DNA of 64,000 bases from Sweltsa coloradensis (taxonomy: Eukaryota; Arthropoda; Insecta; Plecoptera; Chloroperlidae): NCBI GenBank assembly GCA_024449915.1, contig JAMZAV010000912.1, positions 1-64,000 of the forward strand, read 5' to 3'. Shown here one piece after another: positions 1 through 64,000 of this stretch. The notes under the pieces are model-generated. The model saw only the letters and a program-made list of their open reading frames with translations. It made no database searches and was not told the origin of the DNA. Numbering within the stretch: position 1 is the stretch's first letter; each line of letters starts with the position of its first letter. The translations under genes were made by a program, and so were the position numbers.

Positions 1-224
1 TCTGCAATTAAAATTTTGTTTTTGGCATTGAAACTGCGTAACCGGATTAGTGTTCTAATCCACCAGACGTGACTTTCACATGAGGAGGATGAAGAGTTCG
101 GGGACGTATGTGCATGGGCCTATACCAATCAATCATTATTGCCTGGGATCTGCCGGATAATTATCGTCCGAGGGTGGATTTCCTAGGTGTTTTTAAATTC
201 ATTTGTTCGTTAATGTTACAAATT
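1..224. other. Unassigned non-coding sequence
   Basis: No coding signal is seen and no other copy was noticed elsewhere in the window. The stretch precedes a dispersed repeat and may be part of a larger element running off the left edge. Confidence 0.4.
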
Positions 225-492
225 TTATGTACGTTCTGCGTCAGAAGCTGATCAAGGGTAACACTTTACCGATACCACCGACCCACACTCGGCAAATCTA
301 GGATTAGGTATCTTTAAAAGTCACACTAAGCTAGCACTTACAAAGCTAGCCCCATCAAATTGTCAAAGTGTGGACGTCTTGCCCTATTTATGTCACTAGA
401 AAAACCAACCCTAATTGATTTCTACACCAGTAATAAGCCTGCGCTAAGGTGCTGCAGTGTTTGGTGAATCCAATAATATGTACAAACCTTGT
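225..492 (+). mobile_element. Non-autonomous dispersed repeat, copy 1 (partial)
   Basis: This stretch matches, over about 260 bp, the reverse complement of 9790-10063. Shared landmarks are an end containing GCGTCAGAAGCTGATCAAGG here and GGCATCAGAAGTAAATCAGG in the other copy, then ACTCGGCAAATCT, then ATTTATGTCACTAGAAAAAC, then GCCTGCGCTAAGG, then GTTTGGTGAATCCA. No ORF is associated. The second copy shows inverted ends, so this is best read as one arm of a MITE-like element. The inverse end is missing here. Confidence 0.65.
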
Positions 493-602
493 GTTACCTT
501 AAAATGTTGCGTATTTTTACAATTTACAATGTTTATGCATTATATATGGATGAAACTTTTAGAGTAGGGGTGGTTCATAAATTTGTTGGATTTGCCACTG
601 CT

Positions 603-659
603 TTCTTGATGAGCGTAGCGAGCGTAGCAAGCGAAGTGAAGATTCCATTCCACTACACA
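603..659 (+). repeat. CTAGG-family repeat, left part of a split copy
   Basis: TGATGAGCGTAGCGAGCG and AGATTCCATTCCACTACAC match the intact copy at 40388-40450. In that copy the sequence continues directly into AAAAAATCCGGAATG. Here the match stops at the 5' end of a LINE and resumes at about 3209, so the repeat was interrupted by the LINE insertion. Confidence 0.75.
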
Positions 660-1437
660 TTGTCGGCTATTGAACTTTCATTCATCTCCATGCTTTCCGA
701 ATGCAATCTCATCCAAAGTAACTCTCTACCGACGCGTAACAACAAATATTTGGATCTTGTTTTAGTCAACAGGTGTGATTTTATAGCTGATATTCAGTTA
801 ACAGAACCTCCAGTTAAAGCTGACCACGTGTCCATAACATCTTTATATCTCATTGCCGAAAATCAACTGGGTCTCACCACGTGCGCCCATTAATGTTACA
901 AACTTCTCTAAATATAATAGGTCAAGAGCGAACACTGTTGATATCTGTGAGGAGCTTAACAGACGTCAATGGTTTATGTTGAGTAATGTAGATGACCCTG
1001 ACAGTCAGTGTGATTTGTTTTACGGCATGTTAGCGTCTGCCTTTGATGAGTCAGTGCCACTTCGTTCATCTAAGCGTAGTGGTAAATACCCAACCTGGTA
1101 TTCACCTGCTACCATTCATGCACTTAAGTGTAAAAATCGTTCTCACAATCAATGGGTGAGAGATAAACAATATAATAAGCGAGTGGAATACGAGGCGAAA
1201 AGAATCATCTTCCACAATATGCGTGACACAGATTACAAACGTTACCTGAACAAGATGGAGTCTGACATTATAAGTAATCCGAAAAACATATGGCGCTTTA
1301 TCGGAGGTAAAAAGAAGCAATTAAGAGTGCCAGTGGAAGTTGAATTAAATGGTGTACGAGCGGATGATGCCAAGACGTGCTGCAAATTATTTTCAGACTT
1401 CTTTAAGTCAGTATTTCCTCCCCAGTGCAGCGCCTAA
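660..1437 (+). pseudogene. Endonuclease C-terminus and linker of a Jockey-like ORF2 (broken)
   Basis: The first frame shows the end of an APE-type endonuclease domain. It has a LDLVLVN strand, followed some 25 residues later by a KADHVSI segment that corresponds to the SDH-like catalytic motif of this fold; here the serine appears replaced. After a frameshift near 853-893 the reading continues into the linker typical of Jockey-like ORF2, with WYSPATIHALKCKNRSH and NPKNIWRFIGGKKK blocks. The 5' two-thirds of the endonuclease is missing. There is no start codon of its own and no evidence of expression. I infer that it cannot nick DNA. Confidence 0.75.
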
Positions 1438-1504
1438 TACGTGTACTGGTATGAACGGTCAGCATTCTTACCCTGTTGGGAGTCTTGGCTCTTAAACTGT
1501 AACT

Positions 1505-2995
1505 GTGAATGATGTGGAGGTGGCATTGCGTATATTTTGAAGCAGTGCAGTGAGTCGTTGTCGTGGCCTCTGTCAGTGTTGTTTAATAACTGTATAAAAA
1601 AGGGGTGTTTCCCATCAAAATGGAAAACAGGGCAAGTAATTCCAGTACTAAAAAAAGGTAGTCGTTATAAGGTTGTTAACTATCGTCCGATAACTCTCTT
1701 GTCAACGTTTTCTAAAGTATTTGAGTCAATCCTTCACAAGCACATTCTGCATCACGTGTCTGACAGTATTGCTGCTTCACAGCACGGGTTTGTACCGAAA
1801 CGGTCTACAGTTACTAATCTTGCAAATTTTACTTACAATGTATCTCTAAACATGAATAATAAAAACTCAAACTGACGTCATATACACTGATTTTTCAAAA
1901 GCTTTTGATACCGTGGATCATACTTTACTTTTACATAAACTGAAATGGTTTGGCATTTACGGCTGTGTATTTAATTTATTGGAGAGTTATCTAACGGGTA
2001 GAAAGCAAACCGTGGTGGTCAATTCTGAGCACTCTATGGCAGAGTGCGTGACCTCTGGTGTCCCACAAGGGTCGATTTTAGGGCCGCTTCTGTTTGTTTT
2101 TGTATGTTAACGACTTACCTAATTGTGTGAAACATTCTAAGGTGCTAATGTATGCCGATGATGTAAAACTGTTTTGCCCAATTACGTCAACTTCTGACTG
2201 TAATCTGCTGCAGCAGGACATTGAATCGTTATCTCGTTGGTGCAAGGACTGGAAACTAGATCTTAACGTCAAAAATGCTGTGTCATTTCTTTTACCAATA
2301 AAAGAATAAGGACGATACATAATTACATAATAAATGGCGAACGTCTATCAAGGTGCACGGAAGTAAATGACCTCGGTGTCACAGTAAGTCACGATTTGTC
2401 GTTTAAAAGCATATTTTTTAAATCATTCCTAAATCCATGCGTCTACTGGGGTTTATTAGGAGAAATGTTTTAAAAGAATTTTCAACAAAAACAATATGTA
2501 GGCCTATGCTATATTTTTCCATCGTGCGTAGCACCCTTGAATATGCCAGCCCTGTGTGGAACCCTAATAACAGCCATAAACCAATCCTGCCAGTTTAGAA
2601 AGTGTGCAGAGGAAACTGATTAAAATGCTTTGTTTTAAGGCGCGGGGTTCCCTATCACAGAGATGAGTACATGGACATGTGTTCCGCTGGGGGATTTCTT
2701 ACTCTACAGTCTAGGCGTAACGTCACTGATCTTGTATTTCTTTACAAGATCATACACAATTGCTTTACTGATAATAACTTGTTGGACAAGATAAACTTCC
2801 GTGTACCTTCTAGAGCGACTAGGCAAAGGGACATGTATGTTTTACCAAAATGCCGTATAGATTGTTTTTCGTTACACTTGCCTGAATCGTATTCAGGAAG
2901 TTTACAATGATCTAGCTCCGTCAGAGCTAGATCCATTAAATGTGTCCTTGGCTTCTTTCAAGAAAGCAATTCGTGATTATGTGTTAATTTTAATT
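1505..2995 (+). pseudogene. Reverse transcriptase and thumb of a Jockey-like ORF2 (broken)
   Basis: RT blocks are recognisable in order across at least three frames. These are GCFPSKWKTGQVIPVLKK and NYRPITLLSTFSKVFE (fingers, about 1600-1735), QHGFVPKRSTVTNL (about 1780), YTDFSKAFDTVDH (about 1884), SGVPQGSILGPLLF (about 2057) and the catalytic LMYADDVKLF (YADD at 2151-2162). A thumb segment with LQSRRNVTDLVFLYK follows at about 2700. Frameshifts lie near 1875, 2100, 2310 and 2905. The usual GPDG-type finger motif is missing between about 1520 and 1540, where the reading jumps directly to KQCSESLSWPLS, which points to a small internal deletion. The function in an intact relative is cDNA synthesis at the nicked target. 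Confidence 0.85.
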
Positions 2996-3208
2996 TTAAT
3001 TTAATTTTAAGGTTGACTTTGACTATTACTGTCATGTTTCTTTTCTTTTCTTTTTTCTTTTATATGTTTGTACTATGTTCCTGTGTATTTGTCATTTTTG
3101 AGTTATGTTTTGCATATATGTTTGTACATGTGTCTATGTTTTTATTATACTTTACTGGTGGGGCTCTGCCCTGTTAACGATATATTGACAAATAAATAAA
3201 TAAATAAA

Positions 3209-3634
3209 TAAAAAATCCGGAATGTTTTTCTTTTTTTCCCTGTTAGTATTTTTGTGTGTTGTTTAACACGATTCCGGCTTAACCGATACTCCAATTGCGA
3301 TGAAATTTTGTGGAGGCCTTCGAAATCTCTGAACTTAGAAGAACTGCCACGTTTTTGACGGCAATGAAAAAATTATTTCTCATGAAAATCGCAATTTTAC
3401 GATTTTTTGGATTTAAAAAAAAAAAATCTTCGACTTATGACACCTACATTCTTTATCCGATTGTAATGTTTTTTTCACTGAACCTTAATTTTTAGAATTA
3501 ATATTTTTTTGTGAAATTTGAGCGAAATCTAAAAATTATTTCTCATGAACACATGGCAGCTCAATGCATTAATAGGCAATAATTACGCTCATCCAACAAC
3601 GCGCCTGAAAAGGCGTAGAAATAATGAAAAGATG
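3209..3634 (+). repeat. CTAGG-family repeat, right part of the split copy
   Basis: The sequence resumes with AAAAAATCCGGAATGTTTTT and runs through CACGATTCCGGCTTAACCG and GATGAAATTTTGTGGAGG to the family's 3' terminal inverted repeat. That end reads ACGCTCATCCAACAACGCG followed by CCTGAAAAGGCG. The order matches the copy at 40450-41208, with part of the internal duplicated block missing. Confidence 0.75.
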
Positions 3635-5084
3635 ACATAAATTTTACAATATTTCGACGCCTCATCAGTCGTAATCTACTGGTGTCTGTTTATTTGTGTA
3701 ATTTTGTTAGTGCAGTGGGCAGTCTAACTAATTTATACCATGCACGTTTGTACCGGTACACGAATGCTGTTTCAATGGACAAAACTCTACGAGTTATTAA
3801 ATAACTTTTATCAATAAAAACAATTAAAGTCAGTGGCCAACGTTGTCTTCAGATAAAATACACGATTTAAATCATTTAACGTTTAACAATGTACTGTTCC
3901 AACTGTAGGTTGAAAACAAGAATAGTTGTAATATAAAAACTACAGTAAGTGATAATATTTATTTATCATTAAAATTGTCTACGACTGAACTTATAACATT
4001 TTACAAAGATAATAAGTACTATTATGTATATAAATAACGGATACCGGAAGAGTAACATAAAAGATATGAAATATTATCAAAAGTAGCAATCTATAAAGAA
4101 GGTTTTACTTAACTGAAGCTATAACTGCACTTAAAAATTATAACCATACTGAGTTATCGTGTTGTCTTAAGGGTCCCATTCCGTTTGAAATCACCACTTT
4201 ACAACACTACTAAGTTTAAGAACAGTATGGAACACGAGTTTTTTTCAGGATTAAATAACCCCCTCGAGATAGTTTGAACTCTGTCTTGCAGTTAAACTGC
4301 AGGTTGACACGATTTACGAGAACAAATAAGTAAGAACAAAGCATTTCTGATGGCTTCAGTCTGCAGAGAAACGAAATGAGAAATGTCACAAAGTTCACAT
4401 TCGTAGATGATGAATTATGTGAAGTAGAGATGACAGCTTAACCTGTCCTAATGTTTAACACGTCACGTGCTTTTATGAAGAAAAAGAAGAGTCACTAACA
4501 CAAGTTTGAAGATATAAGACATTCTTTTTTCTTGAGTGAAATCAAGATGCTTTCTTTCTCTTATGCTTTAAGATGGATTCAGTCTAGAACTAAACTAGAA
4601 AAGTTTTTAGATCCCCGTCTGGCTGTATTTTAATTGAAACCTTGTCTTCTAGAATATGAGGCCCGCGGAATGTAAGCTCGGCGGCTACAGTAGGCCTGTT
4701 CTTATTTGCACAATTTCCATTTTTTAGGCCCTAGGTCGGTTTGTGTCGCGTCGTAGGGAATCAATAATCTCATCTCTGTTACTGGAGGCAAAGGGTTAAC
4801 TTTAGAGAGAGATTTTGGGGGAGGAAGTCTCTTCAATCTTCTCCACAATACAAACGGTTTAATGAATATTTGAGTGTTGGGCTTAGAAACCTAATGTATG
4901 TTTAAATTAAAACATTACATTATTTTAAAATGTGTTAAGATCTAATTCGTGTTTTATTAATTGTTTTATTTATATACTTCAATTAAGTCGTCATCGAAAA
5001 TTATTGATTTAATTGTTTAAGAAGTAAAGGCAATGAATACCCTAAATATTTCAAAATAAAAATAAATAAATTATCTAATTGTCC
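3635..5084. other. Non-coding stretch, nothing recognised
   Basis: The DNA is AT-rich with only short ORFs on either strand. I see no domain, splice-delimited coding segment, inverted repeat or copy of another sequence in the window. Confidence 0.4.
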
Positions 5085-5165
5085 TTTCGTCGATGGTGTC
5101 GGCGCCAACAGACTGGCTTGGTCTGCTTTAAATGGATCAGTTTTGTGACTAAGTGGGTAGCATAA
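5085..5165 (+). repeat. GTGTCGGCGCC repeat family, partial copy
   Basis: CGTCGATGGTGTCGGCGCC, then TGGCTTGGTCTGCTTTAAAT, then a GTGACTAAGTGGGTAG end matches the 3' half of the roughly 180-bp family best seen at 35290-35463. Confidence 0.6.
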
Positions 5166-5205
5166 CATTATGATTTTAATATTTTGTTTGTTTAACCGTG
5201 TTTAA

Positions 5206-6003
5206 CCCTTGGTTAACCACCTGTTTCTGAGAAGCATAACTAACCACCTGGGGCGCGTCAGTACCCCATCATTAAAGCCCTTGTGTTTGCCAGGTTTCAG
5301 ATTTTGGAACCTAATATTCGTCAGGAATTAATGTTTGAACCTTTCTGATGACCACTTAGTGTTTCAAGAGTTAAAATTCGCGAAAACTTAAGTTTTTTTT
5401 CCTCTTTAATTTTTTTTTGAAAAAAACTGGAAAAAACGCAATGTTGTCAATTTTGTCAAATTTGAGTCCATTTTTGAACTTATTTTTTTAAATTTTTTTT
5501 ACCAATGATGTTTATAATGTATGATTGATTCGATTTCACAAAACTTTTCCTTTTGGTTAACTTTGGTGAAATTTTGACCAATCCCCCCCCCCTCCCCCCC
5601 TTCACTTGAATTGACCTTTTTCATTCAGATTTATATGTATGATTTTTTTTATATTATATTTATGTATAATTTACTTAGATAAGAATATATAAGTTCATAT
5701 CTATCAATTTACATGAAAATATGGTTATTTGGTGAGGGTGAAATGCATTGATAAATATTTTGCCTATGTAAAAACACTTGAAAATGTAGTACGTAAGTAG
5801 CCACCAGGGGTCCTTTGAATCCCCGCGAGGTTCGTAGAGAGTAATACGTAACACATGGAGACCGGGCTCAAACTAAATTTTCATTGGTTAGATGTAACTT
5901 GAAGGTACTGAGACTCACAGAAAGCCACGCCCATAGATGCGCTCATGGCTAAGCAATAAATGTTGACTGGGGGCCGCATGGACCCCAGGTGGTTAACCAA
6001 GGG
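5206..6003. mobile_element. TTAA-bounded non-autonomous element, piggyBac-like
   Basis: The ends are inverted: CCCTTGGTTAACCACCTG on the left and CAGGTGGTTAACCAAGGG on the right, an 18-base perfect match. The left flank is TTAA (5202-5205) and the right flank is ATAA (6004-6007), one change from a TTAA duplication. CCC...GGG ends plus TTAA targets are typical of the piggyBac superfamily. The left arm carries a second AACCACCTGGGG about 30 bp inward, a partial duplication of the tip. About 800 bp of non-coding sequence includes a C-run at 5582-5600. No transposase is present, so it must have been mobilised in trans. Confidence 0.8.
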
Positions 6004-6021
6004 ATAATAATATTTGATTAA

Positions 6022-6420
6022 GAGGATGGGATAGTCGTGAAATTAAAACCACACGAAATTACAGTTTTTTCGTGTTATCTCGAGAACGTGCAAAATATCT
6101 AAAAACTGATTCTAGACCGAATTGTGGTTTTGTTAGAACAATATAATTCAAGAAAAAATATTCAAATATAATAATTGGTGCAGTTTGTATTTATGATAAA
6201 AGAGTCTTTATTTTATATCTTGGCGAAGCTTGATGCGTGATATGCACTAATGTAACTAAAATTCTAATAACAATCTTAATTACCATCACATTACAATACT
6301 TTTTCTTGCATTATATTGTTCTAACAAAACCACAATTCGGTCTAGAATCAGTTTTTAGATAATTTGCATCGTTCTCGAGATATCACGAAAAAACTTTAAT
6401 TTCGCGACTATCCCATCCTC
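6022..6420. mobile_element. TTAA-bounded MITE with roughly 115-130 bp inverted arms
   Basis: The left arm GAGGATGGGATAGTCG and the right arm CGACTATCCCATCCTC extend inward for more than 110 bp. They share CTCGAGA, AAAACTGATTCTAGACCG and ATTGTGGTTTTGTTAGAAC in inverted form. Perfect TTAA target duplications flank it (6018-6021 and 6421-6424). The 399-bp length, absence of coding sequence and long arms fit a foldback-type MITE using TTAA sites. It starts only 18 bp after the previous TTAA element. Confidence 0.85.
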
Positions 6421-6424
6421 TTAA

Positions 6425-8950
6425 GGGCCGGTATTACTAAGGATGTATGAACAAACTTGATTGTACTATAAGGTACACACAAGTTTCAACCGGTTTGACT
6501 CTTAAGGTAGGTTTAGGGTGTAAGTGATATTGTGAAAGGGAATTGTTTTAGAGCTGTTTAAGAGGTTTCAATCTTATCATTCGCCCTTACGACCGAAGAA
6601 AACCTTAATAAGAACATTCAGTCAGGATTGACGGTACGATTCCCTCAAGCACTCACGTGTTGTACGCTGGGCAAGCTCTCTCGGTGACTTTTTGCAACGA
6701 TGGTACCATTACCAATAATGAGGTTAATGAGCGTTAACTGGACTGTTACCCAGATTGTTATAAGGCAATCAATGCAATTATATAATAATATGTATATCGC
6801 GGTGCAGAAAGTACTCTATTTTTAAATGGGTTTTCAGTGTTATTCTCAACCATATGTGATTTATAATTTATAAAGTAGCTTTAAAAAATTAAAGAAGTAT
6901 AATTAAATTGGTATTAAATAAAAATTTTCTACATAATGTTTATTGAGTGAAACATAATATAATGACCTTTATGGACCTAAACATAAAATTTTCCAGCACA
7001 AATACAAATAATAAATATATTGAGTTATTGATAATGGTCGCCAATAAAAATATATTATTATAATGTTAAATGTTCAAACATAATAATTTGAAGGAAAAAT
7101 GGTAAAATCAAACTTATATTATATAATATGCTGGTCATACAAATGTGAGAACGTTTTAGATATTATGTGTGATTATGACCTTGATATCCACTCTCAAAAC
7201 AGAAGAGTATACATATTTTTGTTGGAAACACAACACGAATGCGAATGGCATGCAAGAATTGATATCGGAATGTTTTTGCCTCTCAGCACAAGCGTTATGA
7301 AACTTTTTTAGTTGAAAAGTTCTTTCGCACATACGGCACAAATTCGATGGATGCTCGAGGGAGTTTTTGTCGATATTTTCGTTAATTTGTTGAGCAAAAA
7401 CTCGCTTCAGTTAAACTGTTAGAGTTACTTACGGTGTCAAATTAAGAGGGACCTAAATATAACTTAAGCTTGGGCTAACTGAAGTGCATCAGTTGAAGCA
7501 GTGTTGACGGTTGCAGCTGAACGGTTAATTATATAACATAACAAAATTTTGAATGGATTTTAATAGATAATTGTTATATTGATATCTACACTTCTAGTAT
7601 TGTTTTTTTATTTATTTTATTTAAACTGTACATTGTATTGTCATAAATTAGCGTTAAAAATCATTGCCAGATATAAATTAAGAAAGTTTAACAAAATTAC
7701 AAATCTTAACTTCTGTCTGTGATTCGTAAAATTTCCGTTAAATTGTTTATCTTTTTTTTAACAACACAATGTCACTCTTATTTTAAAAGCTCTCCTTATA
7801 CCATAACTTTTTTGTCCGTCCGTCCGTTTGTGCATTGTGTAAAGTCTCACTATAAAAATTGTATTGAAAATTAAAATATATTTATTTATTTAACGTCGTT
7901 CCATTTATATACGTTTTAAGATAACATTTCCCTTTAACATGAATAGCACAGTGGTTTTGGTGTCCTCGGACACCGGGGACTTTATATCCCCCCCCCCACA
8001 TCAAGTTTGAATATTTGTACACTCGGCACCTCCACAATTATGAACGCTGTAACAAGCTTCGTTCCCTGATTTTGGTTCCAGTACTTGAATTAATTTTTTT
8101 TTAAATTACATTTTATATTTTTGGTACTCTAACTTGATTTAAATGATAATGTTAATGATATTAATTAACGGCCGCGGCCTGTCTTTCCCAAGACAAAACC
8201 GAAGATAATATATTCGGTTATTAACAAGTCAATAATAAAAACAAAAAAACTTCTGTCTATTATTAATTTGTGTACTCGCCATGGAGTCTTGCCGAGTCTG
8301 GTAATTACTGTGCGCCAAACTTAATACCTTCCACCTGAACTCTATGTAAGATTCTATTTATATACGATACTGGATACTAATTACCAAGACGCTCGATCTA
8401 AGTGCTTAATCATAATTAATTATGTTTATAATTTGTAAAGCTGAGAGTTATCTAGCTAACCTCATGTCCTTATATGTTTCAGGCCCTGTTGCTGACTCTT
8501 ATGTGAGGGTAAGCTAAGTTAACATTGATTCTTGAATATATATGGACAAGAAACAAAATTGTATGAACTTTTTATAGGCATATGCGAATTTCATGACAAA
8601 ATCGTCAGTTGAAATAGAAATATAATTATTTATAGTCAATATAATATTTTAATTACGTAATAGAGGATATATTTTGGTGCCAAGAGTAGTGCAATAAGAG
8701 TTGTGAAAGAAGTTTATAAATCTAATCTTTTTTTTCAACAATAAGTGCACATTGGATGGTGTTTACATACAACCTAATGCTATAAAATTAATATTTCAAA
8801 ATATCAAAAATGTGAAGAAGAGTAGACTGAAAAGGCACTCCTTGCAAGTTGCGTATTTTGTGCGTAGAACATTTTGTAGCTTGTAACTTCCGGTCTGCTT
8901 CCATACTTCGTAATATCCGGATCTGCAGCCTCCCTCACTTTTAATGAGCT
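6425..8950. other. AT-rich non-coding stretch
   Basis: No gene is recognised. Small items are a GTCCGTCCGTCCGT tract at about 7815, a C-run at about 7989, and a TCGGCACCTCCAC motif at about 8025 shared with the CGGCACC repeat family described elsewhere. ORFs of about 60-70 codons at 7099-7341 overlap on both strands and look random. Confidence 0.4.
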
Positions 8951-8951
8951 T

Positions 8952-9136
8952 GCGAGTTGAATTGTGTCCAGCATGAGTAATCGGTGATTTAGACTACTAC
9001 TTCAATATGCTGGTCTCTAGATGATCGTTGCTCGCTCGTCGATATTATTAACACCTACAGGGTTGACTTGGTGTGCTATAAATTAAAGTCTACCGCTGAA
9101 AATCATTTATTTGACTGAATGAGTAGACTCTAAATA
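8952..9136 (+). repeat. GTGTCGGCGCC repeat family, full-length-like copy
   Basis: It begins GAATTGTGTCCAGCATGA, contains ATGCTGGTCTCTAGATGATC and TTGCTCGCTCGTCGAT, and ends GACTGAATGAGTAGACTCTA. The same order is found at 35290-35463, 36166-36323 and, inverted, at 36362-36541. The centre is decayed, with TATTATTAACACCTAC replacing the GGTGTCGGCGCCTAC of other copies. Confidence 0.7.
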
Positions 9137-9585
9137 AGAATGTATTTTATTTATCCCATCTGAACCGCATCCCTGTATCTGAATGCGACATGGAAGTAAG
9201 CAAAGCCCAGATACAACGACTGCTTGTTCGTTGAGATCAGGTGTGAAAAACTCGAAGAAAGAATCTTCGCAGCCAGAATATCATCCATTCTCAAAAAAGA
9301 AATGTCATTTCTCTTAAACTTTGTTCGGTTGGAATCTTTTTTCTTCCCCCGCGTCAGGTTTCAGTTTAGTTAACTTTCCGAGTTGGACAAACTATGGACA
9401 TGAAGTAAAGAGCTCAGAATGAGCCTGAACAAGTCTCAAAATACTCAGCCCTCTGATTTTTATCGACAGAATCCGAGGGTTTATGTGGGCGCGTCTTGCT
9501 CCGTGGGCTGGTGCAAACGGTTCTCTCTGCTGTTCGCGTACACGGTCCTAGTTACAGTAAACACATGCATGGAGACGACTAAATT
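9137..9585. other. Non-coding stretch, nothing recognised
   Basis: A short ORF at 9419-9613 has no recognisable domain. No repeat structure was noticed. Confidence 0.35.
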
Positions 9586-9586
9586 A

Positions 9587-10063
9587 TGTTGTACACTAGG
9601 CATCAGAAGTTAATCAAGGGGTCTGGAGATACCTACCGTCATCGACCTCGCTCGTGAATATTCGGTTCGTTCCGGCGTCGCTATATTCACAGAGCCATCA
9701 CTCGCTGACGTCATCTAACAGACCGCGAGGGAAAATGGCGGTACTAATTATTGAATTTTGGGATTTTTAAACACTGGGTCCTGGGCGTAGTTAATATTAA
9801 TATAAGGTTTGTGTATATTAATGGATTCACCAAACACTGCATAACCTTAGCGCAGGCTTATTTCTAGTGTAAAAAATCAATTAGAGCATGTTTTTCTAGT
9901 GACATAAATATGACAAGCCGTCCGAACCTTGCCCATCCGCTGGGTGCTAAATTAATGTGACTTTAAAGGAGCCTTTTAGAACAAATCCGAGATTTGCCGA
10001 GTGAGAGTCGGTGGTGTCTGTAAAATATTACTCCTGATTTACTTCTGATGCCGAGTGTACACG
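9587..10063. mobile_element. MITE-like element with inverted ends, copy 2
   Basis: The left end TGTACACTAGGCATCAGAAG followed by TTAATCAAGG is matched by the right end CTTCTGATGCCGAGTGTACA in inverted form. The right half (9790-10063) is the reverse complement of 225-492. No ORF and no clear target duplication were found. The roughly 480-bp length and inverted ends support a non-autonomous DNA transposon of unassigned superfamily. Confidence 0.65.
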
Positions 10064-10202
10064 TGCAATAGATAACATGCGTGCTATTTTAATTGCTGAA
10101 ACTTTTATTGAATTTCATAGTATGCTGTACAAGAATTGACACGAAAGTTATTTTTATATTACCTTTATTTTAATGGGGTAAATTTTAGTGGGTTTAATGG
10201 GT

Positions 10203-10300
10203 TAATGGGTCGGGGCCTACAGGGTAGGCTTAGTCGCTTTGATTTACTGTCCCCCACTGAAAATCAGTTATATAACTGAGTGGGTAGACTTTAAATACTA
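10203..10300 (+). repeat. GTGTCGGCGCC repeat family, 3'-half copy
   Basis: GGGGCCTACAGGGTAGGCTT, TCGCTTTGATTTACTGTCCC and ACTGAGTGGGTAGACTTTAA match the 3' half of the family. The closest copy in the window is the inverted one at 31725-31832. Confidence 0.7.
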
Positions 10301-11340
10301 TTTATTTATTATGTATTTATTTATTAGTGAAAACATTGATATGAATAACTAAAAAATATCATTTACAATCTCACTGGTTGGCCATGCAGGTGACGTCAGT
10401 ATCAAAGGGTAGTTCGGAACAATTGTTTATCGTCTATTTTGTGCTTCGGCTCCCAAATTACCGTAAACACAATGTAGACTTAGATCACATTAACAGTTTT
10501 ATTCAAGGACCAAAGTCTTTTAATAAAATATAATGTAACGATGATCGTCAGCCTCAAATAAATTTTGTATCATGTTCAATTTTTAGCTTACAAGTATGAA
10601 GTTTCACTTTGATGTCCTGAGCGTGAAAACGTATTTACATTTTACACCATTCTTTATGTTTCGATATATGTCCGTCTGTGTTACACCTTTAGTTAATTCA
10701 ATTATTATACGTGATACGTGTTTTGTGAGTTTGTAGATACGATAAAATAATGATACTACAACTTTGCCATGCATGGGTACCGCATAACCAAGATTTATGT
10801 CATTTACGTTTGGCGTATCTATCAATGCAAGAACGCAATTTGGGGCACTGGAAGGATGAAATGATATCACAAAATTCTATGAATATTTAATAAGCTGGAA
10901 GAATGCGCATTTCTTATTTATATATAGCTCGTAACTGCATCTCGAAAAGTCTGAGTGACTTTGTAGCTCGTGAAAAATGAAGCTGGTAAAAGAAAAATAT
11001 ATACGTAATACGTAAGTAAATCAAATTATTATTTGAATCCCATACAATCTCGATTATAATAAATTTTAGACACGTCAACTACATAAAAATACTAATTAAT
11101 AACCTTCATTGAGGGGGAAAACGTAATGTCTGAGACAATGTCATATACTAATAATTGATTTATCATTATTTAAAAATTACGCATAAATGACTGTTATATT
11201 TAAAAATCACATTGTCAGGAATTATGTGAAAAGGCTTAAATGTTAAAATAAGAATAAAATAATGAGTAACCTTATGTTGATGAAGACGTCAATAAACATT
11301 TTATACATCGGGTTAATGTTTTTTTTGAGTATATTGAAAA
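10301..11340. other. Non-coding stretch, nothing recognised
   Basis: The sequence is AT-rich. An 88-codon minus-strand ORF at 10604-10870 has no recognisable domain and unremarkable composition; I treat it as chance. Confidence 0.35.
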
Positions 11341-11512
11341 GTGATGATGATTTTTGTTGCTTAACTTCACAAAGGTAATTTGAGACGATAAGTGAATGAT
11401 TAATGACGTTGAAAGACAATTATAAAAACACATGCCTTATGAATTCGAACCCACGTCCTCGTAGAGCTATACACTTAGAACCTGTACCCTAATCGTATGT
11501 ACCACGGTGAAC
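11341..11512 (-). mobile_element. tRNA-derived SINE, family B, copy 1
   Basis: On the minus strand a box-B-like GGGTTCGAATTC precedes a tail shared with 31421-31612. The common blocks are ACGTCCTCGTAGAGCTATAC (GTCCTCGTAGAGCCATAC in the other copy), GAGACGAT and ATGATGATTTTTGTT. The A-box side is decayed (GTGGTACATACG). No cloverleaf survives, so it is a retroposed tRNA derivative and not a functional tRNA gene. Confidence 0.6.
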
Positions 11513-13972
11513 GACAGATTGAAAGAAAAATCAGGCTGATTATATAAATGGTTTTCGTTTATTTTTACAGTTTTCGTAAAATTAAAACTAAATATATTTT
11601 CATTTTTACTTTTATGTCTGATGAAAAAGGAAGCGTTAATTACTTGGGAAAGTTTCCCGTGATATACCAGATTAGCTAAAGCTGTGCGGCTTCATACGTT
11701 GCCTTCACTTGATAATCAACTAACTAACTTAGACGGGTTAAGTAACCGTATAGACGTAGCGTGATTCACTTAAGATTACGCGCCTGAATAATCTCGAACC
11801 CACAAATTAAGACAGTCACTACAACTTGGTCACAATCTGTCTTAGCAACCGAATTAGTGAGGTGCTTGAATCAGTCGCTGTGTTTGATTGAGTGTGTTGT
11901 GACTATCAACTTAGGTTGAAGCTTACGATAATGGCGATTATGTGGCGGTTGATATATTATTATTAATAATATCAACTGGGTTACCATGACCATGAGCTCA
12001 GCCCTGTTAAAAATCGTATATTGCAATACACTGTAAATTATCTTATTTAAATATAGTAAAACAAATCAAAACCCAATCTAAATTGGTGGTTAATCCCTGA
12101 TATTATTTGAGTAAAACTGGAGCCTACTAGTTATTTAATCATTTTTGTCGGACGTTTGATAAATCATATAATTTGTATTGAAAAAATTGCCTGCAATTTG
12201 TTACCACACACATCTTAAACGCATTTGCTATAATTTGTTTTTGTATTTCATTTTTTCTCTTTGTCCTGTTTTTATTTTATAAATTTGATTTCATTCGATT
12301 TATTTTTTTCAATTTACTCTTTAAATAATATTAGAATTTTACTTACTTAATTTTACTTTTTATACTTCGTTGTAATAATTTACTTCACAAATTTGCTTTA
12401 TTAAAGGTCATTCATTATTTTTGTAAGCATTTGCCCTCTTAGTTTTATTTATAGTCCATACTTTGTAAATTAGTTTTTTTTCAAAATTAAAAATAGACGT
12501 TAAATAATAAAATAAAAGTATGACATTTAATATTTCATTAATTAGACGCTTAAGTTGATCTAGACTTATCTTGTCAAGCCTTGGTACGGGTTGTTTTTTG
12601 TTTTTAAACTATATAGTCTCAACAAACGTATTTAGGGATGTTTGTATAATTTATACTTGAGAACTGTTATTTATAGGATTTATGATTAATTTGTAAGTCA
12701 ATGTCTGAAAAATAGTTTGTTCTTTATCTGATCCCTCCATATTATATTTCAACTGTCAGCAGATACATTGTTAATCAGTAAGAGTGTGAACGAAGTATGT
12801 ATATAAAATGGAGAGGTGTGTCCCGTTATATTTTAAAAATAAAAGTAACACAATAAGCAAAACTTTTCTGATGGTTCTTGTGGACGTTTTAAACATGTAA
12901 TTGGTATTCGTTTTTCAAAGAGTTCAGTGCTCTGGAAAATATTAAAACGTAATTAAAAAACCCTCAACCAAGGCCACAACCAGCACGCGAGGGTTTTTCG
13001 ATGACATTTCCTCATGCATTTACCTGGTGACGGATGAGGAAATGTATTCCAAAAATTCACAAGTGGGTGTATCCAGTGGCGTCTGGAATGGGTGGAACTT
13101 GCCTTCCCTCCTTATTTCACCAAACGCACCTAACGCACTTTCAAAAACTGAATATCAAAATTATCTTTTGCATCGCTACTGTTAGGGGCTCTGGCCCCAA
13201 TCATCCCCGTTCATGATTCCTGTTCAACGAAAAAACTTTTCTCCTACTACCATCCCGCTACCTCTGTATTTCTGCTTTGAAGGAAAATGTCTATGCCCTT
13301 CGCCCCCTTCCCCCTTACAAAAACATCTGCCTACGATCCTGGGCGTATCTCAAAGCTTCATTTCACTGCTAGCTTAGTTAAACCATGATTAAACTAATTA
13401 GCAATTAACAAAAATTAAAGAAACGTCACAAGCAAGCTACAGTTGAGCTGTGATTTGGTAGACGAGGGATTTGTCTGTTTTAACAGTATTGTGAATGGGA
13501 TAGGCCCTAAGCAGTGACCTTGGCTACAAGCGCCTTTATACTGAGTGGCAAAGAGAAACAGTGAAGAGAGAGAGAGTAACTTTTCTGAAGTAGAAATAGC
13601 ATTTAGCTTATGGAACTTTCACGTTGCCTTCACACTGGAAAGTTTAAAAGTAAAAAGTAAAAAAAAACTTTCCCAACTTGTCGGACACTGCCCGACAAGA
13701 GAAAAGTGGGGAGAAAAGTGACCTTGAATAGTTGAACGCGATTGGTTTCTCTGTTTTCTTTGAATACAACGCCCGCCCACGCTTTTGTCTTCGCGCTTAA
13801 AAGAGTTCCCAGTGTAAAAGCATCGAAGAGTAACTGTTTCTCTTCACTTTTTCTCTTTTTCTTTCCTAACTTGTGAAGCCCGGTTGAAGCGATTTGTTGT
13901 ATTTCGATGTAATGTCACTGGCTAATTATTGATCGCAACTTTGAATAACTACGGCCATTATAAACTACAGCA
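11513..13972. other. AT-rich non-coding stretch
   Basis: No gene is recognised. A purine-rich block at 13560-13585 and a pyrimidine-rich block at 13840-13865 share GAGAAACAGTGAAGAG in loosely inverted form and may be the arms of a decayed inverted-repeat element. The remainder shows no repeat or coding structure. Confidence 0.35.
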
Positions 13973-13973
13973 C

Positions 13974-14153
13974 GTGAGTGAGTGAGTGAGTGTGTGAGTG
14001 AGTGAGTGAGTGAGTGAGTGAGTGAGTGAGTGAGTGATTGAGTGAGTGAGTGAGTGAGTGAGTGAGTGAGTGAGTGAGTGAGTGAGTGAGTGAGTGAGTG
14101 AGTGAGTGAGTGAGTGAGTGAGTGAGTGAGTGAGTGAGTGAGTGAGTGAGTGA
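13974..14153. repeat. (GAGT)n tetranucleotide microsatellite, about 180 bp
   Basis: About 45 consecutive GAGT units with only isolated interruptions (GTGT near 13991 and GATT near 14036). The low divergence implies recent slippage expansion. Confidence 0.97.
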
Positions 14154-14177
14154 GAGCAAAGATAATTCAGCCCTTAA

Positions 14178-14613
14178 CCATTGATATTAAACATCTATAG
14201 TAGGCTAGATCCGCAGTCTCCAATACGTCAGCACAGACGCGAGCATAGCCAATTGAAGCGCCAATTTGCAATATTGAAGATGGCGATTTGGCGTTTTAGT
14301 TTATGCTTGTTTTTGTTTAATGAAATAAAGTATTTTTCTGGATTGTTTGATATGGTTTTAGCTTGTGCGGCATGGGAATGCACAAACAGAAACAATAAGA
14401 AGTTATTGGATAAAGGGAATTTAGTCATCATTTGGTGTTAATGGCTAATATGCTCACCTGTCAACTTGACGGCCATCTTAAAAATATTTGGGCTACAAAT
14501 CGCTCCCATATACTTTAACATGCAAACTGCCATATTCAATATGACTCCAAATTGTCACGGAAGTGGATTAATGACTGCGGATCTAGCCTACTATAGGTTT
14601 TTAATATCTATGC
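14178..14613. mobile_element. TIR element with CTATAGTAGGCTAGATCCGC ends
   Basis: The left end CTATAGTAGGCTAGATCCGC is mirrored by GCGGATCTAGCCTACTATAG on the right. The inverted match extends outward through GATATTAAA-type sequence, giving arms of about 37 bp. The left flank is TTAA (14174-14177); the right flank is not a clean duplicate. Another copy of the outer end lies at 21946-21979, there abutting TTAA. The interior is non-coding, with short ORFs on both strands. Confidence 0.72.
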
Positions 14614-14699
14614 CCTTATCTTCTTAACTATAAAAGGTGTTTTCTGTTTGTGTCGCATTCAAAGTAACTAGTAGCAGTGCCGTGGTGTGATCATGGACT

Positions 14700-15312
14700 T
14701 ATTGGATGAGCGTAGCGAGCGTAGCGAGCGAAGCGAAAACTTCAATTTCACTGACCCCCAAAAAATTTAGCTCCAATGTTTTTTTTTTTTTTTTTTTGTT
14801 TGTTTTTGTCTGTTTGTTAGCAGGATTCCGGGCAAACGGCATAAGCGATCTTGATGAAATTTTGAGGGGACCTTCGTTTTCTCTGAACTTAGAAGTGTAT
14901 TGCTTTTGGGTACAATCGAAGAAATATTTCTCATGAATATCGTACTTTTACGATTTTTTTTCGATTTTTAGTGCGATATTTTCGTCACATTTGGGCCGAT
15001 TCTGACCAAACGGGTGGGGATAAAACGTTCAGATTTCAAATGGACATTAAAGTTATGGTGATGTAGTACCTTTTGAAAGAAAAAGTAGAAAGAGTTAGTC
15101 AGAATCCACAGAAATAAAGGTTTTAATATGAGTTTTTTTAGGTTTATAATACCAATTAACTAGTAACAATAGAGACTTGACAACAATCACCTACAATGCA
15201 TTCAAAAAGCACTTGCAAAGGAAAAGTGTAAACAAACGCAAAAAACGCAAACAAAAAACTTACAAAAAAACGCTCATCCATCAACGCGGCGGGACTTTAG
15301 CGTTTTTCCTAG
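14700..15312 (+). mobile_element. CTAGG-family repeat copy
   Basis: It starts TTGGATGAGCGTAGCGAGCG (14699-14718) and carries a T-tract, TCTGTTTGTTAGCAGGATTC, GATCTTGATGAAATTTTGAG and CTCTGAACTTAGAA. It ends at the 3' inverted repeat ACGCTCATCCATCAACGCGG ... TTTTTCCTAG. Its closest relative in the window is the inverted copy at 41217-41640, so this is a subfamily distinct from the one at 40143. Imperfect direct repeats containing TGGTGTGATCATGGA lie just outside both ends (about 14683 and 15325). Confidence 0.75.
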
Positions 15313-18270
15313 TAATAATCTATGGTGTGATCATGGAGTTGACAGTACTTTTTAAACTCCGTGGTGTGATCGTTTGCACCAGCCTACCCCACACTCCGCG
15401 GCTCCATTTCACGCGACAGTGGCGCGACAGCGGGCGACGGTGCAACCAACCAACCGATATCGCCACCGCCGGAAACTGCCTTTCACCGCCTGAAAGAGCT
15501 GGGTCACCCACTGCCACTGCCTTCTCAATCGAACTTGATCTCTCGCACAGCCACCTGAATCACTTGGTCATAAAACCAGTGCGGAGAAGGCTTGGCGTGA
15601 CGTAAGGGGGGGTCTTCCTTGAATGCGTACGTGCGTATTGGCTGTGTGGAAGAAGTTGCTTTTATGGGTTAGAAAAAGACGACCCACAAACCGTACGCCT
15701 ATTAGGAAAGTAACATGAGAGTTCCGCGCTGCAAGGATTCATTCAAGATATATTTGGCACCAGACATAGACCAGAAACAAGACAGAAAAGAAAGTATGAC
15801 CGCGTCAACAAACATTGCCCTCAAGTTTAACACATTAACAGCCCTTTTTATATCGCGTTGATTTGTCAACTTCATATGTAATTGTTTATTGTTAACAATT
15901 CGTGTCCATCTTCGCTATTGTTTGTTTTAATATATTTTTTATAAATCGATTTTTGTTTGTGACTGAAATGGTTTGTTATTTCCGATACATTGTTTATAAA
16001 TTTAGTATTAAAAGAGATTTTATATTGTTTTGATGACTTTAAATATATGTTCTTATGAATTTTAAAACGAAAATTGCTGCTTTATGTTTGTTGAGGAAAA
16101 CGTGTTGTATTTCGTGAAGAAGAGCTTTGGAATCACGTGCTATTCTGTGGAGAGTTAAATTACCCACTGCAATGGTCACGTTACGCCTGTAGAGTTAGCT
16201 CTGGACCGCTATTAATACTAGTGTTTAGCTTGCGTTGCGACGCTGTCCTTTAAATTAGTAGAAGCTTGAGGGTAAATTATTAGCTGACAGATTGAACAGC
16301 GCGTTGTCAAATCTCATTTGAGCTAAAAGCCAGCAATTGTGACCATGGATTGCTCTCAAATTGGGAATATTGTGATTGTAAACAGAATGCATTTGCATTA
16401 TCGAAACAAAATATTATCTTTAACCCAGTTCTTAAATTTAATATTGCCAACATAGTCATTGTATACATAGGCCTATGGCGTACCCAACACAAACATATTA
16501 TACACTATCACAAAGCTAACAAAATCACAAAAAATAAAAAGGTATAATAATTTTGTGATAAATATAAAATATGATAAAGTAAGATTATTTTTTGCCCTCG
16601 CTTGGCTATCGTTGTAAGTCTGCAAAGAAAGCTGGGGGAAGACAATTGATTTTGTTCTTGTTCCTCATCTTTTTAGATCCGATTTGAACAAACATTTGCT
16701 TCTTATTTGATCATCCAGGGAAAACATGATGTCTAGTTTCAATTAGAATTCATAAAGTGAAACTGGTCCTTAACTAAACAATCGACTACAAAACTAAACT
16801 AATAGCGATGATTATTCGTACGATTTTCTTTGTTCAATGTTTATAAATTTACAGTCATTTACTCAATATGCTGATTTCAGACGAATGTATGCATGTAGAG
16901 TGCGATGTGATTGCAACATTTTTGACCTATTAGATTCTTACCTAATGCATGTTTACCATTTGCCATTTAATTTACAAATAGCGATAAATATAAACCAATG
17001 CACTGAATGTGTTTATGCCACTATAAAATGATTGTCGATTGTGTGTAAGTATTTTGTTTTACATTTATATACAAAAAATAATAAGAGCAAGTACAAGTAC
17101 TGGGATGCGATTTGTTGCTTATAGTCCATTGACCCACATATTATTTGAAACGAACGTAATAAATTCACCGTCACGTGTGATATACTTATAAAAATACTAC
17201 AACAATAATAACACCCTCCATTATTAAACTGGATGTACCCGTAAAAATAGTAAAATTAGAAGCGAGACCCGGCACCTCCACCAACAATGCTATTCTTATG
17301 GAGTATAAACTTTTCTCAGTCTACCCGGCACCTCCACCAAATACATATCACATTTTTTAAAAGATGCATATTTTGTATATGTCAGAATACGGGATTTTGA
17401 CTTTATTATGATAGAATTAAGAACTGTGATCTGCATTTAATTTCAAAAATAATAACCTTGAATAATGTGACCTTTTCCAGTACAAGAAACTATTCACTAG
17501 ATGGGAAATCATGTTTACTTACTAGATACAGCTAGTGGTAGCTCCACCGTCATACGCGAGACTACGTCGGGAGTTTGCCACTCGATATCGTTACAGCTTT
17601 TTCAAAGTTTCTTTAATTAATGAAATGGCGAAAGCTGGGATTGATCTCACTCGGACATTCCCAACCACCCACCCTCACACCCTACAATAGAGTCATTCAA
17701 CTACCTAAGTGATAGCTTGTTCTTGGACAGGTAGCCTACTCTTATTGTATAAGACTAGGGAGCGAGGCAAATGAAGTCAAACGGGTCAGCGTCTGTGTTT
17801 TGTTGGGATGTCTGTGTGTTAGTGCGATGAAAAACTGGCAAACCACTAAACAGGTTGCGCAAAATCTTTAACAGACTTCTGGTACTAGTTTAGTGGGTGC
17901 TGGAAATATTTTAAGCAAAATATGTTACGATTTAAACGCACAAAAAATAATTAATTAAACGTATACCTGAAATGTGTAGCTTTTATTGAACGACTATATA
18001 TTTTGTTCTTGATGATATACTTTTTCTCGAACAATGTTTCCGATATCAGGCGGTGAATGCATGTCAGTGGCCAAGGTGTACCGAATCTCCACATTTAAAT
18101 TTCCTCAAAATGTCGCTGGGAGATTGAGTAAACCTTGCAATCTTATTTCGTACCTCATACTGGCTGTATTTAACATAGTATGTTATGCATTTGAAACGAT
18201 ATTGTACAATTGGGTTTCATAAATAAAAATAAATACTTTGTTGTATTGAGTATAATGTGAAATTATATAT
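15313..18270. other. Mostly non-coding stretch
   Basis: The part at 15360-15620 is locally GC-richer and carries a 142-codon ORF (15177-15605) that begins inside the preceding repeat and has no recognisable domain, so I do not call it a gene. Two copies of an ACCCGGCACCTCCACCAA motif lie at about 17270 and 17323. Nothing else is recognised. Confidence 0.4.
17264..17340 (+). repeat. Two tandem CGGCACCTCCACCAA motifs
   Basis: Both motifs sit about 53 bp apart with similar surroundings, suggesting a short tandem duplication of the tail of the CGGCACC repeat family (see 35060-35256 and 61485-61712). Confidence 0.55.
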
Positions 18271-18535
18271 CGTTGTTGGACGAATGAGCGAGCCATGTGT
18301 TGAGTACACGGGAACATTCTTTCCCCCTACCTAAGGCTGGATCTAGCTGTATCTCTAAACAATTGGTGCATTATGTTCTTACAGTTGACGTGCCCTTATT
18401 CCAATTAAAATAAAAACCCTGTCATATACACTAAATGTAGTAATCAACTCCAATGCAAATTTGTTCCCGGGTATTCAACACTTGGCTCGCTCACTCGTCT
18501 TGCAACGACTTTGGCGTTTTACTAGTGTAATATAA
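18271..18535. mobile_element. MITE related to the element at 57150, longer version
   Basis: The left part CGTTGTTGGACGAATGAGCG and the right part CGCTCACTCGTCTTGCAACG ... TTGGCGTTTTACTAG are inverted. Internal blocks CCATGTGTTGAGTAC, GGCTGGATCTAG and TTCCCGGGTATTCAACACTT are shared with 57150-57329. About 85 bp near 18370-18460 is extra relative to that copy. The outermost left tip is lost. Confidence 0.68.
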
Positions 18536-18880
18536 TTTAAATTTGAAAATAAATACGAGCTTTGGGGATGTCATATTATTGCAATGGGGAATTTACAAAC
18601 CTTTAAACCAAAAAAAGGAAATCGTGTATTTTTGGTTTAATAATTCATAATTTGATAAGATAAATAAAGCAGTGGCATGTATATAGACCATGAGATTAAA
18701 ATTCAAAAATCTTAATTGAGGAATTTGGATAGTTTGTTCTTTCTGTACAATTCTCACTCACGCATTTCATTTTGTACACTGAAGACTAATGCATCTTCAT
18801 ATGGTTGTGGCTTCCAAACCTTCTTGCGCGATTCAACTTAAAACAGTAAACCTTAAGTAAACCTTTAACTCGCAACTTAA

Positions 18881-19505
18881 GGCTATTCCACCGCGTTTTT
18901 CTATTTTCCAAAATATGCTACTAAGTTAAAATATAGTGAATGGCTTTGCAACATGGCTATTTTAGAAAATCAAAAATATTTTTTCCAAATTTTTCTGATC
19001 CGGTACACGGCCAATATAGCCACCTCAAAATAATTTCAAACTTCAATTCGCCAGGGCACACCATTCAACGTACGGTGTTGTGCTTTTGTGACATTAATTT
19101 TTAACTGTTTTTCTATGGACTGACTGAGAGAAAACAGATTTATTTTAACAATTGTCTTTACAGCGAATTTTTTCGTTTGGCGGTATTTTTTACCGATTTG
19201 TACCGCCAAACGAAAAAATTCGCAGGAAAAACAATTGTTAAAATAAATCTGTTTTCTCTCAGTCAGTCCAAAGAAAAACAGTTGAAAATTAATGTCACAA
19301 AAGCACAACACCGTACGTTGAATGGTGTGCCCTGGCGAATTGAAGTTTGAAATTATTTTGAGGTGGCTATATTGGCCGTGTACCGGATCAGAAAAATTTG
19401 GAAAAAATATTTTTGATTTTCTAAAATAGCCATGTTTCAAAGCCATTCACTATATTTTGACTTAGTAGCATATTTTGGAAAATAGAAAAACGCGGTGGAA
19501 TAGCC
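18881..19505. mobile_element. TTAA-flanked foldback element, near-perfect palindrome of about 625 bp
   Basis: The outer ends GGCTATTCCACCGCG and CGCGGTGGAATAGCC are exact inverses and are flanked by TTAA on both sides (18877-18880 and 19506-19509). The inversion continues almost without mismatch through GGTACACGGCCAATATAGCC, CGCCAGGGCACACCATTCAA and GAGAAAACAGATTTATTTTA to a spacer of about 15 bp at 19186-19200. Each arm is about 305 bp. The ORF read within it is a by-product of the symmetry. The high arm identity implies recent origin or arm-to-arm gene conversion. Confidence 0.88.
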
Positions 19506-19669
19506 TTAAGTATCAGTACACAGAGAGACTAGAATAGAAATGTTAACATTCTTGTACACTAAAGGCTTCTTAGTTAGAATGTTCAAATAATGTTCGCATT
19601 GCGGCCAACTTATTAAATGTGTATAATTACTGTAGGTTTATAAGTAGGGCTACTTGATATGAAATTCGT

Positions 19670-19670
<1 letters not shown>

Positions 19671-19728
<58 letters not shown>
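19671..19728. repeat. (TG)n dinucleotide microsatellite
   Basis: About 29 uninterrupted TG units. Confidence 0.97.
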
Positions 19729-19729
<1 letters not shown>

Positions 19730-20838
19730 CAAATTGGTTTAATCGTCTTTTCCCCATATGAAAGAAAATGAAATACTTGCTGGAGGCAAGCCCCTCAAAA
19801 TGTACTAAATACGTCCACCAATCATTGTCTCTTACATTGGTTAACACCAGCTGAATGTTATTTTGAGCATTTTATCAACATTACAGAATTACACCAATGG
19901 ACCATTTAACATATAAATTTTTTTTTTGAATTTAAATCGTGATTTTGAAACATGTGTATGAACACATGAACATGAACGTGTCATAAAAGTGATGCATAAT
20001 ATTATGCAAATCTTGGAAAATTTGCTAAGAAACTAACTTTTTTTTTATCAATGTTTTCTATAAGAAACCAATTAAAATTATATGTTTTTGTTATTATAAT
20101 GTACGGATTCAAATCAAGTGAATTATAGCGTACTGCGTCTTTATTTCAAGCGTGCTCGATGAACAGCACCCACTTCTAAGTGAATATTGCTTAAAATTTA
20201 ACTTTGACGCCAAGAGGCTTCCTCTTAAAGCCACTTAATTCATCTTTGTTTATAAACGATTTATTATGACGTTGCGTATTATTCCTGCGTTGTAGGCCTA
20301 TGTCGAGTGTAAAATCTCAGCTTCCAAAGCTCTTGTGAAGAAAGAAGGCAAACACTTCAATACTAAACCACCACCCTGTCTTCAAGCTCTTAGTTTCCCA
20401 AGCTCGTATAGAAAACTTGCCGAGTAAATCAAGCCATAACTCTAACAAACAACCTAAGTTATAAGCTGGTGCAGTAACTCTCTATCGGCAAGAAGTATGC
20501 GAACAGAAAGTTAGGGGCGGGGAGGAAGGTTTTTCTTTCACGCGTAAGAATAATATCAGACCAAGAAGCCGTTATACACACAGAAGGCATGTGTCTGGAG
20601 TTACGTATTATCTCCACCTTGGGAAGATAAATACGGGTAAAGTAAATATAAATCTTGCGAGGGATTCCAGTAAGCACATAACACGAATCCCCGTCTTGAT
20701 GCGATCCTAGTACTATATCAATTAATTCTAGTGAAACCGTATTTATTTATTTATGATTGTATGGAAATGTCAGTACAAATATAAGGAAGGAATGGGTGAT
20801 TGAGAGCCAAAATCCGCCAATACACTAATTCAAATGAC
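19729..20838. other. Non-coding stretch, nothing recognised
   Basis: The DNA is AT-rich with short random ORFs only. Confidence 0.35.
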
Positions 20839-20839
20839 A

Positions 20840-21045
20840 GGCATTGTTGGCTCGAGCGCTGAGCGCACGACTCTGATTCGGGAGGTCTCGGGTTTAAATC
20901 CCGTCGAGACCGGCAATCCTGACTGAAGTTTTTCCAGAGGTTTTACTCATTCGTTTATGCGAATGCAAGTGATTGGATCCTCTTAAACAGCCCTCCGACA
21001 TCCCTTCACAACATTTGTGACGCCAGGTGTTGCGCCACGAAGCTT
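20840..21045 (+). mobile_element. tRNA-derived SINE, family A, copy 1
   Basis: A box-A-like TGGCTCGAGCG (20848-20858) and a box-B-like GGTTTAAATCC (20891-20901) sit 43 bp apart (start to start), as in a tRNA gene. They are followed by a non-tRNA body that contains GGCAATCCTGACTGAAG and CCTCTTAAACAGC. The body recurs inverted at 57841-57990, and the head recurs inverted at 33225-33285. Family-wide retention of pol III boxes fits a SINE. No functional tRNA fold is expected. Confidence 0.7.
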
Positions 21046-21059
21046 ACATAACATTATGT

Positions 21060-21610
21060 GACCGGGACTGTACATAACTAGCTATGAATCAAACTGATAA
21101 GGAGCAGACGAAACGAAGGTCACAGTCGTAGGAGCGGACGACGCGGACAGGTCGCGTTGCTTGATAGAGCCGGCGATTCCTACGATAAGGAGCAGACCAA
21201 GACTTTAAAAAGTACTGTGTTTAGTGAGGAAGAAAGTCAAAGAGTGTTGATTGTCCTACAAATACAGTGATCGATAATTATATCGGATAAAACGAGTAGT
21301 CTCCACGTCGCATACAAACGCCGTCTATCTCGACCATCCTTGGAAGAAGGTAAGACCTGTCTTTTGATTTACCCAGCTATTAAAGTTTGGTGTGTATAAT
21401 TCTGGCCCCGCACTGACAACACCTTTGGTTGTTGCAGTGCTAAAGTTCCGAAGACCAGCACTTCTTCGGACAGGACTACTAGCTCTTCCCCACCCCTCCC
21501 CTTCTACAGCCGATACGACAATCGCGACCTCGAGTCACCTGTCACCTGTCAAATCGCATCGCATTCAAAACAGTCAAAATATACAAAGAGATAGTAGCTA
21601 ATTAATCAAA
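21060..21610 (+). other. GC-richer unassigned segment with splice-like signals
   Basis: The block ATAAGGAGCAGAC occurs twice (about 21099 and 21185), and two related GTCGTAGGAGCGGACGACGC-like phrases lie between. Further on, GGAAGAAGGTAAGACC resembles a strong splice donor (about 21354) and TTGTTGCAG resembles an acceptor (about 21437). A short ORF at 21392-21601 has no recognisable domain. It could be a non-coding exon or a solo LTR-like fragment; neither is shown. Confidence 0.3.
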
Positions 21611-24158
21611 CTGTTATTAACTATAATTATATTAACCAAACAAAGCTCGATCTATATTTAATATTTTTATTCATTGTTTTATTCATGTTTATTTCCTTGT
21701 GGTTTATTTACCACTGCTGAGTTCCCCACAATTGTACAAAAATATGTAGGCCTATAGTCATTACTTATTTAATATATTATATATTTAGTTACCTTAAGAC
21801 GGTTTTCTTTCGTAATTGGTTTTTCCTCCTACAACAAACTCAATTACGTGGCGCCCACCTCCTCAATCTCCACTCGTACATAACGAACCACCCCACCCCC
21901 GACTAGATGCTTTGCCCGGCCATACAGGTTTATAGATTGTTAATGCGCCTACTATAGGTGTTACGATATCTATGGTTAATGCCAATTAGGGGCGTAACAA
22001 CATACATGAAGAGGTGCATATTACACCCTGTAGTTGGTTAAATTTCCATTTCATTTACTTTCAATAATAACGTTAAATATAGAAATAGTACCAAATTATT
22101 ATGAAGTTCTTTACATAATTTATTAATATAAACAATATAATTTATACCTATTATCACAATTATTTAAGTTTTATCGCTGTGAGTAAATTATTGCAGGGGT
22201 TCCTCTTATAATAGCGAATACCACCATAATTATAAAATAAATAATTCTACTATTAATATAATGTAATGATAAAATAAATAATACTCGTCAATTGCATAAG
22301 TTTTTATTACATTATTGAAGATAAATACTATTATATACAAATCTGCTCTGCGACTCAAATTCTGAGATAAAGTTGTCGTAATCTAATTCTATATTTGTGT
22401 TTTATAAAGACTATTTAAATACTTTAGTCACCTTCAAAATAATGTAAGTAGGCCAGTATTACATTGCAGACTGTAAGCCACACAAGCTGTATAACTATCG
22501 ACAATGATTTGAAAGTGCGTCAATATGATCTACATTTTTATTGAACTTCAGGCCCCGGTTTTGCCTTTGTCTTTGTCAGACAAATTCAATCATTGAAAAA
22601 CAATATAATCGCTCTCTCTCTCTCTGCAATACAAAAACAATTGTTTACTTAAGTTAGCATTATGAATCGAATTGAGTGTTTCAACTAAAACATTATTAAC
22701 ATAGTATGTTATAAAAATGGCAAACAATCAATAATCTTTTGTTCGTGCAGTGTGGCTTAAAATAATTGTTGTTAATCGATAACCTTCGATGTACAATAGC
22801 ATTTAAATGTATACAGTACTATAAAAACAAATGTACCTGTTTTTACAAGTAGGCTAAATTTCTCAAAATAGTACATACTTAAAATAAGCATATTAAAATA
22901 GTAGTCATTACAGTCTAATGTATTATGTTTATCTATTGTACGCAGGTGGGTGAGTTACATTGGGAATAAATATCCGTTGAGACTTTGTAGGCCTACATGT
23001 TTACGAAAGTGAAAGAATACGGTTCTACTGTCTTACTTTTCGCATTAAAAAAGTTATTATTTTAAATAATTCGATTATTCGAATTTTGATTTGGTTAAAG
23101 TCAAAAAATTACTATTTTCGTGAATTATTGTTCTTGCTGATTAACATAAAATATTGATACTCTACAATTCAAGAGCGATTCTATGTATGCTTTCTTGACA
23201 ACGTTACGTAAAGTTTCATATGCAGTGCCTCCTAGCAGAATTAAAAGCTATTTGCCAACAGCTGTCAATATGTGTCGAGTGTCGTATTCCCCCATTAAAT
23301 ATATTATAGCAGTTCTAGAAAGTTTCGTTAGGTATACACAAACTATTTGTAAGCAATTTAAATATACATGCACGGTTACATATATCTAGTTTATAATGCA
23401 GAGTGAACTTCACTGTAAACAAATTAGTTATATTCTGTGACTCGTCATTTATATATGAAACCCGCGAGGACAAAATTAAACCTTGTGTTCACTTTATTCT
23501 GTTTTATCATACTAATATTATTTATCATACTGTTAACATAATAAAATAATTTTGCGTCAAACTATTCAATTGAAAATGAGAACAAAATGCACATTGACAT
23601 ATTTTGTATATTAATAAATATAATGTTGTTTTTTCTATCAAGAAAATGAAAAGTGCGAAATTACAGGAAGCCTCATAATGACAGGTTAAGTAAAACGTAG
23701 AGATCTAAAAAACGGTTAATTCAAAGTCAACAAACAGCGTAAAAATTTCCCATTCACGGTTTTCTTTAATCTTGAACCCTTTTGTCCAAACACTCTTTTA
23801 ATTTGTCGATGAAACGAGACCCGTAGCGCACAACGTGTTATAAGTGCGTGACCCAGCCTCTAGTTTCTGTTAAGCAGACAGAGGGTTTAGTCGACAGAGC
23901 GGATGAGTATCTGGTTTTAGCATAGAAAGTACGGAGCGTTGCGTCGCTGCGGCAGAAGCAATCTAGTACACAAGTTTTATATTCTTCATCAATAAGGTTA
24001 CACAGCGAGCTACATACGTGCGGTATCTACTCATCACCATCCCACACTGTAGGCAGTGTTTGTTTTCTACTTCATTTCATCAGCGTGAGCAACATCACGA
24101 TACAAGATGGAGGATAAGTGTTTGTTGGAACTCTCCAGCGAGTAGGCGAACTATAGAG
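21611..24158. other. AT-rich non-coding stretch
   Basis: The only item recognised is an isolated transposon end at 21946-21979 (listed separately). The rest holds short random ORFs and a small CTCT tract near 22613. Confidence 0.35.
21946..21979. mobile_element. Isolated end of the CTATAGTAGGC element family
   Basis: GCCTACTATAGGTGTTACGA then TATCTATGG abuts TTAA and matches the outer ends of 14178-14613. The partner end was not found nearby, so this may be a solo or truncated copy. Confidence 0.5.
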
Positions 24159-24207
24159 CGCACGCACACGCACACGCACACGCACACGCACACGCACACG
24201 CACACGC
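24159..24207. repeat. (CGCACA)n hexanucleotide repeat
   Basis: About eight nearly perfect CGCACA units. Confidence 0.95.
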
Positions 24208-25930
24208 AGACTTGCGTTAGCTACTTATAAATAGTAACTTTTTGCTTTTGTTCAGTTAATATTGCCATTACAAGTAACTTTTAAAAACTTTAAAGTTCCG
24301 TATTCAAGAAAGTATATAACTTAACAGTGAGTTATCTTGTTAGTAAAATTACTGGGATGAGTAGCAGTTCATAGATATGATATCGTTAATAAATGTAACT
24401 TTTGAAATATGTTTGTGAATCAGTTTTTATAACTGAAAAGGTTATGTGTTAAATAAATACATCGATAAACAATTAATACATATATTGATGTACAAAGCCT
24501 TTTATTTACTATATAAATCGCTGTTAAATAGGGATAGTTGTATTTATGATTATGTTAACCGGTAATAGTTGCATTGAGAAGAATATTGCTGGAAAATAAA
24601 GTATTAAATTGTCTAAAAATACTCCTAATAAAAAGTGTTTGTAACTTTAAAAGTTTATTCTGCGATAAAAGTAACGCGTTACTTAAAACGTTTTAAGAGA
24701 GTACCAATAATATGGAAATTAATTCAGAAGTTTTGAAGAAAAAACCCATCTCAACGTGTATTTGATTGGGCCGGGATTGATTTCCATATTATCAATTTAC
24801 TCCTACGGTAATTGTTTCCCGATTAATTAAATTGAGAAAGAGTAACAAGATTATTTTAAAAACATTACTACTGATCTCTGCACAGAGTAGATCCTCGGAG
24901 AAGCGCGCGGATTTCATCCCGGCCGGTGTTGAGCTATGTCCCTGATGACCCTCGATGTTGGCCGAGTGAGGGGTGGGGGGTGGGGGAGGGGGGATGATTG
25001 GATCTATGCTCGCCGTTAAAGTGTGCACAGATTTCAATGCATCCCAGGAGACGGAGGGTAAATTACCCCCCCCCTCCCCTACACTCCCTCTGCCTTGAAC
25101 GTTTAGCTCTAGCCTTTTCAATAGACTCTGCACAACCCATCAAAAGATCGAGTGACCTTTACAAAGTCATATCTCCATGACAACAGTAATGTTCGTACGA
25201 TCTACTTTTAGTAAGTACCGTGAAGCCATTAACGTTTGCTTGTGAAGTCCATTAACATTTCAACAGTATTAAGTGAGGTAAGCAAAAGATCATAACGCAA
25301 ATATGAGTTGATATACAATTAACTGTATTTATAAGTGTTATGGTATAACAATGTGTTAATTATACATGCCACTTTAAGAGAGAATAGTACACAAATTGGC
25401 AGTTGGCTCATAGCTATCAACTCGGACAGAAACCATCCGACGTATTTGAAGCTGTCAAGGAAGCGTACATGGTCAGCCCTACCTACAGTCGTAATTTATC
25501 AATATATTTTATTAGCCAGAAAAAAAATTACGGATGTCGATTTTCGACTTTTTCACAAAATCTATAAATGTGAAAGTAATTTTTTTTAAAGAAAAGTATG
25601 ACTCCAGAGCCTTTTATTTCTCCTTCCATGACATCAAAGAAAAGTTTCAAACAACTGCGATTTCAGTCAGCCGAGCAAACCGGAATCTGCCTAAAACACA
25701 TGTTTTATCTTCTGTTAAACGATTATTCTTCTTTTAATAACCTTCAGTTTGAGAAATATTATGGCTGCCTTAGTCCAAAATTATTATGAAAATGTACCTA
25801 AAATGTGTTGGTTATTAAAAAGGGCATGGCCCCAATCACATAAAACACAATACACCAATACATTCGCAACTATTATTCAATATTTAATTTATCGAATCAT
25901 CAATTGTGGACTGTTAAAATATTTTTAACT
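24208..25930. other. Non-coding stretch with a G-rich/C-rich inverted block
   Basis: The region 24965-25085 holds a G-rich run (GGGGTGGGGGGTGGGGGAGG within 24970-24992) and, about 75 bp on, a C-rich partner (CCCCCCCCCTCCCCTACACT). Overlapping ORFs here are low-complexity artefacts of these runs. ORFs at 25335-25789 overlap one another in different frames and show no domain. Confidence 0.4.
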
Positions 25931-25934
25931 TCAA

Positions 25935-26195
25935 ATGTTTTTATTGTTATTGTGGAGCAAAGTGTTCGACCGTATGTGTGTGTTGTGCCTCACGATAAAA
26001 AAAAACGAACTCGACATCCGATTGACTTACATTTCATGTTGGCACTGACCTACAACAAAATGATGCAGTATGTTTTAGATGACTCGGGGGATAAAGGCCG
26101 AGTGGCTACAGCCCCAGAGAGTTTGAGAATTTATAACCCGACGTCTCTACCATTGTCGAACCTTGTAAAGTGCTAAGCTCACCCGGCACCGTAAG
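25935..26195 (+). repeat. CGGCACC repeat family copy
   Basis: ACGAACTCGACATCCGATTG matches CCGAACACGACTTCCGATTG at about 35106 and the equivalent at about 61553. ATGATGCAGTATGTTTTAGA aligns with the middle of those copies, and CACCCGGCACCG ends it. The GTCC microsatellite head seen in other copies is missing. Confidence 0.55.
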
Positions 26196-27145
26196 AGTGT
26201 AGAAACAATACACAAAAAACAGCCGCTTAAAATTTAATTTTGAACTATCAATTGATTGATTCGGGCAATTGGAATATAATCGTTGATTCTAAGGTCAAGT
26301 CCCGAAAAAAAATCCACTCCTTGATTAAGTCCCTCTTTCATTTTACTTACTTTTTAGACATCTTTTCTGCATTTTTCAAAAATCAAATTAAGGACCATAG
26401 ATTCCCCTTTACTGAGATCCTTTTATTGACATTTCATTTTAACTGACGAGTTGGACAAAAAAAACTATTTTTTTTTATTTCAAGTTAAAACAAAATTATT
26501 CTGCACTTGTCTGAATTATAACACTCATAAAATGAGTGCCAGAAAGTAATTTTTACATGCCCAAAAACATTTATAACGTTATTCGGAGATTTTAATTTAC
26601 ACATACAAATCCGGCTAAAATCCATCCTAATCCACCGCTGTAATTCCAGCCCCAACAAACGCTCATTCTTGGTTTTAAATGAAAAGCTTTGCATTGAGTG
26701 ACAGGACACGCGTTCAGTAACAAGCCGGACAACACTCAGCTTTGTTTTATGCTGTGTTCGTTAAGGCAGCAGATTAAGAGAGGAATGACCACTGTAGGGT
26801 CAAGTCAGTTAACACATGTTACCCTCAATCGGCGAATACGTTTTCCGAAGATACTTGTATTAAATTAAAAAAATGAAGCATTTTGTTACTGAATATAATA
26901 TCTGTATTATTACAAATGGGAAACTAGAAAATGAAGCTTTCAAACCAATAACAATGAAATTAGCTAGAAATTAAGTAATAGGACTAATAAAAATTAGCTG
27001 TTGGATGAATTATCGCGTTAATATCTAAAAGGTTCATTACGCATAGATTTACATTTTACAATATTTTGAGAGTATAAGAACGTATCTGTATCCGAATAAA
27101 TATACCTAACTTTCAACTTTCATTGACATTTTAAATAACATCAAT
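26196..27145. other. Non-coding stretch, nothing recognised
   Basis: The DNA is AT-rich; ORFs of 68-74 codons have no recognisable domain. Confidence 0.35.
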
Positions 27146-27149
27146 TGTG

Positions 27150-27725
27150 GAAATTATAACACTTGATTACTAAATGTAATCAATTTGCATCATTTCCTAT
27201 CAATTGGCATTTTATCAATACATCATTTGACCAAATTAGTCAGCAATTAACATCACTTGACATCAACTCATTTCGATTGGCATAAATTTAATCAATTGAC
27301 AGTTTTGCAATAGATCATTAGACCAAATTAGTCAGTATTTAACATCATCTCATTTCAAATGGCTTCATTTCCTATCACTTGACTGTTTGCCAATATATCA
27401 TTTGACAAAATTAGTCAGCAATTAACATCACTTGACATCAACTCATTTCAATTGGCTTCATTTCCTATCACTTGACAGTTTGCCAAAAGATCATTTGACC
27501 AAAATACGTCAGCAATTAACATCACTTGACGTCAAATCATTTCAATTGGCTTCATTTCCTATCAATTGACAGTTTGCCAATAGATCATTTGACAAAATTA
27601 GTCAGTTATTAACATCACTTGACATCAACTCATTTCAATTGGCTTCATTTCCTATCAATTGACAGTTTGCCAATAGATCATTTGACCAAATACGTCAGCA
27701 ATTAGCATCACTTTGTATACATACA
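27150..27725. repeat. Minisatellite, about 92-bp unit, 5-6 copies
   Basis: Successive units begin GTCAGCAATTAACATCACTT at about 27239, 27331 (variant), 27413, 27507 and 27603. Each contains CATTTCAATTGGCTTCATTT and TGACAGTTTGCCAATAGATC. One unit lacks about 10 bp. Older, diverged units lead in from about 27150. A detached partial unit occurs at 28455-28555. Confidence 0.88.
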
Positions 27726-28454
27726 TTTCATTGGTATCATTTCCAGACCAAGTTATGTCAAATTATTGTTATTTAATTGATGAATCCAAAATATTAGGTA
27801 ATAATCATATGGTGGTCAATTAAAATTTTACGAGGGTAGTTTTACGTATTATTTTTTTAGTAAATACACCCTAAACATTGAACACTTGCCATCCAAAACC
27901 GTCCCACTAAATCGTTTATCTCTAAAGGTGACTACTTTCATATCATCTTGCACGTGCTCTGTATCAAGTGCAGCCTCCTCCTCTTACAGTCAGAGTCTAC
28001 CTGTGAATCAGATTCCTCTCAGTTGAGTCGTCGAGTCCTACCAAAACTGACGTCACAGCTCGGCGACCTATTGATTCCAGCACATCCTTGCGTCTCCTGT
28101 AACAACCCTCTACAGCTAGGCGTACACATCCCGAGGCCGACTAGTTCTTTACAAGCGTCTCAAGGAGAAAACTAGGTAATAGATAGCAACGATAAAATGG
28201 TCCAAGCTTTTTTACCTATTAGAATAATCTGCTATATTAATAGAGTCAAGAAAGTACGTTCAAACATTTTTTGTATACACATAAAAGAATACATTGTGAT
28301 TTATAATTTGTTGTACGAAAAATAACAAAACTCGTGAAATACATTGATTCGTGTATTGTACAATATATATAAAAAAAAATCGTCAAAGAAATGACAGCTT
28401 TGATTTTAAATTTCGATTTATTTATTCTATTTATAATAATTGTTTTTAATCAAT
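27726..28454. other. Non-coding stretch between minisatellite and detached unit
   Basis: Nothing coding is recognised; a 75-codon ORF at 27948-28175 has no known domain. Confidence 0.35.
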
Positions 28455-28555
28455 TAATCAATTAATTGACAGTTGGCCAATAGATCATTTGACCAAATTA
28501 GTCTAACTCTTTTCATTTGGTATCATTTCCAGACCAAGTGATATCAAACTATTAT
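28455..28555. repeat. Detached minisatellite unit
   Basis: TTGACAGTTGGCCAATAGAT, CATTTGACCAAATTAGTC and GGTATCATTTCCAGACCAAG match the last unit of the array and its right flank at 27655-27770. The unit and flank were therefore duplicated together, about 0.8 kb away. Confidence 0.72.
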
Positions 28556-30961
28556 AATCATTTTTAAAAATTAATTCACGGTGGTAAATACGTTGACAAA
28601 ACCAAACCAAACCAAATTATAAACACAATTTAACGTCCTCGAAGTTCTAAGAGCGACCAACACTTCCTGCACTCGCAACTTCATCCGACAGCTCGTTCCA
28701 TTTTCTTGTGCTTCTATTTAAAATAGCTCCTACCAAACATCGTTTGAAGTCATACACTTGCTATAAAGGAAAAGAAAATGAGCTCATTATCTAGGTAGGC
28801 CTACTGACAGTACACTTATTTGTTTATTTTTATCCCTACGAAGTCTGAGAAACTGAGTTTTCTTAGATACAGCATTATGTTTTAACTGTTCCAACTCAAT
28901 ATGCAAACAAAACAAAGTTGAAATTACAACAGTACAATATTTTAAGGGCCAGATAACTCTGATTTAACTAAACAAGAAGAATGAAAAGTTTGTTTTCATT
29001 TATCTGCTAATAACAAGCACTGGAAAACGTAGGTCTATTAAATATAATTCGAGAATCTTGGAGAAAATATTTCAAAGAAAAGATGCATCTATAAAATGAT
29101 TATAAAATGTGTGTACGAAAAATTGAGTAACAGAACAATAATCTGAGTGTTTGGTATATTATATGACAGTGTACAGTCATAACTGTGAAAAAACTCATTT
29201 TTGATAATATTTTGGTAAACGTTATGTTTACAAATGTGAGCATTTCACATAAAACTAAATTTTCTATGTTTTATTACAGAGTTCAAGAGATAACCCTTTT
29301 TAAACGTACTTGTATATTTAAATGTTTCACTCTTTCACAGACTCTAAAGTGTGTACTGGAATTTCTCGTGCGCCTCTGTTACATTATTGCACCCACCGTC
29401 CATCCAAGCAAGCTCACCTCATAGCTTAAAGCTCAAACTTTCCTCTCTGAGATTCACCCGTCGTCCGCAAGTTAAGAAAATTACAAAACATTCCAAGTCC
29501 GAGCGCCTGTCTTCAAAATCTTTCACACTAGATTCTTCCTCTCGCTCGTCGAGGTTTGGAAACGTTGGTGTTTAGAAGGTTGGGGGGGGGGGGAAGGGGG
29601 GGCGACATTCCATCCGAGCTTATTACATCCTCTGAAGTGGAGTGGTGTTGCTTCCCTATCAACAACGGATTGTAGGTGTTGTGGGCGGGGGGGGGGGGGG
29701 GGGGGGTAACTTCAACAAGTTGAAACCATCACCTCTAATAGAATGCTTTCACTTATATTAAACTGAAAGTATTCAAAAAATAAGAAAGAATGACGGGAAT
29801 GCGGGAAAAACAGATTGACATTGAAAAAATTTGTATTGTAAAAAACGACTTTCCTAAATAATATTCTAAGTGCATGGGCGAGGGTTCTGCGAATGATGCA
29901 AAACATGAGGAAGGTTTTGAAACAATAATGATAATGTATTCTTTTATATCGCGGTCGTGTTCGCCGTAAGCTGATTACGAGATGGAAACGTTCTCATCTT
30001 TTAACTATAAGAATTTCAATTAATTACATATTATAGGAATAAAAAGCTCTTTAAAAGCGTAGGATATTTTACCACTAAGCAGCTTAGTGGCTGAATGGCG
30101 AGGTTTAAGACGAAATCTCGTCAGCGAGATTGTTAAGCCTTGGAAGAAAGTTTTGTGAAAAATATTGTAAAGACGTTGTTTAATTGAAAGGGGTTCAGAG
30201 AAGCGGTTTTCAAGGGTTTGATACGAAAGAGTATAGTAAAATTGGTAACAGTCAATTACTTAGTTATAAATAATGTATTGTGGAATGAATTTCCTTCAGA
30301 TACACTTATAACATTTACTTGTTGTTTTCGTAAATCGCTTAACAATATTTCCTAGATGCCTTGTTTTAATTATCGTATTTTGTGTGTATTTACATTCTAT
30401 AAAATTCAATAATTACTAATTTACAAGTAATTTAACCTGTCAACCCTTATCCAATGAAAACTAATTTTAATTTACAAGTAAGTTAGACAACAACCACAAA
30501 ATAAATATTTTTGCTCTAATTTATTGTGTTTTAATATCTATCCAATTCAGCCATGAAAAAGCGATTTGAAGGTACCTTATAATAATTGCAGGAGTGTTGT
30601 ATGTTTTTAAATGCAGATTCTAAATATGCAAAGTAATTGATATTATAGTGAGTCTGAATTAAATTACAATTGTGCATTTAATTTAATGAAGGACGACATA
30701 ACACACAGAACATTTACATAGATCTTCAATAAACCCACATAATAATACGATATATACGTGAATACAGTTAACCGCCATTTTATAAATTTATATTATCACA
30801 TAACTTGCATTAAATCAACGTTGTGGTAGTTTGTGTCAGTAAGTACTGCGATATTCAGTATTTAAACAAACATTAAACTAATGTAATGTTACGGCTCTTA
30901 GTGACTATTAGAATTATTGTGGAGTGCTAATATTAATGAAACGTTTAGAGCAGGTGAGCTA
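28556..30961. other. Non-coding stretch with poly-G tracts
   Basis: Long G-runs occur at about 29581-29602 and 29684-29706, capable of G-quadruplex formation. Short ORFs at 29185-29575 lack any recognisable domain. No other structure is seen. Confidence 0.4.
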
Positions 30962-31220
30962 AATAATGTGATGAATTAGTTGGACTATACACTGCTCTTT
31001 TAAATAAAGAAAAACTATGTAGGTTACGATATCTCGACGACTATCCAGTCGTCTTCAACGGGTTTAATGACATTTGACAGTTAGTTAGTAGTTAGTTGTA
31101 ACTGTCAAATGTCATTAAACCAGTCGAAGACGACTGAATAGTCGTCGTAATATCGTTACCTACATAGTTTTTCTTTATTTAAAAGAGCAGTGTATAGTCC
31201 TACTAATTCATCACATTATT
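30962..31220. mobile_element. Compact foldback element, 122-bp arms and 15-bp loop
   Basis: The arms at 30962-31083 and 31099-31220 are nearly perfect inverses. Landmarks are AATAATGTGATGAATTAG outermost, AGAGCAGTGTATAGTCC midway and AATGACATTTGACAGTTA at the loop. The loop is GTTAGTAGTTAGTTG. The sequence ATTATTGTGGAGT next to the right arm also occurs about 50 bp to the left of the element, hinting at a flanking duplication. No ORF is present. Confidence 0.82.
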
Positions 31221-31420
31221 GTGGAGTAATGCAAGTTATTTAAATTGTGTTTTATTTAAATATAAGTCGTCTGTGTAAACATAACCAACATCATGACTAA
31301 GAGTGCATGGAAACCCCATGCAGAAGTTTTTAAAGATTGGTTCTGAAATAGATTATACAAAACGCGGAAAAAAATTTTATTGAAAATTTTAGTGCTAGAA
31401 ATTCAAACTCACTATGATAT

Positions 31421-31612
31421 GATGCTGATGATTATTTCTGTTTCCTAACGTCTCACATTATTGCACTAAGGCTGTTCGAGACGATGAGTGGTGATTGATG
31501 ATGATGAAGGACGATTACAAAAAAAAACTTGCTCATGCGGGATTCGAGCCCTCGTCCTCGTAGAGCCATACGCTTCAGGCTAGATGCACTACCGCGATAC
31601 TATTTTCCTATA
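31421..31612 (-). mobile_element. tRNA-derived SINE, family B, copy 2
   Basis: On the minus strand GCGGTAGTGCATC (box A) and GGGCTCGAATCC (box B) lie about 45 bp apart with CTACGAGGACGA between. The body past box B matches 11341-11440. This copy retains both pol III boxes better than the one at 11 kb. Confidence 0.68.
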
Positions 31613-31724
31613 TCTCTTCCAATAAGTTACAAGACATGATTTTCTTGAGGAGACTGAAATTAAAGCGACCACGAACTAAGGTCCTGTCGAATTTTGATTA
31701 AATAAATAAATAAAAAATAAATAA

Positions 31725-31832
31725 ATTGTATTTAGAGTCTACCCACTCAGTTATATAACTGATTTTCAGTGGAGGACATTAAATCAAAGCGACAAAGCCA
31801 ACCCGTAGGCCCCGACCCAATTAATAATAAAT
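31725..31832 (-). repeat. GTGTCGGCGCC repeat family, inverted copy
   Basis: TTTAGAGTCTACCCACTCAG, AACTGATTTTCAGTGGAGGA and GCCAACCCGTAGGCCCCGAC read as the reverse complement of 10203-10300. An (AAAT)-rich tract borders it at 31705-31727. Confidence 0.7.
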
Positions 31833-33224
31833 ATAATTAAAAATAATAATTACAAAAAATAATAAAAATAAAATGTTTTCGTTTGTTTTTGAAGAAGCAA
31901 AGTTTCATCAAGTGTTTTCGTAATACAAAGTCATAAACGCTCCTCTGTATGGGCTGTGCTAATTGTACCCCACAACCACCTCCTGCAAGGCTTCACTTAA
32001 CCCTTCCACTTTAGTGTTGCTAATTGACTGAGTATGAGAAATCTCCGTCTTCTAGGCCTACAACACGAGTAACCGACCTAAATTGGACAATGTAATAATC
32101 AACGACATTGTAGTACAAATTGTTTTAATGATAATGCATAGTAGCATCTAGATGGAAACGGTTTGAGTAGTTGTAGGGTTCCGTCTTAAGTGCGTCATTA
32201 CCAAGTTAGTTTAGTTTGAGACTGATAGCTGAAGAAAACAGAGGAGCGGAGGAAGTGGTGTCGCCTGCATTTGACAACGTTCTAATGACCTCTCAAGCAA
32301 TCAGCGACGATGACAGATGAGTTACTTGTCTGCAACTACCCGACAGAGCTCAATTATGTTATGAAGGCGGAGAGAGAGAGAGAGAGAGGAGAGAAAGAGA
32401 GAGAGAGAGAGAGACCATGCTTAAGAGCAAAATGTGAATGTTGTTGAACTAATGAAACATGATATTTTAATGAACTGCACGTTTAAGAAGTAACAGGTTT
32501 TCTGATGGTGTAACTTATTATATTAAATTAAATCCAGAAATTACTAAAATTAAAAAGTTGTCAATATTTTCAATTACACTCTCCCGGTGAAACCCATACC
32601 GATTTACCAAATCGAGAAATTGTTGAACTTATATTGAATCTTGTATGTTGTCAATAACTTTTTTTAAATGTAAACGTAATTATTGTTAAAAATAAATACA
32701 ATATGGCAATTCCCACAAATTTTCTGTGGGAGCCTGTCCCCATCTTCATGTGTCTTAACTAGGTATATTGGAGTTAGAACAAATTGTAAAGGGATTTCCG
32801 ATGTCTTTAAGAGGACTCAATCCCTTGCATTCGCATCCGCGCATACATGTGTGAGATACTATCGCATGTCATAAAAATGGATGTGAACATGTAACGTTAC
32901 CAAAATGTAGAACAAAATACATTATTGTACAAACTTGGCATTTGTGACCAAATTTTGGGTCATAACAGGTCAAATGTAAAGTTTTAAATTACGTTATGTT
33001 CTTTATAATTAGTTTGATACTTAAATGTACAAAAATTAAAATCCTGAGAAACCAATTTATCAAAATGTGGTAATTTGACATTTGACCTTGAATTTTGAAT
33101 AGAAAGCTACCGCTGCCGACGGTATATCATTAATATTCGGAATCGTCTCTTCAAGACCTTTCTAGTGATATAGGTCAACCTTTTGTCACAAATTTTATTC
33201 CCATAATATTCCCATAATGCAATG
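31833..33224. other. Non-coding stretch
   Basis: Only a GA microsatellite at 32369-32414 (listed separately) is recognised. Confidence 0.35.
32369..32414. repeat. (GA)n microsatellite
   Basis: AGAG repeats with two short interruptions. Confidence 0.93.
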
Positions 33225-33285
33225 CACTAAATCAGAGTCGCGCGCTTAACGCTCGAGCCAACACTTGCGGCTATGCCAATAAACT
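33225..33285 (-). mobile_element. tRNA-derived SINE family A, head fragment
   Basis: The reverse complement contains GTTGGCTCGAGCGTTAAGCG and CGACTCTGATTT, matching the box-A region of 20840-20880. The body after box B is absent. Confidence 0.55.
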
Positions 33286-34884
33286 GTGTATTCCTGATCC
33301 CTAACACCGTAGAAACTCTCTCGTGTGAAAGATAAAATCGAGTTCACACACAGAGTCACGAGCCAACAATTGTTTGTTACGAACCAAGTAGATCTACTTC
33401 CTTCTAGTAGATGGTTAGTTCCTGATTAAAATAACTCGGTTCAGTTAAGAGTTTAACCTCCTAGGATTGATATTGGGATTCTTGATGTGGTCATTCACAT
33501 AGTTCGCGCTCACAACTTGGACCGCTCAACGATTGAGGTGAAGGCGAAACTACTCGGCACAATTTAACTTGGTTCCCTTCTAAACAATCTCATGTAATTG
33601 ATTCAGTCTGAGAACAAACCGGTAGCCCATTTATCTTCAAGTATAGTACCATCCTGCTTGGATACACTGTTTGGGCATGAACTGTAATGCCAATCGAGGG
33701 AATGAGGAGCAAAGTGTACCAAACCATCCTTTTTCATGTTTTATAAATAAATAAATACATTGATTCGTATTCGGTCTACACCAGCATTCAGATTATGGTT
33801 GCTTGTACACAAATTCAGCTCTTTGTTATTGTCTAAAGTGTGTTGATTTTATTAATCATGATGATGATGATGTTGATTGATGTGATTTATATTTTTATAT
33901 GATCAATCATCATTCTGAAATTAAATGTTCTAGCGTGGCGGCTTGGTCAGTATTACCCATATATAATTTTTGCCAATCATGGTTAGTCCAACTGATTTAC
34001 GTGAATACTATGCTCACAACTGCGGTGTAATTTTGGTCCAATTAACCATGATTTTTTTTTTAAATATTAGTAAACAATAAGTTATATTCTTGTAGTAATA
34101 ATAACATAGATATTAGGTCAAACTAAATAGTGTGAGCGTTCGTCCGCTTTCTTCCTCAACCCCTAAATGTTCAGCCTTTCGGCTAGACGTAATATTTCTT
34201 GAACATTAACGAAACCCGTGCATTATTTAAAGTGCGGTTAATGGCGCACTTAGCTGAGAAGTAATATGACGCCAGATGAATAGAAATAATGATTATAATG
34301 GCTTCAAAAGATTAACTTTTAAAACCTTTATCTCTATAGAAGCTAATCTAACATAACCTTACCCAACCCAACCTACGCCAATGCTTTTCGCGTTTTTGCT
34401 GAGTTTTGTTCAATCAATAGTAAGATAATAGGGAAAATTTGTGGGTTGTAATTTTACTCATATATGGACTTAATTAATAAGGAATATTCGTAATTGTGGT
34501 CATAAAATTGGACGGTTTGTCTGGTAGGCCAGAGATCCTCCTTCCATTGCAAAATTCCCGTGTTCTATTTCCCTATTCAGGCAGGTTATTATTTCATTCT
34601 ATCACAGACTTAATCCTTAAATAAAGCATTAGGAAGGTGCAAACAGCGATATTGGAGCCGCCCTTAGTACGAATCACATAACTAATTGATAAGTCCGGTT
34701 TATTCTGGCGTGACCCAAGAGTGAATTAAAAAATATGCACCACGTCGACTCTACTTGTTTATTTAACGATTTTAACATTCAGTTGTGAACAAAACTGATT
34801 TAGGATCGAGGTAAAAAAAATCGTGCTCAACCACCTTGTCAAATTTCTCATTTCAAATGCCGATATCTGGTTGGTTGGGTCTCG
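33286..34884. other. Non-coding stretch, nothing recognised
   Basis: There is a small ATGATG cluster near 33859. No coding or repeat structure is otherwise seen. Confidence 0.35.
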
Positions 34885-34981
34885 AACTGTAGTGCGTCGG
34901 CGCCGACAGGTTTGACTGGACCTGCTTTGAATTAGTCTCCCATCCACTGAACATAACTTCTGTAACTGAAAGGGTAGACAA
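34885..34981 (+). repeat. GTGTCGGCGCC repeat family, decayed copy
   Basis: GTGCGTCGGCGCCGACAGG, TGGACCTGCTTTGAAT and ACTGAAAGGGTAGACAATT match the 3' half of the family. Confidence 0.55.
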
Positions 34982-35059
34982 TTAAACCACATTTTTTTTA
35001 TTTTTGTTAACAATGTAGTGTTCCGTTAGGGATGCGAAATTCCCCTATATACATAATTA

Positions 35060-35256
35060 TTACGTCTGTCCGTCCGTCTCTCCGTCCATATACGTGCGTG
35101 TGAAACCGAACACGACTTCCGATTGGCATACGTTTTTGTAGACATTGTCCCGACAATGATGACACAAAATGTTTATCATGTCCTTGGAAGTTGAAGGGAA
35201 CGTGGTTTGTCACATCTAAAATAAGATCGCGACTGAACCCGGCACCTCCACCAAAA
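35060..35256 (+). repeat. CGGCACC repeat family copy
   Basis: It begins with a CTGTCCGTCCGTCTCTCCGT tract, has GAAACCGAACACGACTTCCG, and ends ACCCGGCACCTCCACCAA. The same order is seen at 61485-61712. Confidence 0.68.
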
Positions 35257-35289
35257 GGGATATATTTTTAATATTTCTGGCAGTATCCG

Positions 35290-35463
35290 CGGGTGGAATC
35301 GTGTCCAGCTTGATTGATCGGTGTTTTATACTTAAATATACCGGTCTCTAGTTGGTCATTGTTCGCTCGTCGATGGTGTCGGCGCCTACAGGGTTGGCTT
35401 TGTCTGTTTTATATTTAAAGTCCCCCACTGAATATCAGTATGTGACTGAATGGGTAGAACCTT
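35290..35463 (+). repeat. GTGTCGGCGCC repeat family, best full copy
   Basis: The family order is clear here. TCGTGTCCAGCTTGATTGAT comes first, then TACCGGTCTCTAGTTGGTCA, then GTTCGCTCGTCGATGGTGTC, GGCGCCTACAGGGTTGGCTT, CCCCCACTGAATATCAG and TGACTGAATGGGTAGA. The unit is about 175 bp with no ORF and no clear pol III boxes. It may be a SINE 3' module or a MITE. Confidence 0.72.
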
Positions 35464-36165
35464 AATAAGTTTTTTTTTATTTCGTATCCGTGATTATATT
35501 TGGCGTATAAATAGAAGTTTGTATTAGTAGTTTGAACCTACTTGCTTGTTGTCTAAAGTTTTGAAACTTATATCACATTAAATTACTTTATTCCTTGAAC
35601 TAGCTTCTTATTCGCTGGTTGTTGGTAGGAGCCCGCCGAAACTGACTTATTTACAAAGTAAGATTAGAACCTAACTGATTTGCTCAGATCAAACGCATCG
35701 CTGGACGAGGCCAGGGAGAAGGTGAGGGAGTATACTCACAACTCTCCCGTAGGAATAGAAACGTAAACCCGGCTACTTCCTTCCCGTGGGAACGGACGCT
35801 CTCCCGTGTACGTAGTATGTAGGTATACATTTCCACCTTATACGTATTGTGAATAATTACGCCAATGGAAAATATTCTAGTCTTTGTTGCAATGCGGTCA
35901 GTACCTTTGAAAATATATAACTTTTTCGATTAATTTCAACTAAGTCAGAGAAAAGTCGTAAAGTTTGCGCTGAAGATACTAGAAAGTATAGTACTGATGC
36001 ACAAGAGTCTGCCGGAAAGTTTGAAGGGAAGTCATAAAAGAGTACAAAGTTGGTAATGTTTCTAAATTGGATGTAGTGTTCGTCGTAAATTAAACTTCTT
36101 AGTAGGAATGTTTAGTTGTTTACGATAATGTTAAGTAGAAAGTTGGTAATTGGATCATATTAACA
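35464..36165. other. Non-coding stretch, nothing recognised
   Basis: No coding or repeat structure is seen. Confidence 0.35.
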
Positions 36166-36323
36166 CAAATTGATCGGTGTTTTCTACTTAAATATGCCGG
36201 TCTCTAAATTGTCATTGTTCGCTCGTCGATGGTGTCGGCTCCTACAGGGTTGGCTTAGTAGGCTTTAAATCTAATGTCCCCCACTAAAAATCAGTTCTGT
36301 GGCTAGGTTAGTAGACTCATTAT
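36166..36323 (+). repeat. GTGTCGGCGCC repeat family, arm 1 of an inverted pair
   Basis: TTGATCGGTGTTTTCTACTT through TTGGCTTAGTAGGC to CAGTTCTGTGGCTAGGTTAG. It lies about 40 bp from the oppositely oriented copy at 36362-36541. Confidence 0.72.
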
Positions 36324-36361
36324 CATTGCCCTTCAATAAGTATGGTTAATAAAATATTCAT

Positions 36362-36541
36362 ATTTAGAGTCTACCCACTCAGTCACAGAACTGATTTTCA
36401 GTGAGGGGACAGTAAACCAAAGCGACCAAGCCAACCCTGTTGGCGCCGACACCATCAACAAGCGAACAATGACTAATTAAAGACTAGCATATTTAAGTAT
36501 CAAACACCGATCAGTCAAGCTGGACACGATTCCACCCACAT
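36362..36541 (-). repeat. GTGTCGGCGCC repeat family, arm 2 of an inverted pair
   Basis: The reverse complement of 36166-36323, extended through GGACACGATTCCACCC. The pair can fold back with arms of about 155 bp. Confidence 0.72.
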
Positions 36542-36907
36542 ACAGTGCCAGAATCAACAAAAGGCTCATTCGGAACAACCGAATAATTTATTATGTGCCT
36601 CGTTGCTAGGACGGCTCCAAAGTTACCGTTTACAGATTCCTAAGCCAAGAACTGATAAATTTTAGTCCAAAACACAGAACAGGACAGAATTTTGTATGAC
36701 CTTGAGAGTTAAGGGCGGGGCTAACCACAACGACAGTGAGAATAACATTAGACCCGGAGATGCCACCAAAGATGCCGCAACTGTGAATCGAACGTTGTAC
36801 AATCACGATAAACTCACTCCCTATGTTACGTTCTCTAGTACTCATGTACATTATATCAATATGAGAATAATGAGTTGAAGGCGAGCTCAATATTAATACA
36901 TTTTAAT

Positions 36908-37323
36908 TAGGCAGCTTTGCTAACGCTTTTTCCAGTCTCTTTGATGGATGAGCTTTTGAAAAAAATCGTAAAAGTACGATTTCTATGAGAAATATTTCTT
37001 TAAGTGTCTCTAAAATCGTAACATTTATAATTTCAGTGATTTTAAACGTTTCCATAAAGCTCCGTCAAGATCGGAGTAGCCGTTTGTCAAATATCATGAA
37101 AATATCTCATTAAAAAACGAAAAGAATCGTAAAAGTACGATTATCATAAGAAATATTTGATCGATTGTACCCAAAAACGTGGAAAGTCTAAGTTCAGAGA
37201 TTTCAAAGGTCCTCTTAAATTTTCATCAAGATCGTATAAGCCGTTTGCCCGATAGAGCGCAAAAAAAAACACCCGAGACAAATTCTTTTAAGGGTCAGTG
37301 AAATTGAAGTCTTCGCTTCGCCT
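36908..37323 (-). mobile_element. CTAGG-family repeat copy (inverted)
   Basis: TAGGCAGCTTTGCTAACGC and GATGGATGAGCTTTTG form the TIR side. The interior reads inverted relative to 14700: ATTTTCATCAAGATCG, CCGTTTGCCCGATAGAGCGC, then GTCAGTGAAATTGAAG and TCTTCGCTTCG. Confidence 0.7.
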
Positions 37324-40142
37324 TTAAAGTTTATTATTTACAATTAATCATCATACTTCAAACTCTACCGAGTTGTAAAATGGATCAATTTGAGAGAAAG
37401 TTCGAGACATTTTTACAACCCATATTGGAAATTCCTCAATACTCTAAACTCATGAGGTATTGAAAAATCATGTAGTATTTTAATAAAAACGCGATCTCCT
37501 AGTGAATGACTCAATAAACGCCGTCATTCTTCTTGATATACAAATTTCAATATTGTAATACAAAGTAATATCGTTGTTATTGAACTCGTAAAGCGAGTCA
37601 AACTGTTGTCTTGCGATAAATGGTTCCAAGGTTCATCCAGCTAGAGGCTTGAGATTCCTTCGTGTCAACAGGGACACTTGACTATGTTGCGTTGTATCCA
37701 GGAGAATGTTTAGAATTCCTACATACTGGCTCGTTTTACAATCCTCGCAATCGACAAGGGCTGGGGTATCCTGAATTCTAAAACATCAGGCCACGCATTC
37801 AATGCGTATGTTCTAAGCATTGTGCGTTTTTAAATGTTGATATTCTCACTTCAACATTTTGAAAGTTTGAGTCCGAAGTTCTTTGCCTAGTAGAAATATG
37901 GATTGCGTCAGAATTTGAATTTAGTATTGCTATTAATTAATTTGATCTTAATTCTTTTCAAAAATACTTTTAGCACGTACACTTAAAATTAATTGAGAAT
38001 TTAAACCACTACAGCCATCTGCAGTGACCCATTTCTTTAGCACTGACAACCAGCGATTCCTGCGTACAACGTACCGGATTGTTGTTTTGTTGTTATTTGA
38101 ACTATCGTTTAAAATAAAAACTAGCAAAATACAATTGTTACAATATTTCACGTTTTTTGTTGCTTATAATTTTTCAATCACTACTCCCGAAACTTTATTT
38201 TGAATCATTTATACTTGATGAAATCTTGTTGTGCTCTATACTCAACCAGGATATTGTAACAAAACATTTAATAATTTTATTTTCTATTTTCGGATTAACT
38301 GTTCGTTTACGAAGATCACGAAACTTAGTAAGTCGTTGAAGTGCTAAAAATAAAGATAATGTTTCTAATAGCTTAAGGTAAGAATAATAATAATAATAAT
38401 TTGAATAACAGTATTGTACATAATCACACATAATTGTATCATAATAAGCATTGTTATTTTAACCGTGTCTTGTTCAGTAAATCAGTGTTATTATCATTCT
38501 CCGGTTAACAAGTCCTGGTGGTTTATTAGTATTGCACATATTTTAAAAACAATTAAATAACGTTTTTGTACTAACAAATTATTAATTAATAATTTTTAAT
38601 TTTTTTTAAATTCTAGTTAAATTTTTAAAAACTTATGACATTCAACTAAATCTCGATCATAAACAACTACATCCACGTATTTTTGTTGAAGCTTGGTGTC
38701 ATCAACACACAAATTGCAAAATATTTCAGGATTGAGGGCAGATTAAAAGTTTCATTTTAATTTGTAATTTCCATCGACGTGCAATTTACATAATTCCAGC
38801 ATATAACATTCCAGAAGAATCTTCTAATTTAGCTTGGGATTTATTCCACAAGATCCCACGAACTCTGTTAAGTCGTGAGTTTTCTCAACCAAAGAATCCC
38901 AATCTTAATCCCATACGAAAAACAAGCTAATTGTCAATCACACCAACATTAAATTGGTATCAATTTAGATTCGGGAGCGGATCAGTGTGGCGTGAAATGA
39001 GATTCTCGGCTCGCATAAGACAGAAACGAATGAGATGAGGGAAAAAAACTCTTTAAATTAAAAGAAAGTCACTCCCAAGAAGAAGACGGGGGGGTTCGAA
39101 TCTTTGAAACTGATTACGTTCATGTCCGTACCAAGATTGCACGGATATATCTTCTCGTTCTATTCTTGATGTGACAGTCGTGACAAGTTCTTGATTCACT
39201 GCAAAGATTCTAAAGTAATATGATTTAAAAGTATCTCACCAAACAAGGAGTAAAATAACTTTATTGCAGATCATTGTTGTGGCTAAAGTCGCATTTAAGT
39301 AGCTTTTAGAGATTGTGTAGGAAAATCCTTATAGAAGATAAATCAATTAGATTTATAATTGAATAAATGTTCGCTTTTTTTCGTTGTGTTACATACATCG
39401 TTTTATGTTTACATAACACGTTGTCCCATAAGATAATAAAAGTACATCTTGTAGTTAGGGTGAATGGTAATATTTAAATTTAAAAAGCTTGCTACCTACT
39501 TGATTAATGACATACCAATACAAGCAGCATTGAACTAATACCAAGAAATAATTAACATCTACTTTACATGTAAAGACAGTACTAAAACTACATACATAAA
39601 CACACCTACATTTAACACACTTTTTAAAACTGTAAGTACAAGGGAGACCTAGGCCATGCAATAGTTAGGCTACTTGCTACATGTCTTGGTTTACGAGTTA
39701 TAGGTCTACAAGATCTAATTCTATGCATGAATATATTTTGATATATAACAATTTATAACACATAACACTAGTTATAGGCCTAGTATACATGTTTTACGAA
39801 TTTATCTACTGACTGAGTAGTATGCCTGATTCTTTAAGAGTGATTTGAGTTTGTTTTTAAATAAATTTACATTGACTGAGGGCTGCCGTTAAACTTTCTG
39901 TCATCCTAGTTGAAGGGTTAAGTCAACATAAAAACGCAATTGCCAATCGATGGTTATAAAGCAAGTTTTTATCGTGAGACACAACAACTATTCCGATGCG
40001 CGTGCCCTCGGCGGGCCAATGAGCGATCAGTATTTTAAATTGGAGACCTCTGATTGGCTGCAATCCACCCGCCGGTGACGTCAACATCTGCTTACTTGCT
40101 TCCGAAAAACTTACGCATATACGAACGATGGATTTGTATTTA
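37324..40142. other. AT-rich non-coding stretch
   Basis: A short (AAT)n tract lies at about 38384. Overlapping short ORFs occur on both strands without domains. No gene or repeat copy is recognised. Confidence 0.35.
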
Positions 40143-41208
40143 CTAGGAAAACGCTTAAGTCCCGTCGCGTTGATGGATGAGCTTTTTTTTTAAAAAAAAT
40201 TTAGTATGCGTGGGATCTCTTTACTTCTTCAAGTTCCATTGCAAAACTATTTTTGTTAAATTAGAATTATTTTTATAAAGTACTAATTGCTAGGGTAATT
40301 AGAATATCAAATATCTGTAGGCCCGAAGATTGCTTTATGAACGCATAGTAGGTGATTGTTGTCAAGTTTATATAGTTACTTGTTAATTGGATGAGCGTAG
40401 CGAGCGTAGCGAGCGAAGCGAGCGAAGCGAAGATTCCATTTCACTACACTGGAGAAAAAAATCCGGAATGTTTTTTTTTTTTTTTTTTTTTTTTTCTGTA
40501 TTTTTGTCTGTTTGTTAACACGATTCCGGCTAAACCGATACTCCGATTGCGATGAAATTTTATGGAGACCTTCGAAATCTCTGAACTTAGAACTGCCACG
40601 TTTTTGAGCGCAATCGGGAAATTTTTTCTCATAAAAAACGCAATTTTACGATTTTTTTTCGATTTTTAAAAAATTTCTTCGACTTATAACACCTACATGC
40701 TTTATCCGATTGTAATGATTTTTTCACAGAACCTTAATTTTATGAATTAAAATATTCGTGTGAAATTTGAGCGTAATCGAAAAATTATTTCTCATGAAAA
40801 TCAAAATTTTACGGGTTTTTTTTTTCTAAACCAATTCTTTGACTTGTAATTACCTACATGCTTTATCTTATTGTAATGATTTTTTCACAGAACCTTAATT
40901 TCACGAATTAATATATTCGTGTTAAATTTGAGCGCAATCGAATAATTATTTCTTATACAAATTGCAATTTTACGATTTTTTTCTTTTAAAAAATTACGAT
41001 AATTAAAAAAATTAAGTTAATTCTTTATTTTATTTTATTTAAAAATAAAAATTAAGTTAATTTTTTATTTAATTTAATTCAATTTAAAAAAATCTTCGAC
41101 TAAGTAATGATTTTTTCACAGAACAACAGAAAATCCGCGTAATATGGTGCATCTCAATGCACCATATACGCTCATCCAACAACGCGGCGGGACTTAAGCG
41201 TTTCCTAG
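40143..41208 (+). mobile_element. CTAGG-family TIR element, most complete copy
   Basis: The left end CTAGGAAAACGCTTAAGTCC continues to GTTGATGGATGAGC. The right end GCTCATCCAACAACGCGGCG ... GCGTTTCCTAG is its inverse, giving TIRs of about 40 bp over 1066 bp. Inside are a phased GAGCGTAGCGAGC block (40389-40432), a T-tract, GATTCCGGCTAAACCGATAC, GATTGCGATGAAATTTTATG and two imperfect copies of a roughly 165-bp block around TTTTTTCACAGAACCTTAAT. No transposase is present. A segment of about 205 bp (40183-40387) after the left TIR is absent from other copies. Confidence 0.78.
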
Positions 41209-41216
41209 TTGTTATA

Positions 41217-41640
41217 ATGTACCTAAAAAAACTCATATTTAAACCTTTATTCTATGGATTTTGGCTAAATTTTTCAATTTTTTCTTTCATAAAGCAATAC
41301 ATAACCATTACCTTAATGTACATGTTAAAATGAACGTTGTAGCCCCACCCGTTTGGTCAGAATCTGCCCAAATGTCACATAAATATCGCACTAAAAATCG
41401 AAAAAAAGCGTAAAAGTACGATATTAATGAAAAATATATCTTCGATTGTACCCAAAAACAATACAGGTCTAAGTTCAGAGATAACGAAGGTCCCCTCCAA
41501 TTTTCATCAAGATAGGATATGCCGTTTTCCTGGCAGAGAGCCAACAAACAGACAAAAATACAAACAAAAAAAACAAAAACATTAGAGCTAAATGTTTTGA
41601 GGGGTCAGTGAAATTGAAGTCTTTGCTTCGCTCATCCAAT
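41217..41640 (-). mobile_element. CTAGG-family repeat, 14.7-kb subfamily, inverted
   Basis: TTTGGTCAGAATCTGCCC, CTAAGTTCAGAGATAACGAA, TTTTCATCAAGATAGGATAT and GGGTCAGTGAAATTGAAG are the reverse complement of the order in 14700-15140. It ends CTTTGCTTCGCTCATCCAAT. It follows the previous element by only a few bases. Confidence 0.72.
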
Positions 41641-42870
41641 TAAAACTTACATAAAATAAATAATTGAAATCCCCATCTCACCGGTACCATGATAATCGAT
41701 TTCATAGCAGGTTTTACAAACTTCTAGTAAAATAAAAGAAAGATTGAAAGAAGAATGGATAAGTTACGTTGCCAACTCCACTCGTATCAATAACGTTAAG
41801 TTTAGCTATCTTTATTTGAAAGCAACAAAACATACAACGTGCAAAGTTCTTGCAAGTTGAATTGCTGCACTGACATGCTGAGTAGATTGTATTCCCAGCT
41901 ATGTAGAAGAGTTTTATTCCTTGAAACTTCTTGACAAAACTACTACAGTGTTACTTTCTGAAAGTGTATCGTCTTCGTATACTTCCGACTCAAGGGGAAG
42001 CTATCGACTGTGATCTGCTCCTGCCAAACTACTTTCTATAGTTTAGTGATATCCGCCCACAACGTTGCAGAGTCGGATGTGTTTGTATTACTCCGTCAGT
42101 CTCACTTTAGAAGCACTCCTCCAGGGCGAAATATCACCCCCATCCCCACATCTCTTACAGATACCAACTGTTCTCGCGTATAAGCCGCATCGACGAGTTT
42201 TGTTGCTGAAATGTTGTTACTTTGTGTTGTTGGTAGTTCTGGGTCATTGCATAGGAAAGTGATCTCAAGTTAGTAAAGTTATTTAGACTTGCCCTTAGAT
42301 ATCCACTGCAAGCGTTCGTTGAATTAAATTGTTAGGATCAGGATTTTCGTATATGATTGGACAAACTTTTGAAATATGTTTCCTTCCTTAAAATGAGGAA
42401 TAGTTATTGATACTATCATGTACAAATGTCAGTGAAATTATGTTTATATATAAAATCATAAATATAATTAATATTATATTGACATTAATTATAATCATCG
42501 ATCCATTTAAAATTTGTGTCTGGAGTACGTAATGTAATTCATCAAGAACATAAACAATCGGATTTAATGGAGTTACAACAAACAATAATTTACATTCTTC
42601 ATGCGCATTTCAGTGCATTTCCTACCTTCAAATCGTGGTTGTTTACTAAGTCCATTTCTTCCTATCTTCCCACCATTGTCCACATTCTATCTCTTTCCCA
42701 GGACACTTCTCTCCTCTCCATACTTTCCTCGGTCCTTCTATCCACCTAACTCTTTGTCTACCCACTTTCCACTAACAATTAAAACAACCACTTTACGTAT
42801 TGTATAATACCGATGTCCACAAATAAGAACCCAGTAGTGAAACACCATAAGATTTTACAATTTAACCTTA
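41641..42870. other. Non-coding stretch, nothing recognised
   Basis: ORFs of 65-77 codons at 42065-42807 overlap in several frames and have no domain. No repeats are seen. Confidence 0.35.
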
Positions 42871-43558
42871 CTAGGAAGCTTCGCAAACGCTTTTTCAGGC
42901 GCGTTGTTGGATGAGCGTGGTTGGTGCATTGAGCTGCCATGTGTTATGCAGATGGTTTTAAATTGATTTCGTTTTCCCATTGCTATAGCCTGCGAGACAC
43001 GCTTAGTAATATTGTTTTAATTTTTACGACGACGACATGAGGATCAGGGGCACACATTACACACTACATTGAAATCGAATAACGCATGTCGGTGTTATAA
43101 GCCGTAGAAATGTTTAAAAAACGAAAAAAGCGTAAAATTTCGATTTTCATAAGAAATAATTTTTGATTGAGTTCAAATTTCCCACGAATATATTATTAAT
43201 TCAATAAATTAAGGTTCTGTGAAAAAATCATTACAATCGGATGAAGCATGTAGGTAGGTGTTATAAGTCGAAGAAATGTTTTAAAAATCGAAAAAAAATC
43301 GTAAAATTCCAATTTTCATGACAACTAATTTTTCGATTGCGATCAAAAACGTGGCAATTCTAAGTTCAGAGATTTCGAAGGCCTCCAGAAAATTTCATCG
43401 CAAGTGGAGTATTGGTTTAGCTGGAATCGTGTTAACAAACACACAAAAATACAAACAGAAAAAAAAGAAAGAAAGAAAAAAAAACATTAAAGATTTTTTT
43501 CTCCAGTGTAGTAGAATGAAATCTTCGCTTCGCTCGCTACTCTCGCTATGCTCACCTC
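42871..43558 (-). mobile_element. CTAGG-family TIR element, inverted copy
   Basis: CTAGGAAGCTTCGCAAACGC and GGCGCGTTGTTGGATGAGCG form the TIR. The interior is the reverse complement of the 40143 element: AACCTTAATT-type sequence, TCTAAGTTCAGAGATTTCGA, AAATTTCATCGCAAG, and finally CTTCGCTTCGCTCGCTACTC. A 114-codon ORF inside is an artefact. The GAGCG-side outer TIR is not seen. Confidence 0.75.
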
Positions 43559-43732
43559 AAAATATTCGAAGATTCCATAATACGATTATATATTATCACC
43601 CTAACAATTATGTTTCTCTTAATAGTAATAATCAAAACTCATTACGAACAATGTCGGGTTGAGTGGTGTTCTTCACACCGATATCCAGGGCACGAAACTA
43701 TTTTTTGCCGAGATTGCCAGGCTCAGCGTTTC

Positions 43733-43733
<1 letters not shown>
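43559..43733. other. Flank between CTAGG element and LINE nest
   Basis: An unassigned stretch of 175 bp. It is probably the original genomic flank of the RTE-like insertion, since the (CAT)n tract starts at its right edge. Confidence 0.4.

Positions 43734-43803
<70 letters not shown>
43734..43803. repeat. (CAT)n tract at the 3' end of the RLE-type LINE
   Basis: About 23 CAT units, read as (ATG)n on the minus strand. It bounds the 3' end of the LINE at 43804-46073. A second tract of the same motif and orientation lies at the other end (46074-46149). Confidence 0.95.
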
Positions 43804-44376
43804 TTATTAGTATCTATCACATTACATTGCGTCAACCAACAATTTATCAATAACAGTTGAAGTTGTTGACTAAATATATACAAAGTTATTACAATACATT
43901 GTACATTGTTTTAAAGCATAAAACACCATACATATTGCACCGCACAACCAGCATACACATAAAACGGTAAAATTGGACAATTGTTGTTAACATATTAAAA
44001 TTAATAACAATAATCTATATCAGGTACACACAATAATACTAAAAAGTACATGCATACAATGTATAACTCCTTTGCACCGCTCAACTTGTAACAATAATAT
44101 AATACATACATACAAAACAAAATAGGTCTAAGATGAACCGTAATGTCCAATCCTATTTTTACACCATAAATCACGCAATCTCTGCGTTTGTTAAAACGAA
44201 TTAAAATATGTATACAATTAGTATTTTTTCTCTTAGTCATCAGTTGTATTGTCGATGCCCAGTTACATGTTCAATAAAATGTCTCTGCTCCACCGGATAG
44301 TGTCACTGACCATCAACTTTCTCATTAGGGTAGAGTACCTTTTTCCAATTCCAAGCATCTTCCAACCCGATCATTC

Positions 44377-44979
44377 CTAGTATCCACGATCCCAGACTAC
44401 CCACAACCACTGCTTCAACCACAGTTTCAAACCCTGGCTTCTAAGCACTTCGGCATGTGGCGTATACTTCCTGATCTTGTAATCTCGAGCAGCTAACAAG
44501 GCGTCGTCGTGGTTCTCGGCGGGTACAGTAACGTCCACTATACAAGCTTTCTTTGTTATGATGTTCGTAATAACTAGATCAGGTCTTTCCTTCAGATCGC
44601 AATTTGGAATCTTCTGATTAACTCGGATTGTGTTTGCCTGATTCCTCGGAATAGCCTTAACTAATCTGTTCAACACAGCATTATGCCTCTCTGTCCATGC
44701 AGCAGTATGATATCGACACGAGTTCAAAACATGTGGTAAAGTTTCGTGCCCATAGTCACACCGGCGACAGTTAGTAGGAGCATTTCCGTACCTCCGAGTA
44801 CCATTTAGCCCCACTGTATCTAATCGCGCCTTTGTAACAAACCGCCAGTCACAGAACCGTGTAAATCGCCCAGTTGACATGAAATGGTTACTAGCCTGAG
44901 ATTTACTAGAATGTCTATACACCTTTCCCTGGTCTGGCTTTCGAAGAAGTCTTTCTTTGTAGTTGTGACGGAGACCCAT
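44377..44979 (-). pseudogene. CCHC zinc knuckle and restriction-like endonuclease of the RLE LINE (open 200-residue segment)
   Basis: This 200-residue open segment is the C-terminus of the element's single ORF. A CCHC knuckle spans residues 71-88 (C71, C74, H83, C88, in CRRCDYGHETLPHVLNSC). It is followed by RHNAVLNRL. The endonuclease core has RPDLVI with P133-D134, then D149 in IVDVTVP, matching the PD-X(12-14)-D layout of R2-type nucleases, and a basic ARDYKIRKY block at 164-172. All listed catalytic positions are intact. In an intact element this domain nicks the target and primes reverse transcription. The initial Met is probably not a real start, because the ORF continues upstream in another frame. 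Confidence 0.82.
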
Positions 44980-46072
44980 TTCTTAGTTGGTTAGCCAAAT
45001 AGCCGCGAGCCTTTGGCGGTATAGTATGCCTATCGGGGTCCGATTTGGCATATTTATTGTAATGGCTATCTCACCTCTTGCCTCACTGTACCCCCACTGA
45101 CACCCAATGCGTGTTTGTAGCCTCCTTGTAGCATTACGTGCTCTAGTCCAAATGGAACTGAAGTCTTACTTCTACCTCCCAGATCACCAACCATGCTTCC
45201 CGAAAGGAACTGGCAACAGTCGTGGACCGTAGGTTCTCTACCAATACGTTTCCTAACTACCTCCTTTAGTGAGGACCACGCAATATCCTTACAAAGTGGA
45301 TCACTGGCCGTAAGAAGCCGAAACGGATGGCTACCGCCAGCACATCTACAGAGTCATTAGTTGGTAACAGGCCTGCACCCCCTCTGCCATGGGCATGTAC
45401 ACCACCTCTGCGCTGGCACGTCGAGGGAGTGATAGCCACCGTTTCGCGGCCGCCTTCATTTTGCGGTCAAATTTATAAAAGGCAGTCTTTCTCATCCCTC
45501 CCCCACGCATTATAAACTCAAGCCGTGGGAGGAGAAAAGTCCTTACGGCATCTAACTTCTGCCAGGGTGCTAACGGAGAAACATCAATTTTGTGTAGGTC
45601 TTCACACATTCTCTCCAGTTCAGCTACTGGCGTTTGTTGGACTCTGAATCCAGTAGGAACGCCCAGATGCTGGTACGCCTCCCCATCGTTCAATGCTTTC
45701 ATGAGAGGAATACAGTTGGAAGCGTATCTCGTGTTTTTCTGCAGTCGATACTTAGCGAAGCACACTTTTTTGGGTTAAATGTCAGTCCTGCCCCACTTGG
45801 CTGCATCCCCAGCTACCCTCAAAAGACGTCGTAGAGCCAATTCATTTTTAGCTGCTAAAACAAAGTCATCGGCATAGGCCAGTATGGAAATCGATTGACT
45901 ATGAATTTCAGCCCCACAACTATCACTTAAGTTGGTAATCGCTCTAATGATTGGCTCAATAGCAAGATTAAACAGAATTGGGCTTAGCGGGCACCCTTGT
46001 TTCACTCCAGCTTTGAGCTCAATATCATTTGTATAGCCTTGACCTGTTCTAACTCTAGTAACACTTCCATGG

Positions 46073-46073
<1 letters not shown>
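44980..46073 (-). pseudogene. Reverse transcriptase palm/thumb of the RLE LINE (broken)
   Basis: From the (ATG)n junction the reading gives GVKQGCPLSPILFNLAIEP, then the catalytic LAYADDFVLAAK (YADD at 45865-45876). It continues into a thumb with LGVPTGFRVQQTPVAELE and PLAPWQKLDAVRTFLLPRLE (about 45500-45690), which is characteristic of R2-like elements. Near 45345 the frame shifts; continuation is recognisable as HPFRLLTASDPLCKDI in another frame. Fingers and the upstream RT motifs are absent, so the piece cannot make a functional enzyme. No promoter or start is present. Confidence 0.8.

Positions 46074-46149
<76 letters not shown>
46074..46149. repeat. (CAT)n tract, 3' tail of the RTE-like LINE
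   Basis: About 25 CAT units, (ATG)n on the minus strand. The last codons of the RTE-like ORF run into it through GATGAAGATGACGATG. It also forms the 5' border of the RLE-type element. Confidence 0.95.
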
Positions 46150-46150
<1 letters not shown>

Positions 46151-48236
46151 GTCATCTTCATCCTGCATCATCTGCTTCTCCACCAATTTTCTCCACTCCT
46201 TCCTGTCCTCCCACACTTCCCTTTCATCACCTGGTTCCTCGATTCACCTCTCTCTTCAACGTCTCCTTCGATCAATTCCCCATCTTTCTCTCGGTCTTCC
46301 TATACTTTCTTTTACCTTCCTCCCCTGCTTCGAATTATCGTCTTGGGATCTTATATCCATATCCACCCTCTTTATATGCCCAAACCATCGTAAACGTTCC
46401 CTTCCTATTTTAAACCTCAACTTCTCCAGACCTAATTCCTTTCTTATAACGTCGCTTCTAATCCTGTCCAGTTTTGTAACTCCCTTTATACTTCTCAAAA
46501 ACTTCATCTCTGCTGCTTCCACTGACTCTCTTCCTTTGATCCAACTGTCCAAAGTTACGCACCGTAAGTAAGTATAGGTATGAAGTATGCTTTATAGAAA
46601 AGAACCTTGCATCTCTGTGGAAACAGCTCGTTCCAAAAGCAGCTTTCGCACCAGTTTGATAAAATCCTTCGGCTTTTTGTACCCTAGCTGTTACTTCTCT
46701 ATTTACTTTAGCATCTTTTGTCAAGATACTTCCTAGGTACTTAAATTCTTCCTTTTCTTCTAATAATTTTCCACGAAGTCTTAACTTTTCTTGATTCTTA
46801 GGAATGCCTTTATATCCTTTTTCATAACTAAACATTAACTTTTATTCTGACTAATACTTAACCCAAATTCTGTTGCAACTACATTCCATCTATCCACCTT
46901 TTCTTGCACCTCTTCAACACTCTCACCCCAAATTAAGACATCATCGGCAAAAACTAAGGTTCTAGTGTCTCTTCCGTCTATATTGGGTTTCCACTCTTCG
47001 TAGTATTTGATCCATTACGACAGTAAATAGAGTCGGTGATAAAACACTACCTTGCCTCAGTCCCTCATTAATTTCAAACCAATCTGATCTACCCTCATTT
47101 GTCTGAACACAACTTGCACTCCCTACGTATGTACTTTTTATCCTCTCTATCAAACCTCGTCCAACTTCCTTTTGCTCCAGACATTCCCATACTTTTCCTC
47201 GAGGCAGGCGATCGTATGCCTTTTCAAGATCTAAAAAGGGCAATATGCATTCCTTTTCCATTTTCCCATCTCTTTTCCATGATTTGGCGGATAGAAAATA
47301 TTGGATCGATAGTGGATCGCCCACTTCTAAATCCATATTGTTCCTCTCTTAGACTTGGTTCGACAACCTCCTTCAATCTATGTTCTATTACCTTTTCAAA
47401 AACTTTAGCACACTGACACATAAGGGTTACTCCTCTATAGTTTTTGACACTTCTTCCTATCACCTTTTTTAAACAAGGGTACAATAATTCCTTTCTTCCA
47501 ATCTTCTGGGACTTTCTTTTGCTTCCAGGCTGCACTAATTACTCGGAATAACCATAACTTTCCTTCAGCGCCGGCTGATTTAATCATTTCCACTGTAATT
47601 CCATCCACTCCTGGAGCTCTACCATTCTTCATTGCTCCTAGCGCACGTCCCACCTCTTGTTCATTACCTCTATCTCCTCATCTTCTTCACTCTTTTCTAT
47701 TTCTATTTCTTCCGAATTTGATATTGGTGTTACATTCAATAGGTCTTGTGAAATACTCTCTCCACATGTCTTGTATTTCCTGTAGATTATTAGTGACTTC
47801 TCCATTATTATTTACCATAAGCTTTTGATCCTCTGTTTGCTGTCTTTTTGACTTTACCAATCCATAAATCATTTTCTTGTTCCCCTGAAAATCAGTTCTA
47901 GCTTACTAGCAAATTCTTTCATTGTTCTATCTTTTTCCTCTATCACAATTTGTTTCACAGCTGCCTTGCACCTACGGTACTCATATTCATGTTCTTCAGA
48001 CTTGTCATCTTCTTTCTTCTTCATGCACGCTTCTTCTCCCTTACTGCAGTCTGTACCCTGTCATTCCCCATCGAGTTTCTTTCTCCTTCCTTCTCCCACT
48101 GGCCCCTTCCACACAACTCCTCTGCACTTGACACAAACACCTTCTTAAACTCTTGCCATTCTTCTTCTCCATCTTTCATTCTTGGTCGGGCATCTGATTA
48201 CTTATTCTTGTCATAAACTCCTTTCTTAATTCTGGA
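46150..48236 (-). mobile_element. RTE-like non-LTR retrotransposon, 5'-truncated
   Basis: On the minus strand the element runs from the end of the endonuclease/linker region through RT to a GRPRERW-type C-terminus and an (ATG)n tail. RT blocks include APGVDGITVEM, NYRGVTLMCQCAKVFEKV, GFRSGRSTIDPIF, GLRQGSVLSPTLFTVVMD and VFADDV (FADD at 46940-46951). The style is that of RTE-clade elements. The endonuclease N-terminus is absent. AT-rich DNA begins at about 48237. At least five frame changes show it is dead. Confidence 0.82.
46150..48236 (-). pseudogene. ORF of the RTE-like LINE (linker, RT, C-terminal domain; broken)
   Basis: In order on the minus strand: a linker with AAEELCG-like and AVREKK blocks (about 48190-47990); a charged stretch at 47872-47690; RT fingers at 47653-47435; GFRSGRSTID at about 47340; DLEKAYDRLPRG and LRQGSVLSP (47240-47040); and FADD (46951). 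There follows FKYLGSILTKDAKVNREVT (about 46740) and a C-terminal LRWFGHIKRVDMD with GRPRERW (about 46390-46270). The product would be a reverse transcriptase with an APE endonuclease, but the nuclease is missing and stops or frameshifts lie between the blocks. Confidence 0.8.
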
Positions 48237-48404
48237 TATATAGTAATATAAATTTTATATATTTATTTATATATATTTTTTTTGATTTTGTGCTGTAAAT
48301 TGTTATATTTTTTATATAAATGTATTTATTTATGTTAAACTTTAATTTGGATAACCATCCTGGCTAATACAGGTACCTGTCACCCGATACTCATAACCAA
48401 AGGC
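48237..48404. other. AT-rich spacer
   Basis: A TATATTTATTTATATATAT-rich stretch immediately upstream of the truncated RTE end; likely pre-insertion flank. Confidence 0.35.
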
Positions 48405-48736
48405 AGGTATTTGGTATGAAAATATAAGTCAATTTTCGTTTTTATTCTACCCAAAAGTGGTGAATTGGTGGTAAAATAATTCAACATTTAGTTGAAAACT
48501 CTATATCTCTCTCACCCTAATTATTTTTGAAAATTTTGGGTGTGGAACCTTGCAAAAGAATTGCAGATTACAATAAAATGTAGTAACGAGAATTCAGAGG
48601 CAGGTATTTGTGGTGGAACTTATTTGCATCTTTAGTTTTGTTATGACCAAAAGCGGTGAATTGGTGTAGAAAATAATTTATCATTTACGGTTTTTAGCGG
48701 TGAAAATTTCGTTTTTCCCGTAAATACCTGCCTCTG
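48405..48736. repeat. Tandem pair with AGGCAGGTATTT ends; inner unit has perfect 15-bp TIR
   Basis: AGGCAGGTATTT occurs at 48411 and 48598, each followed after about 50 bp by a CCAAAAG(T/C)GGTGAATTGGTG block. The second unit ends with AAATACCTGCCTCTG (48722-48736), the exact inverse of CAGAGGCAGGTATTT at 48595-48609. The inner 142 bp can therefore be read as a tiny TIR element, and the whole as a partly duplicated one. Confidence 0.6.
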
Positions 48737-51700
48737 CTCAAAACATTCATCACACATTGTATTGAATACCTAATAAACTGACTAGCTATTTGACATTGCT
48801 TCACTCCAAACTAGTTGCCCATATCAAAGCAAAATGATACGTTCAATCTGCTTCAAACAGATTGTCTTCCTTAATGGCAACGTATACCCATCACGCCTCC
48901 ATCCCTTTACGACTTAATGTAACAAATATTGGACTCCCACCCTCTCTATGGAATCCCATTACGCAAGGCATTCTGGTGCTCGCATATAGATAGTGGTGGT
49001 TAGGCCCTTTTGTGTCATGGATGGCATTAGTTCGAACCGCACCGTTTGGCAGTGTCGATGCACCATTGTGATCACTGCAAAGCTCATAGCTTCGGTTGTG
49101 ATGTACTAGGAAAACAATATGTGCTACGCCAATATACTCGTTAAATAGACCCTTCTGTAGCCAACATTAGCAATCACCATAATAGTCCGGCTTGATTCCC
49201 TTCCAATATATTTGTATTCATCACGGTAGTAATTAACATTTGCCAATCAGGGATCAATACGAATATTCTGACAGCTATACTAGGTCTATTGTGATCCACG
49301 CCGTCAATCCAAACCATTATGCTAATGAACGTACAACTTCATAAATTGGGAATAGTGCATAAAACAAGAAATTTAGCTAAAACCTAGAAATACATTGTTT
49401 CTGTGTGTTAAATTATTGAATAGTTGATTATTTACAAAATGCACTGTATTGAAATGTTTATCCCAACTAACATAACGTATTTGCTGTCCAAGAAAAGTTT
49501 AACGCTGGTAGAGCCTTGATTTTACTTGAGAGTAACTAAAAACTTATTAAATAAATACGTTATAAAATATGGTCAGCTAATCTCATTAGGTTAAATACAT
49601 TTTGCATTTTGCATACATGCAGGTGTTTCTATAAAATATAGATGTTTATTATGATAGCATGTGACTGTGAGTAGATATATACTTTTTCCTCAGACAAGGG
49701 TGATTTTATTTTATTTGCAATAACTGTTGTTTATAAACAATATATTCTGCAAACGACTTAAGTTTCGCAAATGTTTAGAGCATCTTTCACATCCATGGTA
49801 AGCCGGTTTGCAGTTTTTTTCAGTGAAAAAATATTCTTGTTTTAAATTACACAATATACTTTAAAACCTTATTTTTCATTATTTTATCACGTTTAAATTC
49901 CAAAAATATATCTTGAGTAAGTAAGATTGTATCAACGGGTTCAGGAAGGAAGTGCAACATTTTAACGTCTGCCTCCACCGTTCAATTTCGCCTTGGTGTA
50001 GGAGACAGGTTTGTAATATAAAATATATTAACTCTTGTTTTCGATAGGGCCTTCCAGGGTCACCCAAAACATTCTGTATCATCCTTGTTGAAGGGCAATA
50101 ATAAAAACACGAACAAATTGGAGGTTGTTTTCGGTTTATTCGTTTTATCATGAGACATGACTTACGCACAAACGGACATACAGATGTATATAAATTGATG
50201 CACGTAGGGAACATTCGCTGGCTTATATAAATTCAAATTCAGTACATTAATACTAGACACTGTCAATAATTATCTATCCCTTTAATCTAGTCACCATTGG
50301 TTTGTTTCATGATCCACATATTTGGGAAATAATCTCAAACGAAAAATACATTTCCTAATAACATAATTCATTGTAGTTTATCAACGTTCAGCACATGACT
50401 GCTGAATATAATTTAGCTCCATACAATATGCATATTCAAATAGCAATTACGGCTGTAATTCACTAGTGCAATGATTTACAAGCTAGATTCTGTGATACCA
50501 ATGTAAACCCTGCTTGCATCGTACATAGATCACGACGATGCTGACTTCTATACAAAGCAAGTCCCCCACTTGTGTTTCATTAAATTAATTGAAATCTCCT
50601 GAGGTATTACTACATTTAGCGACATTTTAATCAACATAACACTCTCGCGCCACGAATTTTAATTAAAGGAAACATTATCTGGTAGATAGTTTTGCAAAAC
50701 AATAATATTATCTAGAATGTGGTTAAGTGTTAGTTGAGTCTGTTTGCCCGAAACATCAGGAAAACAATTTCGCAAACAATGCAGAATTACTATTACTTGG
50801 AGATAATTGACTAAGAATGGCCGTTTTCCATTTCATACTGTAATAACATTTTTTTTTAAATTGTGTTCGTTAAATTTGGAATGAGTTTTGATTATTCTGT
50901 TTGAAAGTCAAACTAATAAAACCCACGAGTATTACATTGTGTAGTATTTACAGACAAGTTATCTTTGAATTATTTTTCCTTATACATCCTCTGAAATTAA
51001 TTACTTTTGAATGTTTTCATTACCAATAACGTCGAGTTCTTTTTTTGGTAAATACAACATTTGTTTCCAAGTAGAAATAACATGAAATACATTGTGATTA
51101 TTCCTAGTTGGTTTCATTGCTTTTGTATTTACTTTTGTAATTGCTATTTACATCGAGTGTATGATGAAGTACCTCTCTATGGAAAAGGAATTTTCGCATT
51201 CATTTTATATCATACTTTTTCAACATGTTGAAATGTAGAATTAAAACAAGCAACACATGGTGTAAACATGGCAGTAACCAAGATGGCACGGTTAAAAAGT
51301 TGCTCAAGTTGACATTTTCTCAATTCTAACCTTGGCATCTGAAATTGTATAAGTGGTTTTCCGTCATGTTCAATGTTCATTACGTTTGGTTACGTTTTAG
51401 TGACACATGAGTGTGAATTTATTTCATAAACTCTTTATAAATCTTTATTATTCCATATAATGTAAGGTGATACGTAAAAATGTATTATGTCACATAAGTA
51501 ATAAATATAATGAACATCATCTGGGATTCGAAGTCAAAAGCCTAGGGAAAATACAATTATAGGAAACTGTCTGTGCATGTGGTTTGTGTACGATGTTGAA
51601 GTAGTACCCACTCGTCACTAAATCTTGTGGTTGACAAGAATTCAGAAAAAATACACAAAAATGAAAATAATCTGTTTTTCAGCTCTGAGAGTAATCGCAA

Positions 51701-52073
51701 ACGAGAGTGGAAACTAATACTAACGGATGCATCTCTCTGCGGAGGCCACTATAAAACTCTAATTTGAATTTATCTTCTTTTCCAGATTTGAAAGCGCAAA
51801 CATCCGATTCGATTTCAAAAGAAGACCAACTTTCTTCGACGACCTCCTCCTCCTCCTTATCCCAAACTTAACAACCTCCCTTATATTTGCCAACCCTAGA
51901 AGTGAACAGATCAAATTTCCCGGCTATAACGTTAAACCATAGTCCTTGATCTGCTCCCTACATCCCCAGCCATGCTTACGAACTTTGGGGCTTTCAAGAA
52001 AAATCGCAAACTCTTTCAATTACTTCCTTAAGTAATTCCATTTCTACCGATGCTGAACACTTCTCGCCAACAG
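48737..52073. other. Upstream region of the K2P channel gene; non-coding
   Basis: No coding sequence is recognised. A minus-strand ORF at 49879-50214 lies in a repeat-like segment containing GATACAGAATG-type and ACGGACATACAG phrases that resemble the CGGCACC family in inverted orientation. Promoter elements of the K2P gene probably lie here or upstream of an unseen 5' UTR exon; I cannot place a TATA box or initiator with confidence. Confidence 0.4.
50040..50180 (-). repeat. CGGCACC-family-like fragment (inverted)
   Basis: The reverse complement contains CAGAATGTTTTGGGTGACCC, resembling GGTGTTTTTGGTGATCCTGG at about 61625, with a CTGTATGTCCGTTTGTGCG segment upstream in the same orientation. 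The match is partial. Confidence 0.45.
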
Positions 52074-52092
52074 GAGCGCTAGCTCCGCCGTC
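52074..52092 (+). promoter_or_regulatory. Probable 5' UTR just upstream of the K2P start; possible splice acceptor at 52071-52073
   Basis: A pyrimidine-containing CACTTCTCGCCAACAG precedes this short leader, so an upstream non-coding exon may be spliced here. An in-frame TGA at about 52053 lies upstream of the ATG, and the reading frame between it and the ATG has no other Met, supporting the ATG at 52093 as the start. Confidence 0.4.
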
Positions 52093-52353
52093 ATGCTGAC
52101 CGACACGCGCGGCTCGACCAATCACCGCCCGCCCTACCCCCCCGCCTACCCCTACAAGCCTGGCGGCTCCCCCTCTCCCGCCCCTCCCGCGCCAAGGCCG
52201 CGCTGTTGCTGCTGTCCCGGCAAGCTCTCGACCTCGGCATGCACGTGTCTGGGCGTGTGTGTGCTCGTGCTGGGCTACACGCTGCTCGGCGCATTCACCT
52301 TCATGGCGCTAGAGGGAGGATTCAGCCAGACACCTCCGCCAAAGAACCCACAA
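52093..52353 (+). CDS. Two-pore-domain potassium channel, first coding exon
   Basis: The exon encodes residues 1-87 of a K2P channel, a plasma-membrane protein that carries background K+ leak current as a dimer. It has a proline-rich cytosolic N-terminus (residues 11-37) and a CCCC run at 38-41, a possible palmitoylation or metal-binding patch. The first membrane segment spans about 48-72 (CTCLGVCVLVLGYTLLGAFT) and runs into the conserved FMALEGG, the start of the extracellular cap. The donor is CCACAA|GTACGT, phase 0. The exon is GC- and CpG-rich in an AT-rich setting. The closest groups are arthropod TWIK-like K2P channels; the exact orthologue needs a database search. The minus-strand ORF over the exon is a shadow of GC-rich coding sequence. 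Confidence 0.87.
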
Positions 52354-52773
52354 GTACGTTCAAATGCTGCATTGTGTTCTGACATATTTGGCTCTGTTAA
52401 TTAACTCATAGCAAACTTTAAACAATTAGAGACAACTTCCCTAAAAGTATAATATACTTCACTCAACAATAGTAATAATAAAAGTAGACGTTTATGACAT
52501 CTATTAATTGTGTGTAGGTAAAGAAGTATAATTAATATCATGTCAATTGCTTCCCCTAAGTTGCAAAAAACAATGCAGTAAATAAAAGGAAATCTATGCT
52601 CATTGAATAAAATTAATGGTTTTATGTTCTGTTGTCATTTAGCAAGTTCGTTACAAATCTGTATTGTGCAATAAAGAAACCGCGAGCATAAACCGTCTAA
52701 CGCACATAACCCGGCTTATGCGCGCACGGCCAGCCGTGGTCCCGCCGTGCTATTTGAAGTAATTTTACACTTA

Positions 52774-53421
52774 GGTTACATTTCGTAGAAGCGACCGGTC
52801 GACGACACTGGTCGACGATAGGTCGTGACGTCACCCGTCGTTGGTCGCCTTGGTCGCGACCTACAACCGAACATTTGTCAGCGGGAAAATGGCGATGGAA
52901 AGATCAAGAGATGCTGCTATAAATAAATTGTGACAAATACGACTGCCAGGCAATGTGTAGTATTTGTGTTTGCTCTAGGCCAAATAAATATTTGATGCTT
53001 ATGCCCTCTCGGCCCTAGGCCTAGGCCAGGGCTTTAAAACAACCCTCGACTAGCGTAGGCCTAGGCTTTCTAGTAAAAAAGTACAGAAAACACATGAAAG
53101 CCTAGGCCTACCTCCACGTATGCTCCCCATGCTCTCTAAGCATACCAATCAGACTTTACAGCTCAAAACAGTTGATCTATGTATGAGTAAACAGCAAAAT
53201 ACACATCAGCAGACATATATATACATAAAATAGCAGCATACTTCAATTAAACGACCACTACGCCCAGCACACAACGTTGGGCGTTGTGGTCGCGACCACT
53301 GGTAAACCGGAACAATAATTAACGGTACGCTAGGGGCAATGGGTAGAGTGGTCGCCCAATCTGATTTACGGAACGCTGTAAAAGAAGACTGGTCCACTGG
53401 TCGCTTCTACGGAGCGCAACC
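52774..53421. mobile_element. Harbinger-like non-autonomous TIR element in K2P intron 1
   Basis: The left end GGTTACATTTCGTAGAAGCG and the right end CGCTTCTACGGAGCGCAACC are imperfect inverses. They share CGTAGAAGCGACC, with TTA on both outer sides (52771-52773 and 53422-53424). A 3-bp TTA/TAA duplication with GG...CC ends fits PIF/Harbinger. Multiple GGTCG/CGACC words cluster inside both ends (for example 52795-52860 and 53280-53300), as expected for transposase-binding sites. A short minus-strand ORF at 53206-53397 has no recognisable domain. Confidence 0.72.
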
Positions 53422-53481
53422 TTATAATATAACAATTTACATAGATAGCACCACTCTGAACGAATATGTGTATAATCATTG

Positions 53482-54161
53482 CAATAGGGAATTTGCATAA
53501 GTTCCAGATATCGGTAAAAGTATGTGCAATATATAGATATTCGTCTAAAAATGATATAAACGTTAATTTCAGGTTTTGAGAGTTAATCGTTCAATATCTG
53601 TTGAGGGTCAAAGTTTGACCTTTTAAATTTCCCACACATTTATTTTGAAACGGCTGCCTACGTCACCGGCCCTCATGACGAACACGGCCGCCTAGATAAA
53701 CAACGAAATTCCCTCCTTTTACCAAAGTCTTTGGTTCTTACAACAATGGCCAACAATAAACAACAGTTGATGTCCTTTTCCAAATTTTATAGTCAACATT
53801 GTGTTTTTACTTATTATCAATTAAAATATAATAAATTAAAAGCTTACGAATTGAATATACTTAATGTATAAAATAGAATATAAAGCATATTAGAACAAAT
53901 TAAATGTAAAAATGTGCTTCCACAGCCAAGATAATCTCCGAAAGCGACTAACTTGATATATCGTTACGTGACTGGTTGACTGGTAACATAAAGGCTAGAA
54001 ACGGATGACCCGATTTTCCCCGCCAAAATATCTAGGAAACTTTCACCCTTATTTTATAAATGAAAATATTTTCAAAATCAAGAAAATAAGATATATTTGT
54101 GTAAAAAAGCTGGCATTAACCCAGGAGAACCATAAAATAATGTTTTGCAAATTCCCTATTG
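53482..54161. mobile_element. Candidate TIR element, 16-bp perfect ends
   Basis: CAATAGGGAATTTGCA (53482-53497) is exactly mirrored by TGCAAATTCCCTATTG (54146-54161). No clear target duplication and no transposase were found. It could be a decayed MITE or a chance inverted pair, though 16 exact bases at 680 bp spacing is unlikely by chance. Confidence 0.5.
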
Positions 54162-54907
54162 TTTACGCCTGGCTTCTAGCTTTACCGGCCGATATTGCCA
54201 CCGCCATAACTCCTTGTATCTCAGATTGACGTTTTGTTAGTTAGATGGTTTATTCTTGTAGCCCCTCGATTATCGTCAAGTATACTTGTTTGCTTGGTCA
54301 CGGTTTAAACACACAGCTGCTATATCTGGGAAAATAGTTTTCCACCTTTAAATTTGACAATTTTACAAATTAATGGAATTTAATTTCAGACTGAAACTAA
54401 AATTTACTTAGGCCTATAAAATGTTATATCAATGTTTTCAAAAAGTAAAATGTAAATATCATTATTATATTTACCAAAACCAAGTAAATCTTCGTTTTAC
54501 GATATGTCGGGAAGTGAGTGTTAATTCGCACTTCACACATCACAGCTCTTGTCACATTTATTGCAAATGCAGCTATACTTCATGTTAAAAAAAATTAGCA
54601 TAAAAATATAATGACTGTTCGATACCATGTTATGTTTAATCTCCGGAGTATAACATTTAATGGTCACTGTCGCAGCGGAAAAGTCCGAAGTTAGATCGCT
54701 TTACGGGTGTACTCTACTCTAGTCTCTTCCTAAAATGGAGTCCATTTTCACACGCGAATACGCGTTTTTAACATTCACAAAACGGCTATTTTTAACATCC
54801 GTGCAATAATGTCCCAGGTTAGTGTGTAGATAAGAAACGCATAGGATTACTGTTCCTCTTTATTGAATCGAATCGCTAGTATTAACTACAATTCTCATCA
54901 TCATGAG
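54162..54907. other. Intronic stretch, nothing recognised
   Basis: AT-rich, non-coding. It ends in the target sequence of the hAT-like element. Confidence 0.35.
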
Positions 54908-55334
54908 CAGTGTTGTAAAGTAACTGAGTAAAAGTAATTGAGTAAAAGTAATTAGTTACTTTTTGAGTAATTGAATTACTATTTCAATTACTTTTATTTT
55001 AAGGTAACTGTAACTGTAACTGAATTACTTTTAAAAGTAATTATACTCAGTTTTCAGTTACTTTTTAACAGTTACTTTTGCCAACCATGCTTGTTTACAG
55101 TTCAGTAATATAAAATTAAAATTATATCATGTCTGAAACTAAAACAACATTTTTAATTTTTGATGTTTTTTTATGAATTTTTTTTGGTACTTTTAGTATG
55201 GAACGAGATTTTTCTGCTGACTCAACTTGCATTCCTATTTCTGAATTTGTCTTGGTCAACATGACAACAATACACCAAAGCAACTGCTAGTTGCAACGAA
55301 AAATTTCAATAGATAAACAATTCCTTTGAATTCT

Positions 55335-56040
55335 ACTAGGCCGCTTCGCAAACGCTTTTTCCAGTCGCGTTGATTGATGAGCTTTTTATTAAATATTTTT
55401 AATTTAATTTTAATTGGTTTTTTTCTATGGTTACTTGATATAACTTGTTAATTATATACTTGTAAAGGCTTATATTAAAACCTTTATTACTATGAATTTT
55501 GACCAGCATTTTTAATTTGTTCTTTCAAGAGGCACTAGGCCTACATCACCATAATTTTAATGTCAATGTAAAATATGAACGTTGTAGCCCTACCAGTTTG
55601 GTCAGAATCGGCCCAAATGTCACGAAATTATCGTATTATGGACCGGGAAAAAAATCTTAAAAGTACGATTTCTATGAGAAATATTTCTTAAAATGTCTCT
55701 AAAATCATAACATATATAATTTTAGTAATTTTAAACGTTCCCATAAAGTTTCATCAAGATCGAAGTAGCCGTTTGCTAAATATCACGAAAATATCTCATT
55801 AAAAATCGAAAAAAGTCGAAAAAGTACGATAATCATAAGAAATATTTGATCGATTGTACCCAAAAACGTGGCAAGTCTAATTCAGAGATTATGAAAGTCC
55901 GATCAAATTTTCATCAAGATCGCATATGCCGTTGCCAGTTCGAGCGCGAACAAACAGACAAAAATACAAAAAATAAAAATAAAAATAAAATAAAAAACAT
56001 TTGAGCCAAATTTTTTGAGGGGTCAGTCGCTCATCCAATT
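55335..56040 (-). mobile_element. CTAGG-family element nested inside the hAT-like element (inverted)
   Basis: CTAGGCCGCTTCGCAAACGC and CGCGTTGATTGATGAGC form the left TIR. The interior TTTGGTCAGAATCGGCCCAA, TTTCATCAAGATCGAAGTAG and GATCGCATATGCCGTTGCC matches 36908-37323 and 41217-41640. It ends GTCAGTCGCTCATCCAATT. A further TIR fragment CTAGGAAGCTTCGCAAACGC follows at 56044-56092. Confidence 0.72.
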
Positions 56041-56186
56041 AGACTAGGAAGCTTCGCAAACGCTGTTTTTATCGCGTTGATGGATTATTTGGTTTCACCC
56101 TCTATGCTACTTCGTTAAAACTAATAAAACTATATTTTCTAATTTTGCAATATTTTCATGAGCAAGGGTTGGTGGTTGCATCATCT

Positions 56187-56223
<37 letters not shown>
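56187..56223. repeat. (ATT)n microsatellite
   Basis: About 12 ATT units. Confidence 0.93.
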
Positions 56224-56224
<1 letters not shown>

Positions 56225-57149
56225 TTGTTCCATAATGAGTAGGGGTCCAGGAAAGATATTTTTTTAATTGAAAAATTATGGTCATTAAAATTCAAATTAT
56301 GCTTTATTTTGCATTTTCGTTATTTTTTTAAAACATCACTACATGTGCCTTTTCTGTGCGATTAAATTTGGTAAATCTAATAATCAATATTCAGGCATGA
56401 TTGGTAAAGTCAGATAAAGACACTACAAAACACTGACAAAATGGTTGTTTTAGTGGAAAACGGTCATTCAATGAATTTTTTGCGTGATTTTTCTGCAATT
56501 AATACTAATAAAACGGTTAGCTTTGCTGATTGGGCGGTAAAAAAATGATAAAAAGCTTTATTTCATGATTTCATACAAAATGGAAAATATTTCCTTTTGG
56601 TGCGGTTTTAATTTGCATTTTTTAATATCATGAGCCATAAAACCGTATGAAAAACATGTTTCAGGTATTTTAAAGAAATGTAATTTTTGCTGATTGCAAA
56701 ATCCCTGGATCCCTAATAATGAGTAGTAGTACGTAGTAATGAAGGATGTTAGTCTATAAGCCTGAGTTATAAAATATATAATTAATTGTACAAAAAACAG
56801 TTTGTGTAATTCTTTTTAGAAAAAAAATCTGTTCGCCATGCTTTTAGTAATGAATTTTTAAGAAAGTAACTTAAAAAGTAACTCAGTTACTTCATAAAGT
56901 AACTGTTACTGTATGTAACTCAATTACTTTGGCAATAAAGTAACTGTAACTGTAACTGAATTACTTTTGCAAGCAAGTAACTGTAACTGTAACTGAATTA
57001 CTTTACAAAAGTAACTTTTACAACACTGATCATGAGCTATTAAAATCGTGCAACGATCCTGACTGTATATTTACGTGTAGTAAATCGCAAGTAATGATTC
57101 ATTGGAATGCATTGTTGATATTTATAATAATAGTAATTGCAGTGTTAAA

Positions 57150-57329
57150 CTAGGGAAACGCCAAAGTCGTTGTTAAACGAGTGAGTGAGCACCATGTGTA
57201 TAGTACCCGGTATCCTTCCCCATACTGAACTAGATCCAGCCTTGGGTATATGGGAGGAAATGGGATGTTCCCGGGTACTCAACACTTGGCTCACTCACTC
57301 ATTTAACAACGACTTCGGCGTTTCCTTAG
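57150..57329. mobile_element. 180-bp MITE with CTAGGGAAACGCCAAAGTCG ends
   Basis: CTAGGGAAACGCCAAAGTCG then TTGTTAAACGAGTGAGTGAG is mirrored by CTCACTCACTCATTTAACAA then CGACTTCGGCGTTTCCTTAG, giving TIRs of about 41 bp. The outer CTAGG-AAACGC tip and the inner GTTGTT-GA-GAG motif resemble the larger CTAGG family, so the two may share a transposase. A second, longer copy is at 18271-18535. Confidence 0.82.
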
Positions 57330-57480
57330 TTATTTAAATTGAACATTTTAAATGCGAATCGTGTTCAAAACGTATTAGCGTTAAACATTAACAAATTTCT
57401 AAGATAAATCAAAATCACCTAACTTTTATTTCCCATGTAACACCCCTCAAAAATAATATGTGGGTGTAAAAATATAAAAA

Positions 57481-57560
57481 AGTTCGAATTAACGGGTATC
57501 GAACCCCAACCGTCCGTGCGGTAGGCTTTATGCTTACCACTATGCCATGCCAGCCACATA
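57481..57560 (-). mobile_element. tRNA-derived SINE, family C (or tRNA pseudogene)
   Basis: On the minus strand TGGCATAGTGGTAAGC contains a consensus box A (TGGCATAGTGG), and about 35 bp on GGTTCGATACC is a box B. The T-stem does not pair cleanly and there is no acceptor stem closure, so it is not a functional tRNA. It has probable pol III promoter activity in family terms. It is orientated against the K2P gene. Confidence 0.62.
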
Positions 57561-57639
57561 GCTTTCGTCCCGCTAGCTGCTACTAAACAAATGCTATCGA
57601 TATTTTTAAAAATCACGTTTTTATTTATTGTAGGCTTAA

Positions 57640-57835
57640 ATCGCAATGGATCTAGCTGATTTTGTTAACAGTTCTCAATAAACTCGTACCGGATGTCTGT
57701 TTAAAATTTCAGCCCAATCTGTTCAGCGGTTCGGCTGATTTTCGACGTACAGACAGACAGACAGAATCACAGAATGAGGGCCGTTTGAGTTGAATGGAGA
57801 CACTCGGTCGCTCCGCTCCCTCGTTTAATAATTTC
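57640..57835. repeat. Repeat with CAGA tract and CAATCTGTTCAGCGGTTCGG module
   Basis: It contains TTTCAGCCCAATCTGTTCAG, CGGTTCGGCTGATTTTCGAC and a (CAGA)n tract, followed by TCGGTCGCTCCGCTCCCTCG. The module echoes, in inverted form, the TCTG-tract / ACCGAT / GATGAAATTTT arrangement of the CTAGG and 60.6-kb repeats. Confidence 0.55.
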
Positions 57836-57840
57836 TCGAG

Positions 57841-57990
57841 GAAAACCTACCCAGGATGAAATGCATGTTGGTATATTCGAGTGAGCACAATTATGAAGGG
57901 ATGTCCGAGTGCTGTTTAAGACTGAGGAAAACCCCTGGGAAAACCTTCTGTCAGGATTGCCAATCTCGACGGAATTCGAACCGCGACCGG
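57841..57990 (-). mobile_element. tRNA-derived SINE, family A, copy 2
   Basis: Reverse complement: a CGGTTCGAATTCCGTC box B, then CGAGATTGGCAATCCTGACA, then TTTAAACAGC-like and GACATCCCTTCAT. These align with 20890-21010. The box-A end is truncated. Confidence 0.68.
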
Positions 57991-58624
57991 TATTTTAGTG
58001 TATATATTAAATTTAGGACTGTATCCTTTATATTGATTTCCTTAATTCCGAGAGGGAAGTGTTTAAAGCCCTTAGCCTGATACAACGGGCTAAGCTTAAC
58101 ATTTTAGTCTAAAGATGGGACGACTGACGTAGTTGGTAGAATATGTATATATTTCGATTTTTTAACGAGTCAATTAGTAAAAACTTGAACCTTTGTGACG
58201 CTCTTCTAATTGTTTTGTCTTGATTTATTAGAACCTGTATTTTATGATTATCTCTTGCACAGTACTTATTAATTACCGACTTACAAATGCAATGTATGAA
58301 CTTTTATCCACGTAATTTTATTGACAGAGCTTATCGTTATTTTAAAGGGAATGAATATCTCCATTTGCTCACGCTTTTTATACAACTGTATTTTCTCTTA
58401 GCTGACGGTCGTTCTAAATTTTACACAGGTTGTCACGAAAGCAGAAATGAAAATATATTTTTTTCATAATATATTTATTTTAAGTGCAGAGTAAAAAAAG
58501 TATGTTTTTGATATGTATATATAATATATTTGTCCACCTTTGCACTGTTTTTGAGACATAACTAAAAATCTGTCATTTCGCGTGGTTTTAATATTGGCGG
58601 GGATCGTGTCTTGTTTGTGCGCAG
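57991..58624. other. Intron 1 tail, nothing recognised
   Basis: AT-rich DNA leading to the acceptor TCTTGTTTGTGCGCAG. ORFs of 60-74 codons are chance. Confidence 0.4.
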
Positions 58625-58886
58625 ACGCTGAGCGCAGACATGCGCAGCCGCACCGTGGAGCGTCTCTGGAGCATCACCGAGGACCTCAACATCCTCTACA
58701 AGGACAACTGGACGCGCCTAGCTGCCCAGGAGGTCCTCAAGTTCCAGGATACTCTAGTACAGAGCATGCGCACGGGGGGCAAGGCAGGTGGCGGCTCGAG
58801 CGGCACGCCGACACACTACAACCAACAGCATAGATGGAGTTTCGCGTCTTCCTTCTTGTACTCTCTCACTCTGATTACAACTATTG
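58625..58886 (+). CDS. Two-pore-domain potassium channel, second coding exon
   Basis: The acceptor is GTGCGCAG|ACGCTG, joining phase 0 from exon 1. The exon encodes 87 residues plus one base. These form the extracellular cap helices (TVERLWSITEDLNILY and RLAAQEVLKFQDTLV) with a possible N-glycosylation site NWT, a Gly/Ser-rich loop (GGKAGGGSSG), then the first pore helix and filter WSFASSFLYSLTLITTIG. The donor ATTG|GTAAGT splits the filter Gly codon before the expected YG, a position conserved in K2P genes. No cysteine is present in the cap, so the inter-subunit disulphide of TWIK/TREK types is absent. The next exon lies beyond 64000. An unspliced read-through past the donor meets a stop within a few codons. 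Confidence 0.9.
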
Positions 58887-59204
58887 GTAAGTAACACGAA
58901 ACATATATAAGTATTAGCGTTGTTAATGCTTTAATTTGACCCTGAGAATTTTAGCTCGGGTGTTTTTGTTTTGTTTGTTGTGTTTTTGGGTGAACGGTGG
59001 TTTAGGAGGTGGGGAATGAATCGCTTGGAGGAGCAGCCCATCAGCTCAAAAGAGTCTAACTGACAAGTTTTTGGTTTGTACGGCTGGTGCTAAAGAAACA
59101 TGGCGAGCTGTGTGAAGCAGGTGTACATACGACACGCAAATGTGGATCTAGGCTTCTTGCCATTTCCTCGTCAAGTGTCTAGTTTCAATGTGATTATTTC
59201 GTTT

Positions 59205-59533
59205 TTGGTATTATTCAGTACGTTTTTTGTCTGTTTGTTCGCTCTTTCCCGGACCAACGGCCACTTCGATAATTTTTCAGACGACCTTCGAAATATCTTA
59301 TATTGACAAACTAAGTTTTAAGGTACAATCGAAGAAATATTTCTCTTAATAATTGTACTTCTTGATTTAAAGTTGAGAGAACCTTTGAAATAACTCAAGT
59401 TGGACATGCCATGTTTTTAGGTACAAACGAAGAAATAATTTTAATGGAAAATCTCTTTTACGACATTATCGACTATGTAAACGCAGAGAGATTAACCGAA
59501 TACGCTCATCCATCAAAGCAACTATAAAAAAAC
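59205..59533 (+). mobile_element. CTAGG-family repeat, diverged copy
   Basis: TTTTTGTCTGTTTGTTCGC, GACGACCTTCGAAATATCTT, AAGGTACAATCGAAGAAATA, TTTCTCTTAATAATTGTACT and the end ACGCTCATCCATCAA follow the family order. The 3' TIR tip is lost. Confidence 0.6.
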
Positions 59534-60609
59534 GTTGCAATGCTGCTTAGTATTATTTCAAAGTCACTTTTTTCTTTAGGTGACAGCTGTTTAAACCTTT
59601 AGCAACATTTTCTATACAGATATTATATTTGCGTTATGTTTCGATCTAAATAGTCTCTGCTGTATTAAAACTTTTCTGAATAAATTTCAAATCATATTAT
59701 TAATATTATAAATGGTATTCTTTAATGACTTCCAATTTCGTGAAATTGAATGTCGAAAATATTGGTCTATAATCGTACTTCGTATTAGTATTTATCTTAA
59801 GCAATATTATTTTTGGCTTCCCCTCGAGTGAAAACTCATGCGAGTATCATGTGGTGAAACCCCCTCAAAGTAGCCTTGTAGTAGAACTAACCCATCAACC
59901 ATCTAGCACTGACGCTGACAGCAACAAAGCGACCGCCCATCCAGCTTCCGTCCAGACCAAGCAGACTTCCACCATTGTTCGAGAGTAAATCGATGCTATT
60001 AACTTAAAAGACTTTACCTAAAATAACATCACGGTTCTTTGTTATTTGAAGTAGATTTCACTGAAGGGGCCATTGTTTTTAAACCGGACATTTTTCTAAT
60101 ACTAACTGAGCACACTTTTCTAGATTTACAGGTTAACGAGTTCACGAGTGTAGACTATGAAAACAACACGAAGAGTATGGAATTGTGTTTGTTTGTCGTG
60201 TATGCAACAAAAACAACTAGAACATGAAATTGGATGTTATTTGTCGAAGCATTCTGCTCGCGGGGTGTTGGTTAGTTGTAGTGAACACGTATTACACAAC
60301 ACATTCGAAACACGAAATACTCTCTGTGAAACAAAAATAGTGTCAAGTGTAAAAATAATTTTTACATGAATTTCTAGTCAGGTGTTTTATTCCGTTACTG
60401 AAATGAATTCCACTGATATATTTTAAAATGAAATTCATGATAAACTTAATTGAATTATGTGCAATTTCAGTATGCTTTATTTTCATTGCATTATTTTTTA
60501 ATCATAATTTTAAAAATTTAATCAAAATTATAGAGCGGAAACAATTGTTAAACATGTTTATTACATTCTAAGAATATTAATTTTCATCATTCAAATCAAC
60601 AACAGTGAT

Positions 60610-61314
60610 TTTTAAGCGAGCGAAGCGAGCGTTTCCATTTGACTCTGCCGGAAAAATTAGTCACTGGTTTTGTTTTTTTTTGTTTGTTTGTTTGTTTTTT
60701 TTGTTTGTATGTCTCGCGATAACGTTCGAACGGAGGCTCGGATCGAGTTGAAATTTTGACCATCCGCAAGCTTCGTTCTCGATTGAATGCCATTAGTTTT
60801 GTGGCAAAATCGTTCAAAAAGTTAAAAAGTTACATTAAAGTTAATCGAAAGTTTTTTTTTAAAACTAACCGGCGACAAAATCTGAGATAGCCAAATCATT
60901 TAGAATGTCCGTCCGGTCAAGAATATGTAAATTTTATTTTGATCCGATAAGTAGTGTAGATGGAAATTACATTATAACAAAAGTAACGTTGCCATGGCAA
61001 CGAAAAGACGCGCGAAGTTTCTATCTAATACACTGCCACCTAGAAGTAATCAAAATACTTTCGAGAAAGCAAGCGAGAAAGCACTCTTTTATTTGTCACC
61101 AAAGAGTTTAAATAGTTTTTACCAAGGAGTCAAGGTCCTCTAGATGGCGGTGGATTTTATCCACAAAGTAAAGGTTTTTACACACGGGTTTACCCAAATA
61201 CCTTGGCAATAATAAATAATATTGGAAACGCAAACGCCATAAATTTTATGTGCAATGTGGGTCTAGCTATAGCACGTGCTCGTTTATCAACGCGTCCAAC
61301 TGAGCGTTTCCTAG
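60610..61314 (+). mobile_element. GAGCG-headed repeat ending in a CTAGG-type tip
   Basis: It starts AGCGAGCGAAGCGAGCGTTT, then a (TTTG)n tract, then TCTCGCGATAACGTTCGAAC and ATCGAGTTGAAATTTTGACC. It ends CAACGCGTCCAACTGAGCG then TTTCCTAG. The head, module and tip parallel the CTAGG family, but the interior sequence is different, so it is a separate subfamily. Confidence 0.6.
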
Positions 61315-61484
61315 TTCTAATAACACTCTTGAGAAAGTAGGCCTACTATTATTACTACAAAATTATTTTGATTTTAAACTTTGATCTGTTTGAAACTATA
61401 AAACCACTTGGCGCAGATAAACGAAAGTCTACCCATGGCCAACATTATTATATAAACATTTTAAGGAGCGAATCTCCCATTAGA

Positions 61485-61712
61485 CTGTCCGTCCGTCCGT
61501 CTGTCCGTCTGTTCGTCCGTCCGTATTGTACGTGTCACGTCTTGCTATAAAAACCGAACACGACGTTCGATTGAGAGGCGTTTTGTTGGTTGGAATTGCC
61601 AATTATTCACTAAGGGTAATACAGGGTGTTTTTGGTGATCCTGGGAGTAAGAGAGAGTGGCTATGCCCCATGAAGTTTGGAAACATGTATAACCCGGCGC
61701 CTCCACCAATTT
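61485..61712 (+). repeat. CGGCACC repeat family, best copy
   Basis: A GTCCGTCCGTCTGTCCGTCT tract is followed by AAAACCGAACACGACGTTCG, ATACAGGGTGTTTTTGGTGA and AACCCGGCGCCTCCACCAA. A second CACCCGGCACCGCCATG follows at 61756. The shared order with 35060 and 25935 defines a family of about 220 bp without inverted ends. Confidence 0.68.
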
Positions 61713-61802
61713 GAACGTGGAAATTAGATAAAACCATGTTTTAAAGTGTTAAGCCACCCGGCACCGCCATGAAAACGAGACGCATGGCGAATTAATTTAT
61801 TA

Positions 61803-61904
61803 CATGTTGAATACACCGGTTCCCGATATCACCGAAGTTAATTAACATCGGACGTGGTCGGTACTTGAGTGGGTGACCACTTGGGGACACCACGTGCTGT
61901 TGGC
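61803..61904 (+). pseudogene. 5S rRNA-derived sequence (pseudogene or 5S-type SINE head)
   Basis: ATGTTGAATACACCGGTTCC, ATCACCGAAGTTAA, GGTCGGTACTTGAGTGGGTG and GGGGACACCACGTGCTGTTG follow animal 5S rRNA almost base for base to its 3' end (GTTGGC). The first ~16 bases are missing. Differences are mainly CpG to TpG/CpA changes (for example ACATCGGACGTGG), the signature of a decaying copy. The internal promoter A and C regions are partly retained. The unrelated sequence after GTTGGC (GGGGGTGAAGCAGATCGCC onward) could be a SINE body. The overlapping minus-strand ORF is a shadow. Confidence 0.82.
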
Positions 61905-64000
61905 ATAGGGGGTGAAGCAGATCGCCAAAGTGTGCCCCCGATTGAAAACCATCTTGCATTTCATCCTTAGCCGCTCTGCAGAGAACAATGTTCATAACAT
62001 TTGTCTGATGTCGGGAAAAAAATTGTATTGTTCTTCGACGCTGTGTTGATTAATTAGCTTCGCTCCCATGTTTCACTCGCAAACCCGTTATTGATGTTTA
62101 TTATAAATTATAATAATGTTCAAACTTGACGTAGACAGAGGAGTTTCCTATCTCTACACTGGATGAGTAAAATGAAAATGAATAATTTAAAACCCACCGC
62201 TACTAGCCTGAGGTAATGAAGTCTTTCAGATAAAGAGCGTCACATTATTTGCGCTGGGTTTAGCCTGACATGGTCCCTCCCCACGCATATACGGCTCACG
62301 AGATTAAGAGGATTCGCCGAGGCTTGAGAGGAGAAGTGTTTAAGCGCTCAGCTTTCTGGTTTTCCCGAGTAAACAGTTGAAAAAATAGTTATCATATTTC
62401 GCATGAACGTTTATAAAGAATCAATTAATGGTATTCGGTAAGCGTATTTCTTAATTAATCGATTTTGACTAAGAAAATCATGAAATCTCTGTAATTTATT
62501 AAATTTTTGTGAACTTCGCGAACTGATTTCAATCATAAAAAAATTTAAACAAAAATTTTAATGCTGATCTCCACGTTCAAATCTATGTAAACACTCAGAA
62601 TAATTTGGTTAGTCTCAACATAAACGGTTTAATTCGAAATTTCTACATTGAAATCCATGTTTTGGATTTTCAATATTCACACTTTCTGGAAATAAAATTC
62701 TTCAAATTCTTGTCTTGAAATAAGTTTGTCATGGCTTATTTTTTGCAACCAAGTGTGGATACCAATAGAAAGGTACTCTATTAACATTCATGCAAGATTT
62801 GGGTAATGGTATTACCAACCATTCAGCTACATTCAACACCTGAGAGATTGCATTTTAGTTGCCTGTATCGTAATAACTCTTATTGTTGACAAGAATATTT
62901 ACGAATTCGTTTACTAATAAACTTTTGGGGAAATGTAAAGTGCGGCCCGATACATATTTTTACCAACTCGCTTCACATGCCCCCAAACGCGACATATTTT
63001 TAATTCGCATATTTTCGATTTTTCGGACAAGTCACTGATCCGATTTCAAAACAAATGTTCTTTAGTTGAAAACTGTGTAAAAAACTGAAGTGCGTTCCGG
63101 TTTTAAAACAATTTTTTAGCCAATAGCTAAAAAAGTAACTTTTTGTCAAATTAAATATTTTTGGTGGTGTGGAGCGAGTTACTTAAATTAATATTGGGCC
63201 TAAAGTAGTAAGGAAAAATACTCGTTTTATTAACTATATATTTATTGTGAGTATTTACATAAGTATAATTACAGAGTATCAACTGAAATACCTGAGCCTT
63301 CTAACATGACTAATCTTTGCTTCTACTCTCTACTTTCAACCTTGACATAAATTTTTGAGGAACCTAAAGATTAAGAATATAAATAATTAATTACACATAA
63401 AAGCAAGGGTAAAATTTATAAAAACTCGTGGCTGATTTGAGTTTGCTTTCTTTATTAGCCAAGGTCCGACATGGTCTGGGTGTGTCCGTCGCATCTCTAG
63501 CCCGAAGCGAAGTTCTTCCGCATAATGGAGGGACGAGAAATCCTTTATTCATGTTACAACACACACTGGAATTAAATATTTAAATTTTTGGTCGAGACTA
63601 TTAAAAAATAATAGGAGACAAATTCGGTTAACAAAAGAGCAGTTTTTAATTTGGTTAGACGCGGTTGTGTTCGCTTCTTGGCTTGTAAAATGTCGGGTTG
63701 TGTTCAACTTGTCCAAACATTGTTGTAACGGCAATGCGATTTCCTAGATAGGTTATACTCATTGAATAAATAATTTAAAAAATAAACGTTTGTCTCATAT
63801 TTTACCTTTTATTTTTGAAAGCCCAAGCGATGACATCCAAGAGAATACATAAACTCGTAAAAAGTTCTTAAAAAATAACCTATATTATTGGTATAAACAT
63901 TTAGAGTGGCTTTTCGTAAACTTCTCATTACTCTTAAACTGTTCTTGTTCATTATTTTAATAAAGTATTTTTTAAATGGTTTTATAACGATCGCCAAAAG
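61905..64000. other. Intronic stretch, nothing recognised
   Basis: No coding exon, repeat copy or inverted structure was recognised. ORFs at the right edge (63549-63734 and 63809-63997, minus) show no domain. Confidence 0.35.

Follow-up and report, generated by a model that had tools for sequence, protein, structure and literature searches.

The window, that is, the whole 64,000-nucleotide stretch that was analysed, contains a 5'-truncated RLE-type LINE, hereafter E, which lies inside a second, RTE-like LINE and is bordered on both sides by a triplet repeat. From left to right, the locus comprises:

43,620-43,733 (outer limit approximate), minus strand: remainder of the RTE-like LINE past the tract, with the EETLSLAISAKNSFVP codons, a short 3' UTR and the start of an (ATT)n tail.
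43,734-43,803, plus strand: 3'-side target tract, (TCA)23, equal to (ATG)n on the element strand, 100% matches.
43,804-46,073, minus strand: element E, RLE-type LINE, 5'-truncated; genome copies are 93-100% identical to it over the 3' 597 bp.
43,804 and 46,073, minus strand: ends of E in the window, the 3' end and the 5' truncation point, respectively, the latter within the reverse transcriptase (RT) domain.
44,377-44,982, minus strand: C-terminal ORF of E, with a CCHC knuckle (CX2CX8HX4C) and an RLE motif (PD-X14-D), from translation and R2 structure alignment.
45,066-45,353 and 45,346-45,774, minus strand: coding region of E past the RT palm, in two broken frames, parts of which match the 801-amino-acid ORF of genome copy L039.
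45,775-46,073, minus strand: RT fragment of E (GVKQGCPLSP, YADD), Pfam RVT_1 7e-12.
46,075-46,149, plus strand: 5'-side target tract, (CAT)25, equal to (ATG)n on the element strand; poly-Asp codons of the RTE-like ORF.
46,150-48,200 (outer limit approximate), minus strand: 5' portion of the host RTE-like LINE, ending at the poly-Asp tract (EKQMMQDED...).

The window copy of E is frame-broken into several ORFs. Pfam detected a partial RVT_1 domain on the minus strand at 45,775-46,074 (7e-12), and the C-terminal ORF displays CRRC..H....C followed by PD-X14-D, which in RLE LINEs are the knuckle and the endonuclease motif; a zf-RVT match in this ORF was sub-threshold (Pfam, 0.0018; 19.3 bits vs a cut-off of 27.5). 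Knuckle spacing in RLE LINEs is given as CX2-3CX7-8HX4C in the accessible text of PMC5678591. Elsewhere in the genome, copy L039 has retained an uninterrupted 801-amino-acid ORF, in which RT is followed by the knuckle and the RLE in one frame. When compared with the PDB, this ORF matched R2 proteins over RT and RLE (9nl3, 6.6e-72; 9dou, 1.2e-71; 8gh6, which we take to be R2Bm, 1.7e-49), and the R2 structures align over the stretch of the L039 ORF equivalent to the window's C-terminal ORF (44,377-44,982). Full-length copies in the same genome measure ~5.0 kb and share, exactly or nearly, the 5' start CGGCTGTCGGC. The N-terminus of E carries a C2H2-like motif, CHEC...HLRRYH, identified by pattern match in copy L043; Pfam returned no domain match for the N-terminal region. 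No HDV-like 5' ribozyme was found in L038, L039 or L043 (Rfam, E<=1), the only matches being two snoRNA matches below gathering scores within the ATG repeat. We conclude that E is an RLE-encoding non-LTR retrotransposon, with RT, then CCHC knuckle and PD..D RLE, in one ORF; the motifs and the R2 homology of the L039 ORF thereby bear out the RLE-type identity assigned to E in the original prediction.

That prediction had also placed E between two (CAT)n tracts of the same orientation, the right-hand one continuous with the RTE-like element, and both statements proved correct: (TCA)n occupies 43,734-43,803, (CAT)n spans 46,075-46,172 at 91% matches and is pure up to 46,149, and the right tract runs on into the RTE-like ORF, which contains RVT_1 at 46,962-47,348 (Pfam, 1.3e-13). 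The host LINE is presumably an RTE, judging from its C-terminal motif and from the earlier reader, with Pfam supporting RVT_1 only. To the left of E, the flank (~43,620-43,733) corresponds to the last 16 codons and the 3' end of the RTE-like LINE, and E therefore interrupts the RTE-like element instead of following its tail. Within the 64 kb, pure (ATG)n of more than five units is confined to the two tracts flanking E. The remaining tracts of at least four units are found at 31,496-31,507 and 33,858-33,872, and in the window outside 43,601-46,300, 67 of 61,300 bases are within 10 nt of a tract of at least four units. The two tracts flanking E are not window background. Other repeats in the window include a (GTGA)45 array (13,974-14,154, 97% matches), a ~93-bp tandem array (27,260-27,713) and, to the left of E, an inverted repeat pair (40,471-40,696 and 43,254-43,479) with 226-nt arms that are 89% complementary and ~2.6 kb apart.

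Copies of E were collected by searching the same assembly (1.45 Gb) with the 3' 597 bp of the element. Scoring of the best 40 of 275 candidates yielded 42 matches with 93-100% identity, and the 3' junctions of all of them were read (30 loci, two neighbouring copies and ten further copies). Because these matches are the best-scoring of 275 candidates, old copies are under-sampled. All 42 have an ATG-type triplet repeat at the E 3' end. The exact end ACTAATAA is present in 39 of the 42, followed by ATGATG in 36 and by ATAATG in 3. As for the three deviant ends, L005 is devoid of the last 8-12 nt and both L061 and L067 have altered last bases; all three continue in GATGATG-type sequence, imperfect in L061. 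At the junctions, pure tract length varies from three units (L013, with an RTE-like flank) to more than 30 (L030), several tracts being impure. (AAT)n is present near some copies (L038, L039, L020), yet their junctions are at ATG. An older copy in L041 (86-91%) also ends in ATG-type repeats, with an RTE-like piece beyond. The shortened 3' end of L005, and that of the upstream copy in L032, shorter by ~93 nt, are joined straight to (ATG)n, as if priming had occurred from an internal site.

The 5' side was analysed in the 25 copies whose 5' end lay in the fetched DNA. This set leaves out L008/L037 (5' side = N), L022, L023 (whose 5' end was read separately as L070), L024, L025, L028, L029 and the first copy of L030, together with the ten copies with a 3' junction only, the upstream partial copy of L032 and the old copy of L041. 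In 18 of the 25 copies, a sense-strand tract of at least four ATG units ends no more than 12 nt from the 5' break, vs 14 of 24,700 control positions drawn from the outermost parts of the fetched loci. Near misses are L050, at 19 nt (through ACGATG units), and L035b, at 25 nt; in L050 the impure host repeat, made of ACGATG blocks, runs on past both E ends. L042 has no (ATG)n on the 5' side, and L034 has none on that side within 400 nt. An 843-bp flanking duplication in L034, with arms of only 95% identity, was rejected as a sure target-site duplication, since the repeat may have been there before E. Over 148 bp (99.3%) in L041 and 248 bp (97.2%) in L047, the sequence 5' of E is a second copy of that on the 3' side, starting in (ATG)n in both cases, and direct reading of L027 revealed a flanking duplication including the tract; we read these three as long target-site duplications. 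Of 15 5' breaks, 11 could be scored, and at these the repeat extends into E for 1.9 nt on average vs 0.38 at random.

Full-length 5' ends behave similarly. All 38 candidates of a 5'-end search were scored, of which 27 rows start at query position 6 or lower. Twelve full-length ends were examined (L038 and L039, also among the 25, and ten others), and 9 of them have at least four ATG units within 12 nt; L076 has an interrupted ATG repeat. In L069 and L077 (contigs C9999 and C7880), sequence resembling the internal RT region of E lies upstream of the 5' end, with 45 identical bases in both, which points to an E subfamily with a rearrangement, or to a duplication common to the two loci. Thus, among the copies examined, E 5' ends, full-length or truncated, mostly join an (ATG)n-kind tract. 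The original prediction had named two outcomes that would speak against it, namely most copies lying in non-microsatellite sites, or an (ATG)n repeat belonging to the element's own 3' UTR with no tract on the 5' side. Neither was observed, given the 42 of 42 best-scoring 3' ends in ATG-type tracts and the 5' tracts of the 18 copies.

Sites without E were sought with the two window flanks, 43,634-43,733 (100 bp; best 40 of 1,328 candidates) and 46,174-46,400 (227 bp; best 40 of 1,373). In 15 of the 40 RTE-like matches listed, the two flanks are co-oriented and 43-148 nt apart, with no E between them; a sixteenth pair (C298, gap 7,940) was dropped, as it joins two neighbouring copies. E is present downstream, in the same orientation, in 5 of the 40 (C912, which is the window and the query copy itself, C5613, C1589, C1371 and C59), and the remaining 20 displayed neither the empty nor the filled state among the matches listed. 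Seven empty sites were fetched (L051-L057, on contigs C798, C625, C302, C170, C1, C478 and C80), and all seven read flank-tract-flank, ...CAGGATGAAGATGACGATGATG(ATG)nAAGAAACGCTGAGCC..., i.e. the window's flanks with the tract alone between them. Translated in frame, they give KQMMQDE(D)nEETLSLA..., with 8, 10, 12, 13, 14, 35 and 43 Asp residues; in all seven the poly-Asp run is in frame and just upstream of the C-terminus, and constitutes a length-variable coding microsatellite in a LINE. A TAG codon is located 16 codons past the Asp run in five of the seven readable RTE-like copies that flank E, and is replaced by TGG in the window and by CAG in L016/L045, where the frame runs four codons more to TGA. 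Beyond the coding end lie a short 3' UTR and then (ATT)n. Since the tract is read in frame as Asp, 16 codons before the usual stop, the pad is a translatable poly-Asp tract near the ORF end, not a tail. The original placement of E inside the tail of an RTE-like LINE is therefore right as to the host and wrong as to the tail. Because the pad is internal to the RTE-like ORF, both flanks of E in the window are RTE.

Taken together, these data show that, in the copies examined, the ATG strand is the one in which E reads as sense, the position of the 3' junction hardly varies and the tract pre-exists at empty paralogous sites. Among these copies, E has the same repeat on both flanks and at empty sites, as befits a microsatellite-specific non-LTR retrotransposon, with exceptions that include L042, L034, L069 and L077 on the 5' side and the deviant 3' ends of L005, L061 and L067. 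The (ATG)n specificity first proposed from the window thus extends to the copies examined, in 42 of 42 3' ends, 18 of 25 5' ends and 7 of 7 fetched empty sites. We are highly confident that E is a non-LTR retrotransposon with target specificity, landing in (ATG)n in one orientation, with targets partly supplied by other repeats. By analogy with R2-type target-primed reverse transcription, the RLE would nick the (CAT)n strand, and the freed (CAT)n end would pair with the E RNA 3' end (UAAUAAAUG) and prime reverse transcription; it is this pairing that would account for the near-fixed 3' junction and for the one-orientation rule. A second-strand cut in the same tract would leave (ATG)n on both flanks, and a cut further downstream would generate a duplication of ~150-250 bp containing the tract. 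The 5' end of the cDNA would be joined through short ATG microhomology. Targets come in part from the poly-Asp-coding (GAT)n of the abundant RTE-like LINE, from two further repeat families and from the tracts beside E copies, use of the latter giving rise to head-to-tail stacks.

Clustering of the first 30 loci by 3' flank indicates how these sources contribute. The RTE-like piece is the flank in 7 loci, window included, two further repeat families account for 4 each, E itself is the flank in L006, L009, L024 and L030, which are head-to-tail stacks, and the other loci fall in no cluster. The repeat shared by L004, L007, L022 and L026 was considered as a SINE, a reading that was discarded as no tRNA was found in it, and the repeat is treated here as unclassified. 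Contig C4043 (40,161-51,270) bears three co-oriented E 5' ends, 5,745 and 5,064 bp apart and 86-90% identical to the query; older E copies of nearly full length are probably stacked there. The proposal that E uses the tracts of other LINEs as landing pads holds for the RTE-like pads, which are a partial supply next to E's own copies, other repeats and unclassified tracts. A narrower reading is that E is a hyperparasite specialised on the RTE-like family, whose poly-Asp tract it would favour more than the tract's share of all (ATG)n would predict. The RTE 3' flank in 7 of the 30 first-fetched loci, and the presence of E in 5 of the 40 RTE-like matches listed, one being the query copy itself, agree with such a specialisation, but a different sequence, in some cases E itself or another repeat, follows the 3' end in the other 23 loci, and we regard such a specialisation as rather improbable.

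Two further explanations dispense with targeting of (ATG)n. In the first, the 3' (ATG)n would be the transcribed tail of E, as in RTE and other LINEs, insertion would proceed without preference, and the 5' tract would be a chance neighbour or a duplicate of the tail. The nearly constant phase of the 3' junction is what a transcribed tail would produce; however, tracts at the 5' side are far more frequent than at the control positions, the impure host repeat of L050 continues on both sides, and the tract without E in all seven fetched RTE-like sites contradicts this explanation, making it very unlikely. Least likely of all is that E was there first and received the RTE-like element as an insertion, or that recombination of tracts placed (ATG)n on either side of E secondarily: (ATG)n tracts may recombine and E-E stacks exist, but E is bracketed by RTE-like sequence in the window, L041, L045, C59 (L025), C5613 (L027) and C1371 (L028), and E 5' ends differ among these hosts, as expected for independent E insertions and not for the converse.

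 As the pad lies in the RTE-like ORF near its 3' end, each insertion of the RTE-like LINE that retains the 3' end would, if this holds true, sow a new E site. We give even chances to the broader proposal that E persists on a target made by retroelements, with the expandable RTE-like poly-Asp run as a main renewable pad and E insertions leaving (ATG)n for self-stacking, in a two-LINE food chain whose resource is a coding microsatellite. No earlier report of an (ATG)n-specific LINE was found in the literature covered, to which neither Repbase nor most subscription papers belonged (among the latter Kojima and Fujiwara 2004, which deals with microsatellite targets). Three features are new as far as these searches show: the specificity for (ATG)n, the role of another LINE's coding poly-Asp tract as a pad, and a niche of two elements that can be read directly. 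These results add (ATG)n to the known microsatellite targets of LINEs. With its many near-identical copies and readable empty sites, E is a clean natural system, in which one can ask how an RLE LINE recognizes a simple repeat, where the top-strand cut is placed, and whether the coding repeat of one transposon family can keep another going.

To which clade does E belong? An RT tree of 37 rows sets the three PDB R2 proteins apart in one group (99/96) and joins E to P0004 (100/99), the deeper forks being mostly without resolution. Of the 120 relatives listed from 678, all but a 97% identical fragment are 39-56% identical, and the named relatives among the matches listed come mainly from arthropods, nematodes and turtles, ants and reptiles included. 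Three protein-database searches (up to 120 matches listed per search) contained no labelled R4, Dong, NeSL or HERO protein, and database names such as 'R2' are automatic annotations. No relative with DNA context was confirmed in the viral contigs or genome contigs scanned with P0001. By a loose pattern, a C2H2-like N-terminal motif is present in 63 out of the 94 relatives that are 1,050 amino acids or longer; the match in P0138 is clearly the CCHC knuckle, and incomplete 5' ends may explain many of the 31 misses.

The known systems are compared here from the accessible portions of the papers cited. Microsatellite-specific RLE LINEs have already been described, namely Dong, Togen and some HERO families (PMC4640811, PMC3636483, PMC7998251). 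R2, including R2Tg (9dou), resembles E in RT and RLE homology, and differs in forming a separate group in the RT tree. Utopia has one to three N-terminal zinc fingers, RT, and a C-terminal zinc finger with RLE, and occasionally, for Utopia-1_NVit, inserts in tandem (PMC4640811); a U2 snRNA gene lies at its 3' flank. E is similar in its N-terminal finger-like motif (one clear in E, by pattern), RT, C-terminal zinc finger, RLE and tandem insertion, and unlike Utopia/NeSL it gave no protease or RNase H domain match in P0001 or P0002. Ants, reptiles and nematodes are also named in the Utopia/NeSL paper (PMC4640811). The fish Togen families, placed near the NeSL clade, likewise target a microsatellite, (TG)n instead of (ATG)n (PMC4640811). 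All 42 E 3' flanks examined begin with ATG-type repeats, in contrast to the U2 snRNA gene of Utopia and the 28S rDNA of R2. In Lepidoptera, RTE elements spread an ATG-type SSR with their insertions, as the RTE-like LINE does here, but that repeat follows the stop codon, whereas the (GAT)n of the present LINE precedes the stop and encodes poly-Asp; the accessible part of PMC2887409 describes no second LINE using the SSR.

R4/Dong elements have a Myb-like domain and no zinc fingers (PMC7998251), in contrast to E with its N-terminal C2H2-like motif. Because of this motif, the R4/Dong architecture misfits and that of Utopia/NeSL (PMC4640811) fits better. Membership of E in R4/Dong is thus not supported, and its architecture is consistent with a closer relation to Utopia/NeSL, an architecture that is not exclusive to this clade, which had no labelled members in the RT comparison. 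The R4/Dong likeness suggested originally is therefore functional and does not extend to architecture. Dong is, as E, an RLE-type LINE with a triplet microsatellite target, (TAA)n (PMC7998251, PMC3774820, PMC2887409), used in most insects (PMC7998251). E differs from Dong in targeting (ATG)n, at all 42 3' flanks examined, and in that some of its pads are the coding poly-Asp DNA of another LINE.
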